From assembly GCF_000270245.1 (NCBI RefSeq), contig NC_015635.1:5022001-5086000 (forward strand): 64,000 nt of DNA, written 5' to 3'. Position numbers and translations under genes: made by a program. A model generated the notes under the pieces. It was not told the DNA's origin, did not search any database, and saw only the letters and a list, made by a program, of their open reading frames with translations. Within the stretch, counting starts at the first letter, position 1, and each line of letters begins with the position of its first letter. This stretch comes from Microlunatus phosphovorus NM-1. Lineage in GTDB: Bacteria; Actinomycetota; Actinomycetes; Propionibacteriales; Propionibacteriaceae. Shown here one piece after another: positions 1-64,000 of the stretch.

Positions 1-753
1 ACCGGTCGTCCGGGCAGCGGACCCGAGTGGGTGATCGGTCGCAATGCCGTGCTGGAGGCGCTCGAAGCCGAGATCCCGACCAAGAGCGCGTACGTCGCCG
101 AGGGGGCCGAGCGGGACGACCGGCTGCGCGACATCCTCAAGCTGGCCGCCGAGCGCAGCCTGCCGCTGCTGCAGGTGACCAGGAACGAGCTGGACAAGAT
201 GACCGGCGGGGCGGTGCATCAGGGCGTGGCGCTGCAGCTGCCGGCGTTCGAGTACGCCCATCCGGACGATCTGCTGGCCGCGGCGATCGAGGCCGACACG
301 GACCCGCTGATCGTGGCCCTGGACTCGGTGACCGACCCACGCAACCTGGGTGCGATCATCCGCTCGGCAGCAGCGTTCGGAGCGCACGGCGTACTGATCC
401 CGGAGCGACGCTCCGCCGGGATGACCGCAGCGGCCTGGAAGACCTCTGCCGGCGCGGCGGCCCGGATCCCGGTGGCGCGCGCGACCAATCTGACCCGGAC
501 TCTGAAGGCGTACGCCAGCGCGGGGCTGTTCCTGGTCGGACTGGACGGCGAGAGCGATACCGACATCGCCGAGATCGGGGAGGCATCCGGGCCGCTGGTG
601 CTGGTGGTCGGCAGCGAGGGCGCCGGGCTGTCCCGGCTGGTCCGTGAGACCTGCGACACCGTCGCCGCCATCCCGATGAGCGGTGCGGTGGAGTCCCTCA
701 ATGCCGGGGTCGCCGCCGGCATCGCCCTGTACGAGATCTCCCGCCGCCGCTGA
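1..753 (+). CDS. rlmB: TrmH/SpoU-family 23S rRNA 2'-O-ribose methyltransferase (RlmB-like), 5' end outside window
   Basis: SPOUT-fold enzyme that would transfer a methyl group from SAM to a ribose 2'-OH in 23S rRNA. All three SpoU motifs are visible: DPRNLGAIIRSA (about nt 333-370), VVGSEGAGL (about nt 604-630) and the knot segment AVESLNAGVAAGIALYE near the end. An N-terminal substrate-binding segment precedes them. The frame is open back to base 1 (TGRPGSGPEWVIGRN), and a linker like GPEWV is normal before VIGRN in actinobacterial RlmB, so the true start lies upstream. A GTG at 31 would be too short. RlmB versus another TrmH-family paralogue cannot be settled from this part alone. Confidence 0.85.
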   Translation, partial: TGRPGSGPEWVIGRNAVLEALEAEIPTKSAYVAEGAERDDRLRDILKLAAERSLPLLQVTRNELDKMTGGAVHQGVALQLPAFEYAHPDDLLAAAIEADTDPLIVALDSVTDPRNLGAIIRSAAAFGAHGVLIPERRSAGMTAAAWKTSAGAAARIPVARATNLTRTLKAYASAGLFLVGLDGESDTDIAEIGEASGPLVLVVGSEGAGLSRLVRETCDTVAAIPMSGAVESLNAGVAAGIALYEISRRR

Positions 754-851
754 GCCGGCCGTGCTGCCCACCCCCCATCCCGAAATTCTGGCGATCTGTC
801 CACGCTTCACGGTGACCAGTAACCAGAAATTCGCCAGCCGGGGGCCGAGGG

Positions 852-857
852 TAAAGT
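852..857 (+). promoter_or_regulatory. Putative -10 box of a leaderless glyA transcript
   Basis: TAAAGT is followed by 7 nt and then the GTG start at 865. The same layout recurs before many genes in this window, which supports a leaderless mRNA starting at the GTG. Upstream, at 781-791 and 823-833, CGAAATTCTGG and CCAGAAATTCG form an 11-bp inverted repeat with one mismatch, a possible operator or hairpin. Its function is unknown. Confidence 0.5.
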
Positions 858-864
858 TCACCCG

Positions 865-2346
865 GTGACCGACACGATCGCCAGTGACCTCCCCACCTCC
901 GTGGATTCTGCGGCCTACGCCGCCCAGGCATCGCAGGCCTATCAGGCCGCGTTGTCCGTGATCGAGACCATCGAGCCGCGGATCGCCGTCGCGACCCGGG
1001 CCGAGCTGGCCGACCAGCGGGCATCCCTCAAGCTGATCGCCTCGGAGAACTACGCCTCCCCCGCCGTGCTGCTCACCATGGGCACTTGGTTCTCCGACAA
1101 GTACGCCGAGGGCACCGTCGGTCATCGCTTCTACGCCGGCTGCCAGAACGTCGACACCGTCGAGGCGCTCGCGGCCGAGCACGCCCGCGAGCTGTTCGGC
1201 GCCGAGTATGCGTACGCGCAGCCGCACTCCGGCATCGACGCCAACCTGGTCGCCTTCTGGTCGATTCTGGCTCACCGCGTTGAGCAGCCCGAACTGGCAG
1301 AGCTGGGCAAGAAGAACGTCAACGAGCTGACCGAGGAGCAGTGGGAGACGCTGCGACACAAGTTCGGCAATCAGCGGGCGCTGGGTATGTCGCTGGACGC
1401 CGGCGGCCACCTCACCCACGGGTTCCGGCCGAACATCTCCGGCAAGATGTTCCACCAGCGCTCGTACGGGACGGATCCGACCAGCCAACTGCTCGACTAC
1501 GACCAGGTCGCGGCCGCGGCGCGGGAGTTCAAGCCACTGATCCTGATCGCCGGCTATTCCGCCTACCCGCGACGGATCGACTTCGCCAGGATGCGCGAGA
1601 TCGCCGACGAGGTGGGTGCCACGCTGATGGTCGATATGGCGCACTTCGCCGGGCTGGTCGCCGGCAAGGTGTTCACCGGCAACGAGGATCCGGTGCCGCA
1701 CGCCCACATCGTCACCACCACCACGCACAAGTCGTTGCGCGGCCCACGTGGTGGCCTGGTGCTGGCCACCGAGGAGTACGCGCCGAGCGTCGACCGTGGC
1801 TGCCCGCTCGTGCTCGGCGGCCCGCTCAGTCACGTGATGGCGGCCAAGGCGGTTGCCCTGGCCGAGGCCCGTACGCCGTCGTTCCAGACCTACGCGCAGG
1901 CGGTGGCCGAAAACGCCCAGACGTTGGCCGAGGGTCTGAAGAAGCGCGGCGCCAAGCTGGTCACCGACGGCACCGACAACCACCTGGTGCTGATCGACGT
2001 GTCCAACTTCGGGCTGACCGGCCGTCAGGCCGAGTCCGCATTGCTGGACTCGGGCATCGTCACCAACCGCAACGCGGTCCCGAACGACCCGAACGGCGCC
2101 TGGTACACCTCCGGTGTCCGGATCGGCACTCCCGCCCTGACCTCCCGCGGCTTCGGCGCCGCCGAGTTCGACACGGTCGCCGACCTGATCGTCAATGTGC
2201 TCAAGGGCACCAGCCCGGTCACCGCCTCCACCGGCAAGCCGGGCAAGGCGAAGTACATGATCGCCGACGGTCTGCCAGAGGCCACCAAGGCCGCCTCGGC
2301 CGAACTGCTGGACGCCAACCCCCTCTACCCGGGCCTGGAGCTCTAG
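865..2346 (+). CDS. glyA: Serine hydroxymethyltransferase
   Basis: PLP enzyme interconverting serine plus tetrahydrofolate with glycine plus 5,10-methylene-THF, the main cytosolic source of one-carbon units. The protein is 493 aa, longer than the usual 415-430 aa because of an N-terminal extension and an insert (about residues 130-160), as in other Propionibacteriales. The PLP lysine is K289 in [28 protein letters not shown] and the YAEG substrate segment are present. The GTG start is supported by the -10-like box 7 nt upstream and the lack of a Shine-Dalgarno. It sits alone between the methyltransferase and a convergent ABC transporter operon. Confidence 0.96.
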
Positions 2347-2357
2347 GCCGCCGCTCC

Positions 2358-5075
2358 TCAGGTGGGGCGGCGGGTCAGTACGGGATTGGGCCGCACCATG
2401 GCCGTCGCGAGCGCGGCGGCCAGCAGCGGAACGCCGATGATCACCAGGGACAGTTCGGCGTACGGGATCACGAAGACCGGCGCGAGCACGCCCGGGTCGG
2501 CATCGGTGGTCAGGCCGGCCGCGAGCCCCAGTCCCGGTGCAATGCCCAACGCGACCCCGAGCACGGCGCCGAGCAGAGCGATCATGATCGCCTGGGCGGC
2601 CGCGGCTCGCCGCCGCAGTCCTCGGGTGGCGCCCAGCGCGGCCAGCGTGGTCGACGCGCCGCGGGCCTCCACCTGGGTCAGCGCGGTCGAGATCAGCGAG
2701 CCCACCAGCACCAGCGCGACGGCGATGCTGAACAGGATGACTGTGATCCACGAGCTGGCCGACTGATAGCCACGCTCCACGGTCAACGGCACCGCCACTC
2801 GGTCGTTGATCGCGCGCTCAGCGGCTGGACTGATCGGTCCGGCGGGGTCGACGACCTCGAACCGGTACGTGGTCCAGGGCATCGCGAGCTTGTCAGCGCC
2901 AGCCGCGCTGATGACTGCCGCGCTCGGGCCAAAACTCCCATTCCTGAAGCTGAGAGCCCGGTATTGCTCAGTGGTGATCAACATCGCGGGCGCCTTGACG
3001 GTCCGCAGCAGCATCCCCGACTCCGTCGAGCCTGCCTTGTGGGAGACGTACGCCAGCAGCACGTGACCGTCGCTGATCAGCTCCGGGTCGCTCACCAGCA
3101 GGCTCCCCTGGTCGAGTGCAGCGCGCTGCTCGGAGCTCAGCGCGGCAGCGGGATTGATGGTGTTCGCAGCCACGATGCTGACCTGCCAGCCGACCTCGCT
3201 GCTGGTGATCTGGCAGTGGTTCGGTTCCTGGCTGTCGTCCAACGGCGCTGCCGCCTGCGCAGGGGTGCAGCCCGCCGGCACCGCACTGACGGCACGCGTA
3301 GTTCCGTCTGCCTCGTCGATCCAGCTCCAGCCGGCCGGCTCCGTGATCCAGGTCGGATGTTGAGCCCGGATCTCGCCCAGGGTCGCCTGCACCGCCCCGT
3401 CCGAATCCACGATTGCCGCACCCGGCAGCGTGGACGGCAGATAGTCGCGACGCGACTGCTCGTCGTCGCTGAGCGAGCTGATCGAGATCATCGTCAACAC
3501 GGCCACCACGACGGTGATCGCGGCGACGGCAGGGGTGGTCCGGGATCGGGACCGGCTGGCGTCGCGTACGCCCATCCGGATGGCCACCGGGGTGGCCGAG
3601 GACAAGCCACCAAGCCGCTCGATGATCATCGGGATGATGAACAACGCACCGATGATCAGCAGACCGCCACCGGAGCCGATGCCGACCAGGCTGCTGAACG
3701 ATCCTCCGTAGGCCATCGACAGCACCATCAGCAGCGCGCCCGTGCCCATGATCACGGCTCCGGCGATCGGGAAGCCGCGGCTGGGTCGACCCCGCTCGAC
3801 CCGACCGGCGAGCGCACCGGCGACATCCAGCCCTGCGATCTTCAGACCGGGGACGAGGGCAGACACCGCGGCCGCGATGAAGGCCACGATCATGATCATC
3901 GCGACCGCCCAGCCGTACGTGTCCAGCGGCGGCGTACCGATCGTCGTAGTCCGCGACGGGTCGAAGACAGATCCGATGCCACGCGCGCTTGCCCACCCCG
4001 CGATCGTGCCCAGGCCTGCGCCCAGCACCGTCGCGACCGCGCCGAGGAAGACGCCCTGCGCCATCACATAGCGGGCGATCTGATCGTGGTCCGCGCCGTT
4101 GCTGGCGACCAGCGCCAACGTACGCCGCCGTCGGGCAGCGCTGACCGCGAAGGCGGGACCAGCGAGCAGCGCGGTCTCCAGCACCAGACCGAACATGAGC
4201 ACCACGACCAGAGCGATATTGGCGCCCGACCTGGGCACCCCCGTGACGGATGCACCCGCGGGAGGCTTCTCGATCACGGTGGGACTGACCACCGACAGAC
4301 CGAGCTTGTTCCAGGCGACCACATCGGACCAGGTGACCGGCCGATCGCGGACCAGCAGATAGGAGGCGTCCTTCGCGGGGTCCCGCCACTCCTCGCCCAC
4401 TACCAGGGCAATCGACTCGAAGGCCGGCCCGGTGGCCTGGACGACCCCCACGATCTCCGCGGCGGTGTCGCGCTGTCCGGTGTTGATCTCGATGCGACCC
4501 GATCTCGGCATCCCGGCCGCGACGCCGTCCTCGGTGACCAGCACTTGTCCGGGCTGATCGGGCAGCCGACCCTCGACCAGCCTCACCAGACCCGACCCGG
4601 ACAGCACCTCACGACCGATGATCCGCACCGCTGCGCGTTCCGAGCCGGTCGACCAGCGAGCGAGCGCCTCCGCACTCGCCGAGACACCGACCTGGCCCCC
4701 GGTCACCTGTGCAAGCTGATCGGCGGTCCATGGCTCTCCCGGCGGCCGGCCGGCCACCAGCGGCGCGGGTTCCTCGGACTCGGTGATCGGATAGCCGTCA
4801 ACACCTTGTTCGATCACCCCGTACCCCGTCTTGATCAGGGCCTGAGCGTTGCCCACCGTGGCAGGCAGGGCCTCACGAACAGTCACATCCACGGTGGCCA
4901 GCACGGCGGCACCCGCACAGATGATCATCACCGGCAGCCCGATCATGGCCATGATCAGCAGACTGCCGGCCTTGTGCTTGCGGGCATCTTGCCAGGCCAA
5001 CCGGATCGCCGAGCGCCAGGAGGTGAACCACGGCCGACGCCCTGGGGACCTCTGCTCGGCTTCCACGGCGTTCAT
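2358..5075 (-). CDS. FtsX/MacB-type ABC transporter permease
   Basis: Large membrane protein (905 aa) with the FtsX-like layout: an N-terminal membrane helix (about residues 35-60), a long extracytoplasmic region, a block of helices near the middle, a second extracytoplasmic region and a final set of helices. This is the duplicated permease common in actinobacterial exporters of peptides, lipids or antibiotics. The ATG at 5075 overlaps the stop of the ATPase gene (ATGA), indicating translational coupling and fixing the start. It forms a padR-ATPase-permease operon. The substrate is unknown; by analogy with PadR-controlled pairs it may respond to a toxic compound. Confidence 0.88.
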   Translation of the reverse strand: MNAVEAEQRSPGRRPWFTSWRSAIRLAWQDARKHKAGSLLIMAMIGLPVMIICAGAAVLATVDVTVREALPATVGNAQALIKTGYGVIEQGVDGYPITESEEPAPLVAGRPPGEPWTADQLAQVTGGQVGVSASAEALARWSTGSERAAVRIIGREVLSGSGLVRLVEGRLPDQPGQVLVTEDGVAAGMPRSGRIEINTGQRDTAAEIVGVVQATGPAFESIALVVGEEWRDPAKDASYLLVRDRPVTWSDVVAWNKLGLSVVSPTVIEKPPAGASVTGVPRSGANIALVVVLMFGLVLETALLAGPAFAVSAARRRRTLALVASNGADHDQIARYVMAQGVFLGAVATVLGAGLGTIAGWASARGIGSVFDPSRTTTIGTPPLDTYGWAVAMIMIVAFIAAAVSALVPGLKIAGLDVAGALAGRVERGRPSRGFPIAGAVIMGTGALLMVLSMAYGGSFSSLVGIGSGGGLLIIGALFIIPMIIERLGGLSSATPVAIRMGVRDASRSRSRTTPAVAAITVVVAVLTMISISSLSDDEQSRRDYLPSTLPGAAIVDSDGAVQATLGEIRAQHPTWITEPAGWSWIDEADGTTRAVSAVPAGCTPAQAAAPLDDSQEPNHCQITSSEVGWQVSIVAANTINPAAALSSEQRAALDQGSLLVSDPELISDGHVLLAYVSHKAGSTESGMLLRTVKAPAMLITTEQYRALSFRNGSFGPSAAVISAAGADKLAMPWTTYRFEVVDPAGPISPAAERAINDRVAVPLTVERGYQSASSWITVILFSIAVALVLVGSLISTALTQVEARGASTTLAALGATRGLRRRAAAAQAIMIALLGAVLGVALGIAPGLGLAAGLTTDADPGVLAPVFVIPYAELSLVIIGVPLLAAALATAMVRPNPVLTRRPT

Positions 5076-5794
5076 GGGGTCACCTGGAACAGCGGCAGGT
5101 CGCTGTCGCTGGCGACCGCGGTGTCGACCACCCGACCGTCGCGCAGGAACACCACCCGGTCGGCCCATGCGGCCAGCCGCGCATCATGAGTGACCAGCAG
5201 TCCCGCCGCACCTGTGTCGCAGCGATCGCGCAACAGCCGCAGCACCAAGTCGCCGGTATGCGTGTCGAGCGCTCCGGTCGGCTCGTCGGCCAGCACCAGC
5301 GATCTCTCTCCGATCAGCGCCCGGGCGATCGCGACCCGCTGCCGCTCACCGCCGGACAGCTCATCGGGGAAGCGATCCCCCACGCCGTCGAGATCCACCT
5401 CGGCCAGCGCCTGGTCCGCCTGCAGCCGGCAGTCGCTGAGCGGGAGCCCGTCCAGTTCCAGCGGCAGGAACACGTTCTCTGCCGCGGTCAGCGACGGGAC
5501 GAGGTTGAAGTCCTGGAAGACGAAGCCGACCTTCCTCCGCCGGATGCCCGCCAGCTGTCTGGCCGACAGCGCGCTCAGGTCGACGGCATCGATCAGCACC
5601 CGACCGCTGCTGGGTCGATCGAGGGCACCAGCCAGGTTGAGCAGCGTGGACTTGCCGGACCCGGAGGGACCCATCACCGCGACCAGCTCACCACGCTGCA
5701 CGGTCAGGTTCGCGCCGATCAGTGCGGGTACGGCCAGGTCGCCCGATCCGTGGATCCGGCTGACATCGTCGAGGACGAGATAGGGCTGGCTCAT
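5072..5794 (-). CDS. ABC transporter ATP-binding protein (MacB/LolD type)
   Basis: ATPase partner (240 aa) of the downstream FtsX-type permease. Visible motifs are Walker A GPSGSGKST (about residue 40), the Q-loop in FVFQDFNLVPSLTAAENV, the signature LSGGERQRVAIARAL, Walker B LVLADEPTGALD and the H-loop LLVTHDARLAAWADRV. The start MSQPYLVLDDV was chosen because its ATG overlaps the padR stop (ATGA at 5791-5794); a longer upstream reading would run through padR in another frame. ADEPTGALD and the short C-terminus are typical of the MacB/LolD/FtsE family. Confidence 0.93.
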   Translation of the reverse strand: MSQPYLVLDDVSRIHGSGDLAVPALIGANLTVQRGELVAVMGPSGSGKSTLLNLAGALDRPSSGRVLIDAVDLSALSARQLAGIRRRKVGFVFQDFNLVPSLTAAENVFLPLELDGLPLSDCRLQADQALAEVDLDGVGDRFPDELSGGERQRVAIARALIGERSLVLADEPTGALDTHTGDLVLRLLRDRCDTGAAGLLVTHDARLAAWADRVVFLRDGRVVDTAVASDSDLPLFQVTP

Positions 5795-6381
5795 CGCTGC
5801 TCCTGCAAGGACTGGTCGCTGTGCTTCACGGTGGGTTGGTCGGCCGATTCGCGGATGCTGGCCCTCGTCCGAGCCAAGGTCGACTCGACGTGATCGAGCC
5901 AGCGCACCTCGCTCTCGGTGGCGAAGATCAGGTGCTCCAGGACGAGATACCAGGCGAGGTCGTTGTCGTCGCGGGCCGGTGCCCGTTTCAGGCGGGTCAG
6001 ATCCTGCAGGTGGGTCAGCGCCGAGCGGCGCTGCACCTGGACGACCGAGGTCACATCCACACCGGGGCTGGTGACCGCGAGGGCGAGTTTGATCGCCAGC
6101 TCCGAGCGGGGGGCGGGCTCGCGCATCACGGGGGTCGCCCACCAAGCCGTGGCCGCCTCGACACCACGGTCGGTCAGCCGATAGCGGATCTTCCCCTCGT
6201 CATCGGGCGGACCGTCGGCCGTGACCAGACCGTCCCGCTCCAACCGACTGAGAGTGGTGTAGACCTGACCGACATTCAGCGGCCAGGTCCCGCCGGTACG
6301 CGTCTCGAAGTCGCTCTTGAGCTGCGCGCCGTACCGCGGACCCTCGGCCAGCAACGCCAGCAAACTGTTCGGAATGGACAC
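5791..6381 (-). CDS. PadR-family transcriptional repressor
   Basis: 196 aa: an N-terminal winged helix (ALLAEGPRYGAQLKSDFE, then VGQVYTTLSRLERDGLV, the recognition helix and wing) and a C-terminal helical dimerisation domain of the Vir_act_alpha_C type. First gene of an operon with the ABC exporter, overlapping the ATPase gene by 4 nt. The GTG start has a strong Shine-Dalgarno (TAAGGAGGT, read on the minus strand) a few bases upstream. Two identical ATACTGAGTAT palindromes just upstream are the likely autoregulatory operators. PadR proteins usually repress until a ligand, often the exported compound, binds. Confidence 0.92.
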   Translation of the reverse strand: MSIPNSLLALLAEGPRYGAQLKSDFETRTGGTWPLNVGQVYTTLSRLERDGLVTADGPPDDEGKIRYRLTDRGVEAATAWWATPVMREPAPRSELAIKLALAVTSPGVDVTSVVQVQRRSALTHLQDLTRLKRAPARDDNDLAWYLVLEHLIFATESEVRWLDHVESTLARTRASIRESADQPTVKHSDQSLQEQR

Positions 6382-6394
6382 GACACCTCCTTAC

Positions 6395-6428
6395 ATACTG
6401 AGTATGCAGGAGACTATATACTGAGTAT
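6395..6428 (-). promoter_or_regulatory. Twin PadR-type operators ATACTGAGTAT
   Basis: The 11-bp palindrome ATACTGAGTAT occurs twice exactly, at 6395-6405 and 6418-6428, with centres 23 bp apart (about two helical turns). They lie directly upstream of the padR Shine-Dalgarno, in an AT-rich patch where the minus-strand promoter should be. PadR dimers commonly bind such dyads, so these are the probable self-repression sites. Confidence 0.75.
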
Positions 6429-6466
6429 CAACATCGATCAACAAGACGGAGGACCTCCCTGGTCGA

Positions 6467-6551
6467 CTTCGAGTGCGCTCGAAGGATGACACTGGTGGGG
6501 TGACTGCCGTCGAGCACGATGAGGAAGTCTTGACTTCGAGCGCACTCGAAG
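6467..6551 (+). promoter_or_regulatory. Two palindromic operators upstream of the aldo/keto reductase
   Basis: CTTCGAGTGCGCTCGAAG (6467-6484) and CTTCGAGCGCACTCGAAG (6534-6551) are near-identical 18-bp dyads 67 bp apart. The second is preceded by TTGACT, resembling a -35 element. TTGAC followed by a TTCGAG...CTCGAAG dyad is the style of MerR-family operators, and such sites are often seen before aldo/keto reductase genes. No regulator gene is adjacent. The second dyad runs into the Shine-Dalgarno of the gene at 6562, so it could also block translation initiation or transcription directly. Confidence 0.65.
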
Positions 6552-6561
6552 GAGAAGGCTG

Positions 6562-7584
6562 ATGGGCATGACCACATCAAACGACACGACCACTCCCCCG
6601 CACCGGACTCTCGGCGTCGGCAACACCGCCCTCGAAGTGTCGGCCCTGGGCCTCGGCTGCATGGGGATGTCGGAGTTCTACGGCACCAGTGACGAAAGCG
6701 AGGCCATCGCCACGATCCATCGCGCCCTCGACCTCGGCGTCACTCTGCTGGACACCGCCGACATGTACGGACCGTTCACCAACGAGAAGCTCGTTGGGCG
6801 TGCGATTGCCGGTCGTCGCGACGGCGTGGTGCTTGCCACGAAGTTCGGCAATGTGCGCGACCCGGACAACCCGATGTTGCGCCGGATCGACGGTTCACCT
6901 GACTACGTACGCCAGGCGTGCGACGCCAGCCTGCAGCGCCTCGGCGTCGACCACATCGACCTCTATTACCAACACCGAGTGGATTCCACGGTGCCGATCG
7001 AAGACACCGTCGGAGCCATGGCCGGACTCGTCGAAGCCGGCAAGGTCCGCTTCCTCGGTCTGAGTGAGGCGTCGTCCGCCACGATCCGCCGAGCCCAGGC
7101 GGTGCACCCGATCACGGCGCTGCAGACCGAGTACTCACTGTGGACCAGACACATCGAGAGCGAGATTCTGCCCACGCTGCGTGAGCTGGGCATCGGTCTG
7201 GTGCCGTACTCGCCGCTTGGCCGCGGCTTCCTGACCGGCACCATCACCTCGCCGGACGACCTGGAGGCCGGCGACTTCCGCCGCTTCAACCCGCGGTTCA
7301 CCGGTGATGCCCTCGCCGTTAACCTCGCGCTGGTCGATGCCGTACGTCAGCTTGCGACGGCGAAGGGGGTGACCGCCGGCCAGTTGGCTCTGGCCTGGGT
7401 GCTGGCACAGGGCGATGACATCGTGCCGATCCCCGGCACCAAGCGGGTGCGCTACCTCGAGGAGAACGCCGCGGCCGCCTCCGTCACGCTGACCGCTGAC
7501 GATCTCGCCGCACTCGCCGCCGCCGTACCGATCGAAGCTGTGCAGGGCGAGCGATACCCAGACATGTCCTCGATCGACTCCTGA
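6562..7584 (+). CDS. Aldo/keto reductase
   Basis: NADPH-dependent (beta/alpha)8-barrel oxidoreductase, 340 aa, of the YakC/Tas-like group ([13 protein letters not shown]). The catalytic tetrad is visible: Asp and Tyr in [10 protein letters not shown], Lys in VLATKFGN and His in YYQHRVD. The cofactor-binding C-terminal segment [16 protein letters not shown] is intact. Related proteins reduce aldehydes or ketones, including electrophile stress products; the true substrate is unknown. It is a single gene controlled by the two upstream palindromes. The ATG at 6562 follows GGAGAAGG. The ATG at 6568 is an equally possible start. Confidence 0.92.
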
Positions 7585-7604
7585 GGCATCCGGCCAGAAC
7601 CTGA

Positions 7605-8627
7605 CTACCCGCTGTACTCGTTGGTGAAGGCATCGGCTGCGGCAACGGGCTTCTCGATCAGCTTGGACTTCTCCAGGAAGGCGCTCATCGCGTCCCACTG
7701 GGCCGGGTCCAGCGCGGGCAGGAACTTGCCGTCCTGAAGCGCCATCACGTCCACGGTGGCAGCCAGCACGGCCTCGGCATTGGGCCTGGCGGCCTCTGTC
7801 CAGCCGGGGATCTGCTTGGCCGAGATGTCGATCGCGGCCTTCTGGTCGGCGGCGGTCGCCTCGATCGCCTTGGTCACTGCTGCGATCACCTGACGGACCA
7901 CCTCGGGATGCGCCTTGGCGTACGCGGCTGTCGTCAGCAGACTGGTGCTGACCAGCGGTACCGTGCCCGGAGCCACCGGGAGTGACCGAGGCTCGGCCCC
8001 GGCGGCCTGCAGCTGGACCAGCTCGTTGGTCCGGAATCCGGTGACGGCGTCCACCTTCTTGCCACTGAGTGCCGCTACCTGGGTGTAGCCGACCTCGACG
8101 ATCTTGACGTCGTCCTCACTCAACCCGGCGGTGGCCAACGCCACCTGGACGGCCAGCCACGACTCTCCGTACCGCCCTGGCACGCCGAGCTTGCGGCCCT
8201 TGAGATCGCTCAACTGCTGGATCGGCGAGGAGCCCAGGACGATCACCTCGACCGGGAAGGTCTTGTAGTAGGAGCCCACCGCGATCACATCGACGCCCTG
8301 AGCGCGGGCCTGCATCGCCTCGCTGCCCGCCGCCACCAGGAAGTCCTCGGAGCCGGCGGTGAGCGCGTTGAACAGACCCTCGTTGGAGCCGTGGTGGCGC
8401 ACGCTGACTGCCGCGTCGACGCCGTCGAACAGCGACTGGGACTGGCCGACATAGAAGGGTGCGAACTGGACATTCGGGATGTAGCTCAGCCCGATGGTCG
8501 CTCGCGCATTCGACGCCGATGGCGCCGGGCCGGAGGCCGACGGCGATGGGCTGCCACCGGTCGCCGCGGGGGCACAGCCGGCGACGCCGAGGGCGAGTGC
8601 GGCGGTCAGGAACGTACGTCTCTTCAT
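7605..8627 (-). CDS. ribY: ABC-type flavin (riboflavin) transporter, NMT1/THI5-like substrate-binding lipoprotein
   Basis: 340-aa lipoprotein with signal MKRRTFLTAALALGVAGC (lipobox VAGC), then a Ser/Pro/Ala-rich linker and a periplasmic-binding fold of the NMT1/THI5 family (YIPNVQFAPFYVGQ, GVPGRYGESWLAVQ). By homology alone it would be called a thiamine-precursor or nitrate/sulfonate binding protein. The FMN riboswitch heading this operon argues for riboflavin, as in the predicted RibXY systems. The ATG at 8627 has GAGGAAG upstream; a longer reading lacks a better start. No ATPase gene accompanies it. Symbol assigned from context, not from direct specificity evidence. Confidence 0.8.
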   Translation of the reverse strand: MKRRTFLTAALALGVAGCAPAATGGSPSPSASGPAPSASNARATIGLSYIPNVQFAPFYVGQSQSLFDGVDAAVSVRHHGSNEGLFNALTAGSEDFLVAAGSEAMQARAQGVDVIAVGSYYKTFPVEVIVLGSSPIQQLSDLKGRKLGVPGRYGESWLAVQVALATAGLSEDDVKIVEVGYTQVAALSGKKVDAVTGFRTNELVQLQAAGAEPRSLPVAPGTVPLVSTSLLTTAAYAKAHPEVVRQVIAAVTKAIEATAADQKAAIDISAKQIPGWTEAARPNAEAVLAATVDVMALQDGKFLPALDPAQWDAMSAFLEKSKLIEKPVAAADAFTNEYSG

Positions 8628-8686
8628 GGCTGACTTCCTCAATTCGGTAGGGCTCATCTCAGGGGTTCATCTCAGATCTCAAGGGG

Positions 8687-9451
8687 CTATCTCAGGGACT
8701 CGATGATGGCGGAGCGGCGCTCCCACCAACTGATCAACAGATAGGCACCGGCAGCGAGCAGGCACAGCCAGCCGATGCTGGCGAACATGCCGGTGGTGTC
8801 CACCGCATCGCGCTGCACGGTGAGCACGGTGCCGAGGCCGCTGCCGCCCATCACCATCTCGCCGACCACGGCTCCGGTGACGCTGAGCGCGAAACCGTTC
8901 TTGAGGCCGCCCAGCAGTGAAGGCAGGGCCAGCGGCATCTCCACGTGCCGCAGCAACTCGAGACTGCCGGCACCGTCCAGCCGAGCCGCGTCCACCACCT
9001 CCTGGTCGACCATCCGCAGTCCCACCACGGCCGAGACCAGGATCGGGAAGAAGACGATCAGCGCGCACAGCAGCACGATCGGCAACAGCCCATAGCCGAC
9101 CCACAACACCAGCAAGGGGGCCAGGGCGATCGCCGGGATCGCCTGTGTGGCACCGAGGAACGGCTGCACGGCATCGGCGAACCAGGTGAGGCGATGGATC
9201 GCTATCGAGAGCGGGATGGCTACCGTCGCGCCCAACAGACAGCCGCCCAACGCTTCGACGAACGTGACCGCCAGATAGGGCCAGAGCACGCCATCGACCG
9301 CGTCCTGCCAGGCTCGGTCGATCACGGCCAGCGGCTTCGGCAACAGCACCGGCGACATGGTCGAGGCTGCCAGCGACCAGAGCCCGAGCAGGATCAGACC
9401 GAGCAGCGCGGGCGCGAGCACGCGCCGCCGCTGAGGGCTCAGCCTGGTCAT
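8687..9451 (-). CDS. ribX: ABC-type flavin (riboflavin) transporter permease
   Basis: 254-aa SsuC/TauC-type inner-membrane permease with about six helices. The EAA-like cytoplasmic loop is DAARLDGAGSLELLRHVEMPLALPSLLGG. The start M-T-R-L-S-P was chosen because GGGAGGAG precedes the ATG at 9451. An FMN riboswitch (9554-9675) lies in its 5' leader, so low flavin should turn on this gene and the binding-protein gene 60 nt downstream. The ATP-binding subunit must be encoded elsewhere. Riboflavin or a flavin precursor is the inferred substrate. Confidence 0.82.
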   Translation of the reverse strand: MTRLSPQRRRVLAPALLGLILLGLWSLAASTMSPVLLPKPLAVIDRAWQDAVDGVLWPYLAVTFVEALGGCLLGATVAIPLSIAIHRLTWFADAVQPFLGATQAIPAIALAPLLVLWVGYGLLPIVLLCALIVFFPILVSAVVGLRMVDQEVVDAARLDGAGSLELLRHVEMPLALPSLLGGLKNGFALSVTGAVVGEMVMGGSGLGTVLTVQRDAVDTTGMFASIGWLCLLAAGAYLLISWWERRSAIIESLR

Positions 9452-9464
9452 GGTCTCCTCCCGT

Positions 9465-9501
9465 CCCCCGCTGTCGTATGGCACTGCCGTACGTCCGGGG
9501 G
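9465..9501 (-). promoter_or_regulatory. Hairpin next to the ribX Shine-Dalgarno (putative riboswitch expression platform)
   Basis: On the minus strand CCCCCG pairs with CGGGGG, enclosing CGTACGGCA and TGCCATACG, which pair with one mismatch. The hairpin directly abuts the GGGAGGAG ribosome-binding site. A second hairpin, GGCGCG/CGCGCC (around 9505-9525), lies between it and the aptamer. These are candidates for the switching structures, probably acting on translation, since no U-tract follows. Confidence 0.5.
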
Positions 9502-9553
9502 ATGGCGCGGGAGAACGCGCCAACGACGGCGGGCGCCATAGGCGTCCACCGTC

Positions 9554-9675
9554 CGTGCTGCCTCCCATCCGGACTTTCACCGTCGGTTCTGGAGTTTCAC
9601 CAGATCAACCGCTGCAACTGCAGCGGGTCGCGGACTGTCACCGCCGGCTCGGACTTGCACCGACCCCGGAGCACG
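9554..9675 (-). promoter_or_regulatory. FMN riboswitch (RFN element)
   Basis: Read on the minus strand, the stretch carries the RFN signature in order: P1 CGTGCT, CCGGGGTCGGTGCAAGTCC, the GGCGGTGACAGTCCGCGACC arm, a variable hairpin (CGCTGCAGTTGCAGCG), CTGGTGAAACTCCAG, CCGACGGTGAAAGTCCGG, and ATGGGAGGCAGCACG closing P1. P1 pairs CGTGCT (9675-9670) with AGCACG (9559-9554). The aptamer binds FMN and usually shuts off riboflavin synthesis or transport genes. It is placed 100 nt upstream of the ABC permease start. Confidence 0.95.
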
Positions 9676-9744
9676 ATTCGGCGGTCAGTATACGCACCCG
9701 ACGAGACCGAAATCGCTTTGTGTCAGGGCACCTACCCTTGCTGC

Positions 9745-10116
9745 ATGCCCGCCGTACGCACCGCCTCGCGCCACCGAACCCGTCACCGTCTCGGACTGCT
9801 GCTCGCCGCTGGCCTTGCCGCCACTTCGCTAGCCGCCTGCTCGACCGAGAACCAGTCCGCCGATGACGCGTACAAGATCGGTTGCCCGGCGTTGGATGCG
9901 GCTGCCGCAGGTGGGTCGACGCTCAACCAGGCAGCAGTGAAGGCGCTGGAGGCCGCCCGCGACTCGGGCCAGCTCGACCCGGAGCCGACGAAGTGGGTCG
10001 ACGCGGCGATCAACGTCCTCAATTCACCCGATTCGGGCAACATCTCCGCCGAGGCCAAGAAGCTGCTCATCGACGGCTGCGCCGAGCACGGATATACCCT
10101 GCAGAACCTCAAGTGA
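9745..10116 (+). CDS. Small secreted lipoprotein, unknown function
   Basis: 123 aa: a basic N-terminus (MPAVRTASRHRTRHRL), a hydrophobic stretch, lipobox SLAAC and then a mature domain of about 85 residues with two cysteines (IGCPALD and LIDGCAEHGY) that could form a disulfide. I recognise no family. The start was chosen because TACCCT at 9733-9738 lies 6 nt upstream of the ATG, the leaderless layout common here, and because it gives a complete signal peptide. It is divergent from the flavin transporter operon; its -10 lies about 58 bp from the riboswitch. Confidence 0.7.
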   Translation: MPAVRTASRHRTRHRLGLLLAAGLAATSLAACSTENQSADDAYKIGCPALDAAAAGGSTLNQAAVKALEAARDSGQLDPEPTKWVDAAINVLNSPDSGNISAEAKKLLIDGCAEHGYTLQNLK

Positions 10117-10143
10117 GCCGTGTTGCACAGACCCTTCCGCTCT

Positions 10144-11607
<1,464 letters not shown>

Positions 11608-11616
11608 TCGTCACTC

Positions 11617-11735
11617 GCTGCGCAGGGCTGCGCTCAGCCTCTGCCTTCCCTCCTCACGAGCGAACAAAAAGCGCGTTCGCTCGTTCGTCAGTCCAGACAG
11701 AGGCGCTCCGCCCGCGCGGTCGCTCGCGACGGGTG
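11617..11735 (-). repeat. Interspersed repeat family A, copy 1
   Basis: Non-coding copy of the 136-bp family also seen at 14845-15000, 33275-33582 and 45784-45905. Recognisable blocks are CTCGCTGCGCAG, CCTTCCCTCCTCAC, GCGTTCGCTCGTTCGTC, GTCCAGAC and CGGTCGCTCGCGAC. Just after it, GCGCGCTAGCGCGC (11741-11754) is a perfect palindrome between the convergent argG and DUF2207 genes. Confidence 0.7.
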
Positions 11736-11763
11736 TCACTGCGCGCTAGCGCGCTTGTGACCA

Positions 11764-13560
11764 CTAGCGCGCGAAGAGTTCGCCCGAGACGGTGGTGATG
11801 AAGTTCTTCAGGGAGTCGGGCAGGTGGTGCAGGTGCCAGCCTTCGGGGCCGTGGTACCAGCCGAGGTCGAAACGGTCCTCGTGCTCGTCCTCGTCACTGG
11901 CCACGATGGCATCCAGCCAACGCTGGTGGCCGCCCAACACGACCGCGTACGGCAGCAGCTCGGAGATCTCGCTCAGTTCGCGGCCGGGCGGCAGCTGGTT
12001 GGTGGGGTGTGACATCAGATCCGAGCGCAGCACGCCCAGCCCCGCCAGCAGCGCTGCTCCGGACTTGGTCCTGGCCGGCATCTCCTGTGCCACGAACATC
12101 AGGCCGAGCGCCAGCACGATCAGGGCGAGACCGATCAGGCCGAATGTGGTGAAGGCAGCCAGCAGCGCGGTGATCACAACGGAGCCGACCAGCCCGCCGA
12201 TCGCGAGTTGGGTCCACCGGTTGCGGGTGGCGTCGGGCCGGCGCTCGAACCAGCCGTACGCCACCACCTCGTCGTACAGGCTGTCCTGGACCGCGTTGAC
12301 CGACTCGTAGACCCGGGAGGGCAACTCCGAGACCTTGACCCCGGCCACACCAGCGGCCGCACCACCAGCACCACCGGACCCAGCGCCATCGAGCGGCCCA
12401 GTGACTCCCGCCAACAGGGCGAGCTCGAACGGGTGCAGATTCGACACATCGGAATCGGTACGGGTCAGGGTCCAGTCGGTCGGGGCGAACTCATTGGCCC
12501 GGGGCAGTTCGGTGATCAGCAGGTGCCCGTGCACGGCCAGGTCGATCAAGGTCGCGGTCACATCGATCGGATCGACACGCTCGTCCGCAACCGTACCGAC
12601 ATGACCCGGCCGGACATTGCCGAGCACGCGGAACTCGGTCTGGCCCGGCCCGACCGGCACGAACTCGGCCGCCTTGCTGACCTCCGTACCGGCGCCGGCA
12701 TCCACCCCGGCGCGGCGATGCAACGCGAACAAGGCAGCTGCGCCGAGCACGAGCAGCCCCAAGGCGAGCGCCAGTGGCAACGGCTTGGCGGAGAAGGCAC
12801 GGGCCAGGGTCCAGACGTCCTCGAGTTGCTGGTTGGACTCGAGCGCGCCCGCTGGGAAGCCGATCCTGACCTGGACGAATTCACCCGGACCGCGGGGTCC
12901 GTCCCGGAAGGTGGGCTGGCGCGCGTCCTCGGTGCCCGCGGCCGCGAAGGTGCACGGAACCTCAGAACTCGGCGAGCCGGCGTTGCATTCGACGAACGAG
13001 AAGGGCACCGGAATCGCCACGGTTGCGCTGAACTCCGAGACCGTCGAGTCGAAGCCCTGCAGCAGCGGCCAGGCCAAGGCGGTGCCCTCCGGCGTGGCGA
13101 TCACCGCGCCGACGACCGTGTACTCCAGGCTCACCTGCTTCGATCCGTTGGTGGGAAAGCTCACGGTGGTGAGACGCCCCCCGGAGACCTTCACCGTCGG
13201 CTCGACCGGCTGTCTACCGGCCGTGGCCTGAAACCCGCTGACGTCGTAGGTGTATCGCCGGTCGCCCAGCACGTCCTGCTGGGTCTCGAAGGTCTGCTGA
13301 GCCTCGGCCGGCACGGTGCTGAAGGTGATGTCCTGGCGCACCGTCAAGGTGCCGTCCAGACCGAGGTTGGCTGTCACGGTGAAATCGGCAGCGGTGCCGT
13401 CGGCACGCGCGGTCGGCGTACCGGGCCCGATGAGCAGACCCGCCAGCACGAGCACGGCAACGATAGGCAGCACGATCGCTCGGGCGAGGGCGGGCAGCGC
13501 GCGAGTCGGACGCGCAACGCCACGAGCTGGTACGCGGTCTGAGGTGATGATCTCCGGCAC
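11764..13560 (-). CDS. DUF2207 family membrane protein
   Basis: 598 aa. A hydrophobic segment (about residues 27-50, PIVAVLVLAGLLIG) ends in TPTARA, a possible signal cleavage site. A beta-rich extracytoplasmic domain follows (TLTVRQDITF, then the YEYTV-like SLEYTVVGAV), then a membrane helix (LALALGLLVLGAAALFAL), a cytoplasmic domain and a second helical pair near residue 460. This is the DUF2207 layout. Function unknown. The GTG at 13560 was preferred over a TTG at 13602. It is divergent from the metallopeptidase gene with only 86 bp between starts, so the promoters likely overlap. Confidence 0.82.
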   Translation of the reverse strand: MPEIITSDRVPARGVARPTRALPALARAIVLPIVAVLVLAGLLIGPGTPTARADGTAADFTVTANLGLDGTLTVRQDITFSTVPAEAQQTFETQQDVLGDRRYTYDVSGFQATAGRQPVEPTVKVSGGRLTTVSFPTNGSKQVSLEYTVVGAVIATPEGTALAWPLLQGFDSTVSEFSATVAIPVPFSFVECNAGSPSSEVPCTFAAAGTEDARQPTFRDGPRGPGEFVQVRIGFPAGALESNQQLEDVWTLARAFSAKPLPLALALGLLVLGAAALFALHRRAGVDAGAGTEVSKAAEFVPVGPGQTEFRVLGNVRPGHVGTVADERVDPIDVTATLIDLAVHGHLLITELPRANEFAPTDWTLTRTDSDVSNLHPFELALLAGVTGPLDGAGSGGAGGAAAGVAGVKVSELPSRVYESVNAVQDSLYDEVVAYGWFERRPDATRNRWTQLAIGGLVGSVVITALLAAFTTFGLIGLALIVLALGLMFVAQEMPARTKSGAALLAGLGVLRSDLMSHPTNQLPPGRELSEISELLPYAVVLGGHQRWLDAIVASDEDEHEDRFDLGWYHGPEGWHLHHLPDSLKNFITTVSGELFAR

Positions 13561-13646
13561 GGGCTTAGCCTCCCACAGCCGCGTGTCGCCCGGCCGGTTC
13601 AAACGGCGCAGTCGGATGACACCAGCTGCCCACTAGGCTTCCGCAC

Positions 13647-14834
13647 GTGACACAGCAGCAGTGGGGCGGCGCTCCGTACGGTCGCCAGAACCCGTACGGC
13701 AACCAGCCGCCTGCTCCATGGGGCAGCCAGGGCTTCGGCCGACCCAGCGCTGGCGTCCCCGGTCAGTTCTCCCCGGGTCAGCGATTTCCCCAGGGCCAGC
13801 GGTTGGCCCCCGGTCAGCTGCCCGCCCCGGGCCAGCAGGGTCAGTGGGCAACCAACCCGCCGGGCGGATTCGGTGGACCGCAGCCGGGCGTGCCGTATTA
13901 CGGACCGCCGTCGCAGCCGCCCCGCAAGCGCAGCCCGCTGATGGCGCTGCTGCTGGGTCTGGTGGCGATGAGCGTACTGGCGATCATCGGGCTGGTGATG
14001 GTCAACGTCTTCACCGGTTCCTCGGACGCCGCGTACCAGAACGACGACTACCAGGTCCCGCCCGCCGACAGCGCTCCGCCGGCGCTGCCAGTTCCGACGA
14101 CCTATGCCGAGGCCGAGGGCTGGCTGGTCAACAACCGCCTCTACGCCCAGACGACGCCGGCCCCGGTGCGGTGTGACAATCCACCGATCAACATCTCGAA
14201 CGCCTCGGACAGCGCGCTGGAGACGCATTTCAGCAATCAGGTCGAGTGCCTGATGCGGGTCTGGAATCCTCCGGTCACCGGCGCCGGCTTCGTCCTCCCC
14301 CGTCCGTCAGTGACCATCTACGGCGAGAAGATCACGACCAAATGCGGTACGTCAGGGGTCAACGCCTTCTACTGCAGTGCTGACCAGCAGATCTACTTCT
14401 CGAACCTGCTGCCGCAGGCGGTGCCGATCATCCGCACCAACAAGTGGGCGGCCGAGGTCGTGATGGCCCACGAGTTCGGGCATGCGATCCAGGGGCGGAC
14501 CGGCATCTTGATCAGCACCCATGCGCTCGCCCAGAACGCCGACTCCGAGGCACAGTCGAGCCAGTTCCTGCGCCGCCTCGAGACTCAGGCGGACTGCTTC
14601 TCCGGGATGTACATGCGCTCGGTGTCGCGTTCGATGGGCATCCAGCAGTCAGATCTGGACGGCATCGAGCGCACCTACCAGGCGGTCGGCGACGACACCT
14701 TGTCCAAGGACGCGAACATCGTGGGCGATCACGGGCTGGCCCGGAGCAGAGTCTTCTGGGGCCTGACCGGCCTGTCCACCGGCGACATCGGCAAGTGCAA
14801 CACCTTCACCGCCCCGGCCAACCAGGTGCGTTAG
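13647..14834 (+). CDS. Membrane-anchored neutral zinc metallopeptidase (YpfJ-like)
   Basis: 395 aa. The first 90 residues are rich in Gln, Pro and Gly (QQQWGGAPYGRQNPYG), followed by a membrane helix (LMALLLGLVAMSVLAIIGLVM, about residues 100-120) and an extracytoplasmic catalytic domain. The zinc motif HEFGH (VMAHEFGHAIQGR) and a downstream ETQADCFSG, supplying the third ligand region, place it in the putative neutral zinc metallopeptidase family. Three further cysteines may make disulfides. The GTG lies 7 nt after TAGGCT (13634-13639). Its substrate is unknown. Confidence 0.88.
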   Translation: MTQQQWGGAPYGRQNPYGNQPPAPWGSQGFGRPSAGVPGQFSPGQRFPQGQRLAPGQLPAPGQQGQWATNPPGGFGGPQPGVPYYGPPSQPPRKRSPLMALLLGLVAMSVLAIIGLVMVNVFTGSSDAAYQNDDYQVPPADSAPPALPVPTTYAEAEGWLVNNRLYAQTTPAPVRCDNPPINISNASDSALETHFSNQVECLMRVWNPPVTGAGFVLPRPSVTIYGEKITTKCGTSGVNAFYCSADQQIYFSNLLPQAVPIIRTNKWAAEVVMAHEFGHAIQGRTGILISTHALAQNADSEAQSSQFLRRLETQADCFSGMYMRSVSRSMGIQQSDLDGIERTYQAVGDDTLSKDANIVGDHGLARSRVFWGLTGLSTGDIGKCNTFTAPANQVR

Positions 14835-14844
14835 AGCGCGGACA

Positions 14845-15000
14845 CCACGTTGAACGACCGCGCGAGCGAGCCCGTCGCGAGCGGCCGTGAGGCGGAGCGC
14901 CGGCTCCGTCTGGACGACTGAGCGAACAAGACACGTTCTTCGTCTTGTGAGTGAGGGAGGAAGACGGAGTCTTGGGAGCGCAGCCTCACAGCGAGACGAC
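14845..15000 (+). repeat. Interspersed repeat family A, copy 2
   Basis: Copy of the family in opposite orientation to copy 1: GTCGCGAGCGGCCGTGAGGC, CCGTCTGGACGACTGAGCGA, GAGGGAGGAAGACGGAGTC and GGGAGCGCAGCCTCACAGCG. It fills the space between the convergent metallopeptidase and ispF genes and reaches the ispF stop codon. It could act as a bidirectional terminator; it also carries imperfect dyads such as ACAAGACACG/CGTCTTGT. Confidence 0.7.
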
Positions 15001-15491
15001 TAAGACAGCACGACTAACGCCGTGGCGATGGCGGCGACGCCTTCGCCGCGGCCAGTAAGGCCGAGCCCGTCGGTGGTGGTCGCCGAGACGGTCACCGGGG
15101 CTCCCACGGTCGCCGAGAGCAGTTGTTCCGCTTCGGCTCGACGGCCGGCGAACCGGGGCCTGTTCCCGATCAGCTGAACCGCGATGTTGCCGACCTCGAA
15201 GCCCGCCGCGCGGACCCGTACGGCGGTCTCGGCCAGGAACGCGAGCCCGCTGGCGCCACGCCACTCGGGACGATCGGTGCCGAAGTTGCTGCCCATGTCA
15301 CCGAGGCCGGAAGCCGACAGCAATGCGTCACAGGCGGCATGGGCGACTACGTCACCGTCGGAATGCCCGTGCAATCCGAACGGCTCGTCCGGGAACAGCA
15401 GCCCGGCCACCCACATGGGGTGGCCGGGTGTCAGCTGATGTACGTCGACGCCGATGCCGGTCCGGAACGGCGTCGAGGTGGACCGGCTCAG
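15000..15491 (-). CDS. ispF: 2-C-methyl-D-erythritol 2,4-cyclodiphosphate synthase
   Basis: MEP-pathway enzyme making the cyclic diphosphate intermediate of isoprenoids. The metal-binding motif [11 protein letters not shown] is encoded at 15435-15464, upstream of the first ATG (15416), so a call beginning there would lack the Asp and His ligands. Reading back in frame, the only plausible initiator before a stop is CTG at 15491, overlapping the carD stop as CTGA, giving 163 aa, normal for IspF. Other motifs: [25 protein letters not shown] and [15 protein letters not shown]. ispD, which sits between carD and ispF in mycobacteria, is absent. Confidence 0.9.
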
Positions 15492-15973
15492 GAGGCGAGG
15501 ACCTCATCGAGCAGGATCTCGGCCTTGTCCTCTTCCACGCGCTCGGCAAGAGCGAGCTCGGAGACCAGGATCTGGCGGGCCTTGGCGAGCATCCGCTTCT
15601 CACCCGCGGAGAGGCCGCGCTCCCGCTCCCGCCGCCACAGGTCGCGCACGACCTCGGCGACCTTCATGACGTTGCCCGAGTGCAGCTTCTCCAGGTTCGC
15701 CTTGTACCGGCGAGACCAGTTGGTCGGCTCCTCCGTATGTGGTGCTCGCAGCACACTGAACACTCGTTCGAGACCGTCAGCGTCGACCACGTCCCGTACC
15801 CCGACCAGGTCGAGGTTGCAGGCAGGAACCCGGACGACCAGATCGGTCTGCCCAACGATTCTCAGGACGAGGTAGAGCTTGTCTTCACCTTTGATCTGAC
15901 GGGTTTCGATGTCCTCGATGACGGCGGCCCCATGATTGGGGTAGACCACCGTTTCGCCGACTGTGAAGGTCAT
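15488..15973 (-). CDS. carD: CarD-family RNA polymerase-binding regulator
   Basis: 161 aa. The N-terminal Tudor-like RNA polymerase interaction domain ([21 protein letters not shown]) is followed by a C-terminal helical DNA-binding domain containing a Trp ([14 protein letters not shown]), which in mycobacterial CarD stabilises the open promoter complex. The ATG at 15973 is preferred over a GTG 39 nt upstream, because TAGACT (16003-16008 on the minus strand) looks like the -10 and AAAGGGG like the Shine-Dalgarno. ispF follows with a 4-nt overlap. Essential for rRNA transcription control in relatives. Confidence 0.94.
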
Positions 15974-16287
15974 ATTATCTTGTACCCCTTTCGCGGTTTC
16001 CAAGTCTACCACGCTGAGAAACTGCTCAAAGCAGCGTTTGCGCTAGCCAGAGGCCAGATTTATCGGCAGAGAGGGGTTGACAAACCAGTGTGGCTGTGCC
16101 TCGGCAGGTGAGAGACACCACACCCCGGGGTCCCACCGCCCTGACCGAAGCGGTACATTCTGCCCCGGCGACAGACTTCACAGCAACGCGGCGGGTGGCG
16201 CGGCTGTGCCGCCATGCAAGTGATCGCTAGGCTGACCCCCACCTGCCCCGCACGTCCCACCTACGCAAGCCCACAGGAGTCGAGATC
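15974..16287. promoter_or_regulatory. Divergent promoter region between carD and the LpqE-like gene
   Basis: This 314-bp gap holds the presumed carD -10 (TAGACT on the minus strand, 16003-16008) and, on the plus strand, TAGGCT at 16228-16233. The latter implies a start near 16240 and a roughly 48-nt leader with AGGAG at 16275-16279 before the GTG at 16288. No other gene or clear operator was seen. Confidence 0.5.
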
Positions 16288-16839
16288 GTGGCCCACCTCG
16301 CGCGAACCCGAGTTCATCGTTCCCTGGCCGCGACCCTGATCGGTCTCGCCCTTCTGGTGTTCATGTCAGCCTGCGGCATGAAGGCCCAGACCACGCAGCC
16401 GTACACCCCGGCCGAAGGTGTGAACACCAACATCGGCCCGACCGGTGAGTGGGTGCAGGTGCGCAACCTGATGGTGCTGAGCCGCGGCAATGGCGAGGGT
16501 TTCCTGTCGGCCAGCATCGTGGCAGATCAGAGCGACACCCTGACCGGAGTCACCGGCCACCCGATCAAGACCAGCGGCGACCCGGGCGCGGAGTTCACCG
16601 CCACCCTCGCGAAGCCGCTCGAGCTCACTCCAGGCAAGCTGGTCGTGTTGACCGACGAGGCAGAGCTGATCACCGTCCAGAGCTCCGACCTGATGGTCGG
16701 CGGCGAGGCCGAGCTGACCCTGTCGTTCGCCAACGTCGGCGACCAGACCTTGAAGGTGCCGGTGGTCGACGCCAACCAGCCGGACTACAAGACCATCTCG
16801 CCCCGCCCGTCAGCTGCTAGCCCCAGCCCCAGCAGCTAA
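16288..16839 (+). CDS. LpqE-like lipoprotein
   Basis: 183 aa with signal and lipobox (ALLVFMSAC) and a beta-rich mature domain (WVQVRNLMVLSRGNGEGFLSA ... LTLSFANVGDQTLKVPV) resembling the PCu(A)C/DUF461-type fold. It lacks an obvious Met/His copper motif. The C-terminus is Pro/Ser-rich. In mycobacteria lpqE lies divergently next to carD, and this gene has exactly that position, so the name rests on both sequence style and synteny. Exported, probably cell-surface; function unknown. Confidence 0.75.
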   Translation: MAHLARTRVHRSLAATLIGLALLVFMSACGMKAQTTQPYTPAEGVNTNIGPTGEWVQVRNLMVLSRGNGEGFLSASIVADQSDTLTGVTGHPIKTSGDPGAEFTATLAKPLELTPGKLVVLTDEAELITVQSSDLMVGGEAELTLSFANVGDQTLKVPVVDANQPDYKTISPRPSAASPSPSS

Positions 16840-16840
16840 G

Positions 16841-17371
16841 AGTGCGAGCGACAGGCCGCCCGCCGGTGTGCTGAGGAGGAGTGAGGAGAGGCGTTCTTCC
16901 TCTCCTCACGACGACGAAGTAGCCGGCTCCAGGGCGGCCAGCGAGCACGACCATTGACACGGAGTGCGAGCGACAGGCCGCCCGCCGGTGTGCTGAGGAG
17001 GAGTGAGGAGAGGCGTCTTTCCTCTCCTCACGACGACGAAGTAGCCGGCTCCAGGGCGGCCAGCGAGCACGACCATTCAACACGGAGTGCGAGCGACAGG
17101 CCGCCCGCCGGTGCGCTGAGGAGGAAGTGCGGAGAGCCGTTCTTCCTCTCCTCACGACGACGAAGCAGCCGGGCAGGAGGGTGGTGTCGAGCGGCGGCCG
17201 TAGCGAGCAGGTGCCCGGGTGCGTACCGGGCAAGGCGGAGGAGGAGTCGGATAGCGGGGTTCTATCCGCGACGACGACAACGCAGCCCGGTGCGTGCCCG
17301 GGTGCCGCGCAGTAGGCCGGCGTTTGACACCGCCCTCCTACAGGGCGGCCAGCGAGCACGACCATTGACAC
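16841..17371 (+). repeat. Tandem repeat family B, three 122-bp units
   Basis: Units begin at 16841, 16963 and 17086, each opening with AGTGCGAGCGACAGGCCGCC and ending near GCGAGCACGACCATT. Units 1 and 2 carry a strong hairpin, TGAGGAGAGG pairing with CCTCTCCTCA, followed by CGACGACGAAGTAGCCGG. The third unit is interrupted by element C (17175-17339), after which the unit's tail CAGGGCGGCCAGCGAGCACG resumes. Unit lengths (122/123) are not compatible with one reading frame, so it is not a coding repeat. It lies between the convergent LpqE-like and regX3 genes. Confidence 0.88.
17175..17339 (+). mobile_element. Element C copy 1: 165-bp MITE-like element inside a family B unit
   Basis: Ends form an imperfect terminal inverted repeat: AGGAGGGTGGTGTCGAGCG at the left and CGTTTGACACCGCCCTCCT at the right. 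A second copy is at 57212-57375. The core has GTGCCCGGGTGCGT, a hairpin GGATAG/CTATCC and CGACGACGACAACGCAGCC, resembling the hairpin core of family B. No coding capacity. The interruption of a B unit by this block suggests insertion by a transposase acting in trans. A short ctc appears replaced at the junction; no clear target duplication is visible. Confidence 0.65.
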
Positions 17372-17374
17372 AGC

Positions 17375-18052
17375 TCAGTTCTCGAACTTGTAGCCGAGTC
17401 CCCGGACCGTCTGCAGCAGTTGAGGCCGAGCCGGGTCCTCCTCGATCTTGGCCCGCAGCCGCTTGACGTGCACGTCGAGGGTCTTGGTGTCGCCCACGTA
17501 GTCCAGGCCCCAGACCCGATCGATCAGCTGGCCGCGGGTCATCACCCGGCCGGCATTGCGGAGCAGCAGCTCCAGCAGCTCGAACTCCTTGAGTGCCAGC
17601 CGCACGGGAGTGCCGTTGACCGAGACCTGATGCCGCTCGATGTCCATCCGGACGCCGTGTGCCTCCACCACATCAGGCATCAGCTCGGTCTCCTGCCCGC
17701 GGCGCAGCACCGCCCGGATCCGGGCGACCAGTTCACGCTGGCTGAACGGCTTGGTGACGTAGTCGTCGGCGCCCAACTCCAGGCCCACGACCTTGTCGAT
17801 CTCGCTGTCCCGCGCGGTGACCATGATCACCGGCACGGATCCGCGCTGCCGCAACTGTCGGCACACCTCGGTGCCCGGCACGCCGGGCATCATCAAGTCA
17901 AGCAGCACGATGTCGGCACCGCCCTGGTCGTACGCAGCCAGGCCCTCAGTGCCGTCTGCGGCTGTGACGACATCGAAACCCTCCTTGCGCAGCATGTAGG
18001 CCAGCGCATCGCGATAGGACTCTTCGTCCTCGACGACAAGTACGCGGGTCAT
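17375..18052 (-). CDS. regX3: OmpR-family response regulator of phosphate response (RegX3/PhoP type)
   Basis: 225 aa: a receiver domain (VLVVEDEESYRDAL acidic pair, phospho-Asp in DIVLLDLMMPG near residue 52, TARD, and YVTKPF switch Lys) and a winged-helix DNA-binding domain (LTLKEFELLELLL-like ALKEFELLELLLRN, RTVRGLGYKFEN). It is close to mycobacterial RegX3 and Streptomyces PhoP. The sensor kinase gene is 5 nt upstream in the same operon, and phoU with a PHO box is divergent. It should bind GTTCAC-type boxes at phoU and pstS when phosphate is scarce. Confidence 0.93.
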   Translation of the reverse strand: MTRVLVVEDEESYRDALAYMLRKEGFDVVTAADGTEGLAAYDQGGADIVLLDLMMPGVPGTEVCRQLRQRGSVPVIMVTARDSEIDKVVGLELGADDYVTKPFSQRELVARIRAVLRRGQETELMPDVVEAHGVRMDIERHQVSVNGTPVRLALKEFELLELLLRNAGRVMTRGQLIDRVWGLDYVGDTKTLDVHVKRLRAKIEEDPARPQLLQTVRGLGYKFEN

Positions 18053-18057
18053 CTGGA

Positions 18058-19296
18058 TCAGCTCCTGGTCTTAGCTCGGGCCGACAGCGAGGTGACAGCA
18101 GCGCCATCGCGGTCGGGGTCCTGGTCATGGTCTTGTTCGGAATCGTGGTCGTGCTGGGCAGGCAATCGCAGGGTGAAGGTGGAACCCTGTCCCAGCTGGC
18201 TCCAGACGGCAACGTCGCCGTGATGGACTGCGGCAATGTGCTTGACGATCGACAGGCCGAGCCCGCTGCCCCCGTTGGCGCGGCTCCGGGCGTAGTCGAC
18301 GCGGTAGAAACGCTCGAAGATCCGCTCGAGTTGGTCGGTCGGGATGCCGATGCCATTGTCAGACACAGTGATGGCGACATAGTCGTCGTCGCGTACCTGA
18401 CGGCGAGCAGCGACGACCACCCGGGCACCGGGGTCGGAGTAGACCAGGGCGTTCTCGACCAAATTGCCGATCGCTGTGGTGAGTTGCTGCTGATCGCCCA
18501 TCACCTGCAGGCCGTTCTCCCCGGCGACGGTGATCGTGACCTCGCGCTCCTCGGCGTCAACCCGACATCGGTCGACGGCCTCGATCAGCACGTCATCGAT
18601 CTCCACCGTGTCTGCGCGGCCCATCGGGTCGGTCGCCTGCAGTCGGGAAAGGTCGATGATCTGGCTCACCAGATCGGCAAGCCGGGTCGACTCGATGCCC
18701 ATCCGAGCCGCGAACCGGCGTACCGCCTCGGGGTCATCGGCAGCCTCCTCGACTGCTTCGGCCAGCAGCGAGACGGCTCCGATCGGCGTCTTCAGTTCAT
18801 GGCTCACGTTCGCGACGAAGTCCCGACGGATAGCTTCCACCCGACGCGCGTCGGTCAGGTCGTCGGCGAGCACCACGACCAGGCCACCAGACATCGGAGC
18901 CACTCGGACCCCGAGCAGCAGGTCCGCATCGCTTCGACCGGAACCGCCGCGGCTGACGTTCACCTCTTCGCTCAGCATCCGGTCCTCGCGCCGGCACAGC
19001 CGGACCATCTCCAGCACTTGGGCGATGACGACCCGGGAGCCCCGGGTCAGGCCCAGCTTGAGCGCCAACGGAGTCGACTCCAGCACTTCGTCGTGCGGGC
19101 CGACGACGACCCCTGCCGAGCGGATCACCGCCAGCACCTGGCTGGTGCCCTCAGGCACGACGACGGCCGGGCGATGCTGGGGCGCGACCAACTGGTCAAC
19201 CTGCCGGTCTCGCCGCCGGTGCGCCGAGATCAGCAGCCCGAGCAGCACGCCCAGGAGCAGGCAGGCAGCGCCGAGCAGCCCAGCAACCCAGTTCAC
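18058..19296 (-). CDS. senX3: Phosphate-response sensor histidine kinase (SenX3/PhoR type)
   Basis: 412 aa: one or two N-terminal helices (LLGAACLLLGVLLGLLI), a PAS-like segment, then HisKA with phospho-acceptor FVANVSHELKTPIGA and HATPase (NLVENALVYSD, VSDNGIGIPTDQLERIFERFYRVD, GSGLGLSIVKHI). The acidic C-terminal tail is rich in Asp/His (QHDHDSEQDHDQDPDRD). The GTG at 19296 is 7 nt after TAGTAT on the minus strand, suggesting a leaderless mRNA. It is the upstream partner of regX3. With few periplasmic residues it probably senses via the Pst/PhoU complex, as in other SenX3/PhoR kinases. Confidence 0.92.
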   Translation of the reverse strand: MNWVAGLLGAACLLLGVLLGLLISAHRRRDRQVDQLVAPQHRPAVVVPEGTSQVLAVIRSAGVVVGPHDEVLESTPLALKLGLTRGSRVVIAQVLEMVRLCRREDRMLSEEVNVSRGGSGRSDADLLLGVRVAPMSGGLVVVLADDLTDARRVEAIRRDFVANVSHELKTPIGAVSLLAEAVEEAADDPEAVRRFAARMGIESTRLADLVSQIIDLSRLQATDPMGRADTVEIDDVLIEAVDRCRVDAEEREVTITVAGENGLQVMGDQQQLTTAIGNLVENALVYSDPGARVVVAARRQVRDDDYVAITVSDNGIGIPTDQLERIFERFYRVDYARSRANGGSGLGLSIVKHIAAVHHGDVAVWSQLGQGSTFTLRLPAQHDHDSEQDHDQDPDRDGAAVTSLSARAKTRS

Positions 19297-19379
19297 AGTC
19301 GCGATACTAGGTCGTAAGCCCGCCTCAAGTTGCCGCTCATGGGGTCGCCACACGCAGCTACAGGGAGGGTTCGGGCTGA

Positions 19380-19435
19380 GTTCACCCCTCGTTCACATCC
19401 GAACTTCGCCAGCCGGTCCATTTCGGGCATAGGCT
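19380..19435 (+). promoter_or_regulatory. PHO box and -10 of phoU
   Basis: Two 11-bp direct repeats, GTTCACCCCTC (19380-19390) and GTTCACATCCG (19391-19401), match the actinobacterial PHO box, with a weaker third unit AACTTCGCCAG following. TAGGCT (19430-19435) is the probable -10, about 28 bp after the second repeat. It lies between divergent senX3 and phoU and could serve both. Confidence 0.82.
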
Positions 19436-19473
19436 CGAAGTCGAGCTTTTCTGATCAATCCCGAGGAATCCCC

Positions 19474-20139
19474 ATGCGCGACAGCTACCACGACCAGCTC
19501 GACGACATCCTGGCGGATCTGGTGCACATGTGTCAGAAGGTGGCGATCGCCGTCCGATCGAGCACCAGCGCTCTGCTGGACGCCGATATCCATCTCGCCG
19601 AGCAGGTCATCGGCGACGACACCGAGCTCGATCGGATGCAGGCCGACATCGAGGAGCGCGCCTTCACCTTGCTGGCTCGGCAGTCCCCGGTCGCCGGCGA
19701 ACTCCGTACGGTGGTGGCGTCGTTGCGGATGGTCACCGAGCTCGAACGGATGGGAGACCTGGCCGCCCACGTGGCCAAGATCGCGCGGCTGCGTTATCCG
19801 GAGGTCGCCGTGCCGGAGTTGTTGCGGCCCAACTTCGTCCGAATGGGCGATGTCGCTGAGAAGATGGTGGTGACCGCCGGCCACACCCTCAGCAGTCGCA
19901 GCATCGAGAGCGCCGAGGACCTGCGCTCACGCGACGAGGAGATGGACGACCTGCGTTCCAGCCAGTTCCGAGTGATGCTGGGAGACGGCTGGGAATACGG
20001 CGTGGAGGCCGCCGTCGACGTGGCCCTGCTCGGCCGCTACTACGAGCGGATCGCCGATCACGCGGCCTCGATGGGCCGCCGGATCATCTATGTGGTGACC
20101 GGCGAGTTCCCCGAGACCGAATACTGGCCGCAACCCTGA
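19474..20139 (+). CDS. phoU: Phosphate transport regulator PhoU
   Basis: 221-aa all-helical protein made of two PhoU repeats of three helices each. Metal-binding style acidic segments E/DxxxD are visible (ELDRMQADIEERAF and the second repeat DLRSRDEEMDDLR). It couples the Pst transporter to the sensor kinase and prevents the phosphate-starvation response when phosphate is plentiful. The start M-R-D-S-Y-H-D-Q-L was chosen because it opens the first PhoU helix and follows CCGAGGAA. It is divergent from senX3-regX3; its Pst partners are 33 kb away in this window. Confidence 0.95.
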   Translation: MRDSYHDQLDDILADLVHMCQKVAIAVRSSTSALLDADIHLAEQVIGDDTELDRMQADIEERAFTLLARQSPVAGELRTVVASLRMVTELERMGDLAAHVAKIARLRYPEVAVPELLRPNFVRMGDVAEKMVVTAGHTLSSRSIESAEDLRSRDEEMDDLRSSQFRVMLGDGWEYGVEAAVDVALLGRYYERIADHAASMGRRIIYVVTGEFPETEYWPQP

Positions 20140-20204
20140 CGCATGCTGGTCGCCCCGAGTTCTGGCGGAGTCCCGCTGGGCACGACCAGCCGTGGCTCGG
20201 CGTC

Positions 20205-20935
20205 CCAACCTCGACTTCGCACCAATTCCGTCTTCTTCGCACCAGGCGTGCTTGGTGCGCAGTCCCACCAGCTGGTGCGAAGTGGGGATCGGGGTGGTGT
20301 GACCTGAGGTCGCCGGTCCGGCTGGCGCCGCCGGGCCAGAGATGTACGCGGCTCTGACGGGATGCTGAGTCGTTTCGCGCCGCGGGGCCACCGACGACCA
20401 GCAGTTGCGCGTACGCGGCCGTACGTTTTGCGCCGCGGGGCCACGGACGACCGCTGACCGGGCCTGCACGGCGTACCTCTCGCGCCACCGGGCCACAAAC
20501 GACCGTCGACCAGGCGCGCACGGCGTACCTCTCGCGCCACCGGGCCACAAACGACCGTCGACCAGGCGCGCACGGCGTACCTCTCGTGCCGCCGGGCCAC
20601 GGACGACCGTCGACCAGGCGCGCACGACGCACCTCTCGCGCCGCCGGGCCACAGATCAGCGCCGGAGCGGCGACTTCTGGCTCTGTCAGGTGGGATCGCT
20701 GATCGAGAAGGAGGCAAGGCACCTGTTCACGGCCGAAACAGGTGCCAAACCTCCTTCTCGCGAGGACCTGCGCCGAAGGCGTGGGCCGAAAGGGACCTAC
20801 ATGCACCCGCCTCCACCGCCGAAATCCCGCATCGACTTCGCACCAATTACGTCTTCTTCGCACCAGGCGTGCTTGGGGCGCAGTCGCACCAGCTGGTGCG
20901 AAGTCGGAATCGGGGCAGGTCAGCTGATGCGAAGT
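20205..20935 (+). repeat. Composite non-coding repeat element, copy 1
   Basis: About 730 bp without a believable gene. Order: a 70-bp hairpin unit (ACTTCGCACCA 20214-20224 with TGGTGCGAAGT 20273-20283); a linker; an array of 52-bp units (about 20372-20660); a nested hairpin with outer arms CGAGAAGGAGG/CCTCCTTCTCG and inner arms GGCACCTGTT (20718-20727) and AACAGGTGCC (20737-20746); then a second copy of the terminal hairpin (CGACTTCGCACCA 20833-20845 with TGGTGCGAAGTCG 20894-20906). The whole arrangement recurs inverted at 38157-38808. Long open frames here shift phase with each 52-bp unit, so they are not proteins. Confidence 0.82.
20372..20660 (+). repeat. 52-bp tandem array (family D), locus 1
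   Basis: About five and a half units of 52 bp. A typical unit reads CGTACCTCTCGCGCCACCGG, then GCCACAAACGACCGTCGACC, then AGGCGCGCACGG. Two consecutive units are identical and the outer ones diverge. On the minus strand the shared core is GGCCCGGTGGCGCGAGAGGT. A period of 52 is not a multiple of 3. Confidence 0.88.
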
Positions 20936-20951
20936 CGGGTCAGGATCACTC

Positions 20952-21704
20952 CTACTTCTTCTTACCTTGGTTCTTGACCGCTTCGATAGCCGCTGCGGCG
21001 GCGTTCGGGTCGAGGTAACGCCCACCGACGGTGACCGGGGTGAAGTCGTCGTTCAGCTCGTAGAGCAGCGGGATGCCGGTGGGGATGTTGAGCCCGACGA
21101 CCTCGGCGTCGCCCATCTTGTCGAGGTGCTTGACGATCGCCCGGAGCGAGTTGCCGTGCGCCACGACCAACACGACCTTGCCGGCGGCCAGGTCCGGGAC
21201 GATCTCGTCGTACCAGTACGGCAGCGCCCGCTCCAGCACGTCCTTCAGGCACTCGGTCTGTGGCCGCAGCTCCGGCGGCATGCCGGCGTACCGCGGGTCG
21301 TGAAAGTTGGAGAACTCGCTGTCGTTGTCGATAGCGGGCGGCGGGGTGTCGTACGAGCGGCGCCAGAGCATGAACTGCTCCTCACCGAACTCGGCAAGCG
21401 TCGCGGCCTTGTCCTTGCCCTGCAGCGCACCGTAATGCCGCTCGTTCAGCCGCCAGTGCCGCTTGGTCGGGATCCAGTGCCGGTCGGCGACCTCGAGAGA
21501 GATCTGGGAGGTACGGATGGCGCGCTTGAGCAGCGAGGTGTGCAGCACGTCGGGGAGCAGGTCGTTCTCGACCAGCAGCTCACCGCCATGCTTGGCCTCG
21601 GCCTCGCCCTTCGCGGTGAGGTCGACGTCCACCCAGCCGGTGAACTGGTTGGTGGCGTTCCATTCGCTCTCGCCGTGGCGAAGCAGGATCAAGGTTGCAG
21701 ACAC
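20952..21704 (-). CDS. gpmA: 2,3-bisphosphoglycerate-dependent phosphoglycerate mutase
   Basis: Glycolytic/gluconeogenic enzyme interconverting 3- and 2-phosphoglycerate through a phosphohistidine. 250 aa, the normal length. The catalytic His is in [27 protein letters not shown] and [17 protein letters not shown] supply the other active-site residues. The GTG at 21704 lies 7 nt after TAGAGT (21712-21717 on the minus strand), the leaderless layout, and makes the protein begin just before the RHG motif as in the family. It stands alone downstream of amylosucrase on the same strand, with 119 bp between. Confidence 0.95.
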
Positions 21705-21823
21705 GTTCCGCACTCTAGTGGCGCACTGCCCAAGTTCTGGAGCAAGACCCACGTGAGATGTCGATGGCGGTGTAAAAGTCGGGGTTAGTTGAATCAGGCA
21801 CCGGCGACTTGGGCTCGTTCCTG

Positions 21824-23725
21824 TCAGGCCGGTTGAACCAGCCAGCGCGCTTGATAGGGCTTGAGGATGATCTCGCGGTCGGTCAGTGGGCTCTCGCCGG
21901 TGAGCGCATCGACCGCCCAGTTGCCCAGCGAGACCACCCATCGCGGCAGCCGCTGTGGTTCCGGGGTCACGTTGTAGATGCCCACCATGTTCTGGGTGGC
22001 CGCACGACGCTGGAACACCAGCACCGCCGGATTGACCGGGTCCATCACCTCGGTCTCCACTGCGGCATCCATGCTCGCCAGCCCCGACCGGACCGACGCC
22101 GCATGCCGCAGCCCGTGCCAGACCCGATGCTCCACGGTTCCTTCGACGTGCCGGCGCTCAGCCGCTGTCCAGTCCATCGGCGGCCGATGGACCCAGCGGT
22201 TGTCATCGGCATGCGCGGGGTCGTCGACATAGTCGTAGTCGTTGCGCAGCGCCAGTTCGTCACCCATGTAGACCAGCGGCAGCCCGCCGAACCCGTACAC
22301 GATCTGGTACGCGAGCAGCAGTCGCCGGATCGCCAGGTCGAGGTGGGTCTCGTCACCGCTGGCCAGTGCCGCCTCGATGCCGATCAGCGATGCCGCAGTG
22401 CCACTGATCCGCCGATCACCGGTGGCGAGGTTCTCTTGGAACACCAGACCGCGCGCGTCGCTCATCGGATAGCTGCCGGCATAGAAATCCGACAGGAACC
22501 GGCGATGCTCGAAGCCGTCCAGCCCGACCGCGGCGGCATCGTCGTCATCGATCGCCCAGCCGATGTCGTCGTGACAGCGCAGATAGGTGCCCCACACCGT
22601 GCTCGGCGGCTTGGCCGGGAACCGATTGAGCGCGGTACACAGCAGTCGGGTGTCCTTGGCCGCCAAGGTGGACCAGATCTGCACCATCAACGAGTTCTGG
22701 TACGCCAGATCGCAGACCCGTCCGGCATGCTTGCCGACGCCGAGGTACGCCGGCAGATCGGTCGGACCGACGATCGCCTCGGCCTTGAAGATCAGGGCGG
22801 GCGCCGCAATCCGAGCGATCGCGCGCAATGCCTGGGTGATCGCGTGCACCTCCGGCTGGTTCTGGCAGCTGGTGCCGAGCCGTTTGACGATGAAGGCGAT
22901 GGCATCCAGCCGGATGCATTCCACCCCGAGGTTCGCCAACCAGCAGATGATGTCGGCGAACTCGAAGAACACCTCGGGATTGCGCCAGTTGAGGTCCCAC
23001 TGCCAGGTGTTGAACGTCGTCCACACCCAGGACTGCGATTCGTCGTCGAAGGTGAAATTGCCGGGTGCGAAGTCAGGAAAGACCTCCGGCAGCGTGCGCT
23101 CGTACGCGTTGGGGATATCCCGATCGGCGAACATGAAGAAGTAGTCGCGATAGTAGTGATCACCGCCGGCTGCCGCCCGCGCCCAATCGTGCTCCATGGC
23201 AACGTGGTTCAAGACCAGGTCGACGGTCAGCGAGATGCCGACCCGACGCAGCGCGGTCGCCAGCTCACGCAGGTCGTCGATGCTCCCGAGATCCTCGCGG
23301 ACGGCCCGATAGTCCATCACCGCATACCCGCCGTCATTGGGACCGGGACGGGGTTTCAGCAGGGGCATCAGATGCAGATAGGTGACGCCGAGCTCAGCCA
23401 GGTAGTCGACCTTGTCGATCACCCCGCGCAGCCCACCGGCGAACAGATCGGCGTACGCGGCATAGCCGAGCATCCGCGGATGCTGATACCACTGCGGGTC
23501 GGCATGTCGACGCAGGTCGAGCAGCCGCAGATCCTCGGGCCGTCGTCGGAAGCTGCTGGCGGCGATCTCGACGGCCCGCTGGGCCATCTCGACCGCGTGC
23601 TCCGGATAGGCGCCTGTGAGACCCGCAAGCAGGTCCGGCCAGTAGCGCTGCAGCCTGGCGGCGAACACCACCTGGTCGTGGGCCGGCTCTCCGTCGAGCA
23701 GCCCGGCGGCATCAGGAATTGTCAT
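21824..23725 (-). CDS. Amylosucrase (GH13)
   Basis: 633-aa GH13 enzyme of the amylosucrase type, using sucrose to build alpha-1,4-glucan with release of fructose. An all-helical N-terminal domain is followed by the barrel: [33 protein letters not shown], nucleophile Asp in IRLDAIAFI, acid/base Glu in IFKAEAIVG and the third acid in [24 protein letters not shown] and YMGDELAL are also typical. The ATG at 23725 is 8 nt after TAGGGT. Cytosolic, no signal peptide. It fits with the GH65 phosphorylase and sugar importer nearby as part of alpha-glucan metabolism; a related sucrose hydrolase is the alternative. Confidence 0.88.
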
Positions 23726-23859
23726 TGCGATTCACCCTAGTGGGACGGTTACTCTCTGGGTCGCATTCATGGGCAGGACTGGCAATCTATGGGCAGGACT
23801 GGCGCGGGCGGAAGTCCGGCCCGATCATAGTGACCGTTGCGTGACCATCGGGGTACGCC

Positions 23860-24705
23860 ATGAGCCGGATCGAGACGGTGCCAGCGCAGGCTGCGGATGT
23901 GAGACGGTCAGCACGCCGACCCCACCACGCCCGCGCCCTGATCGTGTTCGTCGGGATCCCCACCATCGTCGCGCTCGTCATCGTCGCGATCCTCGGCACC
24001 GCCGGAATCCCGTCCCTGACTGCCGGCTCCCGCGCGGACGCCGAGCACTACTACGGCACGGATCCGACGGCGCTGGCACTGGCCACGGCCGTCACCGCCG
24101 GAGACCATGACCGGATCGTCGAGCTGGTCGAGGCCGGGGCCGATCCCGATGCAGTGGGAACGGACTACATCACCATGGCCCAGTGGGCCATCGAGTCCGG
24201 CAGTCCCGACGGTCTCGAGGCGCTGCTCGAAGCGGGCGCGTTGCGCGACCGGCTGGGCCGGGCCGGGCGCGCGCCCCTGCACGACGCCGCACGCCAATCC
24301 GATCCGCGGTATGCCCGGATCCTGCTGACAGCCGGGGCCGACCCGGACGTCCGGGTGGCGTACTCCGATACCACCGCACTGCGCGAGGCGTGCCTGGCGG
24401 CGCACGCAGCGACGTTCGAGGCCCTGGTCGCGGGTGGGGCCGACGTCGAGGCGAGGGACCGCGCAGGTGACCGTGCCCTGCACATCTGTGCCCGCGCCGG
24501 CACCGGTGCGCTGGTGTTGCGACTGCTCGAACTCGGTGCCGATCCGACGGCCCGCAACGTCGCCGGCAACACGTTCCAGGATTACTACTTCTCCTTCGAC
24601 GACTCCCTGCTCAGCTGGGCTGCGCACCGCCAGCATCTTCAGACCGCAGCCTGGCTGCAGGAGCACCGTGTTCCGCTGGTGCCCCGCGCGGAGCGCTATC
24701 GCTGA
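23860..24705 (+). CDS. Membrane-anchored ankyrin-repeat protein
   Basis: 281 aa: a basic cytoplasmic stretch, one membrane helix (ALIVFVGIPTIVALVIVAILG, about residues 26-46), then ankyrin-like repeats on the outside. Repeats are recognisable at DHDRIVELVEAGADPDAV, SPDGLEALLEAGALRDRLGRAGRAPLHDAA, YARILLTAGADPDVRV, FEALVAGGADVEARDRAGDRALHICA and LVLRLLELGADPTARNVAGN. Ankyrin repeats bind other proteins; the partner is unknown. Its last 10 bp overlap the 3' end of the convergent GTPase gene. Upstream, ATGGGCAGGACTGGC is repeated at 23768 and 23789. Confidence 0.75.
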   Translation: MSRIETVPAQAADVRRSARRPHHARALIVFVGIPTIVALVIVAILGTAGIPSLTAGSRADAEHYYGTDPTALALATAVTAGDHDRIVELVEAGADPDAVGTDYITMAQWAIESGSPDGLEALLEAGALRDRLGRAGRAPLHDAARQSDPRYARILLTAGADPDVRVAYSDTTALREACLAAHAATFEALVAGGADVEARDRAGDRALHICARAGTGALVLRLLELGADPTARNVAGNTFQDYYFSFDDSLLSWAAHRQHLQTAAWLQEHRVPLVPRAERYR

Positions 24706-25847
24706 GCCGCGCCGGTCGAGGCCTTCGAGCCCGCGCCTTTGCCGAGCCGCTTCTTGAACTCGGCCAGGAACGCCTCACGCAGTTGCTCGTTGTCCAAGGC
24801 TCCATCCAGCCCACCGAGCTTGCCGGCATGGACCTGCTGGCACACCTTCAGCCAGGCCTGACCCATCGCGTACGTGAAGGTGCTGGCCACCCCGGCGCCG
24901 ATCGCTCCACCGATCACGGTGCCCGCACCCGGCACGAGCTTCAACAGTCCGGTGAAGGTGGCCCGGCCGACCTGAGTGGCGGCGGTCGTGGAGACGATGG
25001 CCATCAGGGCCGCCCGGTCGAACTTGATCTTGTAGAGATGCGCGATCTTGGCCATCATGCCGAGCTGGATCGGCACCAGCAGGGTGGCGTCCGAGAACGG
25101 GATCGGGATGGCAGCGGCCGCGCCGGCACTGGCGACGGCGGCCCCGATCACCTTCTGCGCTTCGCTGGTCTTGCGGGAAAGATCGATCTCCTGCGCCGCG
25201 GTGAGGGCTCCGTGCACGCCTTCCGGCGCGCAACGAAAGGTGGCATCGAGGACTTCCTGCAGGCCGTACGCCGCCTGGCCCGCGAACTCGTCCGCCTTGG
25301 CGAAGGTGAAGTAGGGCCGACCATTCTCGATCGGCAGGTTCTTGGCGATTACCTGTTGCGCCAACGCGATCGCGTCCGGGTGGTACTGCCCGTTACGGAA
25401 CGGCACCTGGGTGAACACCATGATCACCGGCAACCCGAACTCATCGAGCCGGCGGACGAACTCTGCCTCGGACTCCTCGAACCGCCGATCCATGCCACGA
25501 ACGCAGTACCAGGCGACATGGATCTGCTCCGACAACGGCAGCTTACGGCTCTCTTTGATCACCTTGTCCAGGTCGCGCAGGATCTCCCGGTCGTCCTTGC
25601 CGATCTCCAGGCCCTGAGTGTCGACCAGACCGAGGTGACCGATCTTGTCCAGATAGAGATGGCTGCCCTTGGTCACCGGCTCGCCGATCCCGGTGCGCGC
25701 GACCTCCTCGCCGAAGATCGCGTTGACCAGCGTCGACTTGCCGACGCCGGTCTTGCCGAACAGAACCAGGTTGAACCGCCCCAGCGACTCGTTCTGCCGT
25801 TCGTACTCGCCGCGGAACGACTCGTTGAACGCGTCTTCGACAGCCAT
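24696..25847 (-). CDS. GTPase with C-terminal DUF697-like membrane domain
   Basis: 383 aa. The N-terminal Era-like G domain has G1 LFGKTGVGKSTLVN, G3 LVDTQG, a G4-like segment VIMVFTQ (an atypical TQ in place of NKxD) and a G5 region. A C-terminal region with Gly/Ala-rich hydrophobic helices follows (VASAGAAAAIPIPFSDATLLVPIQ and GLLKLVPGAGTVIGGAIGAGVASTF), as in YcjF/DUF697 proteins. Probably a membrane-interacting stress GTPase; its role is unknown. Start M-A-V-E-D-A-F follows GTGGGAAG. The atypical G4 motif weakens guanine specificity and is worth noting. Confidence 0.8.
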   Translation of the reverse strand: MAVEDAFNESFRGEYERQNESLGRFNLVLFGKTGVGKSTLVNAIFGEEVARTGIGEPVTKGSHLYLDKIGHLGLVDTQGLEIGKDDREILRDLDKVIKESRKLPLSEQIHVAWYCVRGMDRRFEESEAEFVRRLDEFGLPVIMVFTQVPFRNGQYHPDAIALAQQVIAKNLPIENGRPYFTFAKADEFAGQAAYGLQEVLDATFRCAPEGVHGALTAAQEIDLSRKTSEAQKVIGAAVASAGAAAAIPIPFSDATLLVPIQLGMMAKIAHLYKIKFDRAALMAIVSTTAATQVGRATFTGLLKLVPGAGTVIGGAIGAGVASTFTYAMGQAWLKVCQQVHAGKLGGLDGALDNEQLREAFLAEFKKRLGKGAGSKASTGAAQR

Positions 25848-25949
25848 GCTTCCCACTCTCGTTCGGGACCCGGGCCGGTGTGCTGGACCCGCAGCCAGCG
25901 TACGGGTGGGTCCAGACCGCACAGCTCAGGTAGATCCCCGACCGTCACA

Positions 25950-26221
25950 CTGTTTTGCGGAAGACACCGCGCCGGGTCACCGAAGTCGTCGGCCATCGCA
26001 TCGCGGTGCCGCCAGACACGGATGAGATCGAGAGTGATCAACACGAGGTAGGCGCCGACGGCGATCAACAGCAGACCTGCGGAGAGCGTGTGCTGCCCGG
26101 CGTCGTTCACCGCCACCGACACGATCCCGGTGGCCATCACCAGCGCGAAATAGCCGGGTACCAGTCCCCGGATCGCGTGGTCGGACCGACCGGCCAGGGC
26201 GAGCGCCTCCTCTCTCGGCAT
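25950..26221 (-). pseudogene. Truncated TDT-family (tellurite resistance/C4-dicarboxylate) transporter remnant
   Basis: From the ATG at 26221 the frame reads like the first 85-90 residues of a TehA/Mae1-type transporter: RGLVPGYFALVMATGIVSVA (first helix), then SAGLLLIAVGAYLVLITLDLIRVWRH and DDFGDPARC. After the DPxR motif the similarity stops; the remainder reads into unrelated sequence upstream of the GTPase gene. The family normally has about ten helices and 320-350 aa, so three quarters are missing. Interpreted as a decayed gene fragment; family assignment is from memory of the N-terminal pattern. Confidence 0.6.
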
Positions 26222-26374
26222 TCTCGACCACGTCCTTGCGCACGCGAGTTTGGGTGTCGCCGGTGACCTGCCCGTAGAATCGCAGGGTTGCCCATCGGTC
26301 GGCCGCAGTCCCACCAGTCCGGCACCACTGCGCTTCGCAGGAACGACCCAGCACGTCCATCAGAGAGTTTCACG

Positions 26375-28237
26375 ATGCCCATTCGTCACGATCTGCGTAA
26401 TGTCGCGATCGTCGCCCACGTCGACCACGGCAAGACCACCTTGGTGGACGCCATGCTCTGGCAGTCCGGAGCTTTCCGCGTCGGACAGGACGTCGAGAAG
26501 CGGGTGATGGACTCGATGGACCTGGAGCGGGAGAAGGGCATCACGATCCTCGCCAAGAACACCGCCGTCAAGCACACCGCCCCGGACGGCTCCACCGTCA
26601 CCGTCAACATCATCGACACCCCTGGTCACGCCGACTTCGGCGGCGAGGTGGAGCGCGGCCTGGAGATGGTCGACGGGGTGCTGCTGCTGGTCGATGCCTC
26701 GGAGGGTCCGCTCCCCCAGACCCGGTTCGTGCTGCGCAAGGCGCTGGCCAAGAAGCTACCGATCATCGTCGTGGTCAACAAGGTCGACCGCTCCGACGCC
26801 CGGATCGCCGAGGTGGTCGAGGAGACGTACGAACTGTTCCTCGATCTGCTCGAGGACGACGAGACCGATGTGCTCGACTTCCCGGTCATCTATGCCTCGG
26901 CCAAGGCCGGTCGCGCCTCCATGGAGCAGCCGGAGAACGGCACCATGCCGGACTCACCGGACCTGGAACCGCTGTTCGCGGCGATCTACGACCACATCCC
27001 GGCGCCCTCCTACACCGAGGGCGCGGTGCTGCAGGCGCATGTCACCAACCTCGACGCGTCGCCCTATCTCGGTCGACTGGCGTTGTGCCGGATCATCGAA
27101 GGAAATCTGAAGCGCAACCAGGCGGTCGCCTGGTGCCGGGCCGACGGCTCGATCCGGACGGTGAAGCTGTCCGAGCTGTTGATGACCAACGCCCTGGAGC
27201 GGGAGCCGGCCGAGTCCGCCGGGCCGGGCGACATCGTCGCCATTGCCGGTATTCCGGACATCACCATCGGCGAGACCCTGTCCGATCCCGAGAACCCCAA
27301 GCCGCTGCCGCTGATCACCGTCGACGAGCCGTCGATCTCGATGACCATCGGCATCAACACCTCGCCGCTGTCCGGCAAGTCCGGCAAGAACCTGACCGCA
27401 CGGCTGGTGAAGGCCCGGCTCGATCAGGAGCTGATCGGCAACGTGTCGATTCGGGTGCTCAACACCGATCGGCCCGATACCTGGGAGGTCCAGGGTCGTG
27501 GTGAACTGCAGTTGGCGATTCTGGTGGAGATGATGCGTCGGGAGAGCTTCGAGCTGACCGTCGGCAAGCCGCAGGTGGTGACCCGGGAGATCGACGGCAA
27601 AATCCATGAGCCGGTCGAGCGGCTGACGATCGACGTGCCCGAGGACTTCGTCGGCGTGGTCACTCAGCTGATGGGTCTGCGCAAGGGCCGGCTGGAGCAG
27701 ATGGTCAACCACGGCACCGGCTGGGTCCGGATCGAGTATGTGGTGCCCGCCCGCGGCCTGATCGGATTCCGGACCGAGTTCCTCACCGAGACCCGCGGCA
27801 CCGGTCTGATGCACCACGTCTTCGAGGCCTACGAACCGTGGCACGGCGACCTGCGTACCCGGCCGACCGGCTCCCTGGTCGCCGATCGCAAGGGCGCGGT
27901 GACCTCGTACGCGTCGTTCAGCCTGCAGGAGCGCGGCACCCTGTTCGTCGGCCCCGGCACCGAGGTGTACGAGGGCATGATCGTCGGCGAGAACGCTCGC
28001 GCCGATGACATGGACGTCAACCCGACCCGGGAGAAGAAGCTCACCAACGTACGCTCCTCCACCGGTGACGAGCTGGAGCGGCTGATCCCGCCGAAGCTGA
28101 TGAGCATGGAGCAGGCGCTGGAGTTCTGCCGCGGCGACGAGTGCATCGAGGTCACTCCGAATGCGGTCCGGATCCGCAAAGTGATCCTCTCCGCCAACGA
28201 CCGGAGCAAGGTCCGCTCCCGCGCCAAGCACGGCTGA
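26375..28237 (+). CDS. typA: Ribosome-associated translational GTPase TypA/BipA
   Basis: 620 aa, full length. G domain motifs: G1 [12 protein letters not shown]2 region [13 protein letters not shown]3 [13 protein letters not shown]4 [11 protein letters not shown] and G5 YASAKAG. Then come an EF-Tu-like domain II, EF-G-like domains III and V, and the unique C-terminal domain ([27 protein letters not shown]). TypA binds ribosomes under stress and aids 50S assembly. The start [10 protein letters not shown] is the family-typical N-terminus; the leader before it lacks a strong Shine-Dalgarno (CAGAGAG at best). Confidence 0.95.
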
Positions 28238-28326
28238 CCTTTCCGACACTGCGTCGCTAGACTCCGACCACGGCCGAGGGGGCGTTGGCGAGCCCTGTCT
28301 CGGGTGCGTAGGGGCGGGCTTCCAGG

Positions 28327-28560
28327 TTGCTGGTCATCGCCGTGCGTCATCGACAGGAGTCGGCACAGTTCCTCCTCCCGTACGCACTCGGTGCGTTCGC
28401 GGTCATGCTGACTGCGGGCAAAGTTGGGTCCAGTGTGAACTACCTGCTGGAGCTGGGCACCGCCCTGAGCCTGGCAGGTGGCTTCCTGCTGGCCGCCGTC
28501 CGCAACGTCCCTCGCGCCCGAGATGTTGGCCACCATCCGAGCCAACTATCGGGTGGCTGA
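28327..28560 (+). pseudogene. Remnant of a multi-helix membrane glycosyltransferase-like gene
   Basis: A short frame reads LLPYALGAFAVMLTAGKVGS, then SVNYLLELGTALSLAGGFLL, resembling the C-terminal helices of polytopic glycosyltransferase-like proteins, where a GKxGSxxNYxLE pattern occurs. No start signal, no Shine-Dalgarno and no upstream continuation in frame. TAGACT at 28258-28263 looks like an orphan -10. Probably a decayed 3' fragment; I am not certain of the family. Confidence 0.4.
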
Positions 28561-28640
28561 GTCCATCGATCGGGTTCATGGTGAGACCCTGATCTACCGG
28601 CCGCAGCGGTGACCCGGGGCGAGCCGCCCGCAGACTGTGC

Positions 28641-28668
28641 GATCCTGCCGGGAACACCCGGCAGGATC
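28641..28668 (-). terminator. Hairpin terminator downstream of the HbhA-like gene
   Basis: Perfect 12-bp stem GATCCTGCCGGG/CCCGGCAGGATC with loop AACA. No U-tract on either strand. It is 39 bp beyond the stop of the HbhA-like gene and is the obvious candidate for transcription termination. Confidence 0.75.
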
Positions 28669-28706
28669 GCCCAGGGATCAAGCGCCGCGCGATCTGGCGC
28701 CGTGAA

Positions 28707-29354
28707 TCAGGCCGCGGTTTCGGTGTCAGCGCTGCCGGCGGCCTTCTTCGCGGCGGCGGCCTTGTTGGCCTTGCGGGTGGCGGCGGCCTTCTTGGCAGCG
28801 GCCGACCGCTTGGCGCTCTCGGCCTCGCGGGCGGCTTCGGCCATCTCCGGATCGACAGCGGCAGCGACATCCTCGCGGACCTCGTCGACCTTCTCCTCGA
28901 CATCGGATTGCACGTCGGCGCTGGTCTTGCGCACCGCGATCACGCTGTCGTCAATGACCTTCTTGCCCCGGCCGGCCAGATCGCCGTAGGTGACGGTTGC
29001 CTCGGCCAGGAACTCCTTGCGCTGCTTGTCCAGCTCCTCGATCCGGGCCTTGGTGGTCTCCGGCAGGGTCTTCAACTGCTCCGGCAGGGCCTTGACCTGC
29101 TCAGGGAGAGCACGGACGAACTCGCCGGCGTGCTTGGCCTGCTCGCTGCCCTTGCTCTGCAGCCCAGCGAAGCTGCCCTGCCACTCGGTCAGCTGCTTGG
29201 TGGCCTTCTCCTGGGTGGCCAGGACGAGGTTCTTGATCGACTCGACGGCCAGGTCGGTGAGCCCGGCGGCCGCGTAGAGCGGGGCATACTCCGACTCGAT
29301 GGCGGCCTTGCGGTCCTGTGCCGGCGTCGGCCTGCGGGTGGTCGTGGTGGTCAT
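28707..29354 (-). CDS. HbhA-like (heparin-binding haemagglutinin/phasin-like) coiled-coil protein
   Basis: 215 aa. The N-terminal half is amphipathic and helical (TDLAVESIKNLVLATQEKATKQLTEW), with a repeated EQVKALPEQLKTLPETTKAR coiled-coil segment. The last 45 residues are Lys/Ala-rich (AAAKKAAATRKANKAAAAKKA), as in mycobacterial HbhA. Its partner upstream is an XRE regulator overlapping by ATGA, the same pairing as Rv0474-hbhA in M. tuberculosis. AAGGAGAA precedes the ATG. Such proteins bind anionic polymers, membranes or storage granules. In a polymer-storing organism a granule-surface role is possible but unproven. Confidence 0.78.
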   Translation of the reverse strand: MTTTTTRRPTPAQDRKAAIESEYAPLYAAAGLTDLAVESIKNLVLATQEKATKQLTEWQGSFAGLQSKGSEQAKHAGEFVRALPEQVKALPEQLKTLPETTKARIEELDKQRKEFLAEATVTYGDLAGRGKKVIDDSVIAVRKTSADVQSDVEEKVDEVREDVAAAVDPEMAEAAREAESAKRSAAAKKAAATRKANKAAAAKKAAGSADTETAA

Positions 29355-29884
29355 TTCTGTTCTCCTTCGTTCGGGATGTGGTCGTGGGTGGTGGGTGGGT
29401 AAGTGTTACCCGTGGTGGGTGGGTAAATGTCACCCGAGGTGGGTTCGCCCGGTGCGGGCTGGGGCTCATCGGATCCGCTCTCGGTCTGAGCCGGAGCACC
29501 GTCCTTCTCGTTCTCCTTGACGAAGGACTGGTAAACGTCGATGAGCACACGCTTCTGACGCTCGGTGATGGCGAGGTCAGCCAGCACCGCGGTCTCCACC
29601 GTGGTTGCCGGATGGTCGTCCGGATCCAAGATGCCGGCCTTGACGTAGAGGGTCTCGGCCGAGACCCGGAGCGCCTTGGACAGCTGCTGCAACACCTCGG
29701 CGGACGGCTTGCGCAGTCCGCGCTCGATCTGGCTCAGGTAGGGGTTGGACACCCCGGTCTGCTCCGCCAGCTGGCGCAGCGACAGCTCTGCGGCCCGCCG
29801 CTGCGAGGCGATGAACTCGCCCAGCGTGCCCAACTGCTCTCCCAGATTCGGGGTCTTGATCCGTGCCATGGATCCATGGTGCAT
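29351..29884 (-). CDS. XRE-family transcriptional regulator
   Basis: 177 aa. Helix-turn-helix SLRQLAEQTGVSNPYLSQIERGLRKPSAEVLQQLSKAL (about residues 35-72), then a short helical domain (TERQKRVLIDVYQSFVKENEK) and a Pro/Thr-rich disordered tail in which a TYPPTT-like motif is repeated. It resembles mycobacterial Rv0474, likewise adjacent to hbhA. The stop overlaps the start of the next gene. The ATG at 29884 directly follows a perfect 28-bp palindrome; the ATG at 29869 is an alternative start. Autoregulation is likely. Ligand unknown. Confidence 0.85.
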   Translation of the reverse strand: MHHGSMARIKTPNLGEQLGTLGEFIASQRRAAELSLRQLAEQTGVSNPYLSQIERGLRKPSAEVLQQLSKALRVSAETLYVKAGILDPDDHPATTVETAVLADLAITERQKRVLIDVYQSFVKENEKDGAPAQTESGSDEPQPAPGEPTSGDIYPPTTGNTYPPTTHDHIPNEGEQK

Positions 29885-29912
29885 GCATCTGCTTGCAATT
29901 GCAAGCAGATGC
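29885..29912 (-). promoter_or_regulatory. Perfect 28-bp palindromic operator of the XRE-hbhA operon
   Basis: GCATCTGCTTGCAA followed by its exact reverse complement TTGCAAGCAGATGC. It abuts the start codon region of the XRE gene, so binding would block initiation. It is AT-richer than its surroundings, as expected for an operator. Confidence 0.82.
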
Positions 29913-29968
29913 GTGATTCAGTTAGCGTGAGGCCGCTCACATCGACCTGGGACTGAGCGACGCGCCGA

Positions 29969-32482
29969 TCAACGCCGACCCGTACGCGCATTCGGCACGG
30001 TCGCGATGATCAAGGTGCCATCTTGGCGACGATCGCCCGAGTGCAGAGCCGGTTCGCCGTCCAGCTGGGGCCCTTGGCCTAGCAGCGGCACAGTTATCGG
30101 CTCCCCCGCCATCACCGTGACCGGCTGATCGCGTACCGACACCACCGCCGATTTCCCGTCCTCGACCTCGAAACTGATCGCACCGTGGACGACTTCGACC
30201 CGCAGCCGCACCCCGTGCAGGGTGATCCGGAAGGCCAGCCGCTCCCAGTCGACAGGCAGCCGTGGATCGAAGGCGATCACGCCGTTGTAGTCCCGCATTC
30301 CGCCGAACCCGTACACCAAGGCATTCCAGACCCCACCGGTGGACGCGACGTGTACGCCGTCGCTGGTGTTCCCGTGCAGATTGGCGAGATCGACGAACAG
30401 CGAGCTGTAGAAGTAGCGCAGCGCCAGACTCCGGTAGCCCACCTCCGCCGCGATGATCGACTGCACCACCCCGGACAAGGTCGAGTCACCGGTCGTGATC
30501 GGGTCGTAGTAGTCGAAGTCGGCCCGCTTCTCCTCCAAAGAGAAGTGATCGCCCTGCAGGAACAGCGCCAGCACCACATCGGCCTGCTTGATCACCTGGA
30601 ACCGATAGATCACCAGCGGGTGATAGTGCAGCAGCAGCGGCCGCAGATCGGCCGGCGTCGCGGAGAGATCCCACACCTCGCGATCGAGGAAGTGCGAGTC
30701 CTGCGGATGGATCCCGGTCCCCTCGTCGTAGGGGATCGCCATCGCCTCCGCCGCGGCGGCCCACTCGTCCACCTCTTGCGGATCCAACTCCAGCCGAGCG
30801 ATGGTCTGCTGGAACATGATCCCGTCGCGTTCGGCCAACTGCCGGACGACCTCGGCCGCCTTGGCCAGGTTGTAGCGCGCCATCACGTTGGTGAAGAGGT
30901 TGTCGTTGACCACGGTGGTGTACTCGTCCGGGCCGGTCACCCCGTGGATGTGGAAGGAACGCGCCGCGCCCGTGTACACGCTGCGCTCGCGCCAGAAACC
31001 CAGGTCAGCCCACAGTCGCGCCGTCTCGACCAGGATGTCGACGCCCTCGCGCCACAGGAAGTCGTCGTCGCCGCTGGCATTGATGTACTTCATCAGGGCA
31101 TAGCTGATGTCGGCGTCGATGTGGTACTGCGCAGTGCCGGCCGCGTAGTAGGCGCTCGCCTCCTCGCCGTTGATCGTCCGCCAGGGAAAGAGCGCACCGT
31201 GCTGGGCGAGATCAGCGGCTCGGCGCCGGGCGGCCGCCAGCATGTTGTAGCGAAAACGCAGCGCGCTGTGCGCCATCCACGGCGAGGTGTAGGTGAGGAA
31301 CGGCAGCACGTAGATCTCGGTGTCCCAGAAGTAGTGCCCGCCGTAGCCGGAGCCGGACACTCCTTTGGCCGGTACGCCTGCCTGCTCCGACCGTCCGGCG
31401 GCCTGCGCCAGCTGGAAGAGGTTCCAGCGCACTGCCTGCTGCACGATCGGCTGCCCGTTGATCTCCACATCGGAGCGAGCCCAGTAGTCGTCCAGCCACT
31501 GTCGCTGGTCCGCGAACTGCTGCGCGACACCGTGCCGCTTGACCCGGTCCAAGGTACGGCGACACCGGTCGGCCAGCTCGCGCACGGGGACCCCCCGCGA
31601 GCTGTGATAGCTGACCACCTTGGTGATCTTGATCGAGCGGCCGGGCTCGGCGTCGATCCGGTAGACCATCTTGCCGGTGTCCTCGTCGGCGCTGATGTGC
31701 TTGGTGTATTCGTTCTCGGTTTCGATGTGATGGTCGACGCCGACGGCCAGGGTCATCGTCGAGTTATGACAGCGATAGCCCAGCAGCAGCCGGTCGTCCT
31801 CGGCCCGCGACATCTGCGGATCAAGCACCCGATCCTCGAATGTCTCCGCCTTGCGCGGGTCCACTCCGGCGCCCATCGCGGCAGATCTGACGTGATATTC
31901 GTCCCTGCCGTCCTGCCGGTTCAGGGTCTGCGACGAGATCACCACCGGCGCCCCGTGATCGAGCATGGTGACCTCGAAGGTCATGATCGCCAGATGCCGC
32001 TGGGCGAAGGAGACCATCCTGGTGGAACGCAGATGGACCCGCTTGCCACCCGGCGTACGCCAGGTGAGGTCCCGGATCAGCTGCCCGGAGCGGAAGTCCA
32101 GCACCCGCTCGTACGAGATCAGATCGGCGACAGCCAACAGCAGCGGCTCGTCGTCGACGTACAGCTTGATCGTCTTGTTGTCGGGGACGTTGACGATGGT
32201 CTGGCCGACGCGGGCGAAGCCGAACGCCTCCTCGGCATGGCGGATCGGCCAGGTCTCGTGGAAGCCGTTGATGAAGCTGCCGTGCGCGTAGGTCTCCCGG
32301 CCCTCTTCGACGTTGCCGCGCAGCCCGAGATAGCCGTTGCCCACCGCGAACAGCGTCTCGGTGACCCCGTGATCGAGATTGCTGTAGCTGGTCTCCACCA
32401 GCCGCCACGGATCGGCCGGGAATCGATGGCGATCCAACGGATCCATGACCTCGAGCGGATCGTCGCCGCGTGACCCTCTCAT
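29969..32482 (-). CDS. GH65 disaccharide phosphorylase (trehalose/maltose/kojibiose type)
   Basis: 837 aa. N-terminal beta-sandwich (YSNLDHGVTETLFAVGNGYLGLRGN), helical linker, (alpha/alpha)6 barrel and C-terminal sheet. The general acid Glu is in HGVTGPDEYTTVVNDNLFTN; phosphate-binding residues lie in the STGGVWNALVYGFGG region. The enzyme would split an alpha-linked glucose disaccharide with phosphate to beta-glucose-1-phosphate plus glucose. The beta-phosphoglucomutase-like gene directly upstream, overlapping by ATGA, would convert that product to glucose-6-phosphate. The same pair occurs as Rv3400-Rv3401. M-D-P-L-D-R at 32446 is an alternative start. Exact disaccharide not decidable from sequence. 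Confidence 0.9.
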   Translation of the reverse strand: MRGSRGDDPLEVMDPLDRHRFPADPWRLVETSYSNLDHGVTETLFAVGNGYLGLRGNVEEGRETYAHGSFINGFHETWPIRHAEEAFGFARVGQTIVNVPDNKTIKLYVDDEPLLLAVADLISYERVLDFRSGQLIRDLTWRTPGGKRVHLRSTRMVSFAQRHLAIMTFEVTMLDHGAPVVISSQTLNRQDGRDEYHVRSAAMGAGVDPRKAETFEDRVLDPQMSRAEDDRLLLGYRCHNSTMTLAVGVDHHIETENEYTKHISADEDTGKMVYRIDAEPGRSIKITKVVSYHSSRGVPVRELADRCRRTLDRVKRHGVAQQFADQRQWLDDYWARSDVEINGQPIVQQAVRWNLFQLAQAAGRSEQAGVPAKGVSGSGYGGHYFWDTEIYVLPFLTYTSPWMAHSALRFRYNMLAAARRRAADLAQHGALFPWRTINGEEASAYYAAGTAQYHIDADISYALMKYINASGDDDFLWREGVDILVETARLWADLGFWRERSVYTGAARSFHIHGVTGPDEYTTVVNDNLFTNVMARYNLAKAAEVVRQLAERDGIMFQQTIARLELDPQEVDEWAAAAEAMAIPYDEGTGIHPQDSHFLDREVWDLSATPADLRPLLLHYHPLVIYRFQVIKQADVVLALFLQGDHFSLEEKRADFDYYDPITTGDSTLSGVVQSIIAAEVGYRSLALRYFYSSLFVDLANLHGNTSDGVHVASTGGVWNALVYGFGGMRDYNGVIAFDPRLPVDWERLAFRITLHGVRLRVEVVHGAISFEVEDGKSAVVSVRDQPVTVMAGEPITVPLLGQGPQLDGEPALHSGDRRQDGTLIIATVPNARTGRR

Positions 32483-33243
32483 GAGTCGGCTGGTTGCGAG
32501 CCGTCAGAGTCCGTCGAGTCGACCGGCAGCAGCTCAGCGAGATCGCTGACGACCACGTCCGCTCCGGCCTGGAGCAGCCGGTCAGCCCCGACACCCCGGT
32601 CGACGCCGATCACCAGCCCGAAGCCGCCGGCCTGCCCGGCCTCGACTCCGGAGAGCGCGTCTTCGACCACCACCGCGCGCGCGACCGTTGCGCCGAGCTG
32701 CTGGGTGGCATACCGGAAGGTCGCGGCGGAGGGTTTGCCGGCCAGTCTCTCGCGGGCGGCCACCACACCGTCGACGACCACCTCGAACCGGTCCGCCAGT
32801 CCGGCGGCGGCCAGCACCGCCGGGGCGTTGCGGGAGGAAGAGACGACCGCCACCTTGGTCCCGACGGCGGCGAGATGATCGAGGTACGCCACCGAACCCG
32901 GGTAGGGCTGGACTCCTTCGGTGGCCAGCACCGACGCGAAGGCAGCGTTCTTCCGGTTGCCGAGCCCGCAGACCGTCTCCGCATCGGGTGCATCGTCCGG
33001 CGACCCCTCAGGCAGGGTGATGCCTCGGGAGGCGAGGAACGACCGCACGCCGTCGTACCGGGGTTTGCCGTCGATGTAGTCGAAGTAGTCGCTCTCCTGA
33101 TAGGGCTCTGCGATCCCGTGATCCGCCAGGTAGTCGGAGAACATCTTCTCCCAGGCCCGCATGTGCACCTCGGCCGTCGGCGTCAGCACGCCGTCGAGGT
33201 CAAAGAGCACAGTGTCGAATTCGTCAAGGTCCACGATCGGCAT
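32479..33243 (-). CDS. pgmB: Beta-phosphoglucomutase family HAD hydrolase
   Basis: 254 aa HAD enzyme. Motif I is DTVLFDLDGVLTPTAEVH (nucleophile and acid/base Asp), followed by a helical cap, motif II VAVVSSSRNAP, motif III Lys in LAGKPSAATF and motif IV VVEDALSGVEAGQAGGFG. Pairing with the downstream GH65 gene supports beta-glucose-1-phosphate to glucose-6-phosphate isomerisation. The extra N-terminal length before the DxD motif and the acidic, Ser/Asp-rich tail are as in Rv3400-like proteins. Cytosolic. Confidence 0.88.
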   Translation of the reverse strand: MPIVDLDEFDTVLFDLDGVLTPTAEVHMRAWEKMFSDYLADHGIAEPYQESDYFDYIDGKPRYDGVRSFLASRGITLPEGSPDDAPDAETVCGLGNRKNAAFASVLATEGVQPYPGSVAYLDHLAAVGTKVAVVSSSRNAPAVLAAAGLADRFEVVVDGVVAARERLAGKPSAATFRYATQQLGATVARAVVVEDALSGVEAGQAGGFGLVIGVDRGVGADRLLQAGADVVVSDLAELLPVDSTDSDGSQPADS

Positions 33244-33274
33244 GCTATGCCTCGCACATGGTGGCCCGGTTACG

Positions 33275-33582
33275 GTGCTGGTCGTCGACTCGCTGCTCGG
33301 CTACGCTCCCAGGACTCCGTCTTCCCTTCTCACTCACAGACATAAAGCGCATCTGCTCGTTCGTCGGTCCAGACGGAGCCCTCGCTCCGCCTCACGGCCG
33401 CTCGCGACCGGTGCTGGTCGTCGACTCGCTGCTCAGCTGCGCTCCCAGGACTCCGTCTTCCCTTCTCACTCACAGACATAAAGCGCGTCTGCTCGTTCGT
33501 CGGTCCAGACGCAGCCCACGCTCCGCCTCACGGCCGCTCGCGACCAGTGCTGGTCGTCGACTCGCTGCTCAGCTGCGCTCCC
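33275..33582 (-). repeat. Interspersed repeat family A, tandem copy (136-bp period)
   Basis: Two full 136-bp units start at 33275 and 33411, and a third breaks off soon after 33547. Each opens with GTGCTGGTCGTCGACTCGCT, contains GACTCCGTCTTCCCTTCTCA and GCTCGTTCGTCGGTCCAGAC, and closes with CGGCCGCTCGCGACC. Units 1 and 2 differ by only a few bases, so the duplication is recent. No gene in this 411-bp gap. Confidence 0.88.
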
Positions 33583-33654
33583 AGCGCCCCACTCAGATCC
33601 TGCTCGCGTGGGACTGGGAGTGGGGGCCGGGACGAGGGCCTCTAGGGTGCAGGG

Positions 33655-34437
33655 GTGAGTCAACTCTGCGTCGGGTTCATCGGGGTCGGCGCCATCGCCG
33701 CAGCCATCGTCACCGCCGTCTTGAACCGTCCGGAGCCGGCCGCGGTCGAGGTGCTGCTGTCTCCTCGCTCGGCGGCACGCAGCGAAGCGCTGGCCGCTCG
33801 GTTCCCACAGGCGCGCGTCCTCCCGAACAACCAAGCCGTGGTGGACGGCAGTGACATCGTGATGATCGCGGTGCTGCCTGACCAGGTCGCGGAGACCTGC
33901 GCCGCCCTGGAGTTCCGGCCCGACCAGATCATCGTGGGGGTCGCTGCAGCCTGGCCACCCGCACAACTTCGGCCCCTGGTCGCCCCGGCGGAGACGGTGG
34001 GTCAGCTGATCCCATTGCCGATGATCGCGCTGGGCGTCGGGCCGGTGGTGCTGTATCCGAGCATTCCGGAGGTCGAGACGCTGCTGGCCGGTTGCGGCAA
34101 CGTGGTGGTGCTGGAGCGGGAGGAACAGGTCGGCGTGTTGAGCGCCGGTTCCTCGATCATGTCGAGCTTCTTCGCCTTCCAGAACGCGGCCATCGACTGG
34201 ATCGCCAGTCATGGTTTCGATCGCGCGCAGGCGGCAGGCTATGTGACCTCGCAACTCCACGGCCTGGCCACCGAATCGATCGCGATGGACCCGTCCGAGT
34301 TGGCGGACGCGGTCGTGGAGCACGAGACCCCGGGCGGGCTGAACGAGCAGGTCCGGGTAACGCTAACCGGCGCCGGAATGTTCGCGGCGCTCGCTGGTGA
34401 GCTGGAGAAGCTCTACCAGGAGCGGGTGCGTTCATAG
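33655..34437 (+). CDS. Pyrroline-5-carboxylate reductase-like NAD(P)-binding protein
   Basis: 260 aa. N-terminal Rossmann motif VGFIGVGAIAAAIVTAVL, a ProC-type domain (DIVMIAVLPDQV, IIVGVAAAWP) and a C-terminal helical dimer domain with the HETPGGLNEQV motif (ProC consensus TPGG). Probably reduces a cyclic imine such as pyrroline-5-carboxylate with NAD(P)H, but the early SPRSAARSEALAARF and loss of some standard ProC residues mean it may be a paralogue. GTG is 6 nt after TAGGGT (33643-33648), a leaderless layout. Confidence 0.82.
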   Translation: MSQLCVGFIGVGAIAAAIVTAVLNRPEPAAVEVLLSPRSAARSEALAARFPQARVLPNNQAVVDGSDIVMIAVLPDQVAETCAALEFRPDQIIVGVAAAWPPAQLRPLVAPAETVGQLIPLPMIALGVGPVVLYPSIPEVETLLAGCGNVVVLEREEQVGVLSAGSSIMSSFFAFQNAAIDWIASHGFDRAQAAGYVTSQLHGLATESIAMDPSELADAVVEHETPGGLNEQVRVTLTGAGMFAALAGELEKLYQERVRS

Positions 34438-34569
34438 GAGGGGTTGTCGGCCGAAGGTGTGACAAACACGTGGCTCAACCGCTCGCCAGGCCGCGACACG
34501 CCGGGTGACACGGACTGAGCCTCACGTCTGTCCCTTGTTTGGTCGACCGCTATGTCTGACGGACGCCGC

Positions 34570-35601
34570 TTACAGTCTCTCGAAGGCGGCGGCGACCGGC
34601 CTGATGGCGCCGACCGGCTGACCATGGCCGAGCACCGGCGTAGCGGCCTGGTCGTCGAGGGTCGGATGCTCGTAGCCGAGTCGCCGCAGCGTGGCCGCCA
34701 TCGCGGCGGCCCGAGCGCGAGGTGATCCGTCGCTGATCTTGATCGCAATGCCGGTGCCATCAGGCAAACCGACCGCATAAACGGCCTCCGCTCCCGCCTT
34801 GCCGATCAGTCCCGGGATCGCCCGATGCAGGGCAAGTTCATCGCGGTGGGTGCCGGAGACGTTCTCGGGATGGGCCCGGATGGCCTCGGCGATCTTGACC
34901 TCGGCCCCGTCTGTGGCGGCGGCAATCCGGCCGAAGGCCCGCGCCAGTCCGTACAAGCTGACCGCGTACAGCGGTGCCCCACACCCGTCGATCGCCGGCA
35001 GGCTGGCCTGCTCGCCGGCCAGGTCGTCGATGGTCTGCAGGATCGCCAACTGGACCGGATGATCCGGGTCACGATAGGTGTCGGTGGGCCAGCCGTTGAG
35101 CTTGGCGGTGACCAGCATTCCGGCGTGTTTGCCGGAACAGTTCATGGTGATGGACGCCTTCTCGCCGCCGGCCCGGATCACACCCTCGGCCGCTTCATCG
35201 TCGATCGGCCAGTCCGGCGGGGTCTGCAGATCGGTTTCGGACAACCCCGCGCCGGCGAGAATCCGACGTACCCCCTCGACGTGGAACGGTTCGCCGGAAT
35301 GAGACGCACAAACCAGGGCTAGCAGGTCCGGCGGCAGGTCGAGTCCTCCCCGCACCATGCCCACGGCCTGCATCGGCTTGCTGGAGCTGCGGGGATACAT
35401 CGGGGCGAACACGGCCCCGAGTTCCCGGACCAGACTGCCATCGGGCGCGGTGACCGCAACGCGGCCGTGGTGCACGCTCTCGATCGTCCCGTTGCGGACC
35501 ACCTCGACCAGAATCGGATCGATGGCAAACGGGTCGTCGGCATCGTGCGGCTGATGGGTTCCTGACGCCAGGGCCGGAGTCACAGAGGCGATGTCGGTCA
35601 C
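34570..35601 (-). CDS. Type II L-asparaginase, Rhizobium etli/thermolabile family
   Basis: 343 aa. Asparaginase_II family, unrelated to E. coli AnsB. Key segments: VEVVRNGTIESVHHGRVAV, PMYPRSSSKPMQAVGMV (catalytic Ser-Lys motif SSSKP), CASHSGEPFHVEGVRRIL, MNCSGKHAGMLVTAKLNGW and IDGCGAPLYAVSLYGLARAF. It hydrolyses asparagine to aspartate and ammonia. The GTG at 35601 was chosen because TAGCCT (35609-35614, minus strand) lies 7 nt upstream, the leaderless arrangement. Cytosolic. Confidence 0.92.
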   Translation of the reverse strand: MTDIASVTPALASGTHQPHDADDPFAIDPILVEVVRNGTIESVHHGRVAVTAPDGSLVRELGAVFAPMYPRSSSKPMQAVGMVRGGLDLPPDLLALVCASHSGEPFHVEGVRRILAGAGLSETDLQTPPDWPIDDEAAEGVIRAGGEKASITMNCSGKHAGMLVTAKLNGWPTDTYRDPDHPVQLAILQTIDDLAGEQASLPAIDGCGAPLYAVSLYGLARAFGRIAAATDGAEVKIAEAIRAHPENVSGTHRDELALHRAIPGLIGKAGAEAVYAVGLPDGTGIAIKISDGSPRARAAAMAATLRRLGYEHPTLDDQAATPVLGHGQPVGAIRPVAAAFERL

Positions 35602-35631
35602 CCTGGCGAGGCTACTCCCCACCCCAGTCCC

Positions 35632-35680
35632 CGATTTTGTTCAATGGGCCACTCCTGAGGGGGACCCTTGAACAAAATCG
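35632..35680 (-). terminator. Long A/T-rich hairpin terminator between ygfZ and ansA
   Basis: CGATTTTGTTCAA (35632-35644) and TTGAACAAAATCG (35668-35680) form a perfect 13-bp stem, extended by GGG/CCC after a one-base bulge. It stands 17 bp past the ygfZ stop and just upstream of the ansA promoter. It can pair on both strands and is strikingly AT-rich for this genome. Its role as ygfZ terminator is inferred. Confidence 0.7.
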
Positions 35681-35697
35681 CAGGATCCGGGGCCGCG

Positions 35698-36690
35698 TCA
35701 GAGCCGGGGACGAACGTGCAAGCCAACTTCGGGGTCGACCAGCACCTCTTGGCCGGCAGCGATGGCCGGCTCGCCGTCCTCGCCGGGGCCGGCGGCGATC
35801 AGATCGCGTCCGGGGTCGGTGTTCCGCTTGACCAGACCCAGCGCGATCGGGCCCAGCTCGTAGTGCCTGGCGGAACCGCCGACGAACCCGACCGGACGAC
35901 CGTCGAGGGTCAGCGTCGCTCCGACCGGCGGCAGGGTATCGACCGAGCCGTCGAGGTGCAGCCGGACCAGCCGACGCGGCGGACGGCCGAGATTGTGCAC
36001 CCGGGCGATGGTCTCCTGACCGCGATAGCACCCCTTGTCCAGATGCACCGCCGGCCCCAGCAGCCCCAGCTCGTTGGGGATCGAGCGATGATCGGTGTCG
36101 ACACCGATCCGAGGTACACCGGCGGCGATCCGCCGAGCCTCGTACGCCCACAGCCCGGCAGCGGGGTACGCCGCGAGCATGGCCGGCAGGTCGGCGCGAG
36201 GTACGAAAACCTCGTGCCCACCCAACGAGTCAGGCCCGGTCCGAGCCAATCCGTCCGCCGGATCGGCAGCTCCGGCGACCCAGACGACCGCGTACCCCGC
36301 CGAGCGATCGGCGACCTCGACCCGCATCATGAAACGCATCCGGTCCAGCCACTGCGCGGCCGCTGCCGCGGCTCCCGGCTCGGTATGCGCCCAGAAGGTC
36401 TCGCCGTCATCGACCCCGTACAGCGCATGTTCGATGTGACCCTGCGGAGACAGCACCAAGGTGGTCACCCCTACCCCGGGCGCGAGGTCGCTCAGGTGCT
36501 GGGTGGTGAGCGAGTGCAGCCAGCTCAGCCGATCCGGACCAGTGATCGTGATCACGCCGCGATGCGACAGGTCGACCGCGCCCTCACCGGCATCCAGCAG
36601 GCGTTGCTCGCGCATCGGATCGCCATAGTGCCAGGGCTGCCCGGCATCGACACCGCTCTCGATCAGCACAGGAGAAGATGAGTTCACCAC
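35698..36690 (-). CDS. ygfZ: Folate-binding protein YgfZ/GcvT-like
   Basis: 330 aa GcvT-fold protein with the YgfZ signature KGCYRGQE (LDKGCYRGQETIARVHNLG) carrying its conserved Cys. SHRGVITITGPDRLSWLHSL and YEARRIAAGVPRIGVD are also typical. It helps assemble or repair Fe-S clusters and binds tetrahydrofolate, without the aminomethyltransferase catalytic role. The first of two GTG codons (36690) lies 6 nt after TAGTCT (36697-36702, minus strand), indicating a leaderless mRNA. Confidence 0.92.
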   Translation of the reverse strand: MVNSSSPVLIESGVDAGQPWHYGDPMREQRLLDAGEGAVDLSHRGVITITGPDRLSWLHSLTTQHLSDLAPGVGVTTLVLSPQGHIEHALYGVDDGETFWAHTEPGAAAAAAQWLDRMRFMMRVEVADRSAGYAVVWVAGAADPADGLARTGPDSLGGHEVFVPRADLPAMLAAYPAAGLWAYEARRIAAGVPRIGVDTDHRSIPNELGLLGPAVHLDKGCYRGQETIARVHNLGRPPRRLVRLHLDGSVDTLPPVGATLTLDGRPVGFVGGSARHYELGPIALGLVKRNTDPGRDLIAAGPGEDGEPAIAAGQEVLVDPEVGLHVRPRL

Positions 36691-36745
36691 GCGTCGAGAC
36701 TATGTCCGATCACGACGACCGAGGATGTCGTGTCAGGCTGGTCAT

Positions 36746-36895
36746 GTGCCGGACGACCTGTTGATGGCGCGCAACCCGGAATCGGATTCGACGTTGCCCT
36801 ACCTCGTGCGGATACCACTGGGAGTCGACGGGATCGTGGTGAAGACGCGCGAGACCTGGCCTGGTGGTGTCGGATCGGGGGCGAGTGGCTGCTGA
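36746..36895 (+). pseudogene. 5' remnant of an ERCC4-domain nuclease-like gene
   Basis: GTG start, then 49 codons reading PDDLLMARNPESDSTLPYLV and VKTRETWP, followed by an unrelated GGVGSGASGC and a stop. The pattern of PDxLLxARNPxxDSxLPYL and an ETWP motif matches the N-terminus of an actinobacterial ERCC4-domain protein, as I remember it, which normally continues for about 200 aa more. The rest is absent; the neighbouring gene is the unrelated nitrobindin. Its upstream CAGGCT resembles a former -10. Confidence 0.5.
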
Positions 36896-36990
36896 GTTGC
36901 GGCGCGCCTGGGAGCAGCGGAGGCCGGCGCAGACCTGAGGTTCGGAGCAAACCCACCTCAGCGGTGGATCGCTGTGCGAAAGCCCCGAGG

Positions 36991-37485
36991 TCAGGCGCGT
37001 TGCAGCCGTCCCCATTGGTGGTTCTGCAGCGGGTGACCGCCGGCGGCCTTGTCGAAGGTCCACAGCAGGTCGCCCTCGACGTAGCCGTAGAGGCGCTGGC
37101 CGGCGCTGTACTCGTCGGCCGTCACGCTGCGCAGGATGGCGTCGGTGGCCAGTTCGATCTTTGCACCGGCGATTTTGCCGTACCAGACCTCGGCGTAGCC
37201 ACCTGGCTGGCAGAGCACGACCTCGAGGTTTCCGTCCGACTGTGGGCGCCAGAAGCCGGTCTCCATGGACAGCGGCTTGCTGGGCTGGCCTTCGTCGTCG
37301 AGCAGATAGGTCTGGGAGAGGTAGTGCAAATAGTCCCCGCCGTTGTCGGCGAAGTCGATCTGCTGACCGAACTCGAGGTCATCGGTGTCAGGGTAGGAGG
37401 CACGGCCAGTGCCCTCCCAGCGGCCCAGCAGCCAGGCCAACGGGGTGAGGGCGGGGTTCAGGTCAGATGGAATCTCGAAAGGCAC
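36991..37485 (-). CDS. Nitrobindin-like heme-binding beta-barrel (FABP/THAP4-like)
   Basis: 164 aa, ten-stranded barrel family. The GxWxGxG signature is LLGRWEGTG near residue 20, then FGQQIDFADNGGDYLHYLSQ and METGFWRP. The C-terminal His of FDKAAGGHPLQNHQWGRLQR is in the place of the heme-ligand histidine. Proteins of this family bind heme and react with NO or peroxynitrite. It starts 6 nt after the stop of a small membrane-protein gene, so both probably share one promoter. In M. tuberculosis the related Rv0813c lies next to sseC2-cysA2; here it is separate. Confidence 0.9.
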   Translation of the reverse strand: MPFEIPSDLNPALTPLAWLLGRWEGTGRASYPDTDDLEFGQQIDFADNGGDYLHYLSQTYLLDDEGQPSKPLSMETGFWRPQSDGNLEVVLCQPGGYAEVWYGKIAGAKIELATDAILRSVTADEYSAGQRLYGYVEGDLLWTFDKAAGGHPLQNHQWGRLQRA

Positions 37486-37490
37486 GACGT

Positions 37491-37622
37491 CTAGGATTCC
37501 ACGCCCGTGCCAACCGCGCCGCGGCCCCGGGCAAGCAACACGATCAAGCCGACCAGCGCCGCTATCCCGAGTGCGACGACGCCGACCACCAGCAAGATCG
37601 CGAACACGCTGACCAGTGACAT
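37491..37622 (-). CDS. Small single-helix membrane protein, 43 aa
   Basis: Short frame: SLVSVFAILLVVGVVALG then a second part IAALVGLIVLLARGRGA and GTGVES at the end. It is one hydrophobic helix of about 30 residues with a positive cytoplasmic end. Its reality is supported by TAGACT (37630-37635 on the minus strand), 7 nt before the ATG, the leaderless layout used by confirmed genes here. The stop lies 6 nt upstream of the nitrobindin start, so it is the first gene of that operon. Function unknown. Confidence 0.72.
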   Translation of the reverse strand: MSLVSVFAILLVVGVVALGIAALVGLIVLLARGRGAVGTGVES

Positions 37623-37658
37623 GTCGGCGAGTCTAGCTTCGCTGCTGCCGGGCGCAGG

Positions 37659-38123
37659 TCACAGGTCCTTGCGCAGCACGGTCGTGACGGTGACATAGCG
37701 ACGGCCGCCCGCCACTGGCCAGGACTCGACGGCCGAGCCACAGTCGCGGTAGCCCAACCGCCGATAGAGCCGAGCCGCGTCCGGATTGTCGTGCTCCACG
37801 CTGAGCCGTGCCTCGGCGAGCCCGCGAGCACGCAGCCGTTCTTCCAATGCTACGATCAGTCCCGTACCGATGCCCAGGCCTCGCAACAGCGGGTGCACGG
37901 ACAGCTGCCACAACACACCGACTCCCGGAACCGGTCTCAGATCCGCACCACCAGCGGCGACCAGCCGACCGTTCGGCAACTCGCTGACCAGATAGTCCGC
38001 CTCGTCGGCAACCATCAACGGCAAGACCTCGGCGATCGCTGTCAGGTGCTCCGCACCCCCGCTCCAGTCCAGGTCGGACAGGTCCGACGGCTCCAGATTT
38101 CGGAACACGACCTCGATCGCCAC
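37659..38123 (-). CDS. GNAT-family N-acetyltransferase
   Basis: 154 aa GCN5-related fold: LEPSDLSDLDWSGGAEHL, YLVSELPNGRLVAAGGADLR, the acetyl-CoA loop VHPLLRGLGIGTGLIVALEERLRARG and the final SVEHDNPDAARLYRRLGYRDCG. The substrate is unknown. The GTG at 38123 matches the usual N-terminus VAIEVVFRNL and has a CAGGAT 7 nt upstream; a GTG at 38144 would add seven residues. The gene begins where the composite repeat element ends. Confidence 0.85.
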   Translation of the reverse strand: MAIEVVFRNLEPSDLSDLDWSGGAEHLTAIAEVLPLMVADEADYLVSELPNGRLVAAGGADLRPVPGVGVLWQLSVHPLLRGLGIGTGLIVALEERLRARGLAEARLSVEHDNPDAARLYRRLGYRDCGSAVESWPVAGGRRYVTVTTVLRKDL

Positions 38124-38156
38124 GACCGTGATCCTGCCGTACACCCGCCGTGTGGC

Positions 38157-38808
38157 GCCATCTCAAGTCCCGGCTGCGCACCAGCTGATGCAACCGCGCG
38201 GGCACGCCTGGTGCGAAGAAGACGTAATTGGTGCGAAGTCGATGCGGGACTTCGGCGGTGGAGGCGGGTGCAGGCACGTCCCCTTCGGCCTACCCTTCGG
38301 CGCAGGTCCCCGCGAGAAGGACTTTTGGCACCTGTTTCGGCCGTGAACAGGTGCCTTGCCTCCTTCTCGATCAGCGATCCCACCTGACAGAGCCAGAAGT
38401 CACCGCTCCGGCGCTGATCTGTGGTCCCGTGGCGCGAGAGGTGCGCCGCGCACGCCTGGTCGACGATCGTTTGTGGCCCGGCGGCGCGAGACGTACGCCG
38501 CGCACGCGCAACTGGTGATCGTCGGTGGCCCGGCGGCGCGAGACGTACGCCGCGCACGCGCAACTGGTGATCGTCGGTGGCCCGGCGGCGCGAGAGGCAC
38601 GCCGCGCACGCGCAACTGGCGGTCGTTCGTGGCCCGGCGGCGCAAAACGACTCAGCATCCCGTCAGAGCCGCGTACATCTTTGGCGGCGCCAGCCAGACC
38701 GGCGACCGCAGGTCACACCACCCCAATCCCCACTTCGCACCAACTGCCGCGACTTCGCACCCCGTATACCCACCCATGGTGCGCGGTTGATCCAGTTGGT
38801 GCGAAGTG
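38157..38808 (-). repeat. Composite non-coding repeat element, copy 2 (inverted)
   Basis: Reverse-complement counterpart of 20205-20935: a terminal hairpin unit (GCGCACCAGCTGATGC ... GGTGCGAAGTCG, 38170-38240); the nested hairpin GGCACCTGTT/AACAGGTGCC inside GAGAAGGA/TCCTTCTC arms (about 38310-38370); the 52-bp array (38420-38655); a GCGTACATC linker; and the other terminal hairpin, CACTTCGCACCAACT (38731-38745) pairing with AGTTGGTGCGAAGTG (38794-38808). It fills the gap between two genes with no coding evidence. Two such inverted copies 18 kb apart could recombine and invert the segment between them. Confidence 0.82.
38420..38655 (-). repeat. 52-bp tandem array (family D), locus 2
   Basis: Four to five 52-bp units. 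The typical unit is TGGCCCGGCGGCGCGAGACG, TACGCCGCGCACGCGCAACT, GGTGATCGTCGG. Two neighbouring units are identical, the next differs at a few positions, and the end units diverge. Same core as loci 1 and 3. Confidence 0.88.
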
Positions 38809-38836
38809 GGAATGGGGCCGGGAGCGATACGGCGAG

Positions 38837-39952
38837 CTAGACCAGACCCACGACCTCCTGGACCGAGGTCCAGGAGGCCAGCACCGCACGGACCGCCGGA
38901 TTCCGTTCGTCGTCCAGAGCCTTGGCGTACGCGTCCTCGATGATGGTGGCCAGCTCCACCCGGACTCCGGTCTCGGCCGATCGCACGGCCGCCTCCACCA
39001 TCGCGACGCTGAGCACGTTGGTGTGCACCTCGCCGTTCGGGGTCACCGCCTCGCCGGCCGCCCGGGATCGCACCGCGTCGGCGAACTCCGCCAAGGACCC
39101 CGCGATCTGTTCCGGCACGTCGGGCAGGTCACCGGGCACCGCCATCCCGTCGTCGGTTTCGGCCTGCGGCACGTTGTCGCCGTCCCAGACCGCCGACCCG
39201 CGGGCCGCACCGAATCGCCAGGCCCCGTTCCACGAGGTCTCGAGTCCCGGCGTGCACCACGACCCGTCATAGGTGAAGGTGACGCCATCACCGAACTCGA
39301 AGATCACCGCCGCGGAAGCGTCGCCGGCGTACCAGCTCCAGGACGGATTGTAGGACCGGGCGAACACCGCGGTTGGCTCGCGACCGATCAGGTGCCGGGC
39401 CAGGTCGAACTGGTGGATGGCCATGTCGACCAGCAGCGGGTACGGCATCTCCGCCCGGAAGCCGCCGAAATGCGGGGCCTTGGAGAACTGGCAGGACGCG
39501 GAGGCGATTGGGCCCAGCGCAGCCAGTTGGCGGCGCAGCGCACCGACCGCACGCCAATAGCGGCGCGACTGCGACACCATCAACAGCTCACCCGACTGTT
39601 CCGCAGCAGCCACCATCGACAGGCACTCCGCCACCGAGTCGGCCAATGGCTTCTCGCACAGGACGGGCAGCCCGGCGGCCAGCACGGCCGTGTTCACCGG
39701 GTGATGAGCCCGCGGGACGGTCACGTTGACCACCGCGTCGGCGGCGACACCGGCGGCGAGCAACTCCGACACCGCCGTCGCGATCGGCACACCGCCGAAG
39801 CCTGCCGCCCCGGCGGCACTCTCGGCGACCGCGGTGTCCAGGTCGATCAGCCCGACCAGTTCGACTTCCGGGTCGGCCCCGATGGCGGCCAGCCAGGCAC
39901 GACCCATGCCACCGGCGCCGACCTGGATCAGGCGTAGTGGCCGCTCACTCAT
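38837..39952 (-). CDS. Gfo/Idh/MocA-type sugar dehydrogenase (ThuB-like)
   Basis: 371 aa. N-terminal Rossmann domain (LRLIQVGAGGMGRAWLAAI), the family EKP motif in LPVLCEKPLADSV and the C-terminal beta-sheet dimer domain with the AIHQFDLARHLIG signature (His of the GGxxxDxxxH-type motif). It oxidises or reduces a sugar with NAD(P). The ATG at 39952 overlaps the end of the ThuA-like gene. The SBP-permease-permease-ThuA-Idh order mirrors ThuEFG-ThuAB of rhizobia, where ThuAB oxidises trehalose-like disaccharides to 3-keto sugars. Substrate here unproven. Confidence 0.85.
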   Translation of the reverse strand: MSERPLRLIQVGAGGMGRAWLAAIGADPEVELVGLIDLDTAVAESAAGAAGFGGVPIATAVSELLAAGVAADAVVNVTVPRAHHPVNTAVLAAGLPVLCEKPLADSVAECLSMVAAAEQSGELLMVSQSRRYWRAVGALRRQLAALGPIASASCQFSKAPHFGGFRAEMPYPLLVDMAIHQFDLARHLIGREPTAVFARSYNPSWSWYAGDASAAVIFEFGDGVTFTYDGSWCTPGLETSWNGAWRFGAARGSAVWDGDNVPQAETDDGMAVPGDLPDVPEQIAGSLAEFADAVRSRAAGEAVTPNGEVHTNVLSVAMVEAAVRSAETGVRVELATIIEDAYAKALDDERNPAVRAVLASWTSVQEVVGLV

Positions 39953-40739
39953 CCCCGTGGTCCTCGATCGGACCGGTGTAGTCGTGGCCACTGAAGAAGT
40001 CGTCGGTGTTGTAGCGCAACAGGGTCGGGATCGTCCGCTCCGGCAGTTCGCTGCGCACCCACTGCACGCCGTTGGCGATCACCTTGCGCACGTCTGAGTG
40101 GTAGTAGACCGGGTAGTCCTGGTCGCCGGGTGAGAAGAAGAAGATCTTCCCGTGGCCACGACGGAAGGTGCAGCCCGACCGGAATACCTCGCCCCCGGTG
40201 AAGGAGGAGATGAAGATCAGCTCGTCCGGGGCGGGGATGTCGAAGAACTCCCCGTACATCTCCTGCTGATCGATGATGATCGGGTTCGGCACACCCTGGG
40301 CGATCGGATGCGTGGGATTCACCGTCCACACCAGCTCCCGGTCCTGCTCGCTGCGCCAGCGCAACGTGCAGGTGGTGCCCATCAGCCGGCCGAAGATCTT
40401 CGACCAATGCCCCGAGTGCAGCACCACCAGACCCATCCCGGACAAGATGTGCTGGTGCACCCGGTCCACCACGTCGTCGGCCACCTCGGCGTGCGCGGCG
40501 TGCCCCCACCAGACGAGTACGTCGGTGCTGGCCAGCACGTCCTCGGTGAGCCCGTGCTCGGGTTCGTCGAGGGTGGTGGTGGACACCGTCGCACTCTCCC
40601 CGAGCTGCTCGGTGATGCCCTCCGCAATGGTGGTGTGCATGCCGTCGGGGTAGATCTTGCGGACGTGTGGCTGGATCTGCTCGTGCCGGTTCTCACCCCA
40701 GACGAGAACGCGCAGGGTCGAGCTATCCGTGCTGGTCAT
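39945..40739 (-). CDS. thuA: ThuA-like trehalose utilization protein
   Basis: 264 aa of the ThuA/glutamine amidotransferase-like fold. Recognisable segments are RVLVWGENRHEQ, DVLVWWGHAAHAEVADD, GMGLVVLHSGHWSKIF, MGTTCTLRWR, EMYGEFFDIPAPDELIFISSF and KIFFFSPGDQDYPVYYHSDV. These place it with ThuA proteins, which act with ThuB to form or use 3-keto disaccharides. In an operon downstream of the ABC permeases, overlapping the dehydrogenase by 8 nt. The intergenic space before it (70 nt) has no obvious promoter. Confidence 0.87.
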   Translation of the reverse strand: MTSTDSSTLRVLVWGENRHEQIQPHVRKIYPDGMHTTIAEGITEQLGESATVSTTTLDEPEHGLTEDVLASTDVLVWWGHAAHAEVADDVVDRVHQHILSGMGLVVLHSGHWSKIFGRLMGTTCTLRWRSEQDRELVWTVNPTHPIAQGVPNPIIIDQQEMYGEFFDIPAPDELIFISSFTGGEVFRSGCTFRRGHGKIFFFSPGDQDYPVYYHSDVRKVIANGVQWVRSELPERTIPTLLRYNTDDFFSGHDYTGPIEDHGDE

Positions 40740-40809
40740 GGAAGTCCTTCAACTGAGTCGTGGGTCGTGAACTATGGCGTTGAGTGAGTGTGAGTGAATC
40801 GCGTGGCTG

Positions 40810-41625
40810 CTATTTGACAGCCCCGCCGGTGGCACCGGCGGCAATGTACTTCTGGGCGATCACGAGCAGGATGATGGCCGGGATCGCGGACAAGGTGGCG
40901 GTCGCCATCACCGGACCCCAGTTCTGCACCTGCGAACCGAGATAGGTATAGATGCCCAAGGTGACCGGTCGGACATCACCCTTGGTGGTCAGGGTCAGCG
41001 CGAACAGGAAGTCGCTCCAGGCGAACAGGAAGGTGAACAACCCAGCCGTGATCAAGGAGTTGCGCGCGATCGGCACCACGATCGAGATGAACGAGCGGAA
41101 CAGGCCAGCACCGTCGACTCGGGCCGCCTCCACGATGGACGGCGGCACTCCGATCATGAACGATCGCATGATCAAGATCGCGAACGGGATCGCTGCGGTG
41201 CTGTTCGCGATGATCAGGCCCGGGATCGAGTTGAGCAGTCCGAGGCTCTCGTAGACGGAGTACAGCCCGTTGGCGATCACGATGCCCGGGATCATCTGGG
41301 TGATCAAGATCAGCAGCAACGCGATCCCGACCCACCGGAAACGGAACTGCGCGAGCGCGTACGCGGCGGGCGTGGCGACGGCCAAGGTCATGATCACGGT
41401 GCCGGCGGCGATGATCAGGCTGGTGACCAGGTTCCGGCCCTGGTCCTGGATCGCGACCCGGTAGCCGTCCAGACTCACGTCCGTGGGGAACAAGGTCGCG
41501 TTCAACGTGTTGCCGGAGGCCTGGAGAGAGGCGTTCACCATCCAGTACAGCGGGAACAGCATGATCGCCAGCAGGACGATCGCGATCGCGGTGCGCAGGT
41601 AGGAGCGCCTGGTGGACTTGGACAA
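40810..41625 (-). CDS. Carbohydrate ABC transporter permease, MalG type
   Basis: 271 aa. Six helices with the MalG-type cytoplasmic EAA loop EAARVDGAGLFRSFISIVVPIARNSLI. The C-terminus SAIPAIILLVIAQKYIAAGATGGAVK is the family-typical end (Q-K/R-F-L/Y-V/I-x-G-x-T-x-G-A-V-K). Partner of the MalF-type permease 11 nt upstream. The corresponding ATPase is not in the operon, so a shared MsmK/UgpC-like ATPase must be assumed. Confidence 0.93.
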   Translation of the reverse strand: MSKSTRRSYLRTAIAIVLLAIMLFPLYWMVNASLQASGNTLNATLFPTDVSLDGYRVAIQDQGRNLVTSLIIAAGTVIMTLAVATPAAYALAQFRFRWVGIALLLILITQMIPGIVIANGLYSVYESLGLLNSIPGLIIANSTAAIPFAILIMRSFMIGVPPSIVEAARVDGAGLFRSFISIVVPIARNSLITAGLFTFLFAWSDFLFALTLTTKGDVRPVTLGIYTYLGSQVQNWGPVMATATLSAIPAIILLVIAQKYIAAGATGGAVK

Positions 41626-41636
41626 GGGTCAGCTCC

Positions 41637-42593
41637 TCACTCGTCGACCTGGCGACGGGTGAGCCGCAGGTAGACGATCGCGAACACGAGCGAGATCAAG
41701 ATCAAGATGTTGCTCAAGGCGGCACCCTGGCCGAACTTGAACTCCACGAACGAGCGCTGGTAGGACATCGTGGCGATGGTCTGGGTCGCATTCGCCGGAC
41801 CGCCTCGGGTCAGACCGAGGATGATGTCCAGCGCCTTCAGGGTGTAGATCACCCCGAGCATGACCACGACACCGACGACCGCGCGCAGGTTGGGCCAGGT
41901 GATGTGCCAGAACGCCTTCCAGCCGGTGGCCCCGTCGAGGGCGCCCGCCTCGTACAGGTCGTCCGGGATGTCCTGCAGCCCGCTGTAGAGCAGCGTCACA
42001 TTGAACGGGATGCCGATCCAGATGTTCACCATGATCACCGCGACCAGGGCGAATTCGGTCGAGCTGAGCCACGGGATCGGTGAGTCGGACAGTCCGATGC
42101 CCATCAGGAATCGGTTCACGATCCCCGAGTCCTGGTCGAGCATGGACTTCCAGGTCGCGCTGGCGACGATCATCGGGATCAGCCAGGGCATCAGCAGCAA
42201 CCCGCGGAGCACCCCGCTGAGCGGGAAGTTCTTGTGGAAGTACAGGGCCAGCAGCATGCCGATGGTGAACTGGAAGATGATTGACCCGATGGTGAACAGC
42301 GCGGTGTTGGCCAGGGCCTTGGTGAAGATCGGATCGCTCACCACCGTGCCGTAGTTCTCGAACCCGACAAAAGGTGCCTTGCCGGTGAAGAAGGTCTTCA
42401 GGCCGTAGTCCTGGAAACTCATGGTGAAGTTCTTGACCACCGGGTAGCCGAACAACAGCACCAACACGATGCCGGCGGGGATCACGAAGCCGAGCTTGGC
42501 GAGCTGCTCGGCGCGCCGGTGACGTCGGCGGAGCGCCTGGGTGCTGCTGCTGTCAGCGGCAGCGGTGACCGTCGGAGTATCGGTCCTCGTCAT
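41637..42593 (-). CDS. Carbohydrate ABC transporter permease, MalF type
   Basis: 318 aa. N-terminal helix (LGFVIPAGIVLVLLFGYPVVKNF), FSMSFQDY-like NFTMSFQDYGLK, and an EAA loop EAGALDGATGWKAFWHITWPNLRAV. Six membrane segments. It lies between the binding-protein gene (gap of 119 nt containing a G-rich tract and a hairpin) and the MalG-type permease. LacI-type control is inferred from the divergent regulator. Confidence 0.93.
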   Translation of the reverse strand: MTRTDTPTVTAAADSSSTQALRRRHRRAEQLAKLGFVIPAGIVLVLLFGYPVVKNFTMSFQDYGLKTFFTGKAPFVGFENYGTVVSDPIFTKALANTALFTIGSIIFQFTIGMLLALYFHKNFPLSGVLRGLLLMPWLIPMIVASATWKSMLDQDSGIVNRFLMGIGLSDSPIPWLSSTEFALVAVIMVNIWIGIPFNVTLLYSGLQDIPDDLYEAGALDGATGWKAFWHITWPNLRAVVGVVVMLGVIYTLKALDIILGLTRGGPANATQTIATMSYQRSFVEFKFGQGAALSNILILISLVFAIVYLRLTRRQVDE

Positions 42594-42673
42594 CGAGCCG
42601 TCCTTCCGTGGTTGGGCTGGGCAGGGTGGTTGGGGGAAGGGTGGTTGGGTGGGGCAGCGTGGTTGGGCGGGGC

Positions 42674-42698
42674 GGGCCCGCCAAGGATCGGCGGGCCC
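42674..42698 (-). terminator. Attenuating hairpin after the binding-protein gene, with adjacent G-rich tract
   Basis: GGGCCCGCC and GGCGGGCCC form a perfect 9-bp stem with a 7-nt loop, 15 nt beyond the SBP stop. It probably reduces readthrough, so binding protein is made in excess over permeases. Next to it (42611-42672) is a G-rich stretch on the plus strand with GTGGTTGGG repeated three times, capable of forming a G-quadruplex in the template strand. Confidence 0.7.
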
Positions 42699-42712
42699 TC
42701 ATCCCAGGGCGA

Positions 42713-43951
42713 CTACTGCGCGCCGGCCTTGGCCATCGCGTCAGCCGGGGCCGCCTGACCGGTCAGGGTGAGCTGCACACCGGTGTAGATGACCTTCGCG
42801 GTGTCCGGCCACTTGTCGCCGAGCTGGCCGGTGCGGGAGCGAGCGGTCGCGACCTGCTGCGCGAAGGCGGCCATCTCGGGCACCTCCTGGGCGTACGTCT
42901 TGGCCAGCTCGAGGTTGGTCGGGACGACGTAGCGGTCCTTGGCGAACTGCAGCGCGACCTCGTCGGAGTTCAGACACTTGACGAACTCCGCCGCCTTCGC
43001 CTGCTTGGCCTCGTCCCCGGTCAGCGGGACGGTCCAGGCCTCACCGCCGAGCGGGGCCACCGACTGCTGACCGTCCTTGTTCACCGGGAAGGTGACAACG
43101 CCCCACTCGAGGCTCTTCTCCTCCGACAGCGAGGGAATGTTCCACGGGCCGTTCAGCATCATCGCGGCGCGGCCGGCCTTGAACTGGTCCGCGACGTCGC
43201 CTTGACTCCAGGTCACGACACTCTTGGAGGATGCGCCCGAGTCCACCAGGTCCTTCCACAGCTGCAGTGCCTCGGCGACCTCTGGGGTCGTCAGAGCGGT
43301 CTCGTCGCCCCCGTTGGTCCACATCGCGGGCAGGAACTGCCAGGCACCCTCGTAGTCGGCGGTGGCGTCGAAGGCGAAGCCGTACTGCTGACCCTTGGTC
43401 AGCTTCTTCGCGCTGTCCTTGAGTTCGGCCCAGGTGGTCGGCGGCTTGATGCCCGCCTCGTCGAGGATCTTCTTGTTATAGAAGATCGCGATGGTGTTGG
43501 TGACCGGCTGCAGACCGTAGAGCCCACCCTCGTACGTGGCGGCTTGCACCACGCCCTCCTGGATGCCTTCGCCGGTGATGCCGTACTCGCCCAGTGGCGC
43601 CAGTGCTCCGGTCGCGGCGATCTGCTGGATGTCGGGATTGTCGAGCATCAACACGTCGGGCAAGGTCTTGGACGATGCCTGCTGCAGCACCTTGGCGATC
43701 AGCGTGTCACCGGGCACGGTCTCCCGGTTGATCGTGATGCTGAGCTGCTTCGCGCAAACGTCGAGACCCTTCTGCACCAGATGCTTGTCCGGGTCGTTGT
43801 TGTAGTAGTCGAGGATCGACAGGCTGCTGACCTGCTCGGTCGCTGCCGAGCCGGAGCCCTCCTCGGATCCACCACCACCGCCGCACGCGGTGAGAGTGAG
43901 GGGCAGCGCCGCCGCGAGGGCGATGCCAGCGGCGACCTTCTTGGGGATCAT
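42713..43951 (-). CDS. Extracellular sugar-binding lipoprotein of ABC importer
   Basis: 412 aa, family 1 solute-binding protein. Signal peptide and lipobox LPLTLTAC, then GGGGGSEEGSGS linker, LSILDYYNNDPDKH, ALAPLGEYGITGEGIQEGVVQAATYEGGLYGLQPVTNT and the usual FYNKKILDEAGIKPPTTWAEL segment. Captures an oligosaccharide, possibly trehalose- or maltitol-like given ThuA/ThuB downstream. First gene of the operon, divergent from the LacI regulator, with the two LacI-type operators in the 223-bp space between them. Confidence 0.92.
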   Translation of the reverse strand: MIPKKVAAGIALAAALPLTLTACGGGGGSEEGSGSAATEQVSSLSILDYYNNDPDKHLVQKGLDVCAKQLSITINRETVPGDTLIAKVLQQASSKTLPDVLMLDNPDIQQIAATGALAPLGEYGITGEGIQEGVVQAATYEGGLYGLQPVTNTIAIFYNKKILDEAGIKPPTTWAELKDSAKKLTKGQQYGFAFDATADYEGAWQFLPAMWTNGGDETALTTPEVAEALQLWKDLVDSGASSKSVVTWSQGDVADQFKAGRAAMMLNGPWNIPSLSEEKSLEWGVVTFPVNKDGQQSVAPLGGEAWTVPLTGDEAKQAKAAEFVKCLNSDEVALQFAKDRYVVPTNLELAKTYAQEVPEMAAFAQQVATARSRTGQLGDKWPDTAKVIYTGVQLTLTGQAAPADAMAKAGAQ

Positions 43952-43998
43952 CGCGCGATCAGCTCCTTTGCTGGAAGGTGTCGTCCGAAGCCGGGCTC

Positions 43999-44073
43999 AA
44001 AGCGGTTAACCGATAGGTGACCAGGAACGACGGGGTCTGGTAGTGGATGCGGTAAAGCGATTAACTATCGCTT
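43999..44073. promoter_or_regulatory. Two LacI-type operators
   Basis: AAAGCGGTTAACCGATAG (43999-44016) and AAAGCGATTAACTATCGCTT (44054-44073) share AAAGCGRTTAACYRT and are palindromic or nearly so, with centres about 56 bp apart. They sit between the divergent sugar-binding-protein and lacI-like genes, so the regulator could repress both and loop DNA between the sites. Confidence 0.78.
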
Positions 44074-44174
44074 GGACGAGGATTCTGCTGTCTACTTCGA
44101 GCCGGTGTCAAGGGCTTGGCGGAGAATCACTGGGTGAACTACGCCGACCGCACCGGCCGACCCGGAGGAACCCG

Positions 44175-45206
44175 ATGACCACCATGCGCGACGTCGCCGA
44201 GCATGCCGGCGTCTCCATCGCCACGGTCTCCTTCGTGATCAACAACACCAAGCCGGTCACACAAGCCACCCGAGCCAGGATCGAAGCCTCGATGGAGGCG
44301 CTCGGCTACCGGCCCAACGCGGTCGCCCGGGCGCTCGCCAGCCGTCGGACCCGGGTCCTCGCACTGGCGTACCCGGCCCTTGATCACCGGCTCGGCGGAT
44401 CCGGGATGGAGTTCATGATCGCGGCCGCGCGGAGGGCCGGCGAGCACGGCTACCACCTGATGATGTGGCCGGGCACGAACGACGGACGGGAGATGACCGA
44501 CCTGCTCGGCCAGCGGATGGTCGACGGGGTGATCTTGATGGAGGTGCAGCTCGACGACCCACGGGTCCGGCCCTTGCAGGCGTCCAAGACGCCGTACGCG
44601 CTGATCGGGCGGACCGCCGATCCGTCGGACAGCCTGCATGTCGACATCGACTTCGAGCAGACCGTGACCGACGCGGTCCGGCACCTGTACGACCTCGGCC
44701 ACCGACGGATCGTGCTCGTCACCGGGACCCAGGTCAGCGAGAGCTACTACAACTACGGCCCGTACGTGCGCACCGAGCGCGCATTCGTGGACGTGACCGC
44801 CCGGCTCGGCCTGGAGCCAGTGATCGTCGCCTCCGGACACGACGCCGGTGCCGGACGCGAGCTCGCCCAGCGACTGCGTACCGAGCAGCCGGACGCGACA
44901 GCGGTGGTGCTGTTGAACGAGTTCGCGGCGATCGGGCTGCTGATCGGACTGCACCACCAACAGCTGCGCGTGCCGGACGATCTCTCTATCGTGTCCATGG
45001 TGACCTCGGACGAGATGGCCTCGCTGGCCGAACCCACCTTGACGATCATGCGGTCCCCCGGCACCGAGTTGGGCGAACTCGCCGTCGAGCATCTCGTGCG
45101 GCAGATGACGACCGGCCAGCGACCCGATCCGGTGCTATTGCCTTCCATCCTGGTGCCCGGCGAGTCGACCAGCCCGCCCCCGCGCACCCCGATCGGCCGC
45201 CGCTGA
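44175..45206 (+). CDS. LacI-family transcriptional regulator
   Basis: 343 aa. N-terminal helix-turn-helix and hinge ([35 protein letters not shown]) and a periplasmic-binding-like sensor domain. Expected to repress the divergent sugar operon until its sugar ligand binds. The start is fixed by GGAGGAA 6-8 nt upstream of the ATG. A note: the common hinge helix Leu residue pattern is ALAS, normal for the family. dtd follows with overlapping TGATG, so it is translated from the same mRNA. Confidence 0.94.
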
Positions 45207-45634
45207 TGCGGGCCGTCATCCAGCGCGCCGCAGCCGCATCGGTCAGTGTCGCCGGCGAGGTGGTCGGCGCGCTCGAGCGGCCGGGTCTGATGATCCTGGT
45301 CGGCGCCACCCACACCGACACCGCAGAGGTCGCCGCCAGGCTGGCGCAGAAGATCTGGACGCTCCGGATCCTCGCCGACGAGCGGTCCGCCGCCGATCTC
45401 GGCGCGCCACTGCTGGTGGTCAGCCAGTTCACCCTGTACGCCGACACGGCCAAGGGCCGGCGGCCCTCCTGGAGTGCGGCGGCGCCTCGGGCAGTCAGTG
45501 AACCGCTGGTGGACAGCTTCGTGGCCGCCCTGCGCGAGCTGGGTGCGGAAGTGTCGACCGGCGTCTTCGGCGCCGTCATGCAGGTCAGCCTGGTCAACGA
45601 CGGCCCGATCACCCTCATCCTCGACGCCGACTGA
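45206..45634 (+). CDS. dtd: D-aminoacyl-tRNA deacylase
   Basis: 142 aa, normal length. Motifs [21 protein letters not shown] at the N-terminus, [21 protein letters not shown] (SQFTLYAD, with the catalytic Thr region) and [19 protein letters not shown], whose NxGP-like motif is NDGP, the standard NxGPVT motif with ITL. It removes D-amino acids wrongly attached to tRNA. Its ATG overlaps the stop of lacI-like gene (TGATG). The link with a sugar regulator is positional, not functional. Confidence 0.95.
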
Positions 45635-45783
45635 CCGTGAGGCGAGCACCCGCCTCGTGCCGTACGCCAGTCAGATGTGCTCGGGTTTGTCGGATCTGCA
45701 CTATCTGCAGATCGAGCAGATCCCACAAGATCGAGCAACAACCCCACATCCACGGCGACCAGCATTGCTGTGACCCGGATGCT

Positions 45784-45905
45784 CCGCCTCACAGCGAGTG
45801 ACGGCCCCCGTCTGGAACGACGAGAGAGCGAACACGTCTTTCCGTTTGCGAACGAGGAGCGAAGACGGAGTCCTGGGAGCGCAGCCGAACAGCGAGTCGA
45901 CGACA
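45784..45905 (+). repeat. Interspersed repeat family A, copy 4
   Basis: Reverse orientation copy: CTCCGCCTCACAGCGAGTGA, CCGTCTGGAACGACGAGAGA, GCGAAGACGGAGTCCTGGGA, GCGCAGCCGAACAGCGAGTC. It lies between the convergent dtd and sseC-like genes. The rest of this 347-bp gap (45635-45783) shows only a short CTGCAGATCGAGCAGATC dyad. Confidence 0.72.
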
Positions 45906-45981
45906 AACACAGAGGCGCCGTCCACCGCAGGGGGACGGCGCCTCGCGCTACGCCAAACTGATCGTGATCGACGATCAGACC

Positions 45982-46290
45982 TCAGACAGCTACCGCGTCG
46001 AGCAGGACGTCGACCTCCGAGACATTACCCCGGGAGGCGATCACCTGACGGTCGGTCTGGGCACCCGGTGCCAGGGTACGCAGGGTCCACACCCCGTCAC
46101 CGGCGAAGAATCGGAAATGACCGGTCGCCGAGGTGGGCACCTCGGCGGTGAACTCGCCGGTCGCGTCGAGCAGTCGCACGTAGGCGTTGGAGACCGGCTC
46201 ACCGCTGCGCAGCACGCGGCCCTGGATCACGGCCTCCTTGGTCACGTTGATGCCCTGCACGCTGAGTCCGCCCTGGGTGGCTCCGCACAT
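45982..46290 (-). CDS. sseC: DUF1416 (SseC-like) protein
   Basis: 102 aa, begins MCGATQGG as in all DUF1416 proteins, followed by a beta-sandwich (Ig/transthyretin-like) domain: VIQGRVLRSGEPVSNAYVRLLD, TGEFTAEVPTSATGHFRFFA and WTLRTLAPGA. The conserved N-terminal Cys suggests sulfur transfer or binding. It always neighbours the thiosulfate sulfurtransferase gene, as in sseC2-cysA2 of M. tuberculosis. Here it is separated by 123 nt carrying two hairpins, indicating expression below that of sseA. Molecular function unproven. Confidence 0.9.
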   Translation of the reverse strand: MCGATQGGLSVQGINVTKEAVIQGRVLRSGEPVSNAYVRLLDATGEFTAEVPTSATGHFRFFAGDGVWTLRTLAPGAQTDRQVIASRGNVSEVDVLLDAVAV

Positions 46291-46333
46291 TGTTCTGTCC
46301 TCACTGCTTGGGGGTCGGGGATTGTCTTGCGAT

Positions 46334-46361
46334 GACCAGGCACGCGGCGACGTGCCTGGTC
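46334..46361 (-). terminator. Intercistronic hairpin between sseA and sseC
   Basis: GACCAGGCACG and CGTGCCTGGTC pair perfectly around CGGCGA. A second stem, CCGGGC with GCCCGG around GGAA, lies about 20 bp further upstream in the transcript (near 46376-46393). They may act as attenuators or mRNA stabilisers between the two cistrons. Confidence 0.65.
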
Positions 46362-46413
46362 GGGAGCCGGCGCGGTCCGGGCGGAAGCCCGGTCCGACCA
46401 GCGAAAAGCTTGC

Positions 46414-47262
46414 TCAGGCCTCGCCGGGCTCGTCGCCGAGAGCGACCGGCACGCCCACCAGCGAGCCGTACTCGGTCCAGGAGCCGTCGTAGTTCTTGAC
46501 GTTCTCCTTGCCCAGCAGCTCGTGCAGCACGAACCAGGTGTGCGCGCTGCGCTCGCCGATCCGGCAGTAGGCGATGATGTCGCGATCGAAGTCCAGACCC
46601 GCGTTCTCGTAGAGCTCGCGAAGCTGCTCGTCGGACTTGAAGGTGCCGTCGTCGTTGGCTGCCTTGCTCCACGGCACGTTGATCGCGGTCGGCACGTGCC
46701 CGCCACGCTGCGCCTGCTCCTGCGGGAGGTGGGCGGGAGCCAGCAGCCGGCCGGCGTACTCGTCAGGGCTGCGGACGTCGACCAGGCTGTCGGCGCCGAT
46801 GGAGGCCACGACCTCGTCCCGGAACGCGCGAATCGCGAGATCCGGCTCGCCGGCCTTGTATTCCGTCGCCGGCCGGGTCACCGTCTCCGGGGTCAGCTCA
46901 CGCGCCTCGAGCTCCCACTTCTTGCGCCCGCCGTCGAGCAGCCGGACATCGTTGTGGCCGTACAGCTTGAAGTACCAGTACGCGTACGACGCGAACCAGT
47001 TGTTGTTGCCGCCGTAGAGCACGACGATGTCATCGTTGCCGATGCCCCGTGCGGACAGCAGCGCCTCGAACTGCTCCTTGTTGACGAAATCGCGCCGGAC
47101 CGGGTCCTGCAGATCCAGCTTCCAGTCGATCTTGACCGCTCCGGCGATGTGGCCGCCGTCGTATGCGGTGGTGTCCTCATCGACCTCGACCAGCACGACG
47201 TTCGAGTCGGCCCCATGCTCGACCACCCAATCGGCGTCGACGAGTACCTCTTGCCTGCTCAT
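46414..47262 (-). CDS. sseA: Thiosulfate sulfurtransferase (two-domain rhodanese)
   Basis: 282 aa: two rhodanese domains. The N-terminal one is inactive in catalysis ([21 protein letters not shown]); the C-terminal one has the persulfide Cys loop [13 protein letters not shown] (CRIGERS). It transfers sulfur from thiosulfate to acceptors; homologous to CysA2/SseA proteins of actinobacteria. SD CAGGAG before the ATG. A cysteine-containing leader peptide (47401-47493) precedes it, so synthesis is likely controlled by cysteine supply. sseC follows. Confidence 0.95.
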
Positions 47263-47334
47263 GTGTTGTCAGTCTCCTGTTAGGTGGGTGGCAGTTGCTT
47301 TGTTGCGTCTGTGGATTCGTTGCTTCTGGGAGTA

Positions 47335-47399
47335 CGCACCAGGCGGTGACACACCGCTGGCGCACAGAGATTCGGCGAAGGGGCCCGGATCAACCGGGC
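47335..47399 (-). promoter_or_regulatory. Candidate attenuator hairpins of the sseA leader
   Basis: Immediately after the leader-peptide stop, GCCCGG/CCGGGC (47383-47399) makes a short stem. Further downstream CGGTG/CACCG with flanking GCGCCAG and CTGGTGCG (47335-47363) makes a longer stem. Which of them forms could depend on ribosome position on the Cys codons of the leader. Confidence 0.55.
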
Positions 47400-47400
47400 A

Positions 47401-47493
47401 TCACATGCAGAGACAGAGCGACGAGCGCATCCGGCCATGATCCACGGCCAGGCGGCGGGTGAGCGGATACGCCCACGCAGTCGTCGGGGTCAT
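47401..47493 (-). CDS. Leaderless cysteine-type leader peptide (30 aa) of the sseA-sseC operon
   Basis: Starts with ATG 7 nt after TAGCCT (47501-47506, minus strand), so it would be translated from the first base of the mRNA. Peptide: [20 protein letters not shown] then RMRSSLCLCM and TGA. Two Cys near the C-terminus (CLCM) fit a sensor of charged tRNA-Cys. In mycobacteria, leaderless polycysteine sORFs attenuate the operon containing cysA2 and sseC. Position, gene partners, leaderless start and C-terminal Cys all match. Its ATG overlaps the stop of the MoaD-like frame (ATGA). Confidence 0.78.
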   Translation of the reverse strand: MTPTTAWAYPLTRRLAVDHGRMRSSLCLCM

Positions 47494-47963
47494 GTCGACG
47501 AGGCTAGGGCGAGACCGGCAGCCCCGCCAGGTTCGTCTCTATTAGTGAGACAGATATCCATATAGCGGACGACACCGCCCCCACCTCTCCGCCAGAGCGT
47601 CGACGGCCTCAAAGCGTCCGACCAGCGAGACTCGCCGCCGGCGAACGGCGGCAGGATCTCGGCTCGCACCGGACTGTGCCGCACCTTGTCATAGTCCGCC
47701 GGGTGCACCACGACACCGTCGATGAGCACGGTGCACACCTGCAGGAGACGGTCGAACCGCTCCTGACGACGTCGCTCCGCAGCGGCGCGCAGTGCCGCTC
47801 CCAGCGTGTCGACCGGCCAGATCTCCGACGCAACTCCGGCCACCGTCTTGGCGCCGGCCCAGAAGACAAGCTCAACCTGAACACTTGGCGTATCCTCAGA
47901 ATGCGACGAGGCCCCAGGCGGTTTGCACGCGCCCCGACCGCTTCGGGGTGGATGTGTCGTCAT
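47490..47963 (-). CDS. MoaD/ThiS-like sulfur-carrier protein with C-terminal tail
   Basis: Ubiquitin-like fold. [42 protein letters not shown], and [11 protein letters not shown], where the Gly-Gly would normally be the thiocarboxylated C-terminus. Here no stop follows; the frame runs on for about 50 residues to 47490. The tail overlaps the region that contains the sseA promoter elements. The ATG at 47963 gives a 28-residue N-terminal extension and no other start exists before the fold. A sulfur-carrier role is inferred from the neighbouring sseA/sseC/mshD. Confidence 0.65.
47535..47551 (-). promoter_or_regulatory. Dyad GTCTC-N7-GAGAC upstream of the sseA leader promoter
   Basis: GTCTCTATTAGTGAGAC lies 28 bp from the presumed -10. 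Its TGTCTCAC-AATAG core (minus strand) recurs at 61971-61984 upstream of the cysteine dioxygenase operon, 27 bp from its -10. Probably an activator site just upstream of the -35. Confidence 0.55.
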
Positions 47964-47996
47964 GCCGCCTTCCAGAAGGAGCCAGAGGAGACCACG

Positions 47997-48698
47997 ATGG
48001 CCACCTTGCTGCTGTTGACCAACGATATGCACGTCTCGTCCGAGATCCTGCCCGCGCTCGAGCTCCTCCCCCACCAGGTCCGCGTCGCCCAGGCCGAAGC
48101 CACCGCGCTGCTCGATGCCCCGTCTGCCGATGTCATCTTGTTGGATGCCCGGCGAGACCTGGTCGGCGCGCGCTCGCTGTGCCGACTGATGGAGACCACC
48201 GGCAAGGAGTCCCCGTTGCTGGTCGTGGTCAGTGAAGGTGGTCTGGCAGCGCTCTCCAGGGACTGGGGCTTCGACGACATCCTGCTCAACACCGCCGGTC
48301 CGGCCGAAGTCGACATCCGGATCCGGCTGGCGATGGCTCCGGCCACCAGCACGGCCGGGGAGCCCGTGATCCAGTCGGGGAACATCGTCATTGACGAGGC
48401 CGGCTATTCGGCGAAGGTCAACGGAGTCCAACTCGACCTGACCTACACCGAGTTCGAGTTGCTGAAGTATCTCGCGCAGCACCCGGGCCGGGTCTTCAGC
48501 CGCCAGCAACTGCTGAGCGATGTGTGGGGATACGACTATTTCGGCGGTACGCGTACGGTCGACGTCCATGTCCGGCGCCTCCGGGCCAAGCTCGGACCCG
48601 AGCACGAGTCCGTGATCGGCACCGTCCGCAACGTCGGCTACCGATTTGTCGCCCAGGGTGAGGATGCCCGCTCCTCGAACACTCCCTCGCGCGTCTAG
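47997..48698 (+). CDS. glnR: Orphan OmpR-family regulator, GlnR type
   Basis: 233 aa. Degenerate receiver domain ([25 protein letters not shown], with [18 protein letters not shown] carrying the Asp) lacking the usual N-terminal acidic pair, so phosphorylation-independent action is likely as in GlnR. C-terminal winged helix: [61 protein letters not shown]. GlnR controls nitrogen genes in actinobacteria. Its place beside mshD and the sulfurtransferase genes matches Rv0818. GAGGAG lies 6-8 nt upstream of the ATG. No kinase gene next to it. Confidence 0.88.
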
Positions 48699-48842
48699 GA
48701 GTGTGCTGATCCCCGTTGTCGGATGAGCCTTCACTCAAAGGTGATGCGTTCGAACCGGATCTGACGGGACGTTCGACCCCAACTCGCATCAATACCTGAC
48801 CAACTCGGCTATCTCGTGTGGTGTGGACGATAGGTTGTCCAG

Positions 48843-49868
48843 ATGGCTGACCCCGCTCCGGCCACCCTCACCGTCACGACGCACCTGACCCCTGCCCAGC
48901 AGGACGAGGTCATGGCGTTGGTCGAGCGCGCCGCCACACTCGACGGGCACCGGGCTGTCAACGATGCCGGGTTGCTCGCGCTGCGCAGCGACTCGACCGG
49001 CAATGCATCGCGACCCGCGCCGGTCCATGTGCTGGCTCACCACCCCGGCCACGGTTCTGAGGCCCCGTCGGTCGGCTATGCCCAGGCCGTCTGGGAGGAC
49101 GATGGGCCGGTGGCCGCTTTGGTCGTCGATCCCGATTACCGCCGACAAGGAATCGGATCGGCACTCTGGCAAGCCCTCGCCACCGAGACCACCGCGCGCG
49201 CAGCTGGCTCTGACGCACCCGGAGCACTCAGGGTCTGGGCCACCGGCAATACCCCGGCCGCCCAGGCTTTGGCCGCCTCGCAAGGGCTCCGCGCCATCCG
49301 TACGCTGCTGGTCCTCGGACGCTCGCTCGACGGCGACCTGCCGCCGGTCGCGCCGCCCGCCGGCACCAGCATCCGTGCGTTCGACCCCGATCGACCCGGC
49401 GACATCGACGGTTGGCTGCGGGTGAACTCGCGGGCCTTCGCCAGCCATCCCGAGCAGGGCTCGATGACCCGCGCCGACTTCGAGCAGCGGATGGCCGAGC
49501 CCTGGTTCGACCCGGCCGGGCTGTTCCTGGCAGTCCGTCCTGCCCAGTCCGCAGCCCGGGCCGACGAGCAGTCGGACCAACAAGAAGAGATCATCGGCTT
49601 CCACTGGACCAAGCGAGAGCCCGGGGCGGCCGGCGGCGAGGTGTATGTGATCGGCGTCGATCCGACAGCCGGCGTTCGGGGTCTCGGCACTCCCCTGCTC
49701 GGTGCCGGCCTGCGCCACCTGCGCAGCACCGGCGCGACCACCGTCGACCTCTACGTCGAGGCGGACAACGTACGGGCCCTGTCGCTGTATCGCCGGTACG
49801 GCTTCAGCCCCCTCACCAGCGACGTCATGTACGCAGCACCGGCGAGACAAGCAGACGGACTCGGCTGA
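48843..49868 (+). CDS. mshD: Mycothiol synthase
   Basis: 341 aa, two GNAT domains. It acetylates Cys-GlcN-Ins to complete mycothiol, the main low-molecular-weight thiol of actinobacteria. The N-terminal domain holds [19 protein letters not shown]; the C-terminal one has [29 protein letters not shown] and the typical [24 protein letters not shown]. The ATG is 6 nt after TAGGTT (48831-48836), a leaderless layout. Neighbouring glnR and ppk1 recall Rv0818-mshD-phoT in mycobacteria. Mycothione reductase is found 12 kb on. Confidence 0.93.
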
Positions 49869-49906
49869 CTACGATGCTGAACCAGTTGGCAAGCACAGGA
49901 GAAGAG

Positions 49907-52051
49907 ATGAACGCACCCGATCTGGCAGGAGACCTCCTCGAGCCCACCGGCACGCAGACTGTCAACGACGGCGAGAGTGACGGCCTGCCCGACGGCCGCT
50001 TCCTGGACCGGGAGCTGTCCTGGCTGGCGTTCAACTCCCGGGTGCTCGACCTGGCCAAGGACGCTCAGCGGGTGCCACTGCTGGAGCGGGCCAAGTTCTT
50101 GGCCATCTTCGCCAACAATCTGGACGAATTCTTCATGGTCCGGGTCGCCGGTCTGAAACGCCGGATCGCCGCCGGCGTCGCGGTGCGGACCGTCGCCGGG
50201 CTGATGCCGCGCGAGGTGCACGAGACGATCCTGACCCGGACCCGGGAACTGGTCACCGAGCACTCCCGGGTGTTCGAGGAGGAGATCCGGCCCGAGCTCG
50301 CCGCGCACGGCATCGAGATCCTGCACTGGCACGAGCTGACTCCGGATGAGATGGAGCGAATGCGAGTGCTGTTCGCCGAGCGCATCTTCCCGGTGCTCAC
50401 CCCGCTGGCGGTCGATCCGTCGCACCCGTTCCCCTACATCTCCGGCCTGTCGATCAACCTCGCCGTGCTGGTCAAGAACCCCAGCACCGGCGTACGCCAG
50501 TTCGCCCGGGTCAAGGTGCCGAGCGTGCTTCCCCGGTTCGTGCGGCTGGCCGAGGGCCGGTTCGTCGCCCTGGAAGACGTGATCGCCCGGCACCTGGATC
50601 AGCTGTTCACCGGTATGCAGGTGGTGCAGCACCACGTGTTCCGGGTGACCCGCAACGAGGACGTCGAGGTCGAGGAGGACGACGCGGAGAACCTGCTCGT
50701 CGCCTTGGAGCGGGAGCTGCTGCGTCGCAAGGTCGGCCGACCCCCGGTCCGGCTGGAGGTCGAGGACGACATCGACTCGAAGATGTTGGAACTGCTCATC
50801 TCCGAGCTCGACATCAGCGAGAAGGAGGTGTTCGCGCTGCCCGGCCCGCTGGATCTGCGCGGGCTGTTCTCGCTGGCCGACCTGGACCGGGCCGAGTTGA
50901 AGTACCCGGCCTTCCTGCCGTCGACCCACCCGCACCTGGCCGAGGTGGAGACCGCCAAGCCGGCCGACCTGTTTGCCGCGCTCAAGCAGCGCGACGTGCT
51001 GCTGCACCACCCGTACGACTCGTTCGCCACCTCGGTGCAGCGCTTCATCGAGCAGGCCGCCGACGATCCGCAGGTGCTGGCGATCAAGCAGACCCTCTAT
51101 CGCACCTCCGGCGACTCCCCGATCATCGACGCCTTGATCGAGGCAGCCGAGGCCGGCAAGCAGGTGCTGGCGCTGGTGGAGATCAAGGCCCGCTTCGACG
51201 AGCAGGCCAATATCGCCTGGGCGCGCCGGCTGGAGCAGCACGGCTGCCACGTGGTCTACGGGCTGCTCGGGCTGAAGACGCACTGCAAGCTGTCCATGGT
51301 GGTCCGCGACGAGCCCGACGGCTTGCGCCGCTATGCCCACATCGGCACCGGCAACTACAACCCGAAGACCGCCCGGCTGTATGAGGACATGGGTCTGCTC
51401 ACCGCCAACCCGATCATCACCGACGACATCGGCCGGCTGTTCAACCACATGTCCGGGATGAGCCAGGAGACCCAGTATCGGCGGCTGCTGGTCGCGCCGC
51501 ACGGCATCCGGACCGGCCTGATCGACCGGATCAACAACGAGATCGCCAACCACGAGGACGGCAAGCCGGCCGGGATCAAGATCAAGGTCAACTCGCTGGT
51601 CGACGAGACCGTCACCGACGCTTTGTATCGTGCCTCCCAGGCCGGGGTGCCGGTAGACCTGTGGGTGCGTGGCATCTGCACCATCCGGCCGGGAGTCCCG
51701 GGGCTGAGCGAGAACATCCGGGTACGCAGCATCCTGGGCCGGTTCCTGGAGCACAGCCGACTGTTCTGGTTCGCCAACGGTGGCCAGGCCTCGGTCGGGA
51801 TCGGGTCGGCGGATCTGATGCACCGCAACCTCGACCGCCGGGTGGAGACGCTCGCCTCGATCACCAACCCGGCACACGTCGCCGAGATCGAGGGACTGTT
51901 CGACCTGGCCTTCGACCCCGGCACAGCCGCCTGGCTGCTGAATGCCGATGGCACCTGGACCCAGCGGACCACCGACGAAGACGGAGAGCCGCTGCTGGAC
52001 ATGCAGGCACACCTGATCAGCGTCAAGAGCCGCCGCCGGGCAGCGAAGTAG
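49907..52051 (+). CDS. ppk1: Polyphosphate kinase 1
   Basis: Catalyses reversible transfer of ATP gamma-phosphate to polyphosphate. 714 aa, normal for the family. N-terminal domain [20 protein letters not shown]; the head domain; and two PLD-like domains with catalytic histidines H459 ([11 protein letters not shown]) and H616 (FLEHSRLF), plus [30 protein letters not shown] at 49907 with GGAGAAG upstream and TACGAT (49870-49875) as the likely -10 is preferred to an ATG at 49874. It leads mutT1, then pstSCAB under a separate promoter. No PHO box was seen before it. Confidence 0.96.
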
Positions 52052-52058
52052 GCCACCG

Positions 52059-52952
52059 GTGAGCAAACGCCGTCCCAAGACCGTGCTCGCGGGCGGCGCC
52101 GTCGTCCAGCGCGTCCGTCCCGGCAAGCCGCCGGAGATCTTGATCATCCACCGCAGCCGGTACTCGGACTGGACGCTGCCCAAGGGCAAGGTCGAGGCCG
52201 GCGAGTCGGTGGTGGCAGCAGCCGCGCGTGAGGTGCAGGAGGAGACCGGAGTCACCATCCGGCTCAGCACGCCCCTGGACACCACTCTCTACAAACTCAG
52301 CTCCGGGGCCACCAAGGAGGTCCGCTATTGGTCTGGGGCACCGTTGGATGTCGTCAAGAGGGCGCCCGACGACGAGGTCGACGTGGTGTCCTGGCTGCCG
52401 TTGAAGGCGGCACTGCAGCGCCTCAGCTATGACTTCGACAAGGACCTGGTGCGCCAGTTCGAGAAGCAGCCGGACACCACGACGCTCGCACTGGTCCGGC
52501 ACGGCAAGGCGATGGATCGCAAGGACTGGTCGAAGAAGGACACCTTGCGCCCGCTCGGGGCGCGTGGCCGCAAACAGGCCAAGCAGCTGATCCCGTACCT
52601 GAGTGCGTACGGCATCAAGACGCTGATCAGCTCGACCGCAACCCGGTGCGTGACCACCTTCGATCCGTACGCGGCCGCCAGCAAGACTCGGATCGACACC
52701 TACGACACGTTGACCGAGGAAGTCGCGAGCAAGAGTCCGGACGCGGTCATCAGGCTGGTGCAGAAGCTTCGCCGCGACGCGCTCGCCAACCAGACGCCGA
52801 CCGCGATCTGCATTCATCGTCCGGTCCTGCCGACCATCCTCGAGGCGCTCGATCTGGCGCCGGCCACACTGGCCACCGGGGAGATGCTGATCGCTCATCT
52901 GACCCCGGACGGCGGGGTGCACGCGATCGAGCGGCACCGCCCTCAGGCCTGA
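52059..52952 (+). CDS. mutT1: MutT1-type Nudix hydrolase with C-terminal histidine phosphatase domain
   Basis: 297 aa. The N-terminal Nudix box GKVEAGESVVAAAAREVQEE (GX5EX7REUXEEXGU ending TGV) hydrolyses (oxo)nucleoside or dinucleoside polyphosphates. The C-terminal half begins LALVRHGKA, the phosphoglycerate-mutase-like RHG domain, but lacks a clear second catalytic His partner except ICIHRP. The two-domain form is that of mycobacterial MutT1 (Rv2985), which also lies next to ppk. The GTG start is 8 nt past the ppk1 stop, so the genes are cotranscribed. Confidence 0.92.
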   Translation: MSKRRPKTVLAGGAVVQRVRPGKPPEILIIHRSRYSDWTLPKGKVEAGESVVAAAAREVQEETGVTIRLSTPLDTTLYKLSSGATKEVRYWSGAPLDVVKRAPDDEVDVVSWLPLKAALQRLSYDFDKDLVRQFEKQPDTTTLALVRHGKAMDRKDWSKKDTLRPLGARGRKQAKQLIPYLSAYGIKTLISSTATRCVTTFDPYAAASKTRIDTYDTLTEEVASKSPDAVIRLVQKLRRDALANQTPTAICIHRPVLPTILEALDLAPATLATGEMLIAHLTPDGGVHAIERHRPQA

Positions 52953-53021
52953 GACGCCGTCGAGACGAGTGCTGCCGTGCACCGACTTCGCATCGGCGCC
53001 GCAACACAGTCCCCGCCCGTC

Positions 53022-53076
53022 GTTCGCTCGGCGTTCACCGGCGGGCCCTCGAGTCGTCAGAATGGCTGCCTAGCGT
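53022..53076 (+). promoter_or_regulatory. PHO box and -10 of pstS
   Basis: Direct repeats GTTCGCTCGGC (53022-53032) and GTTCACCGGCG (53033-53043) match the 11-bp actinobacterial PHO box. TAGCGT (53071-53076) is the probable -10, 27 bp later, the same spacing as at phoU. Induction of pstSCAB by phosphorylated RegX3/PhoP under phosphate limitation is inferred. Confidence 0.8.
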
Positions 53077-53141
53077 CTGGACCGGAGCCAGTGTCGCTCC
53101 TTACGTTCATTGCACGAGTCACACTCCGACAAGGGGAACGA

Positions 53142-54251
53142 GTGAAGATCTCTCGTACGGGCGCCATTGCGGCGCTCGCCACCGCCGCTGTCTTGGCGAT
53201 GTCATCCTGCGCCGCCAACGAGTCGGCCACGCCAGGCAGCACGAGCACAGCATCCGAAAGCAGCCTTTCCGGGACGCTCACCGGCATCGGCGCCTCTTCG
53301 GCGGCCACGGCCCAAGAGACCTGGGTCGCGGCCTTCCAGACCAAGAATCCGGGCGTCACCGTCAACTACTCACCCGACGGCTCCGGCGCGGGCCGGGAGG
53401 CGTTCGCCGGGGGCGGCGCCGACTTCGCCGGGTCCGACCGGGCCATGAAGCCGGAGGAACTGACCGCCGAGGCCCTGGCCAAGTCACGCTGCGACGCCAG
53501 CCAGGGCGCGCTCAACCTGCCCATCTACATCAGCCCGATCGCGATCATCTATCACGTCGAGGGCGTGACGGACCTCCAGTTGGACGCCGATACCCTCGCC
53601 GGCATCTTCGCCGGCAAGATCACCAAGTGGAACGATGCGAAGATCGCCGCGCTCAATCCGGATGCGAAGCTTCCCGCACAAGCCATCACCCCGGTGCACC
53701 GCGCCGATGACTCCGGCACGACGCAGAATCTGACCGAGTATCTGCAGGCGGTCGCCCCCTCGATATGGAGCTACGAGCCGAGCGGTGAATGGCCGGTCAA
53801 GGGCGGCGAGGCGGCCCCGCAGACCTCGGGCATGGTCGACACCGTCACGAACGGCACCGGCACCATCGGCTACGCCGACGCGTCGAAGGCCGGCGAGCTC
53901 TCGGTCGCCAAGATCAAGGTCGGCGATACCTTCGCCGACCCGACCGCCGAGTCTGCGGCTGCCATCGTGGACAAGTCGAAGCGGCTCACCGGCGAGGGGC
54001 GTTCGGCCAACGACTGGTCGATCGAACTGGACCGCAAAGCGACTGGAGACGTCTACCCGATCGTGCTGCTCTCGTACGCGATCGCCTGCCAGAAGTACTC
54101 CGATGCCGGCACGGCTGAGCGGGTCAAGGCCTATCTCAGCTATGTCGCCTCCGAGGCGGGTCAGCAGGATGCCGTGAAGACCGCCAAGATGGCCCCGCTC
54201 TCCGCCAAGCTGTCGACCGATGTCGAGGCTGCGGCCGCAACCATCTCTTGA
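53142..54251 (+). CDS. pstS: Phosphate-binding lipoprotein PstS
   Basis: 369 aa. The GTG at 53142 has AAGGGGA before it; signal KISRTGAIAALATAAVLAMSSC ends in a lipobox, Cys at about residue 23. The phosphate-binding pattern is present: LTGIGASSAATAQETW, GSGAGREAFAGGGADFAGSDRAM, HRADDSGTTQNLTEYL and GTIGYADAS. It captures phosphate for PstCAB. A perfect hairpin (54296-54329) follows 45 nt after the stop, so PstS is probably produced in excess over the membrane subunits, as in other Pst systems. Confidence 0.95.
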   Translation: MKISRTGAIAALATAAVLAMSSCAANESATPGSTSTASESSLSGTLTGIGASSAATAQETWVAAFQTKNPGVTVNYSPDGSGAGREAFAGGGADFAGSDRAMKPEELTAEALAKSRCDASQGALNLPIYISPIAIIYHVEGVTDLQLDADTLAGIFAGKITKWNDAKIAALNPDAKLPAQAITPVHRADDSGTTQNLTEYLQAVAPSIWSYEPSGEWPVKGGEAAPQTSGMVDTVTNGTGTIGYADASKAGELSVAKIKVGDTFADPTAESAAAIVDKSKRLTGEGRSANDWSIELDRKATGDVYPIVLLSYAIACQKYSDAGTAERVKAYLSYVASEAGQQDAVKTAKMAPLSAKLSTDVEAAAATIS

Positions 54252-54281
54252 GTTCTGCACACCCGTGAAAGCCCTGGTCCG

Positions 54282-55322
54282 ATGACTCAAGTAAGGCCTG
54301 ACCCGCCCGTCAAGACGGGCGGGTCAGGCGAGGCCGTACCCTCTGACGTGGAGCCGCACGATCTGCGCGAGACGCAGCGTGACACGGGTGGAGGAGGGGG
54401 CACGATCGCCAAGGGCGCCGTCAGACGACTCGGTGACCGGGTCTTCCAAGGGCTGTCCACCTGGTCCGGCGCGGCGATCCTGATCATCCTTGCCCTGGTC
54501 GCCGCCTTCCTGCTCTGGCAGGGTCTGCCCGCGCTGACCTCGCCGGCGGCGGACCTGCCCTACGGGCCGTTCCCCCAGTTCGTCATCCCGCTGGTCTTCG
54601 GCACCGTCTGGGCTGCGCTGCTGGCGCTGCTGATGGGTGTGCCGGTGGCGGTGGCGATCGCGCTGTTCATCTCGCACTACGCCCCCCGCCGACTCGCCGC
54701 CGGGCTGGGCTATGTGGTCGACCTGCTCGCTGCCGTCCCCTCGGTGGTCTACGGCTTGTGGGGCATCGGCGTGCTCGCGCCGGTCTTGCAGCCCACCTTC
54801 GTCTGGCTGACCGAGCGACTGGCGTTCATCCCGCTGTTCGCCGGCCCAGCGTCGGGCACCGGACGTACGGTGCTCACCGCCGCCATGGTGCTGGCGGTGA
54901 TGATCTTGCCGATCGTCACCGCACTGTCTCGGGAGGTCTTCCTGCAGACGCCGAAGCTGCATGAGGAGGCGGCGCTGGCGCTGGGTGCGACGCGCTGGGA
55001 GATGATCCGGATGGCGGTCTTCCCGTTCGCTCGGCCCGGCATCGTCTCCGCCGCCATGCTGGGGCTGGGCCGCGCGTTGGGCGAGACCATGGCCGTGGCC
55101 ATGGTGTTGTCCCCGTCCATGATCATCTCGTTCGCCCTGCTCACCTCGCAGAACCCGAACACGATCGCGGCGAACATCGCGCTCAGCTTCCCCGAGGCCT
55201 ACGGCCTGGGCATCAACCAGCTGATCGCGACCGGGCTGGTGCTGTTCGTGATCACGCTGGCGGTCAACATGATCGCCCGGGGCATCGTGAACCGCCGCCG
55301 AGATTTCTCCGGAGCCAACTGA
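54282..55322 (+). CDS. pstC: Phosphate ABC transporter permease PstC
   Basis: 346 aa, with about six helices (AAILIILALVAAFLLW first) and the cytoplasmic EAA loop EAALALGATRWEMIRMAVFPFARPGIVSA. The call begins at the first ATG, but the first 17 codons run through a perfect 16-bp hairpin, and a GTG at 54348 (TACCCT 5 nt upstream) is an alternative start giving 324 aa. PstC without the extension would still have a full transporter. pstA follows with overlap TGATG. Confidence 0.92.
   Translation: MTQVRPDPPVKTGGSGEAVPSDVEPHDLRETQRDTGGGGGTIAKGAVRRLGDRVFQGLSTWSGAAILIILALVAAFLLWQGLPALTSPAADLPYGPFPQFVIPLVFGTVWAALLALLMGVPVAVAIALFISHYAPRRLAAGLGYVVDLLAAVPSVVYGLWGIGVLAPVLQPTFVWLTERLAFIPLFAGPASGTGRTVLTAAMVLAVMILPIVTALSREVFLQTPKLHEEAALALGATRWEMIRMAVFPFARPGIVSAAMLGLGRALGETMAVAMVLSPSMIISFALLTSQNPNTIAANIALSFPEAYGLGINQLIATGLVLFVITLAVNMIARGIVNRRRDFSGAN
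54296..54329 (+). terminator. Perfect 16-bp hairpin at the pstS-pstC junction
   Basis: GCCTGACCCGCCCGTC and GACGGGCGGGTCAGGC are exact reverse complements with only AA between. No U-tract follows. Such a structure typically stops or stabilises mRNA after pstS, so that pstC, A and B are made in smaller amounts. Confidence 0.78.
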
Positions 55323-56383
55323 TGACCACCCTCACCTCTGCCGCCCGACCGGCCAGCCTGACCGCCGGTCGGCTGCCGTCCTGGACCACCGGTGTGGTGC
55401 TGACCGTCGCGGTGCTGGCGTCGGCATCGCTCTTCCTCGCGAGCGGATCACTCGGCCTGATTCGCATCCTGCTGGTCTCGGTGCTGATCTTCACCGCGGC
55501 GATGATGGTCCTCTCGTCGCTGGTCGAGGGCCGCCGCAAGGCCACCGACCGGCTCGCACGGATCGTGGTCACCAGCGCGTTCGGCCTGGCTCTGCTGCCG
55601 CTGGTCTCCCTGGTCCTCTCGGTGATCGAAAAGGGCGCCACGCGATTCGACCTGCAGTTCTTCACCTATTCCATGCGCAACGTCGTCGGCGAGGGCGGCG
55701 GCGCGGTGCATGCCATCGTCGGCACCCTGTGGGTCACCGGCATCGCCACCGTGATCTCGGTACCGATCGGCGTGCTCGCCGCCATCTATCTGGTGGAATA
55801 CGGCAGCGGAGCCTTGGCCCGCTCCATCACCTTCTTCGTCGACGTGATGACCGGCATTCCCTCGATCGTGGCCGGCTTGTTCGCGTACGCGCTGTTCGTG
55901 CTGATCTTCGGACCGGGCACCAAGTCCGGCGTCGCCGGCGCGGTCGCGTTGTGTGTGTTGATGATCCCGGTCGTGGTGCGCTCCATCGAGGAACTGCTCC
56001 GGATCGTGCCGAATGAGTTGCGGGAAGCGGCGTACGCGCTGGGCGTGCCGAAGTGGCTGACCATCCTCAAGGTCGTGCTGCCGACCGCGCTCGCCGGCAT
56101 CGTCACCGGCGTCATGCTGGCGGTCGCTCGGGTGATCGGGGAGACTGCTCCGTTGCTGATCGCCGCCGGCTTCACCCAGAGCATGAACAATCGCCCGCTC
56201 GAGGGTCCGATGATGACCCTGCCGGTGTTCGTCTACCGCTCCTATGTCGACCAGGGCATCCCGGCGCAGGCGTACCTGGATCGGGCGTGGGCGGGTGCCT
56301 TGACGCTGATCCTGATCGTCATGATCCTGAACCTGACCGGGCGCCTGATCGCCTACAAGTTCGCTCCCAAGACCAGGCACTGA
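55322..56383 (+). CDS. pstA: Phosphate ABC transporter permease PstA
   Basis: 353 aa, with membrane helices; the EAA loop is LREAAYALGVPKWLTILKVVLPTALAGIVTG, and VEYGSGALARSITFFVDVMTGIPSIVAGLF is a PstA signature. The partner of PstC with which it forms the channel. The start codon overlaps the pstC stop (TGATG), so translation is coupled. About 50 extra N-terminal residues with two helices (TGVVLTVAVLASASLFL ...) precede the usual start of the family. Confidence 0.94.
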   Translation: MTTLTSAARPASLTAGRLPSWTTGVVLTVAVLASASLFLASGSLGLIRILLVSVLIFTAAMMVLSSLVEGRRKATDRLARIVVTSAFGLALLPLVSLVLSVIEKGATRFDLQFFTYSMRNVVGEGGGAVHAIVGTLWVTGIATVISVPIGVLAAIYLVEYGSGALARSITFFVDVMTGIPSIVAGLFAYALFVLIFGPGTKSGVAGAVALCVLMIPVVVRSIEELLRIVPNELREAAYALGVPKWLTILKVVLPTALAGIVTGVMLAVARVIGETAPLLIAAGFTQSMNNRPLEGPMMTLPVFVYRSYVDQGIPAQAYLDRAWAGALTLILIVMILNLTGRLIAYKFAPKTRH

Positions 56384-56404
56384 CCCGGTAGCAGAAAGGC
56401 AGTC

Positions 56405-57184
56405 ATGTCCAAGCGCATCGAGGTGGAGAACCTCAACGTCTTCTACGGCGATTTCAAGGCCGTCGAGGACGTGACATTGACCGTCGAGCCACGGACGGTG
56501 ATGGCCTTCATCGGGCCGTCGGGCTGCGGCAAGTCGACCCTCTTGCGGACCCTCAACCGTATGCATGAGGTGATCCCGAGGGCATACGTGGAGGGGTCGG
56601 TCAAGCTCGACGGCGACGACCTCTACGGACCGGGCGTCGATCCGGTCCGGGTTCGCCGGCAGGTCGGCATGGTGTTCCAGCGGCCGAACCCCTTCCCCAC
56701 CATGTCGATCGCCGACAATGTGCTGGCCGGGGTGAAACTGAACAACAGGCGCCTGTCCACGGCGAAGAACAAGGAACTGCTGGAGAGCTCGCTGCGCGGA
56801 GCCAACCTGTGGAACGAGGTCAAGGATCGACTCGACAAGCCGGGCTCGAGCCTGTCCGGCGGTCAACAGCAGCGGCTCTGCATCGCCCGCGCGATCGCGG
56901 TGCAACCGGAGGTGATCTTGATGGACGAGCCCTGCTCGGCCCTCGATCCGATCTCCACGCTGGCTATCGAGGACCTGATCGGTGAGCTCAAGGAGCACTA
57001 CACCGTGGCGATCGTCACCCACAACATGCAGCAGGCCGCCCGGGTGTCCGATATGACCGCCTTCTTCAACCTGGCCGCCCAGGGCAAGCCCGGCCGACTG
57101 ATCGAGATCGGCACCACGGACAAGATCTTCTCCAATCCTGATCAGAAGGCCACCGAGGACTACATCAGCGGCCGCTTCGGCTGA
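56405..57184 (+). CDS. pstB: Phosphate ABC transporter ATP-binding protein PstB
   Basis: 259 aa. Walker [21 protein letters not shown], the Q-loop [19 protein letters not shown], signature [16 protein letters not shown], Walker [17 protein letters not shown] and switch His [14 protein letters not shown]: all are as in PstB. It energises phosphate uptake and, with PhoU, signals to the sensor kinase. Start preceded by AGAAAGG. Terminal gene of the pst operon; a repeat element with a terminator-like CCACCCTCC/GGAGGGTGG hairpin (57203-57221) follows its stop codon. Confidence 0.97.
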
Positions 57185-57211
57185 GTTCGGCGGGCTGGTA
57201 CGCCACCCTCC

Positions 57212-57375
57212 AGGAGGGTGGTGTCGAACGGCGGCCGTCGCGAGCAGGTGCCCGGGTGCGTGGCAGGCAAGGCGGAGGAGGAGTCGGATAGCGGGTTCTA
57301 TCCGCGACGACGACAACGCAGCCTGGCGCGTGCCTGGGTGCCGCGCAGTAGGTCGGCGTTTGACACCGCCCTCCT
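57212..57375 (+). mobile_element. Element C copy 2: 164-bp MITE-like element
   Basis: Left end AGGAGGGTGGTGTCGAACG and right end CGTTTGACACCGCCCTCCT form 19-bp terminal inverted repeats with two mismatches. The interior is near-identical to copy 1 at 17175-17339, including the GGATAG/CTATCC hairpin and GTGCCTGGGTGCC. It fills the space between pstB and the DUF2510 gene; its last T is the first base of that gene's TAGACT -10. Non-coding. Confidence 0.65.
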
Positions 57376-57387
57376 AGACTCGATCGC

Positions 57388-58344
57388 GTGAGTGCGCAGG
57401 CTGGCTGGTATCCCGATCCCGGCGGTGTCCCGAACCTGTACCGATATTGGGACGGCCGGACCTGGTCGGCGGCCACCTCTGCCAACCCGCAGTCGCCGGC
57501 CCCGTCCCGTGGCCTCATCCCGGACACGTCGCAGCAAGAGCCAGGGCATCAAGGCCAGGGTCCCTACACCTACGGATCTGCGGCGTCCGGCTATGCACCG
57601 GGTCAGTCGGGCGCGTACGCCAGCTACCAGACCACCGTGCAGCGCAAGTCGCCGGTCGGTTGGTGGGTCGTCGGGGGCGTGCTGCTGGTGGTGATCGTGA
57701 TCATCGGGGTGATCGGGGTTCGCGCGATCGCCCGCGGCGGCGGGACTCTGCCGGACGGCACCACGAGCCAGCCCTCCCAAGACGTCTGCCCGCAGAGCAG
57801 CACCGCGCCGAGCGCCGCTCAGCCCGATCCCAATGACGGTCGGGTGCACGGCGGACCCGTCTCCTATCCGCGACTCGGCGACCCGTGGTCACCCCCGTAC
57901 ACCAACGAGGACCGCGTGCCATTCGGTCGGGACGTCAAGAAGCAGGACGTCTTGGACCAGCAGGACTTCGACGGCGCCGGCAGCAGCTGGGTCGCTTCGG
58001 TGCTGGTCGCCGAGCTGATGGCCGGGGACGGGTTCTTCACTCCCGAACAGGGCGCCCACATCGTGGTCCGCTGCATTCTGGGGTCCTTCTACGCCGACAA
58101 CCCGGTCGAGAGCAACGTCACGGTAGACAAGGCCACCAAGATCGACGGCCACGACGCCTGGCTGATCGAGTCCAAGCTGTCGTTCGACATCCCCGGTCTG
58201 ATCACCAAGGGAGAACTGCTGATCGTGGCGGTCGTCGCGACCGGTGCCACAGCCGGCCTCTACTACGCCTCGATCCCGAACACCCAGCCGGAACTCGTCA
58301 AGCCCGCTCGCCAGGCGCTGGCCGACCTCCGGGTCGACGGCTGA
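57388..58344 (+). CDS. DUF2510 domain membrane protein
   Basis: 318 aa. The N-terminal DUF2510 motif is GWYPDPGGVPNLYRYWDGRTW; a Pro/Ser/Gly-rich linker, one membrane helix (WWVVGGVLLVVIVIIGVIGV, about residues 92-111) and a Ser/Thr/Pro-rich stretch precede an extracytoplasmic domain of about 180 residues (VRCILGSFYADNPVESNVTVDKATKIDGHDAWLIE) I do not recognise. Likely surface-exposed. The GTG is 7 nt after TAGACT, a leaderless layout. Confidence 0.82.
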   Translation: MSAQAGWYPDPGGVPNLYRYWDGRTWSAATSANPQSPAPSRGLIPDTSQQEPGHQGQGPYTYGSAASGYAPGQSGAYASYQTTVQRKSPVGWWVVGGVLLVVIVIIGVIGVRAIARGGGTLPDGTTSQPSQDVCPQSSTAPSAAQPDPNDGRVHGGPVSYPRLGDPWSPPYTNEDRVPFGRDVKKQDVLDQQDFDGAGSSWVASVLVAELMAGDGFFTPEQGAHIVVRCILGSFYADNPVESNVTVDKATKIDGHDAWLIESKLSFDIPGLITKGELLIVAVVATGATAGLYYASIPNTQPELVKPARQALADLRVDG

Positions 58345-58410
58345 GCCAGTGCTGGGCGACCGAGCGAGTGCTGAGCGGTAAACGTACGTGACGCACACCT
58401 CGATCCGCGG

Positions 58411-58857
58411 TCGTCCTTGGCCCCGCGGCGCGAGACGTCCCGACCTGCCGCAGCACCTGCGTACGTCCCTGGCCCCACGGCGCGAAACGTACGTGCCGCA
58501 GGCCCGACCCACGATCGTCCTTGGCCCGCGGGCGCGAAACGTCCCGACCTGCCGCAGCACCTGCGTACGTCCCTGGCCCCGCGGCGCGAAACGTACGAGC
58601 CGCACGCCCGACCCGCGATCGTCCTTGGCCCGCGGGCGCGAAACGTCCCGACCGGCCGCAGCACCTGCGTACGTCCCTGGCCCCGCGGCGCGAAACGTAC
58701 GAGCCGCACGCCCGACCCGCGTACGTCCTTGGCCCCGCGGCGCCAAACGTACGTGCCGCACGCTCGACCCGCGGTCATCCTTGGCCCGGCGGCGCAAGAC
58801 GCGCGACCTGCCGCAGCACCTGCGTACGTCCTTGGCCCCGCGGCGCGAAACGTGCTC
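58411..58857 (+). repeat. 52-bp tandem array (family D), locus 3
   Basis: About eight and a half units, each opening with TCCTTGGCCCCGCGGCGCGA or a close variant, then AACGT. Two unit types alternate: one continues CCCGACCTGCCGCAGCACCT and the other ACGAGCCGCACGCCCGACCC. The alternation implies that duplication acted on a 104-bp dimer. Period 52 bp is about five turns of B-DNA. No coding evidence in this 552-bp gap. Confidence 0.9.
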
Positions 58858-58896
58858 CGGACGAGTGCCTGCTGACCGACACCTCGACTGCGAGCG

Positions 58897-60213
58897 CTAG
58901 CAGGAGGCCAGGCCGCGCCGGTCCTTGAGTTGCAGCACCCGGGCTGCGGCGGTCTCGATCGCGGCAGCCAACGCATCGTCCTTCTTCGCCTCGGCGACCA
59001 CCGCGTCCGCCATCGACGCGACGATGCTCGGATCACCCACGATCGCGAGGTCGCCACCGGCCTTCAGGAAGCGCAGCAGCCGGGTTCCGGGCGCCAGGTC
59101 CCGCATCGCCGCGGCTGCCAGATCGTCGGAGATGACCACGCCCTCGAACCCCAGATCGTCGCGGATCATGCCCTTGACCACGATCGGCGAGAACGCCGCG
59201 CGCCGCTTGGCATCGATCTCGCTGTAGTAGGCCGACGACACCATCACCATGTCCGTACCGGCGTCGACCCCCGCCGCGAAGGGCTTCAGCGCCTTGTCGT
59301 GCCGAGTCGTCGTGTCGTCGACCACCCGGGCGACGAAATCGGTGTTGCCGCGGACCCGACCGAGGCCCGGGAAGTGCTTGACCGAGGTAGCGATCCCCGC
59401 CGCGTCCATGCCCTCGACGAAGGCGGCTACATGAGCGGCGACCTTGGTCGGATTCGAGCCATAGCCACGGCGCAGTAGACCGATCGGCTGGTTGACGCTC
59501 TGCATGTCCTTGGGTACGACATCGGCGACCGGAGCCAGGTTGGCATTGATGCCGGCCCGCCCGAGCTGCTTACCCCAGCGAGTTGCATCGCGCCTCAGCT
59601 CGGCTGCCGACTCCTGGGCCTGTTCCTGGGCAGAGGGAATGCGGTCGAAGCCTTTGCCTTGCAGTCGTTGCACCATGCCGCCCTCCTGGTCGGCGGCCAG
59701 CAAGATCTTGATCCCCTTGGGCGTCCGCGCCGCATCCCGAGCCTGCTTGGTCACGGCGAGGATCCGGCTCTGTCCCGCGGTGGTGTTGCCGAGCAGGATG
59801 ACTGCCCCGGTGCGACTGTCGTGGACCGCCTTGGCCGCGGAGGATCCGACCCCGGTCGAGGGCACGGCGACCATCAGCAACTGGCCGACCTGATCGCGCA
59901 GGCTGAGCGAGGCGGCCAAGGCCTTGCACTGGGCCGTCGGATTCTCACTCTGCGTACTGCTGGGCGTGGGCATAGTGGTCGGTTTCACGGTGCTGGTCGA
60001 GGTTGCCGTGCTGGTCGAGGTGGGGTTGGCCGGCGCACCGGGGCTGGCTGAGGTCGATGGTAGCCCCGAGGCCACCTGGCTCGGCGTCTCGGCGGTCCCT
60101 GAGGTCGATGCCGCTCCTGGACTCGGCACGGCACCAGGACTGTTGCCGCAGGCCACCAGGGTCAGACCGCAGACAACTCCGATCACGACACCCGCCAGCC
60201 CTCGACGCCTCAT
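58897..60213 (-). CDS. GH3 beta-N-acetylhexosaminidase lipoprotein
   Basis: 438 aa. Signal peptide and lipobox LTLVAC, then a long Ser/Thr/Pro linker (about residues 25-92, TSTSTATSTSTVKPTTMPTP), followed by a GH3 barrel: DQVGQLLMVAV, LLAADQEGGMVQRL, TSVKHFPGLGRVRGNTD and the nucleophile-containing VVISDDLAAAAM. Resembles LpqI/NagZ-type enzymes that release N-acetylglucosamine from cell-wall fragments. The ATG overlaps the stop of the mycothione reductase gene (ATGA). The adjacent catalytic His-Asp dyad KHFPG supports NagZ-like rather than plant-type GH3. Confidence 0.9.
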   Translation of the reverse strand: MRRRGLAGVVIGVVCGLTLVACGNSPGAVPSPGAASTSGTAETPSQVASGLPSTSASPGAPANPTSTSTATSTSTVKPTTMPTPSSTQSENPTAQCKALAASLSLRDQVGQLLMVAVPSTGVGSSAAKAVHDSRTGAVILLGNTTAGQSRILAVTKQARDAARTPKGIKILLAADQEGGMVQRLQGKGFDRIPSAQEQAQESAAELRRDATRWGKQLGRAGINANLAPVADVVPKDMQSVNQPIGLLRRGYGSNPTKVAAHVAAFVEGMDAAGIATSVKHFPGLGRVRGNTDFVARVVDDTTTRHDKALKPFAAGVDAGTDMVMVSSAYYSEIDAKRRAAFSPIVVKGMIRDDLGFEGVVISDDLAAAAMRDLAPGTRLLRFLKAGGDLAIVGDPSIVASMADAVVAEAKKDDALAAAIETAAARVLQLKDRRGLASC

Positions 60214-61634
60214 GCCGGGTTTCCAGGACTCCGGTGGTCCAGCGGCAAGGCCAGCACCGCGTTCTCGATCACCTCGGCCATCGCCGGATGGATCCAGTAC
60301 TGGCCGCGAGCCAACTCGTCGGCGCGCAGCCCGAAGCTCATCGCCTGGATCAGCGGCTGGATCAACGACGATGCCTCCGGTCCGATCAGATGGGCGCCGA
60401 TCAACTGGGCGGTCTGCGGGTCCGCCAGCAGCTTGACGATGTGATCGCCGGTCTCACCCATGGCCCAGCCGTACGCGGTGTCGGCATACGGCTTGAGCCC
60501 GACGACATAGTCCAAGCCGCGATCCATCGCCTCGGTCTCGGTCAGCCCCACGGCAGCGACCTGGGGTGAGGAGAAGACCGCGTGCGGGATGAAGCGATGG
60601 TCCGCTTTCATCATCGCCTCGGGGTGCAGCAGGTTGTACTGGACGACCCTGGCCTCGTGATTGGCCACGTGCTTGAGCTGGCAGTGGGAGCTCACGTCGC
60701 CGAGCGCGAAGATGCCGTCGGCGGTCGTCCGCTGATAGTCGTCGACCTCGACGTAGCCGTTCTCGCCGACGGCGACTCCGGTGCGGTCCAGGTCGAGCAG
60801 GTCGCCATTGGGAATCCGGCCGGTGGCAACCAGCAGCACGTCTGCGGTGAGACATGATCGAGTCCCGTCCGGCCCGGCGATCTCGACGCTGACTCCGGGA
60901 CCGGCTTCGGTGGCAGTCGGACGTACCGAGCAGAGCGTGTGCTGCAGTCGCAGGTCCACGCGCTCACCCAGCAGGCGGGTGAATCGGTAGGAGATGTCGT
61001 CGTCCTCGTGCCGCAGCAGCCGATCGCCGCGAACCACCACCGTGACCTTGGTGCCGTACGCCGAGAAGACGTGCGCGAACTCCGCCGCCACGTAGCCGCC
61101 TCCGGCGATGATCATCTCCCTGGGCAGCTCGGCCAGCCGCATGACGGTGTCCGAGGTCTCGTACGGCGTCTCGGCCAACCCAGGGACGTCGGGGATCCGG
61201 ATCCGGCTGCCGGCGGCGAGAACGAAGCGGTCGGCGGTGATCTGGGTGCCATCGGCGAGTTCCAGCGTCTTGTCGGAGACGAAACGGGCATGCTGCCGGA
61301 ACAGCATGATGTTGGGGCTCTCCGCGCGATAGCGCTCCCCGGCAGCCGAGATCGGGTCGATCCGGCCGAAGATGCGGTCGCGGATGGCATCCCAGTGCAC
61401 CTGGTCGAGTGTGAGGTCGACACCGAGCGGTGCGGCATGCTCGGGCATACGGGCGAGGTCCGCCGGATGGACGTACATCTTCGTCGGGATGCAACCGACG
61501 TTCAGGCAGGTACCGCCGAAATGGGGACCGTCGTCGACCAGCGCGATGCGCCAATCGTCGAAGCGCTCATCAGGGATGGAGTTGCCCGACCCGCTGCCAA
61601 TGATGCAGAGGTCGACGTGGTGGGTTTCTGGCAC
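60210..61634 (-). CDS. mtr: Mycothione reductase
   Basis: 474 aa. Flavoprotein disulfide reductase: FAD motif VDLCIIGSGSGNSI (GxGxGN), redox-active Cys pair GGTCLNVGCIPTKM, NADPH motif EMIIAGGGYVAAEFAHVFSAYG and a C-terminal dimer domain with active-site His region YWIHPAMAEVIENAVL. It reduces mycothiol disulfide. GSGSGN and the HPTxxE-like IHPAMAE point to Mtr over glutathione or lipoamide reductase. The GTG at 61634 follows a CACGAT 8 nt upstream; an ATG at 61661 is an alternative. It heads an operon with the hexosaminidase. Confidence 0.93.
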   Translation of the reverse strand: MPETHHVDLCIIGSGSGNSIPDERFDDWRIALVDDGPHFGGTCLNVGCIPTKMYVHPADLARMPEHAAPLGVDLTLDQVHWDAIRDRIFGRIDPISAAGERYRAESPNIMLFRQHARFVSDKTLELADGTQITADRFVLAAGSRIRIPDVPGLAETPYETSDTVMRLAELPREMIIAGGGYVAAEFAHVFSAYGTKVTVVVRGDRLLRHEDDDISYRFTRLLGERVDLRLQHTLCSVRPTATEAGPGVSVEIAGPDGTRSCLTADVLLVATGRIPNGDLLDLDRTGVAVGENGYVEVDDYQRTTADGIFALGDVSSHCQLKHVANHEARVVQYNLLHPEAMMKADHRFIPHAVFSSPQVAAVGLTETEAMDRGLDYVVGLKPYADTAYGWAMGETGDHIVKLLADPQTAQLIGAHLIGPEASSLIQPLIQAMSFGLRADELARGQYWIHPAMAEVIENAVLALPLDHRSPGNPA

Positions 61635-61757
61635 GGGCCCATCGTGCCAGCCGACACCCATGTCGCCCCACTCGCGCCACTCCAGTCGTCAACCGCCAAT
61701 CCCCCATCCACTTCGCGTCCTCAGCCTGCCGTCCCATTCCTTCCGCCCGACTCCGCC

Positions 61758-61866
61758 CCATCCCGACTTCGCACCAATCCCGACTCCGCACCATCCCGAC
61801 TCCGCACCAGCTACGTCTACTGCGCACCCCGTCTACCTAGTGCGCAGTCGCAGCAGTTGGTGCGAA
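61758..61866 (+). repeat. Terminal hairpin unit of the composite element, solo copy
   Basis: ACTTCGCACCAATCCCGACT, then two GACTCCGCACCA direct repeats, and TTGGTGCGAAGTGCC at the end. ACTTCGCACCAA pairs with TTGGTGCGAAGT, enclosing about 80 nt. The same hairpin unit ends both composite elements (20214, 20833, 38170, 38731). Here it stands without array or linker, showing that the unit can exist alone. It lies upstream of mtr and the SAM-IV leader. Confidence 0.72.
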
Positions 61867-61970
61867 GTGCCAATTGGGCCGCATCGTCCGCCTCGGGCCG
61901 CCTCGTCCGCCTCGGAACGGCGCCGTGCCGGCCGCCTGGTAGTCGGCGCGCGAATAATTACCGATATTCC

Positions 61971-62017
61971 CTATTGTGAGACAGTGGATTGTGTGGGCGA
62001 CCCTCGTGAGCTAGCCT
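61971..62017 (+). promoter_or_regulatory. Promoter of the cysteine dioxygenase operon with shared sulfur motif
   Basis: CTATTGTGAGACAG (61971-61984) nearly matches CTATTAGTGAGACAG at 47539-47553. TTGTGT (61989-61994) could be the -35 and TAGCCT (62012-62017) is the -10, placing the start around 62024, exactly at the first riboswitch pairing. The surrounding sequence is AT-rich. Confidence 0.6.
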
Positions 62018-62023
62018 CCAGCA

Positions 62024-62127
62024 CAGGTCATGAGTGCCAGTGCCAAGCCCCGGCTCGCTGGTCGGCAACCCTCCTGCGACGGCGGGGTGCTCCGGGTGAG
62101 GACCTGGCCGGTCGGCAGTCGACCGGC
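62024..62127 (+). promoter_or_regulatory. SAM-IV riboswitch
   Basis: Actinobacterial SAM-IV pattern: CAGGTCATGAGTGCCAG, GCCAAGCCCCGGCTCGCTGG, TCGGCAACCCTCC, a CGACGGCGGGGTGCTCCGGG arm, and GTGAGGACCTGG. CAGGTC (62024-62029) pairs with GACCTG (62101-62106). The 3' hairpin GCCGGTCG/CGACCGGC (62107-62127) follows. It binds S-adenosylmethionine and normally lowers expression of sulfur-amino-acid genes when SAM is abundant. Confidence 0.93.
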
Positions 62128-62148
62128 AAGCGTCGAACCGAGGAAGCC

Positions 62149-62259
62149 ATGACGAAGTTCAACAATCGCGATCCGCGCTCTGCGGGTCTGCACTCTCGAC
62201 GACACGTTGACCTGCACCGGGTGAGCAGTGCGGTCTGTCGGCGTACACGCCCTGCCTGA
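62149..62259 (+). CDS. Sulfur-operon leader peptide, SRRHVDLxRxSSAxC type (36 aa)
   Basis: Frame begins ATG after GAGGAAGCC; MTKFNNRDPRSAGL is followed by HSRRHVDLHRVSSAVC and RRTRPA. The HVDL-R-SSA-C motif is common to many annotated putative leader peptides upstream of sulfur-assimilation operons in actinobacteria. It lies between the SAM-IV riboswitch and the cysteine dioxygenase gene. The single Cys near the end may pause the ribosome when charged tRNA-Cys is scarce. A tail of seven residues follows the Cys. Confidence 0.75.
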   Translation: MTKFNNRDPRSAGLHSRRHVDLHRVSSAVCRRTRPA

Positions 62260-62326
62260 TCCCAACCCGTACGCCCATTCCACGGCCGCGTCATCGCCGG
62301 CCGTCCACCCGGAGAGTCGAACCCAC

Positions 62327-62839
62327 ATGCCCAGCGACCACAGCATTCGCACCCGTCCACGCAAGCAGACCCGTCCCCATCGCAATCTCACCGAGATCGC
62401 GACCCACCTGGCCGACCTGACCGAGCTTTGGCAGCCCTTGGTCGAGTACGACCCGGTCTCCCGCTACTACGCGCGTCTGGCCAAGGAACCAGACTTCGAA
62501 GCCTGGCTGCTCACCTGGCTGCCGGGTCAAGGCACCAACTGGCACGACCACGGCGGCAGTGCCGGCGCATTCGTCGTCGTGCGGGGCACCTTGACCGAAC
62601 GTCACGCTTCGGTCAATCCGCTAGCTCACCCTAGAATCGAGCCCGAGCTGCGCGAGCTCAGCGAAGGTGCGCTGCGCGCGTTCGGCACCAAACACATCCA
62701 TGAGGTCACCAACAACGGATGGGAGCCGGCCGTCAGCGTGCATGTCTATTCCCCTGCGCTGGTCGAGATGACCACCTACGCCGAAGAAGGTTCCCGGCTG
62801 CGGAAGCTGAGTTCCCAACTGGCCGGAGTCAACTGGTGA
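62327..62839 (+). CDS. Cysteine dioxygenase family protein
   Basis: 170 aa cupin. Fe-binding motif WHDHGGSAGAFVVVRGTLTE (HxH...E) and a second His in GTKHIHEVTNNG. It would oxidise cysteine, or a related thiol, to its sulfinate. M-P-S-D-H at 62327 preceded by GGAGAG is the preferred start. The rhodanese gene overlaps its stop (GTGA). SAM-IV and the leader peptide upstream suggest that it is regulated by SAM and cysteine. Substrate could also be 3-mercaptopropionate. Confidence 0.88.
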   Translation: MPSDHSIRTRPRKQTRPHRNLTEIATHLADLTELWQPLVEYDPVSRYYARLAKEPDFEAWLLTWLPGQGTNWHDHGGSAGAFVVVRGTLTERHASVNPLAHPRIEPELRELSEGALRAFGTKHIHEVTNNGWEPAVSVHVYSPALVEMTTYAEEGSRLRKLSSQLAGVNW

Positions 62840-63240
62840 GCGCTCTCGATGAGCACCGACGGGCCGCCGGGTCGGCTCGGTCGATCGACGAGTTGCTGGC
62901 CGAGGCCCGCTCCACGCTGGTTCGAGTGACTCCCCAGCAGGCACGCCGGGCCTGTCTCGAGCAGGGGGCTGTGCTGGTCGACATCCGACCGGTCGCGCAA
63001 CGAGCGGAGGGAGGGTTGTCCGAGGCCGTCGTCATCGACCGCAACGTGCTCGAGTGGCGGCTCGATCCCAGTTCTGAGGCCAGGCTGCCGTTCGCCGCGT
63101 ACGACCTGCCGGTGATCGTCATCTGTCAGCAGGGATACTCCTCCAGCCTGGCCGCCGCCACCCTGCAGCAATTGGGCATCTGGCGCGCAACCGATGTGAT
63201 CGGCGGGTACGAGGCATGGCAGGCGGCTGGACTCGGCTAG
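62836..63240 (+). CDS. Single-domain rhodanese
   Basis: 134 aa. Rhodanese fold: VTPQQARRACLEQGAVLVDIRPVAQ, HIPGA-equivalent EAVVIDRNVLEWRLD, and catalytic Cys loop VIVICQQGYSSSLAAATL, ending DVIGGYEAWQAAGL. CQQGYSS is a five-residue loop typical for thiosulfate-type rhodaneses. The GTG overlaps the cysteine dioxygenase stop, so the pair is translationally coupled. The two together resemble sulfide/thiol oxidation modules that pass persulfide sulfur on. Confidence 0.92.
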   Translation: MSALDEHRRAAGSARSIDELLAEARSTLVRVTPQQARRACLEQGAVLVDIRPVAQRAEGGLSEAVVIDRNVLEWRLDPSSEARLPFAAYDLPVIVICQQGYSSSLAAATLQQLGIWRATDVIGGYEAWQAAGLG

Positions 63241-63281
63241 GGATCCGCTGACGCATCGCCGGCACGTTGGGTCGAACCGAA

Positions 63282-64000
63282 TCAGCGGACCGCGGGGCGG
63301 GCTCGACGCCACAGCAGCCAGGCGGCAATGCCGATCACCGCGAACAGAGCCGCCAGCAGGAAGCCTGCGTACTCGGTGTTGGCCTCGGCGACCGACACGA
63401 TGACGCCGAGGTCGACCCCACCCTGGTCGTGCAGCAAGGTTGCGGCCGCGATCGCCCCGACGATGAGGCCGGAGACGATCCCGACGCCGGTGACCAGCAG
63501 GTTGTAGTTGATCTTGCGTTTGGGGTCCTCGTGCGCGGCGGCGTACATCCTCAACATCATCAGCCCGTTGAGAGTGTCGCCCAGCGTCATGGCCGCTGCG
63601 AACAGAAACGGCAGGCAGAGCATCGAGATCGCCGGCGCGCCGGCCAACGCGGCACCGGCAGTGAGGATCAGCAGGCCGATCTGGCTGCTGGTGTCGAAGC
63701 CGAGCGAAAACAAGAAGCCGATCACGTACACGTGGCGGGGATGGCGGATCCGCTTCAGCGGCGCGGTCATCACCCGCGCGGCGGGCCCACGCGGGGTGAG
63801 CGCATCCGGCGGGATCTCCAGACCAGGATCGACCGCCAACGCTCGCTTGAGCCGAAGAGCCTGAAGGAAAGTGGCCAGATTCGCGATGGCGACCAGGACC
63901 AGGTACAGACCGGACACGCTGAGCCCGATGATGCCGAGCACTCGGGCGACGCCGGAGCTCTCGTCCAGGGCGGTCCGGACGATCCCCGCCCCGGCGACGA
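63282..64000 (-). CDS. NiCoT-family nickel/cobalt transporter, N-terminus outside window
   Basis: HoxN/NixA-type permease. About 239 residues of the C-terminal part are present; the frame runs open to the window end (AGAGIVRTALDESSGVARVL precedes LGIIGLSVSGLYLVLVA), so an apparent start at 63941 is only internal. NiCoT signatures in the visible part: GFLFSLGFDTSSQIGLL and PFLFAAAMTLGDTLNGLMM. The N-terminal HX4DH metal motif would be outside. It ends 42 bp from the stop of the rhodanese, convergent. Imports Ni2+ or Co2+. Confidence 0.9.
   Translation of the reverse strand, partial: VAGAGIVRTALDESSGVARVLGIIGLSVSGLYLVLVAIANLATFLQALRLKRALAVDPGLEIPPDALTPRGPAARVMTAPLKRIRHPRHVYVIGFLFSLGFDTSSQIGLLILTAGAALAGAPAISMLCLPFLFAAAMTLGDTLNGLMMLRMYAAAHEDPKRKINYNLLVTGVGIVSGLIVGAIAAATLLHDQGGVDLGVIVSVAEANTEYAGFLLAALFAVIGIAAWLLWRRARPAVR

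Follow-up and report, generated by a model that had tools for sequence, protein, structure and literature searches.

Which part of the short reading frame in front of sseA in Microlunatus phosphovorus NM-1, if any, acts as a sensor? The frame lies in the window, a 64,000-nucleotide stretch of a single-contig genome of 5,683,123 bases. An earlier note had read it as a candidate leaderless cysteine attenuator with a Cys-Leu-Cys (CLC) ending and two hairpins. We compared the frame with its counterparts in the genus and in other actinomycetes. The leader frame is more than chance; its second Cys codon and the hairpins are not. The best explanation of the comparison is that the window sseA leader belongs to an actinomycete-wide leader-peptide family of sulfur metabolism, with a single conserved Cys codon in Microlunatus.

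Leader frame and start codon

The leader peptide is encoded by 30 codons on the minus strand (47401..47493), from an ATG at 47493-47491 to a stop codon at 47403-47401. Its amino acids are conserved and its third codon positions are free. The frame starts, as previously described, after a 7-nt spacer from TAGCCT (47501..47506, minus strand, read from 47506 to 47501). This element resembles a -10 box, and homologous leaders carry TANNNT at 6–8 nt. By sequence geometry, the leader start has the position expected for a leaderless mRNA.

The leader stop codon is separated by 138 nt from the sseA ATG (47262, minus strand). The sseA start codon and its Shine-Dalgarno sequence (AGGAG, 47278-47274) span 47260..47278 on the minus strand. 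Open reading frames and domain matches agree with the operon named in the earlier note: a rhodanese-domain sulfurtransferase of 282 aa (46414..47262, minus strand) is followed by a DUF1416 protein of 102 aa (45982..46290, minus strand). We take sseA and sseC to be the proper names for a rhodanese-domain gene with this DUF1416 neighbour.

The leader ATG does overlap the TGA of an upstream frame (ATGA), another point of the note. This upstream frame (48734-47490, minus strand) includes a stretch that looks MoaD-like in translation; it continues beyond its Gly-Gly and ends at the ATGA of the leader start. An xTGA occurs at the leader start in 17 of 18 genus leaders examined because codon 2 begins with A. 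The upstream open frame has at most 56 codons in 13 of the 17 overlapping loci, and the window is among the four longer ones. From these sequences the overlap looks incidental.

Leader conservation in the genus

SseA is present in all 20 Microlunatus genomes searched, each of which has a 17-residue core upstream of sseA (LTRRxAVDxGRMRSSLC in the window). A distant second SseA paralogue (G001, 46%) was left out of the loci compared. Over the 20 loci (the window and 19 relatives), the core reads L-T/V-R-R-x-A-V/T-D-x-G/C-R/L-M-R-S-S-L/F-C. Mean entropy over the 17 core codons is 0.24 bits at the first codon position, 0.21 at the second and 0.94 at the third; the low values at the first two show that the leader amino acids are under selection. 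An alignment of 18 of the 20 genus leaders (A1, leaving out L016 and L021) has 11 invariant columns, the first of which arises from writing GTG starts as M.

The core ends at Cys27 (UGU, 47413..47415, minus strand), nine residues after the invariant Asp18. Cys27 is TGT in 20/20 genus loci and is our proposed sensor codon. Together with the RRxAVDxxRxxxxL core upstream of it, this single Cys makes up what the leaders conserve. The second Cys codon of the window, Cys29 (TGC, 47407..47409, minus strand), is private to it: Cys at position 29 is absent from every other genus leader examined. From the core to the stop codon, 14 of the 20 genus leaders have a single Cys codon. The remaining six have a further Cys downstream of C27 (four positions in all), and two of these also have an early Cys. 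Core position 10, where the early Cys occurs, is Gly in 18/20 loci.

The CLC spacing, which the earlier note offered as a functional signature, is therefore not one, since Cys29 is private and most genus leaders have one Cys codon. The note had also named loss of the Cys codons in close relatives as grounds for dropping its reading. Such loss is seen for the second Cys only. A homology of the window CLC (C27 and C29) with the CLC of Micromonosporaceae was considered and rejected; the Micromonosporaceae pair aligns with S25 and C27.

One genus genome has a second copy of sseA (L029), and this is the only fetched sseA locus that lacks a leader. The leader may therefore accompany the sseA-sseC locus, not the enzyme.

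Leaders of other actinomycetes

Outside the genus we used the best 80 of 583 SseA relatives (those nearest to the SseA of the window), a sample that leans to near relatives. These named loci include Kribbella, Nocardioides, Micromonospora, Actinoplanes, Streptomyces, Nocardia, Williamsia and others; five duplicate loci of the genus set and enter the counts once. The core precedes sseA in all 80 of these best relatives. A core profile, built from pattern matches in 87/101 of the same upstream regions, found the leader in 100/101 (80 named, the window and 20 genus-side), of which 95 are non-redundant. In 30/95 the distance from leader to sseA exceeds 330 nt, reaching 767 nt.

All 95 sseA leaders have L1, R4, D8 and C17 in the core; of these, R4, D8 and C17 were required by the search pattern, which all profile-found leaders satisfied. 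R4 is encoded by five different codons among the 95. A start codon with TANNNT 6–8 nt upstream was found for 94/95 leaders (at most 25 codons searched). As controls, 13/2640 other ATG or GTG codons of the same regions have TANNNT at this distance, and 1/190 was obtained when the two remaining frames were searched in the same way.

The frame could in principle be a chance or non-regulatory one, and the window peptide, taken alone, has no NCBIfam or Pfam family match. The conservation in 100/101 regions, the leaderless geometry and the codon-level selection weigh against this explanation, which we rejected as barely credible. The search of sseA homologues for conserved Cys codons, suggested in the earlier note, thus upheld the first Cys (C27 within the genus, C17 of the core in all 95 leaders) and not the second.

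Codon choice at the terminal Cys

Core residue C17 is encoded by TGT in 90/95 sseA leaders. The five exceptions are all Nocardia (L158, L164, L170, L171 and L175), with TGT at run position 15 and TGC at 17. Other leader Cys codons are mostly TGC (68/76 at position 10 and 36/41 at position 15), as are the Cys codons of the sseA gene itself in 75 named loci from the best 80 of 583 (TGC 74, TGT 1). The TGT bias has a Fisher p below 1e-30, a value that is only descriptive because the rows are related and not independent. Since other synonymous sites drift freely, shared descent alone is not enough to explain a fixed TGT.

The same codon appears in a wider family of 84 loci, in which the Cys nine residues after Asp is TGT in 83/84. 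We collected 74 of these loci by pattern (TGT in 73/74) and read the other 10 by eye and position (TGT at the fixed spacing in 10/10; six with Met before Asp). Some of the 84 may share organisms with the named loci. As far as these alignments go, UGU is the fixed codon for the terminal Cys, nine residues downstream of the invariant Asp. We found no earlier statement of the UGU feature in a literature search covering mainly open-access papers, which is weak evidence of novelty.

Three poly-Cys leaders (L176, L178 and L179) have TGT more than once within the run, so a single-TGT rule fails for poly-Cys leaders. Six loci (L208, L212, L216, L220, L224 and L229) share a near-identical peptide, VRLWRRVHMDLxRYAGCVCRPSC, with Cys codons TGC, TGT and TGC; the TGT is nine residues after Asp.

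Relation to described leaders

One comparison is with the Ms5788A family (NF042933), which takes its name from the cysA2 leader of M. smegmatis. The Microlunatus leader resembles it in lying before a cysA2/sseA gene and in its leaderless start, RRxAVDxxR core and terminal Cys near the stop codon. It differs in having no Cys run, mostly Gly at core position 10 and scores below the model cut-off. That cut-off is 45 bits; the window peptide gives no hit even at E 10, and 9/18 genus members match, those shown at no more than 23.2 bits. Across the taxonomic family, 0/198 genomes have a match above the cut-off. Eight such leaders were tested against NF042933: two pass (61.1 and 47.3 bits) and three more score 39–43. 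Judged by position and core sequence, the window leader occupies the place of the mycobacterial Ms5788A leader and is a homologous, reduced variant of it. In Rfam the only match is GlsR26 (16.1 bits against 100, E 3), which we took as chance.

The polycysteine attenuator that Canestrari is said to have described in 2020 reportedly relies on an RNA fold that masks the ribosome site of the downstream gene until a stalled ribosome opens it, with expression increasing under cysteine scarcity. The window leader has no run of Cys codons, only C27 and C29. In 2015, a report described a leader containing a Cys cluster upstream of mycobacterial cysA2 (PMC4633059, in the portion available), and the accessible parts of two further papers describe cysteine-dependent regulation or action in M. 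smegmatis (PMC9031893, PMC13236596), the former giving cysteine-dependent elongation as the mechanism.

Seliverstov (2005) predicted Cys leaders before cys operons in Mycobacterium and P. acnes and before cbs in B. longum (PMC1262725, available in part). These are similar to the Microlunatus leader: a short frame, Cys codons near the stop, no terminator and an overlapping taxonomic range. Unlike it, they are described in that part of the source as runs of Cys codons, with the mode of regulation left open. The earlier note had presented the mechanism as new to this lineage, a claim that is weakened by the 2005 predictions and by the NCBIfam matches in other actinomycetes. The cysS attenuator uORFC-8-2 of Rhodobacterales is likewise an upstream frame with Cys codons before a cysteine-related gene; it differs, in the part of the source available, by two tandem Cys codons, a dominant UGC and an intrinsic terminator (PMC8632094).

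Related leaders before other genes

A second model, NF042934 (cis_reg_atten), has a cut-off of 27 bits. It matches 110/148 class genomes at E 0.001, 96 of them above cut-off, and 0/14 control genomes; at E 1, 6/14 controls match and none is above cut-off. There are up to 11 matches per genome. Its members share the Asp-to-Cys spacing and the TGT with the window sseA leader. They differ from it in three ways: the sseA leader falls below the model (no match), many members precede other sulfur genes, and 27 of the 74 typed members have a Shine-Dalgarno-like start (33 are leaderless and 14 unclear).

Within Microlunatus, 11/20 genomes have an NF042934 match above the cut-off, with the downstream gene Pfam-checked in two. 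One match is in the window: a second leader, MTKFNNRDPRSAGLHSRRHVDLHRVSSAVCRRTRPA, at 62149..62259 on the plus strand (30.1 bits, or 31 bits as peptide), with Cys30 as TGT at 62236-62238 and a Shine-Dalgarno-like sequence before its ATG. It is followed by a type I cysteine dioxygenase (62327..62839, plus strand; PF05995, E 1.4e-20) and then by a rhodanese-domain gene whose start we chose (62836..63240, plus strand; PF00581, E 9.4e-12). Searching the genome itself for the exact sseA leader gave one strong match and five weak ones. Among the weak matches is a third leader (L246, LTVRRFVDLARTKSMMC, with TGT) at C1:2505463-2505543 on the minus strand, about 60 nt before a sulfite-reductase-like gene.

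Genes downstream of the wider family were identified by translation as sseA and DUF4395, and by Pfam as DUF4395, cysteine dioxygenase, NIR_SIR, CbiX, NMT1-like and another solute-binding protein. The Pfam scan covered ten proteins, four from the window. DUF4395-like genes directly follow such leaders in class-wide loci (Pfam checked for one).

The peptide is constrained before these different genes as well. In the 84 loci Arg is at D-4 in 84/84 and at D+3 in 83/84 (L086 has Leu), and the D-to-C distance is the same in 84/84; for the 74 loci found by pattern, D, C, an R between D-5 and D-3 and one of R/Q/H at D+3 were built into the pattern. These constraints bear on how much of the leader is needed. 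In a plain tRNA-Cys attenuator, the Cys codon and RNA structure would suffice, the rest of the peptide would be a relic, and UGU would be kept for slow decoding or for pairing. Homology to the Ms5788A leaders, the elongation mechanism reported for mycobacteria (PMC9031893, in the part available) and the Cys runs of some relatives are in keeping with such a device. The fixed Arg residues and Asp-to-Cys distance, the free third codon positions and the single Cys codon of most genus leaders are not, and we think it rather unlikely.

At the other extreme, the leader might be an arrest peptide whose signal is not Cys-tRNA; sulfide, persulfide or thiol oxidation, acting on the nascent Cys or on the ribosome, would be examples. 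Conservation at the peptide level fits this idea. So does the presence of the motif before the cysteine dioxygenase, a cysteine-consuming enzyme, and the rhodanese gene in the window, and elsewhere before sulfite-reductase-like, CbiX-like and solute-binding genes. We know of no sensor of this kind for this leader family. The codon is conserved beyond the residue, which points to decoding, and an arrest peptide of this sort seems improbable to us. A tRNA gauge needs no fixed R, D and R, and an arrest peptide needs no particular synonymous codon; both are conserved, which favours a joint sensor.

Structure and pairing of the leader RNA

All RNA tests cover leaders within 330 nt of sseA, setting aside the 30 that are farther; accessibility, pairing and z-score tests also leave out L022 and L023, where the match begins inside the gene.

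The two hairpins that the earlier note placed before sseA are indeed predicted, one just after the leader stop codon (47383..47399, minus strand) and one at about 47336..47363 (minus strand). Neither has any sign of conservation, and we saw no hairpin after the leader stop that is shared across the genus. The stretch from the leader stop to sseA is marginally more stable than shuffled sequence (z -1.62; 11/200 shuffles as stable) and gives no strong signal across the genus (mean z -0.58, n=18).

There is no terminator-like site or intrinsic terminator in 47150-47700, so the leader is not a transcription attenuator of the classical type, with such a terminator before the gene. One might then suppose coupled transcription control, in which a Rho site between leader and sseA is masked or uncovered by the ribosome as it translates. 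The same idea was put forward for the cys leaders of Mycobacterium and P. acnes, and the Rho-site prediction was called weak in that work itself (PMC1262725, in the part available). With no conserved structure after the leader in the genus either, we regard Rho coupling as very unlikely.

In Micromonosporaceae (e.g. L102, L117, L133 and L155), a GC-rich hairpin begins a few nt past the UGU in most of the leaders folded, and the stop codon falls in the loop or the 3' arm. By eye, some changes in the arms look compensatory.

In Microlunatus, the part of the leader most complementary to the sseA start is codons 20–29, around the Cys codon; the matched start region includes the Shine-Dalgarno sequence and start codon given above. 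None of 5000 circular shifts equals this complementarity, either in Microlunatus (n=18) or in other loci (n=45). We found no coevolution of the pairing in Microlunatus (native -20.61 versus swapped -20.40 kcal/mol, p 0.64). Native pairing beats swapped partners in the 45 other loci (p 0.022) and in 30 CLC-type leaders (p 0.0014), and the latter result also counts in favour of the plain tRNA-Cys attenuator.

Placing a stalled ribosome on the leader has no clear effect on predicted Shine-Dalgarno accessibility (0.267 to 0.288, p 0.087, n=63). Blocking the Cys region gives slightly more accessibility than control blocks (0.312 versus 0.276, p 0.0024, n=63). For the window, predicted accessibility stays at 0.54 with a stalled ribosome and becomes 0.45 with the Cys region blocked. 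These models are only suggestive of sequestration of the sseA start by the Cys region.

Proposed mechanism

The leader is plausibly cysteine-responsive, to judge from its sequence; its regulatory sign and ligand are what we infer. In the joint reading, stalling at UGU when Cys-tRNA is short, helped by the nascent chain, would expose the sseA start. RNA polymerase would start at the leader ATG and a ribosome would load at the 5' end. Under Cys-tRNA shortage it would stall with the wobble-read UGU in its A site, and the VDxxRxxxxL chain in the upper tunnel would prolong the pause. By covering the Cys-codon region, the stalled ribosome would keep it from pairing with the sseA start region, and sseA-sseC would be translated. 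With sufficient cysteine, the ribosome would run off, the pairing would form and expression would fall. No intrinsic terminator takes part.

We give this joint reading about even weight. Against it stand the Microlunatus pairing without coevolution and the predicted accessibility that barely changes on stalling. One Cys codon offers a simple tRNA gauge little leverage. A leader of this kind before a cysteine-consuming dioxygenase does not agree with induction by cysteine shortage, and the window peptide has no match to a curated model.

Implications

Cys attenuators have so far been described as runs of Cys codons, and Microlunatus conserves one Cys codon alone. UGU is nearly fixed over UGC at this codon in the actinomycetes examined, while most neighbouring and sseA Cys codons are UGC. 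A broader proposal, which we put forward tentatively and with more doubt than confidence, is that much of actinomycete sulfur metabolism is under one leader family. Its sensor would be a fixed chain (R-x2-[VIMT]-D-x2-R-x5-C) with one obligatory UGU, a codon selected for its slower wobble decoding, which would determine the pause. Cys runs would be a later amplification and Microlunatus would have the minimal form. Because the same sensor precedes a cysteine-consuming enzyme, it may read sulfur status, not cysteine hunger alone.

If the UGU reading is true, a single synonymous base change should alter regulation, and leaders thought to count tRNA might be sequence-specific arrest peptides. The leader family would also propose regulation for many sulfur operons.

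Genomes of 7–10 Mb, G254, G236 and G298 among them, have 10–11 wider-family matches each, so the leader regulon may be large.
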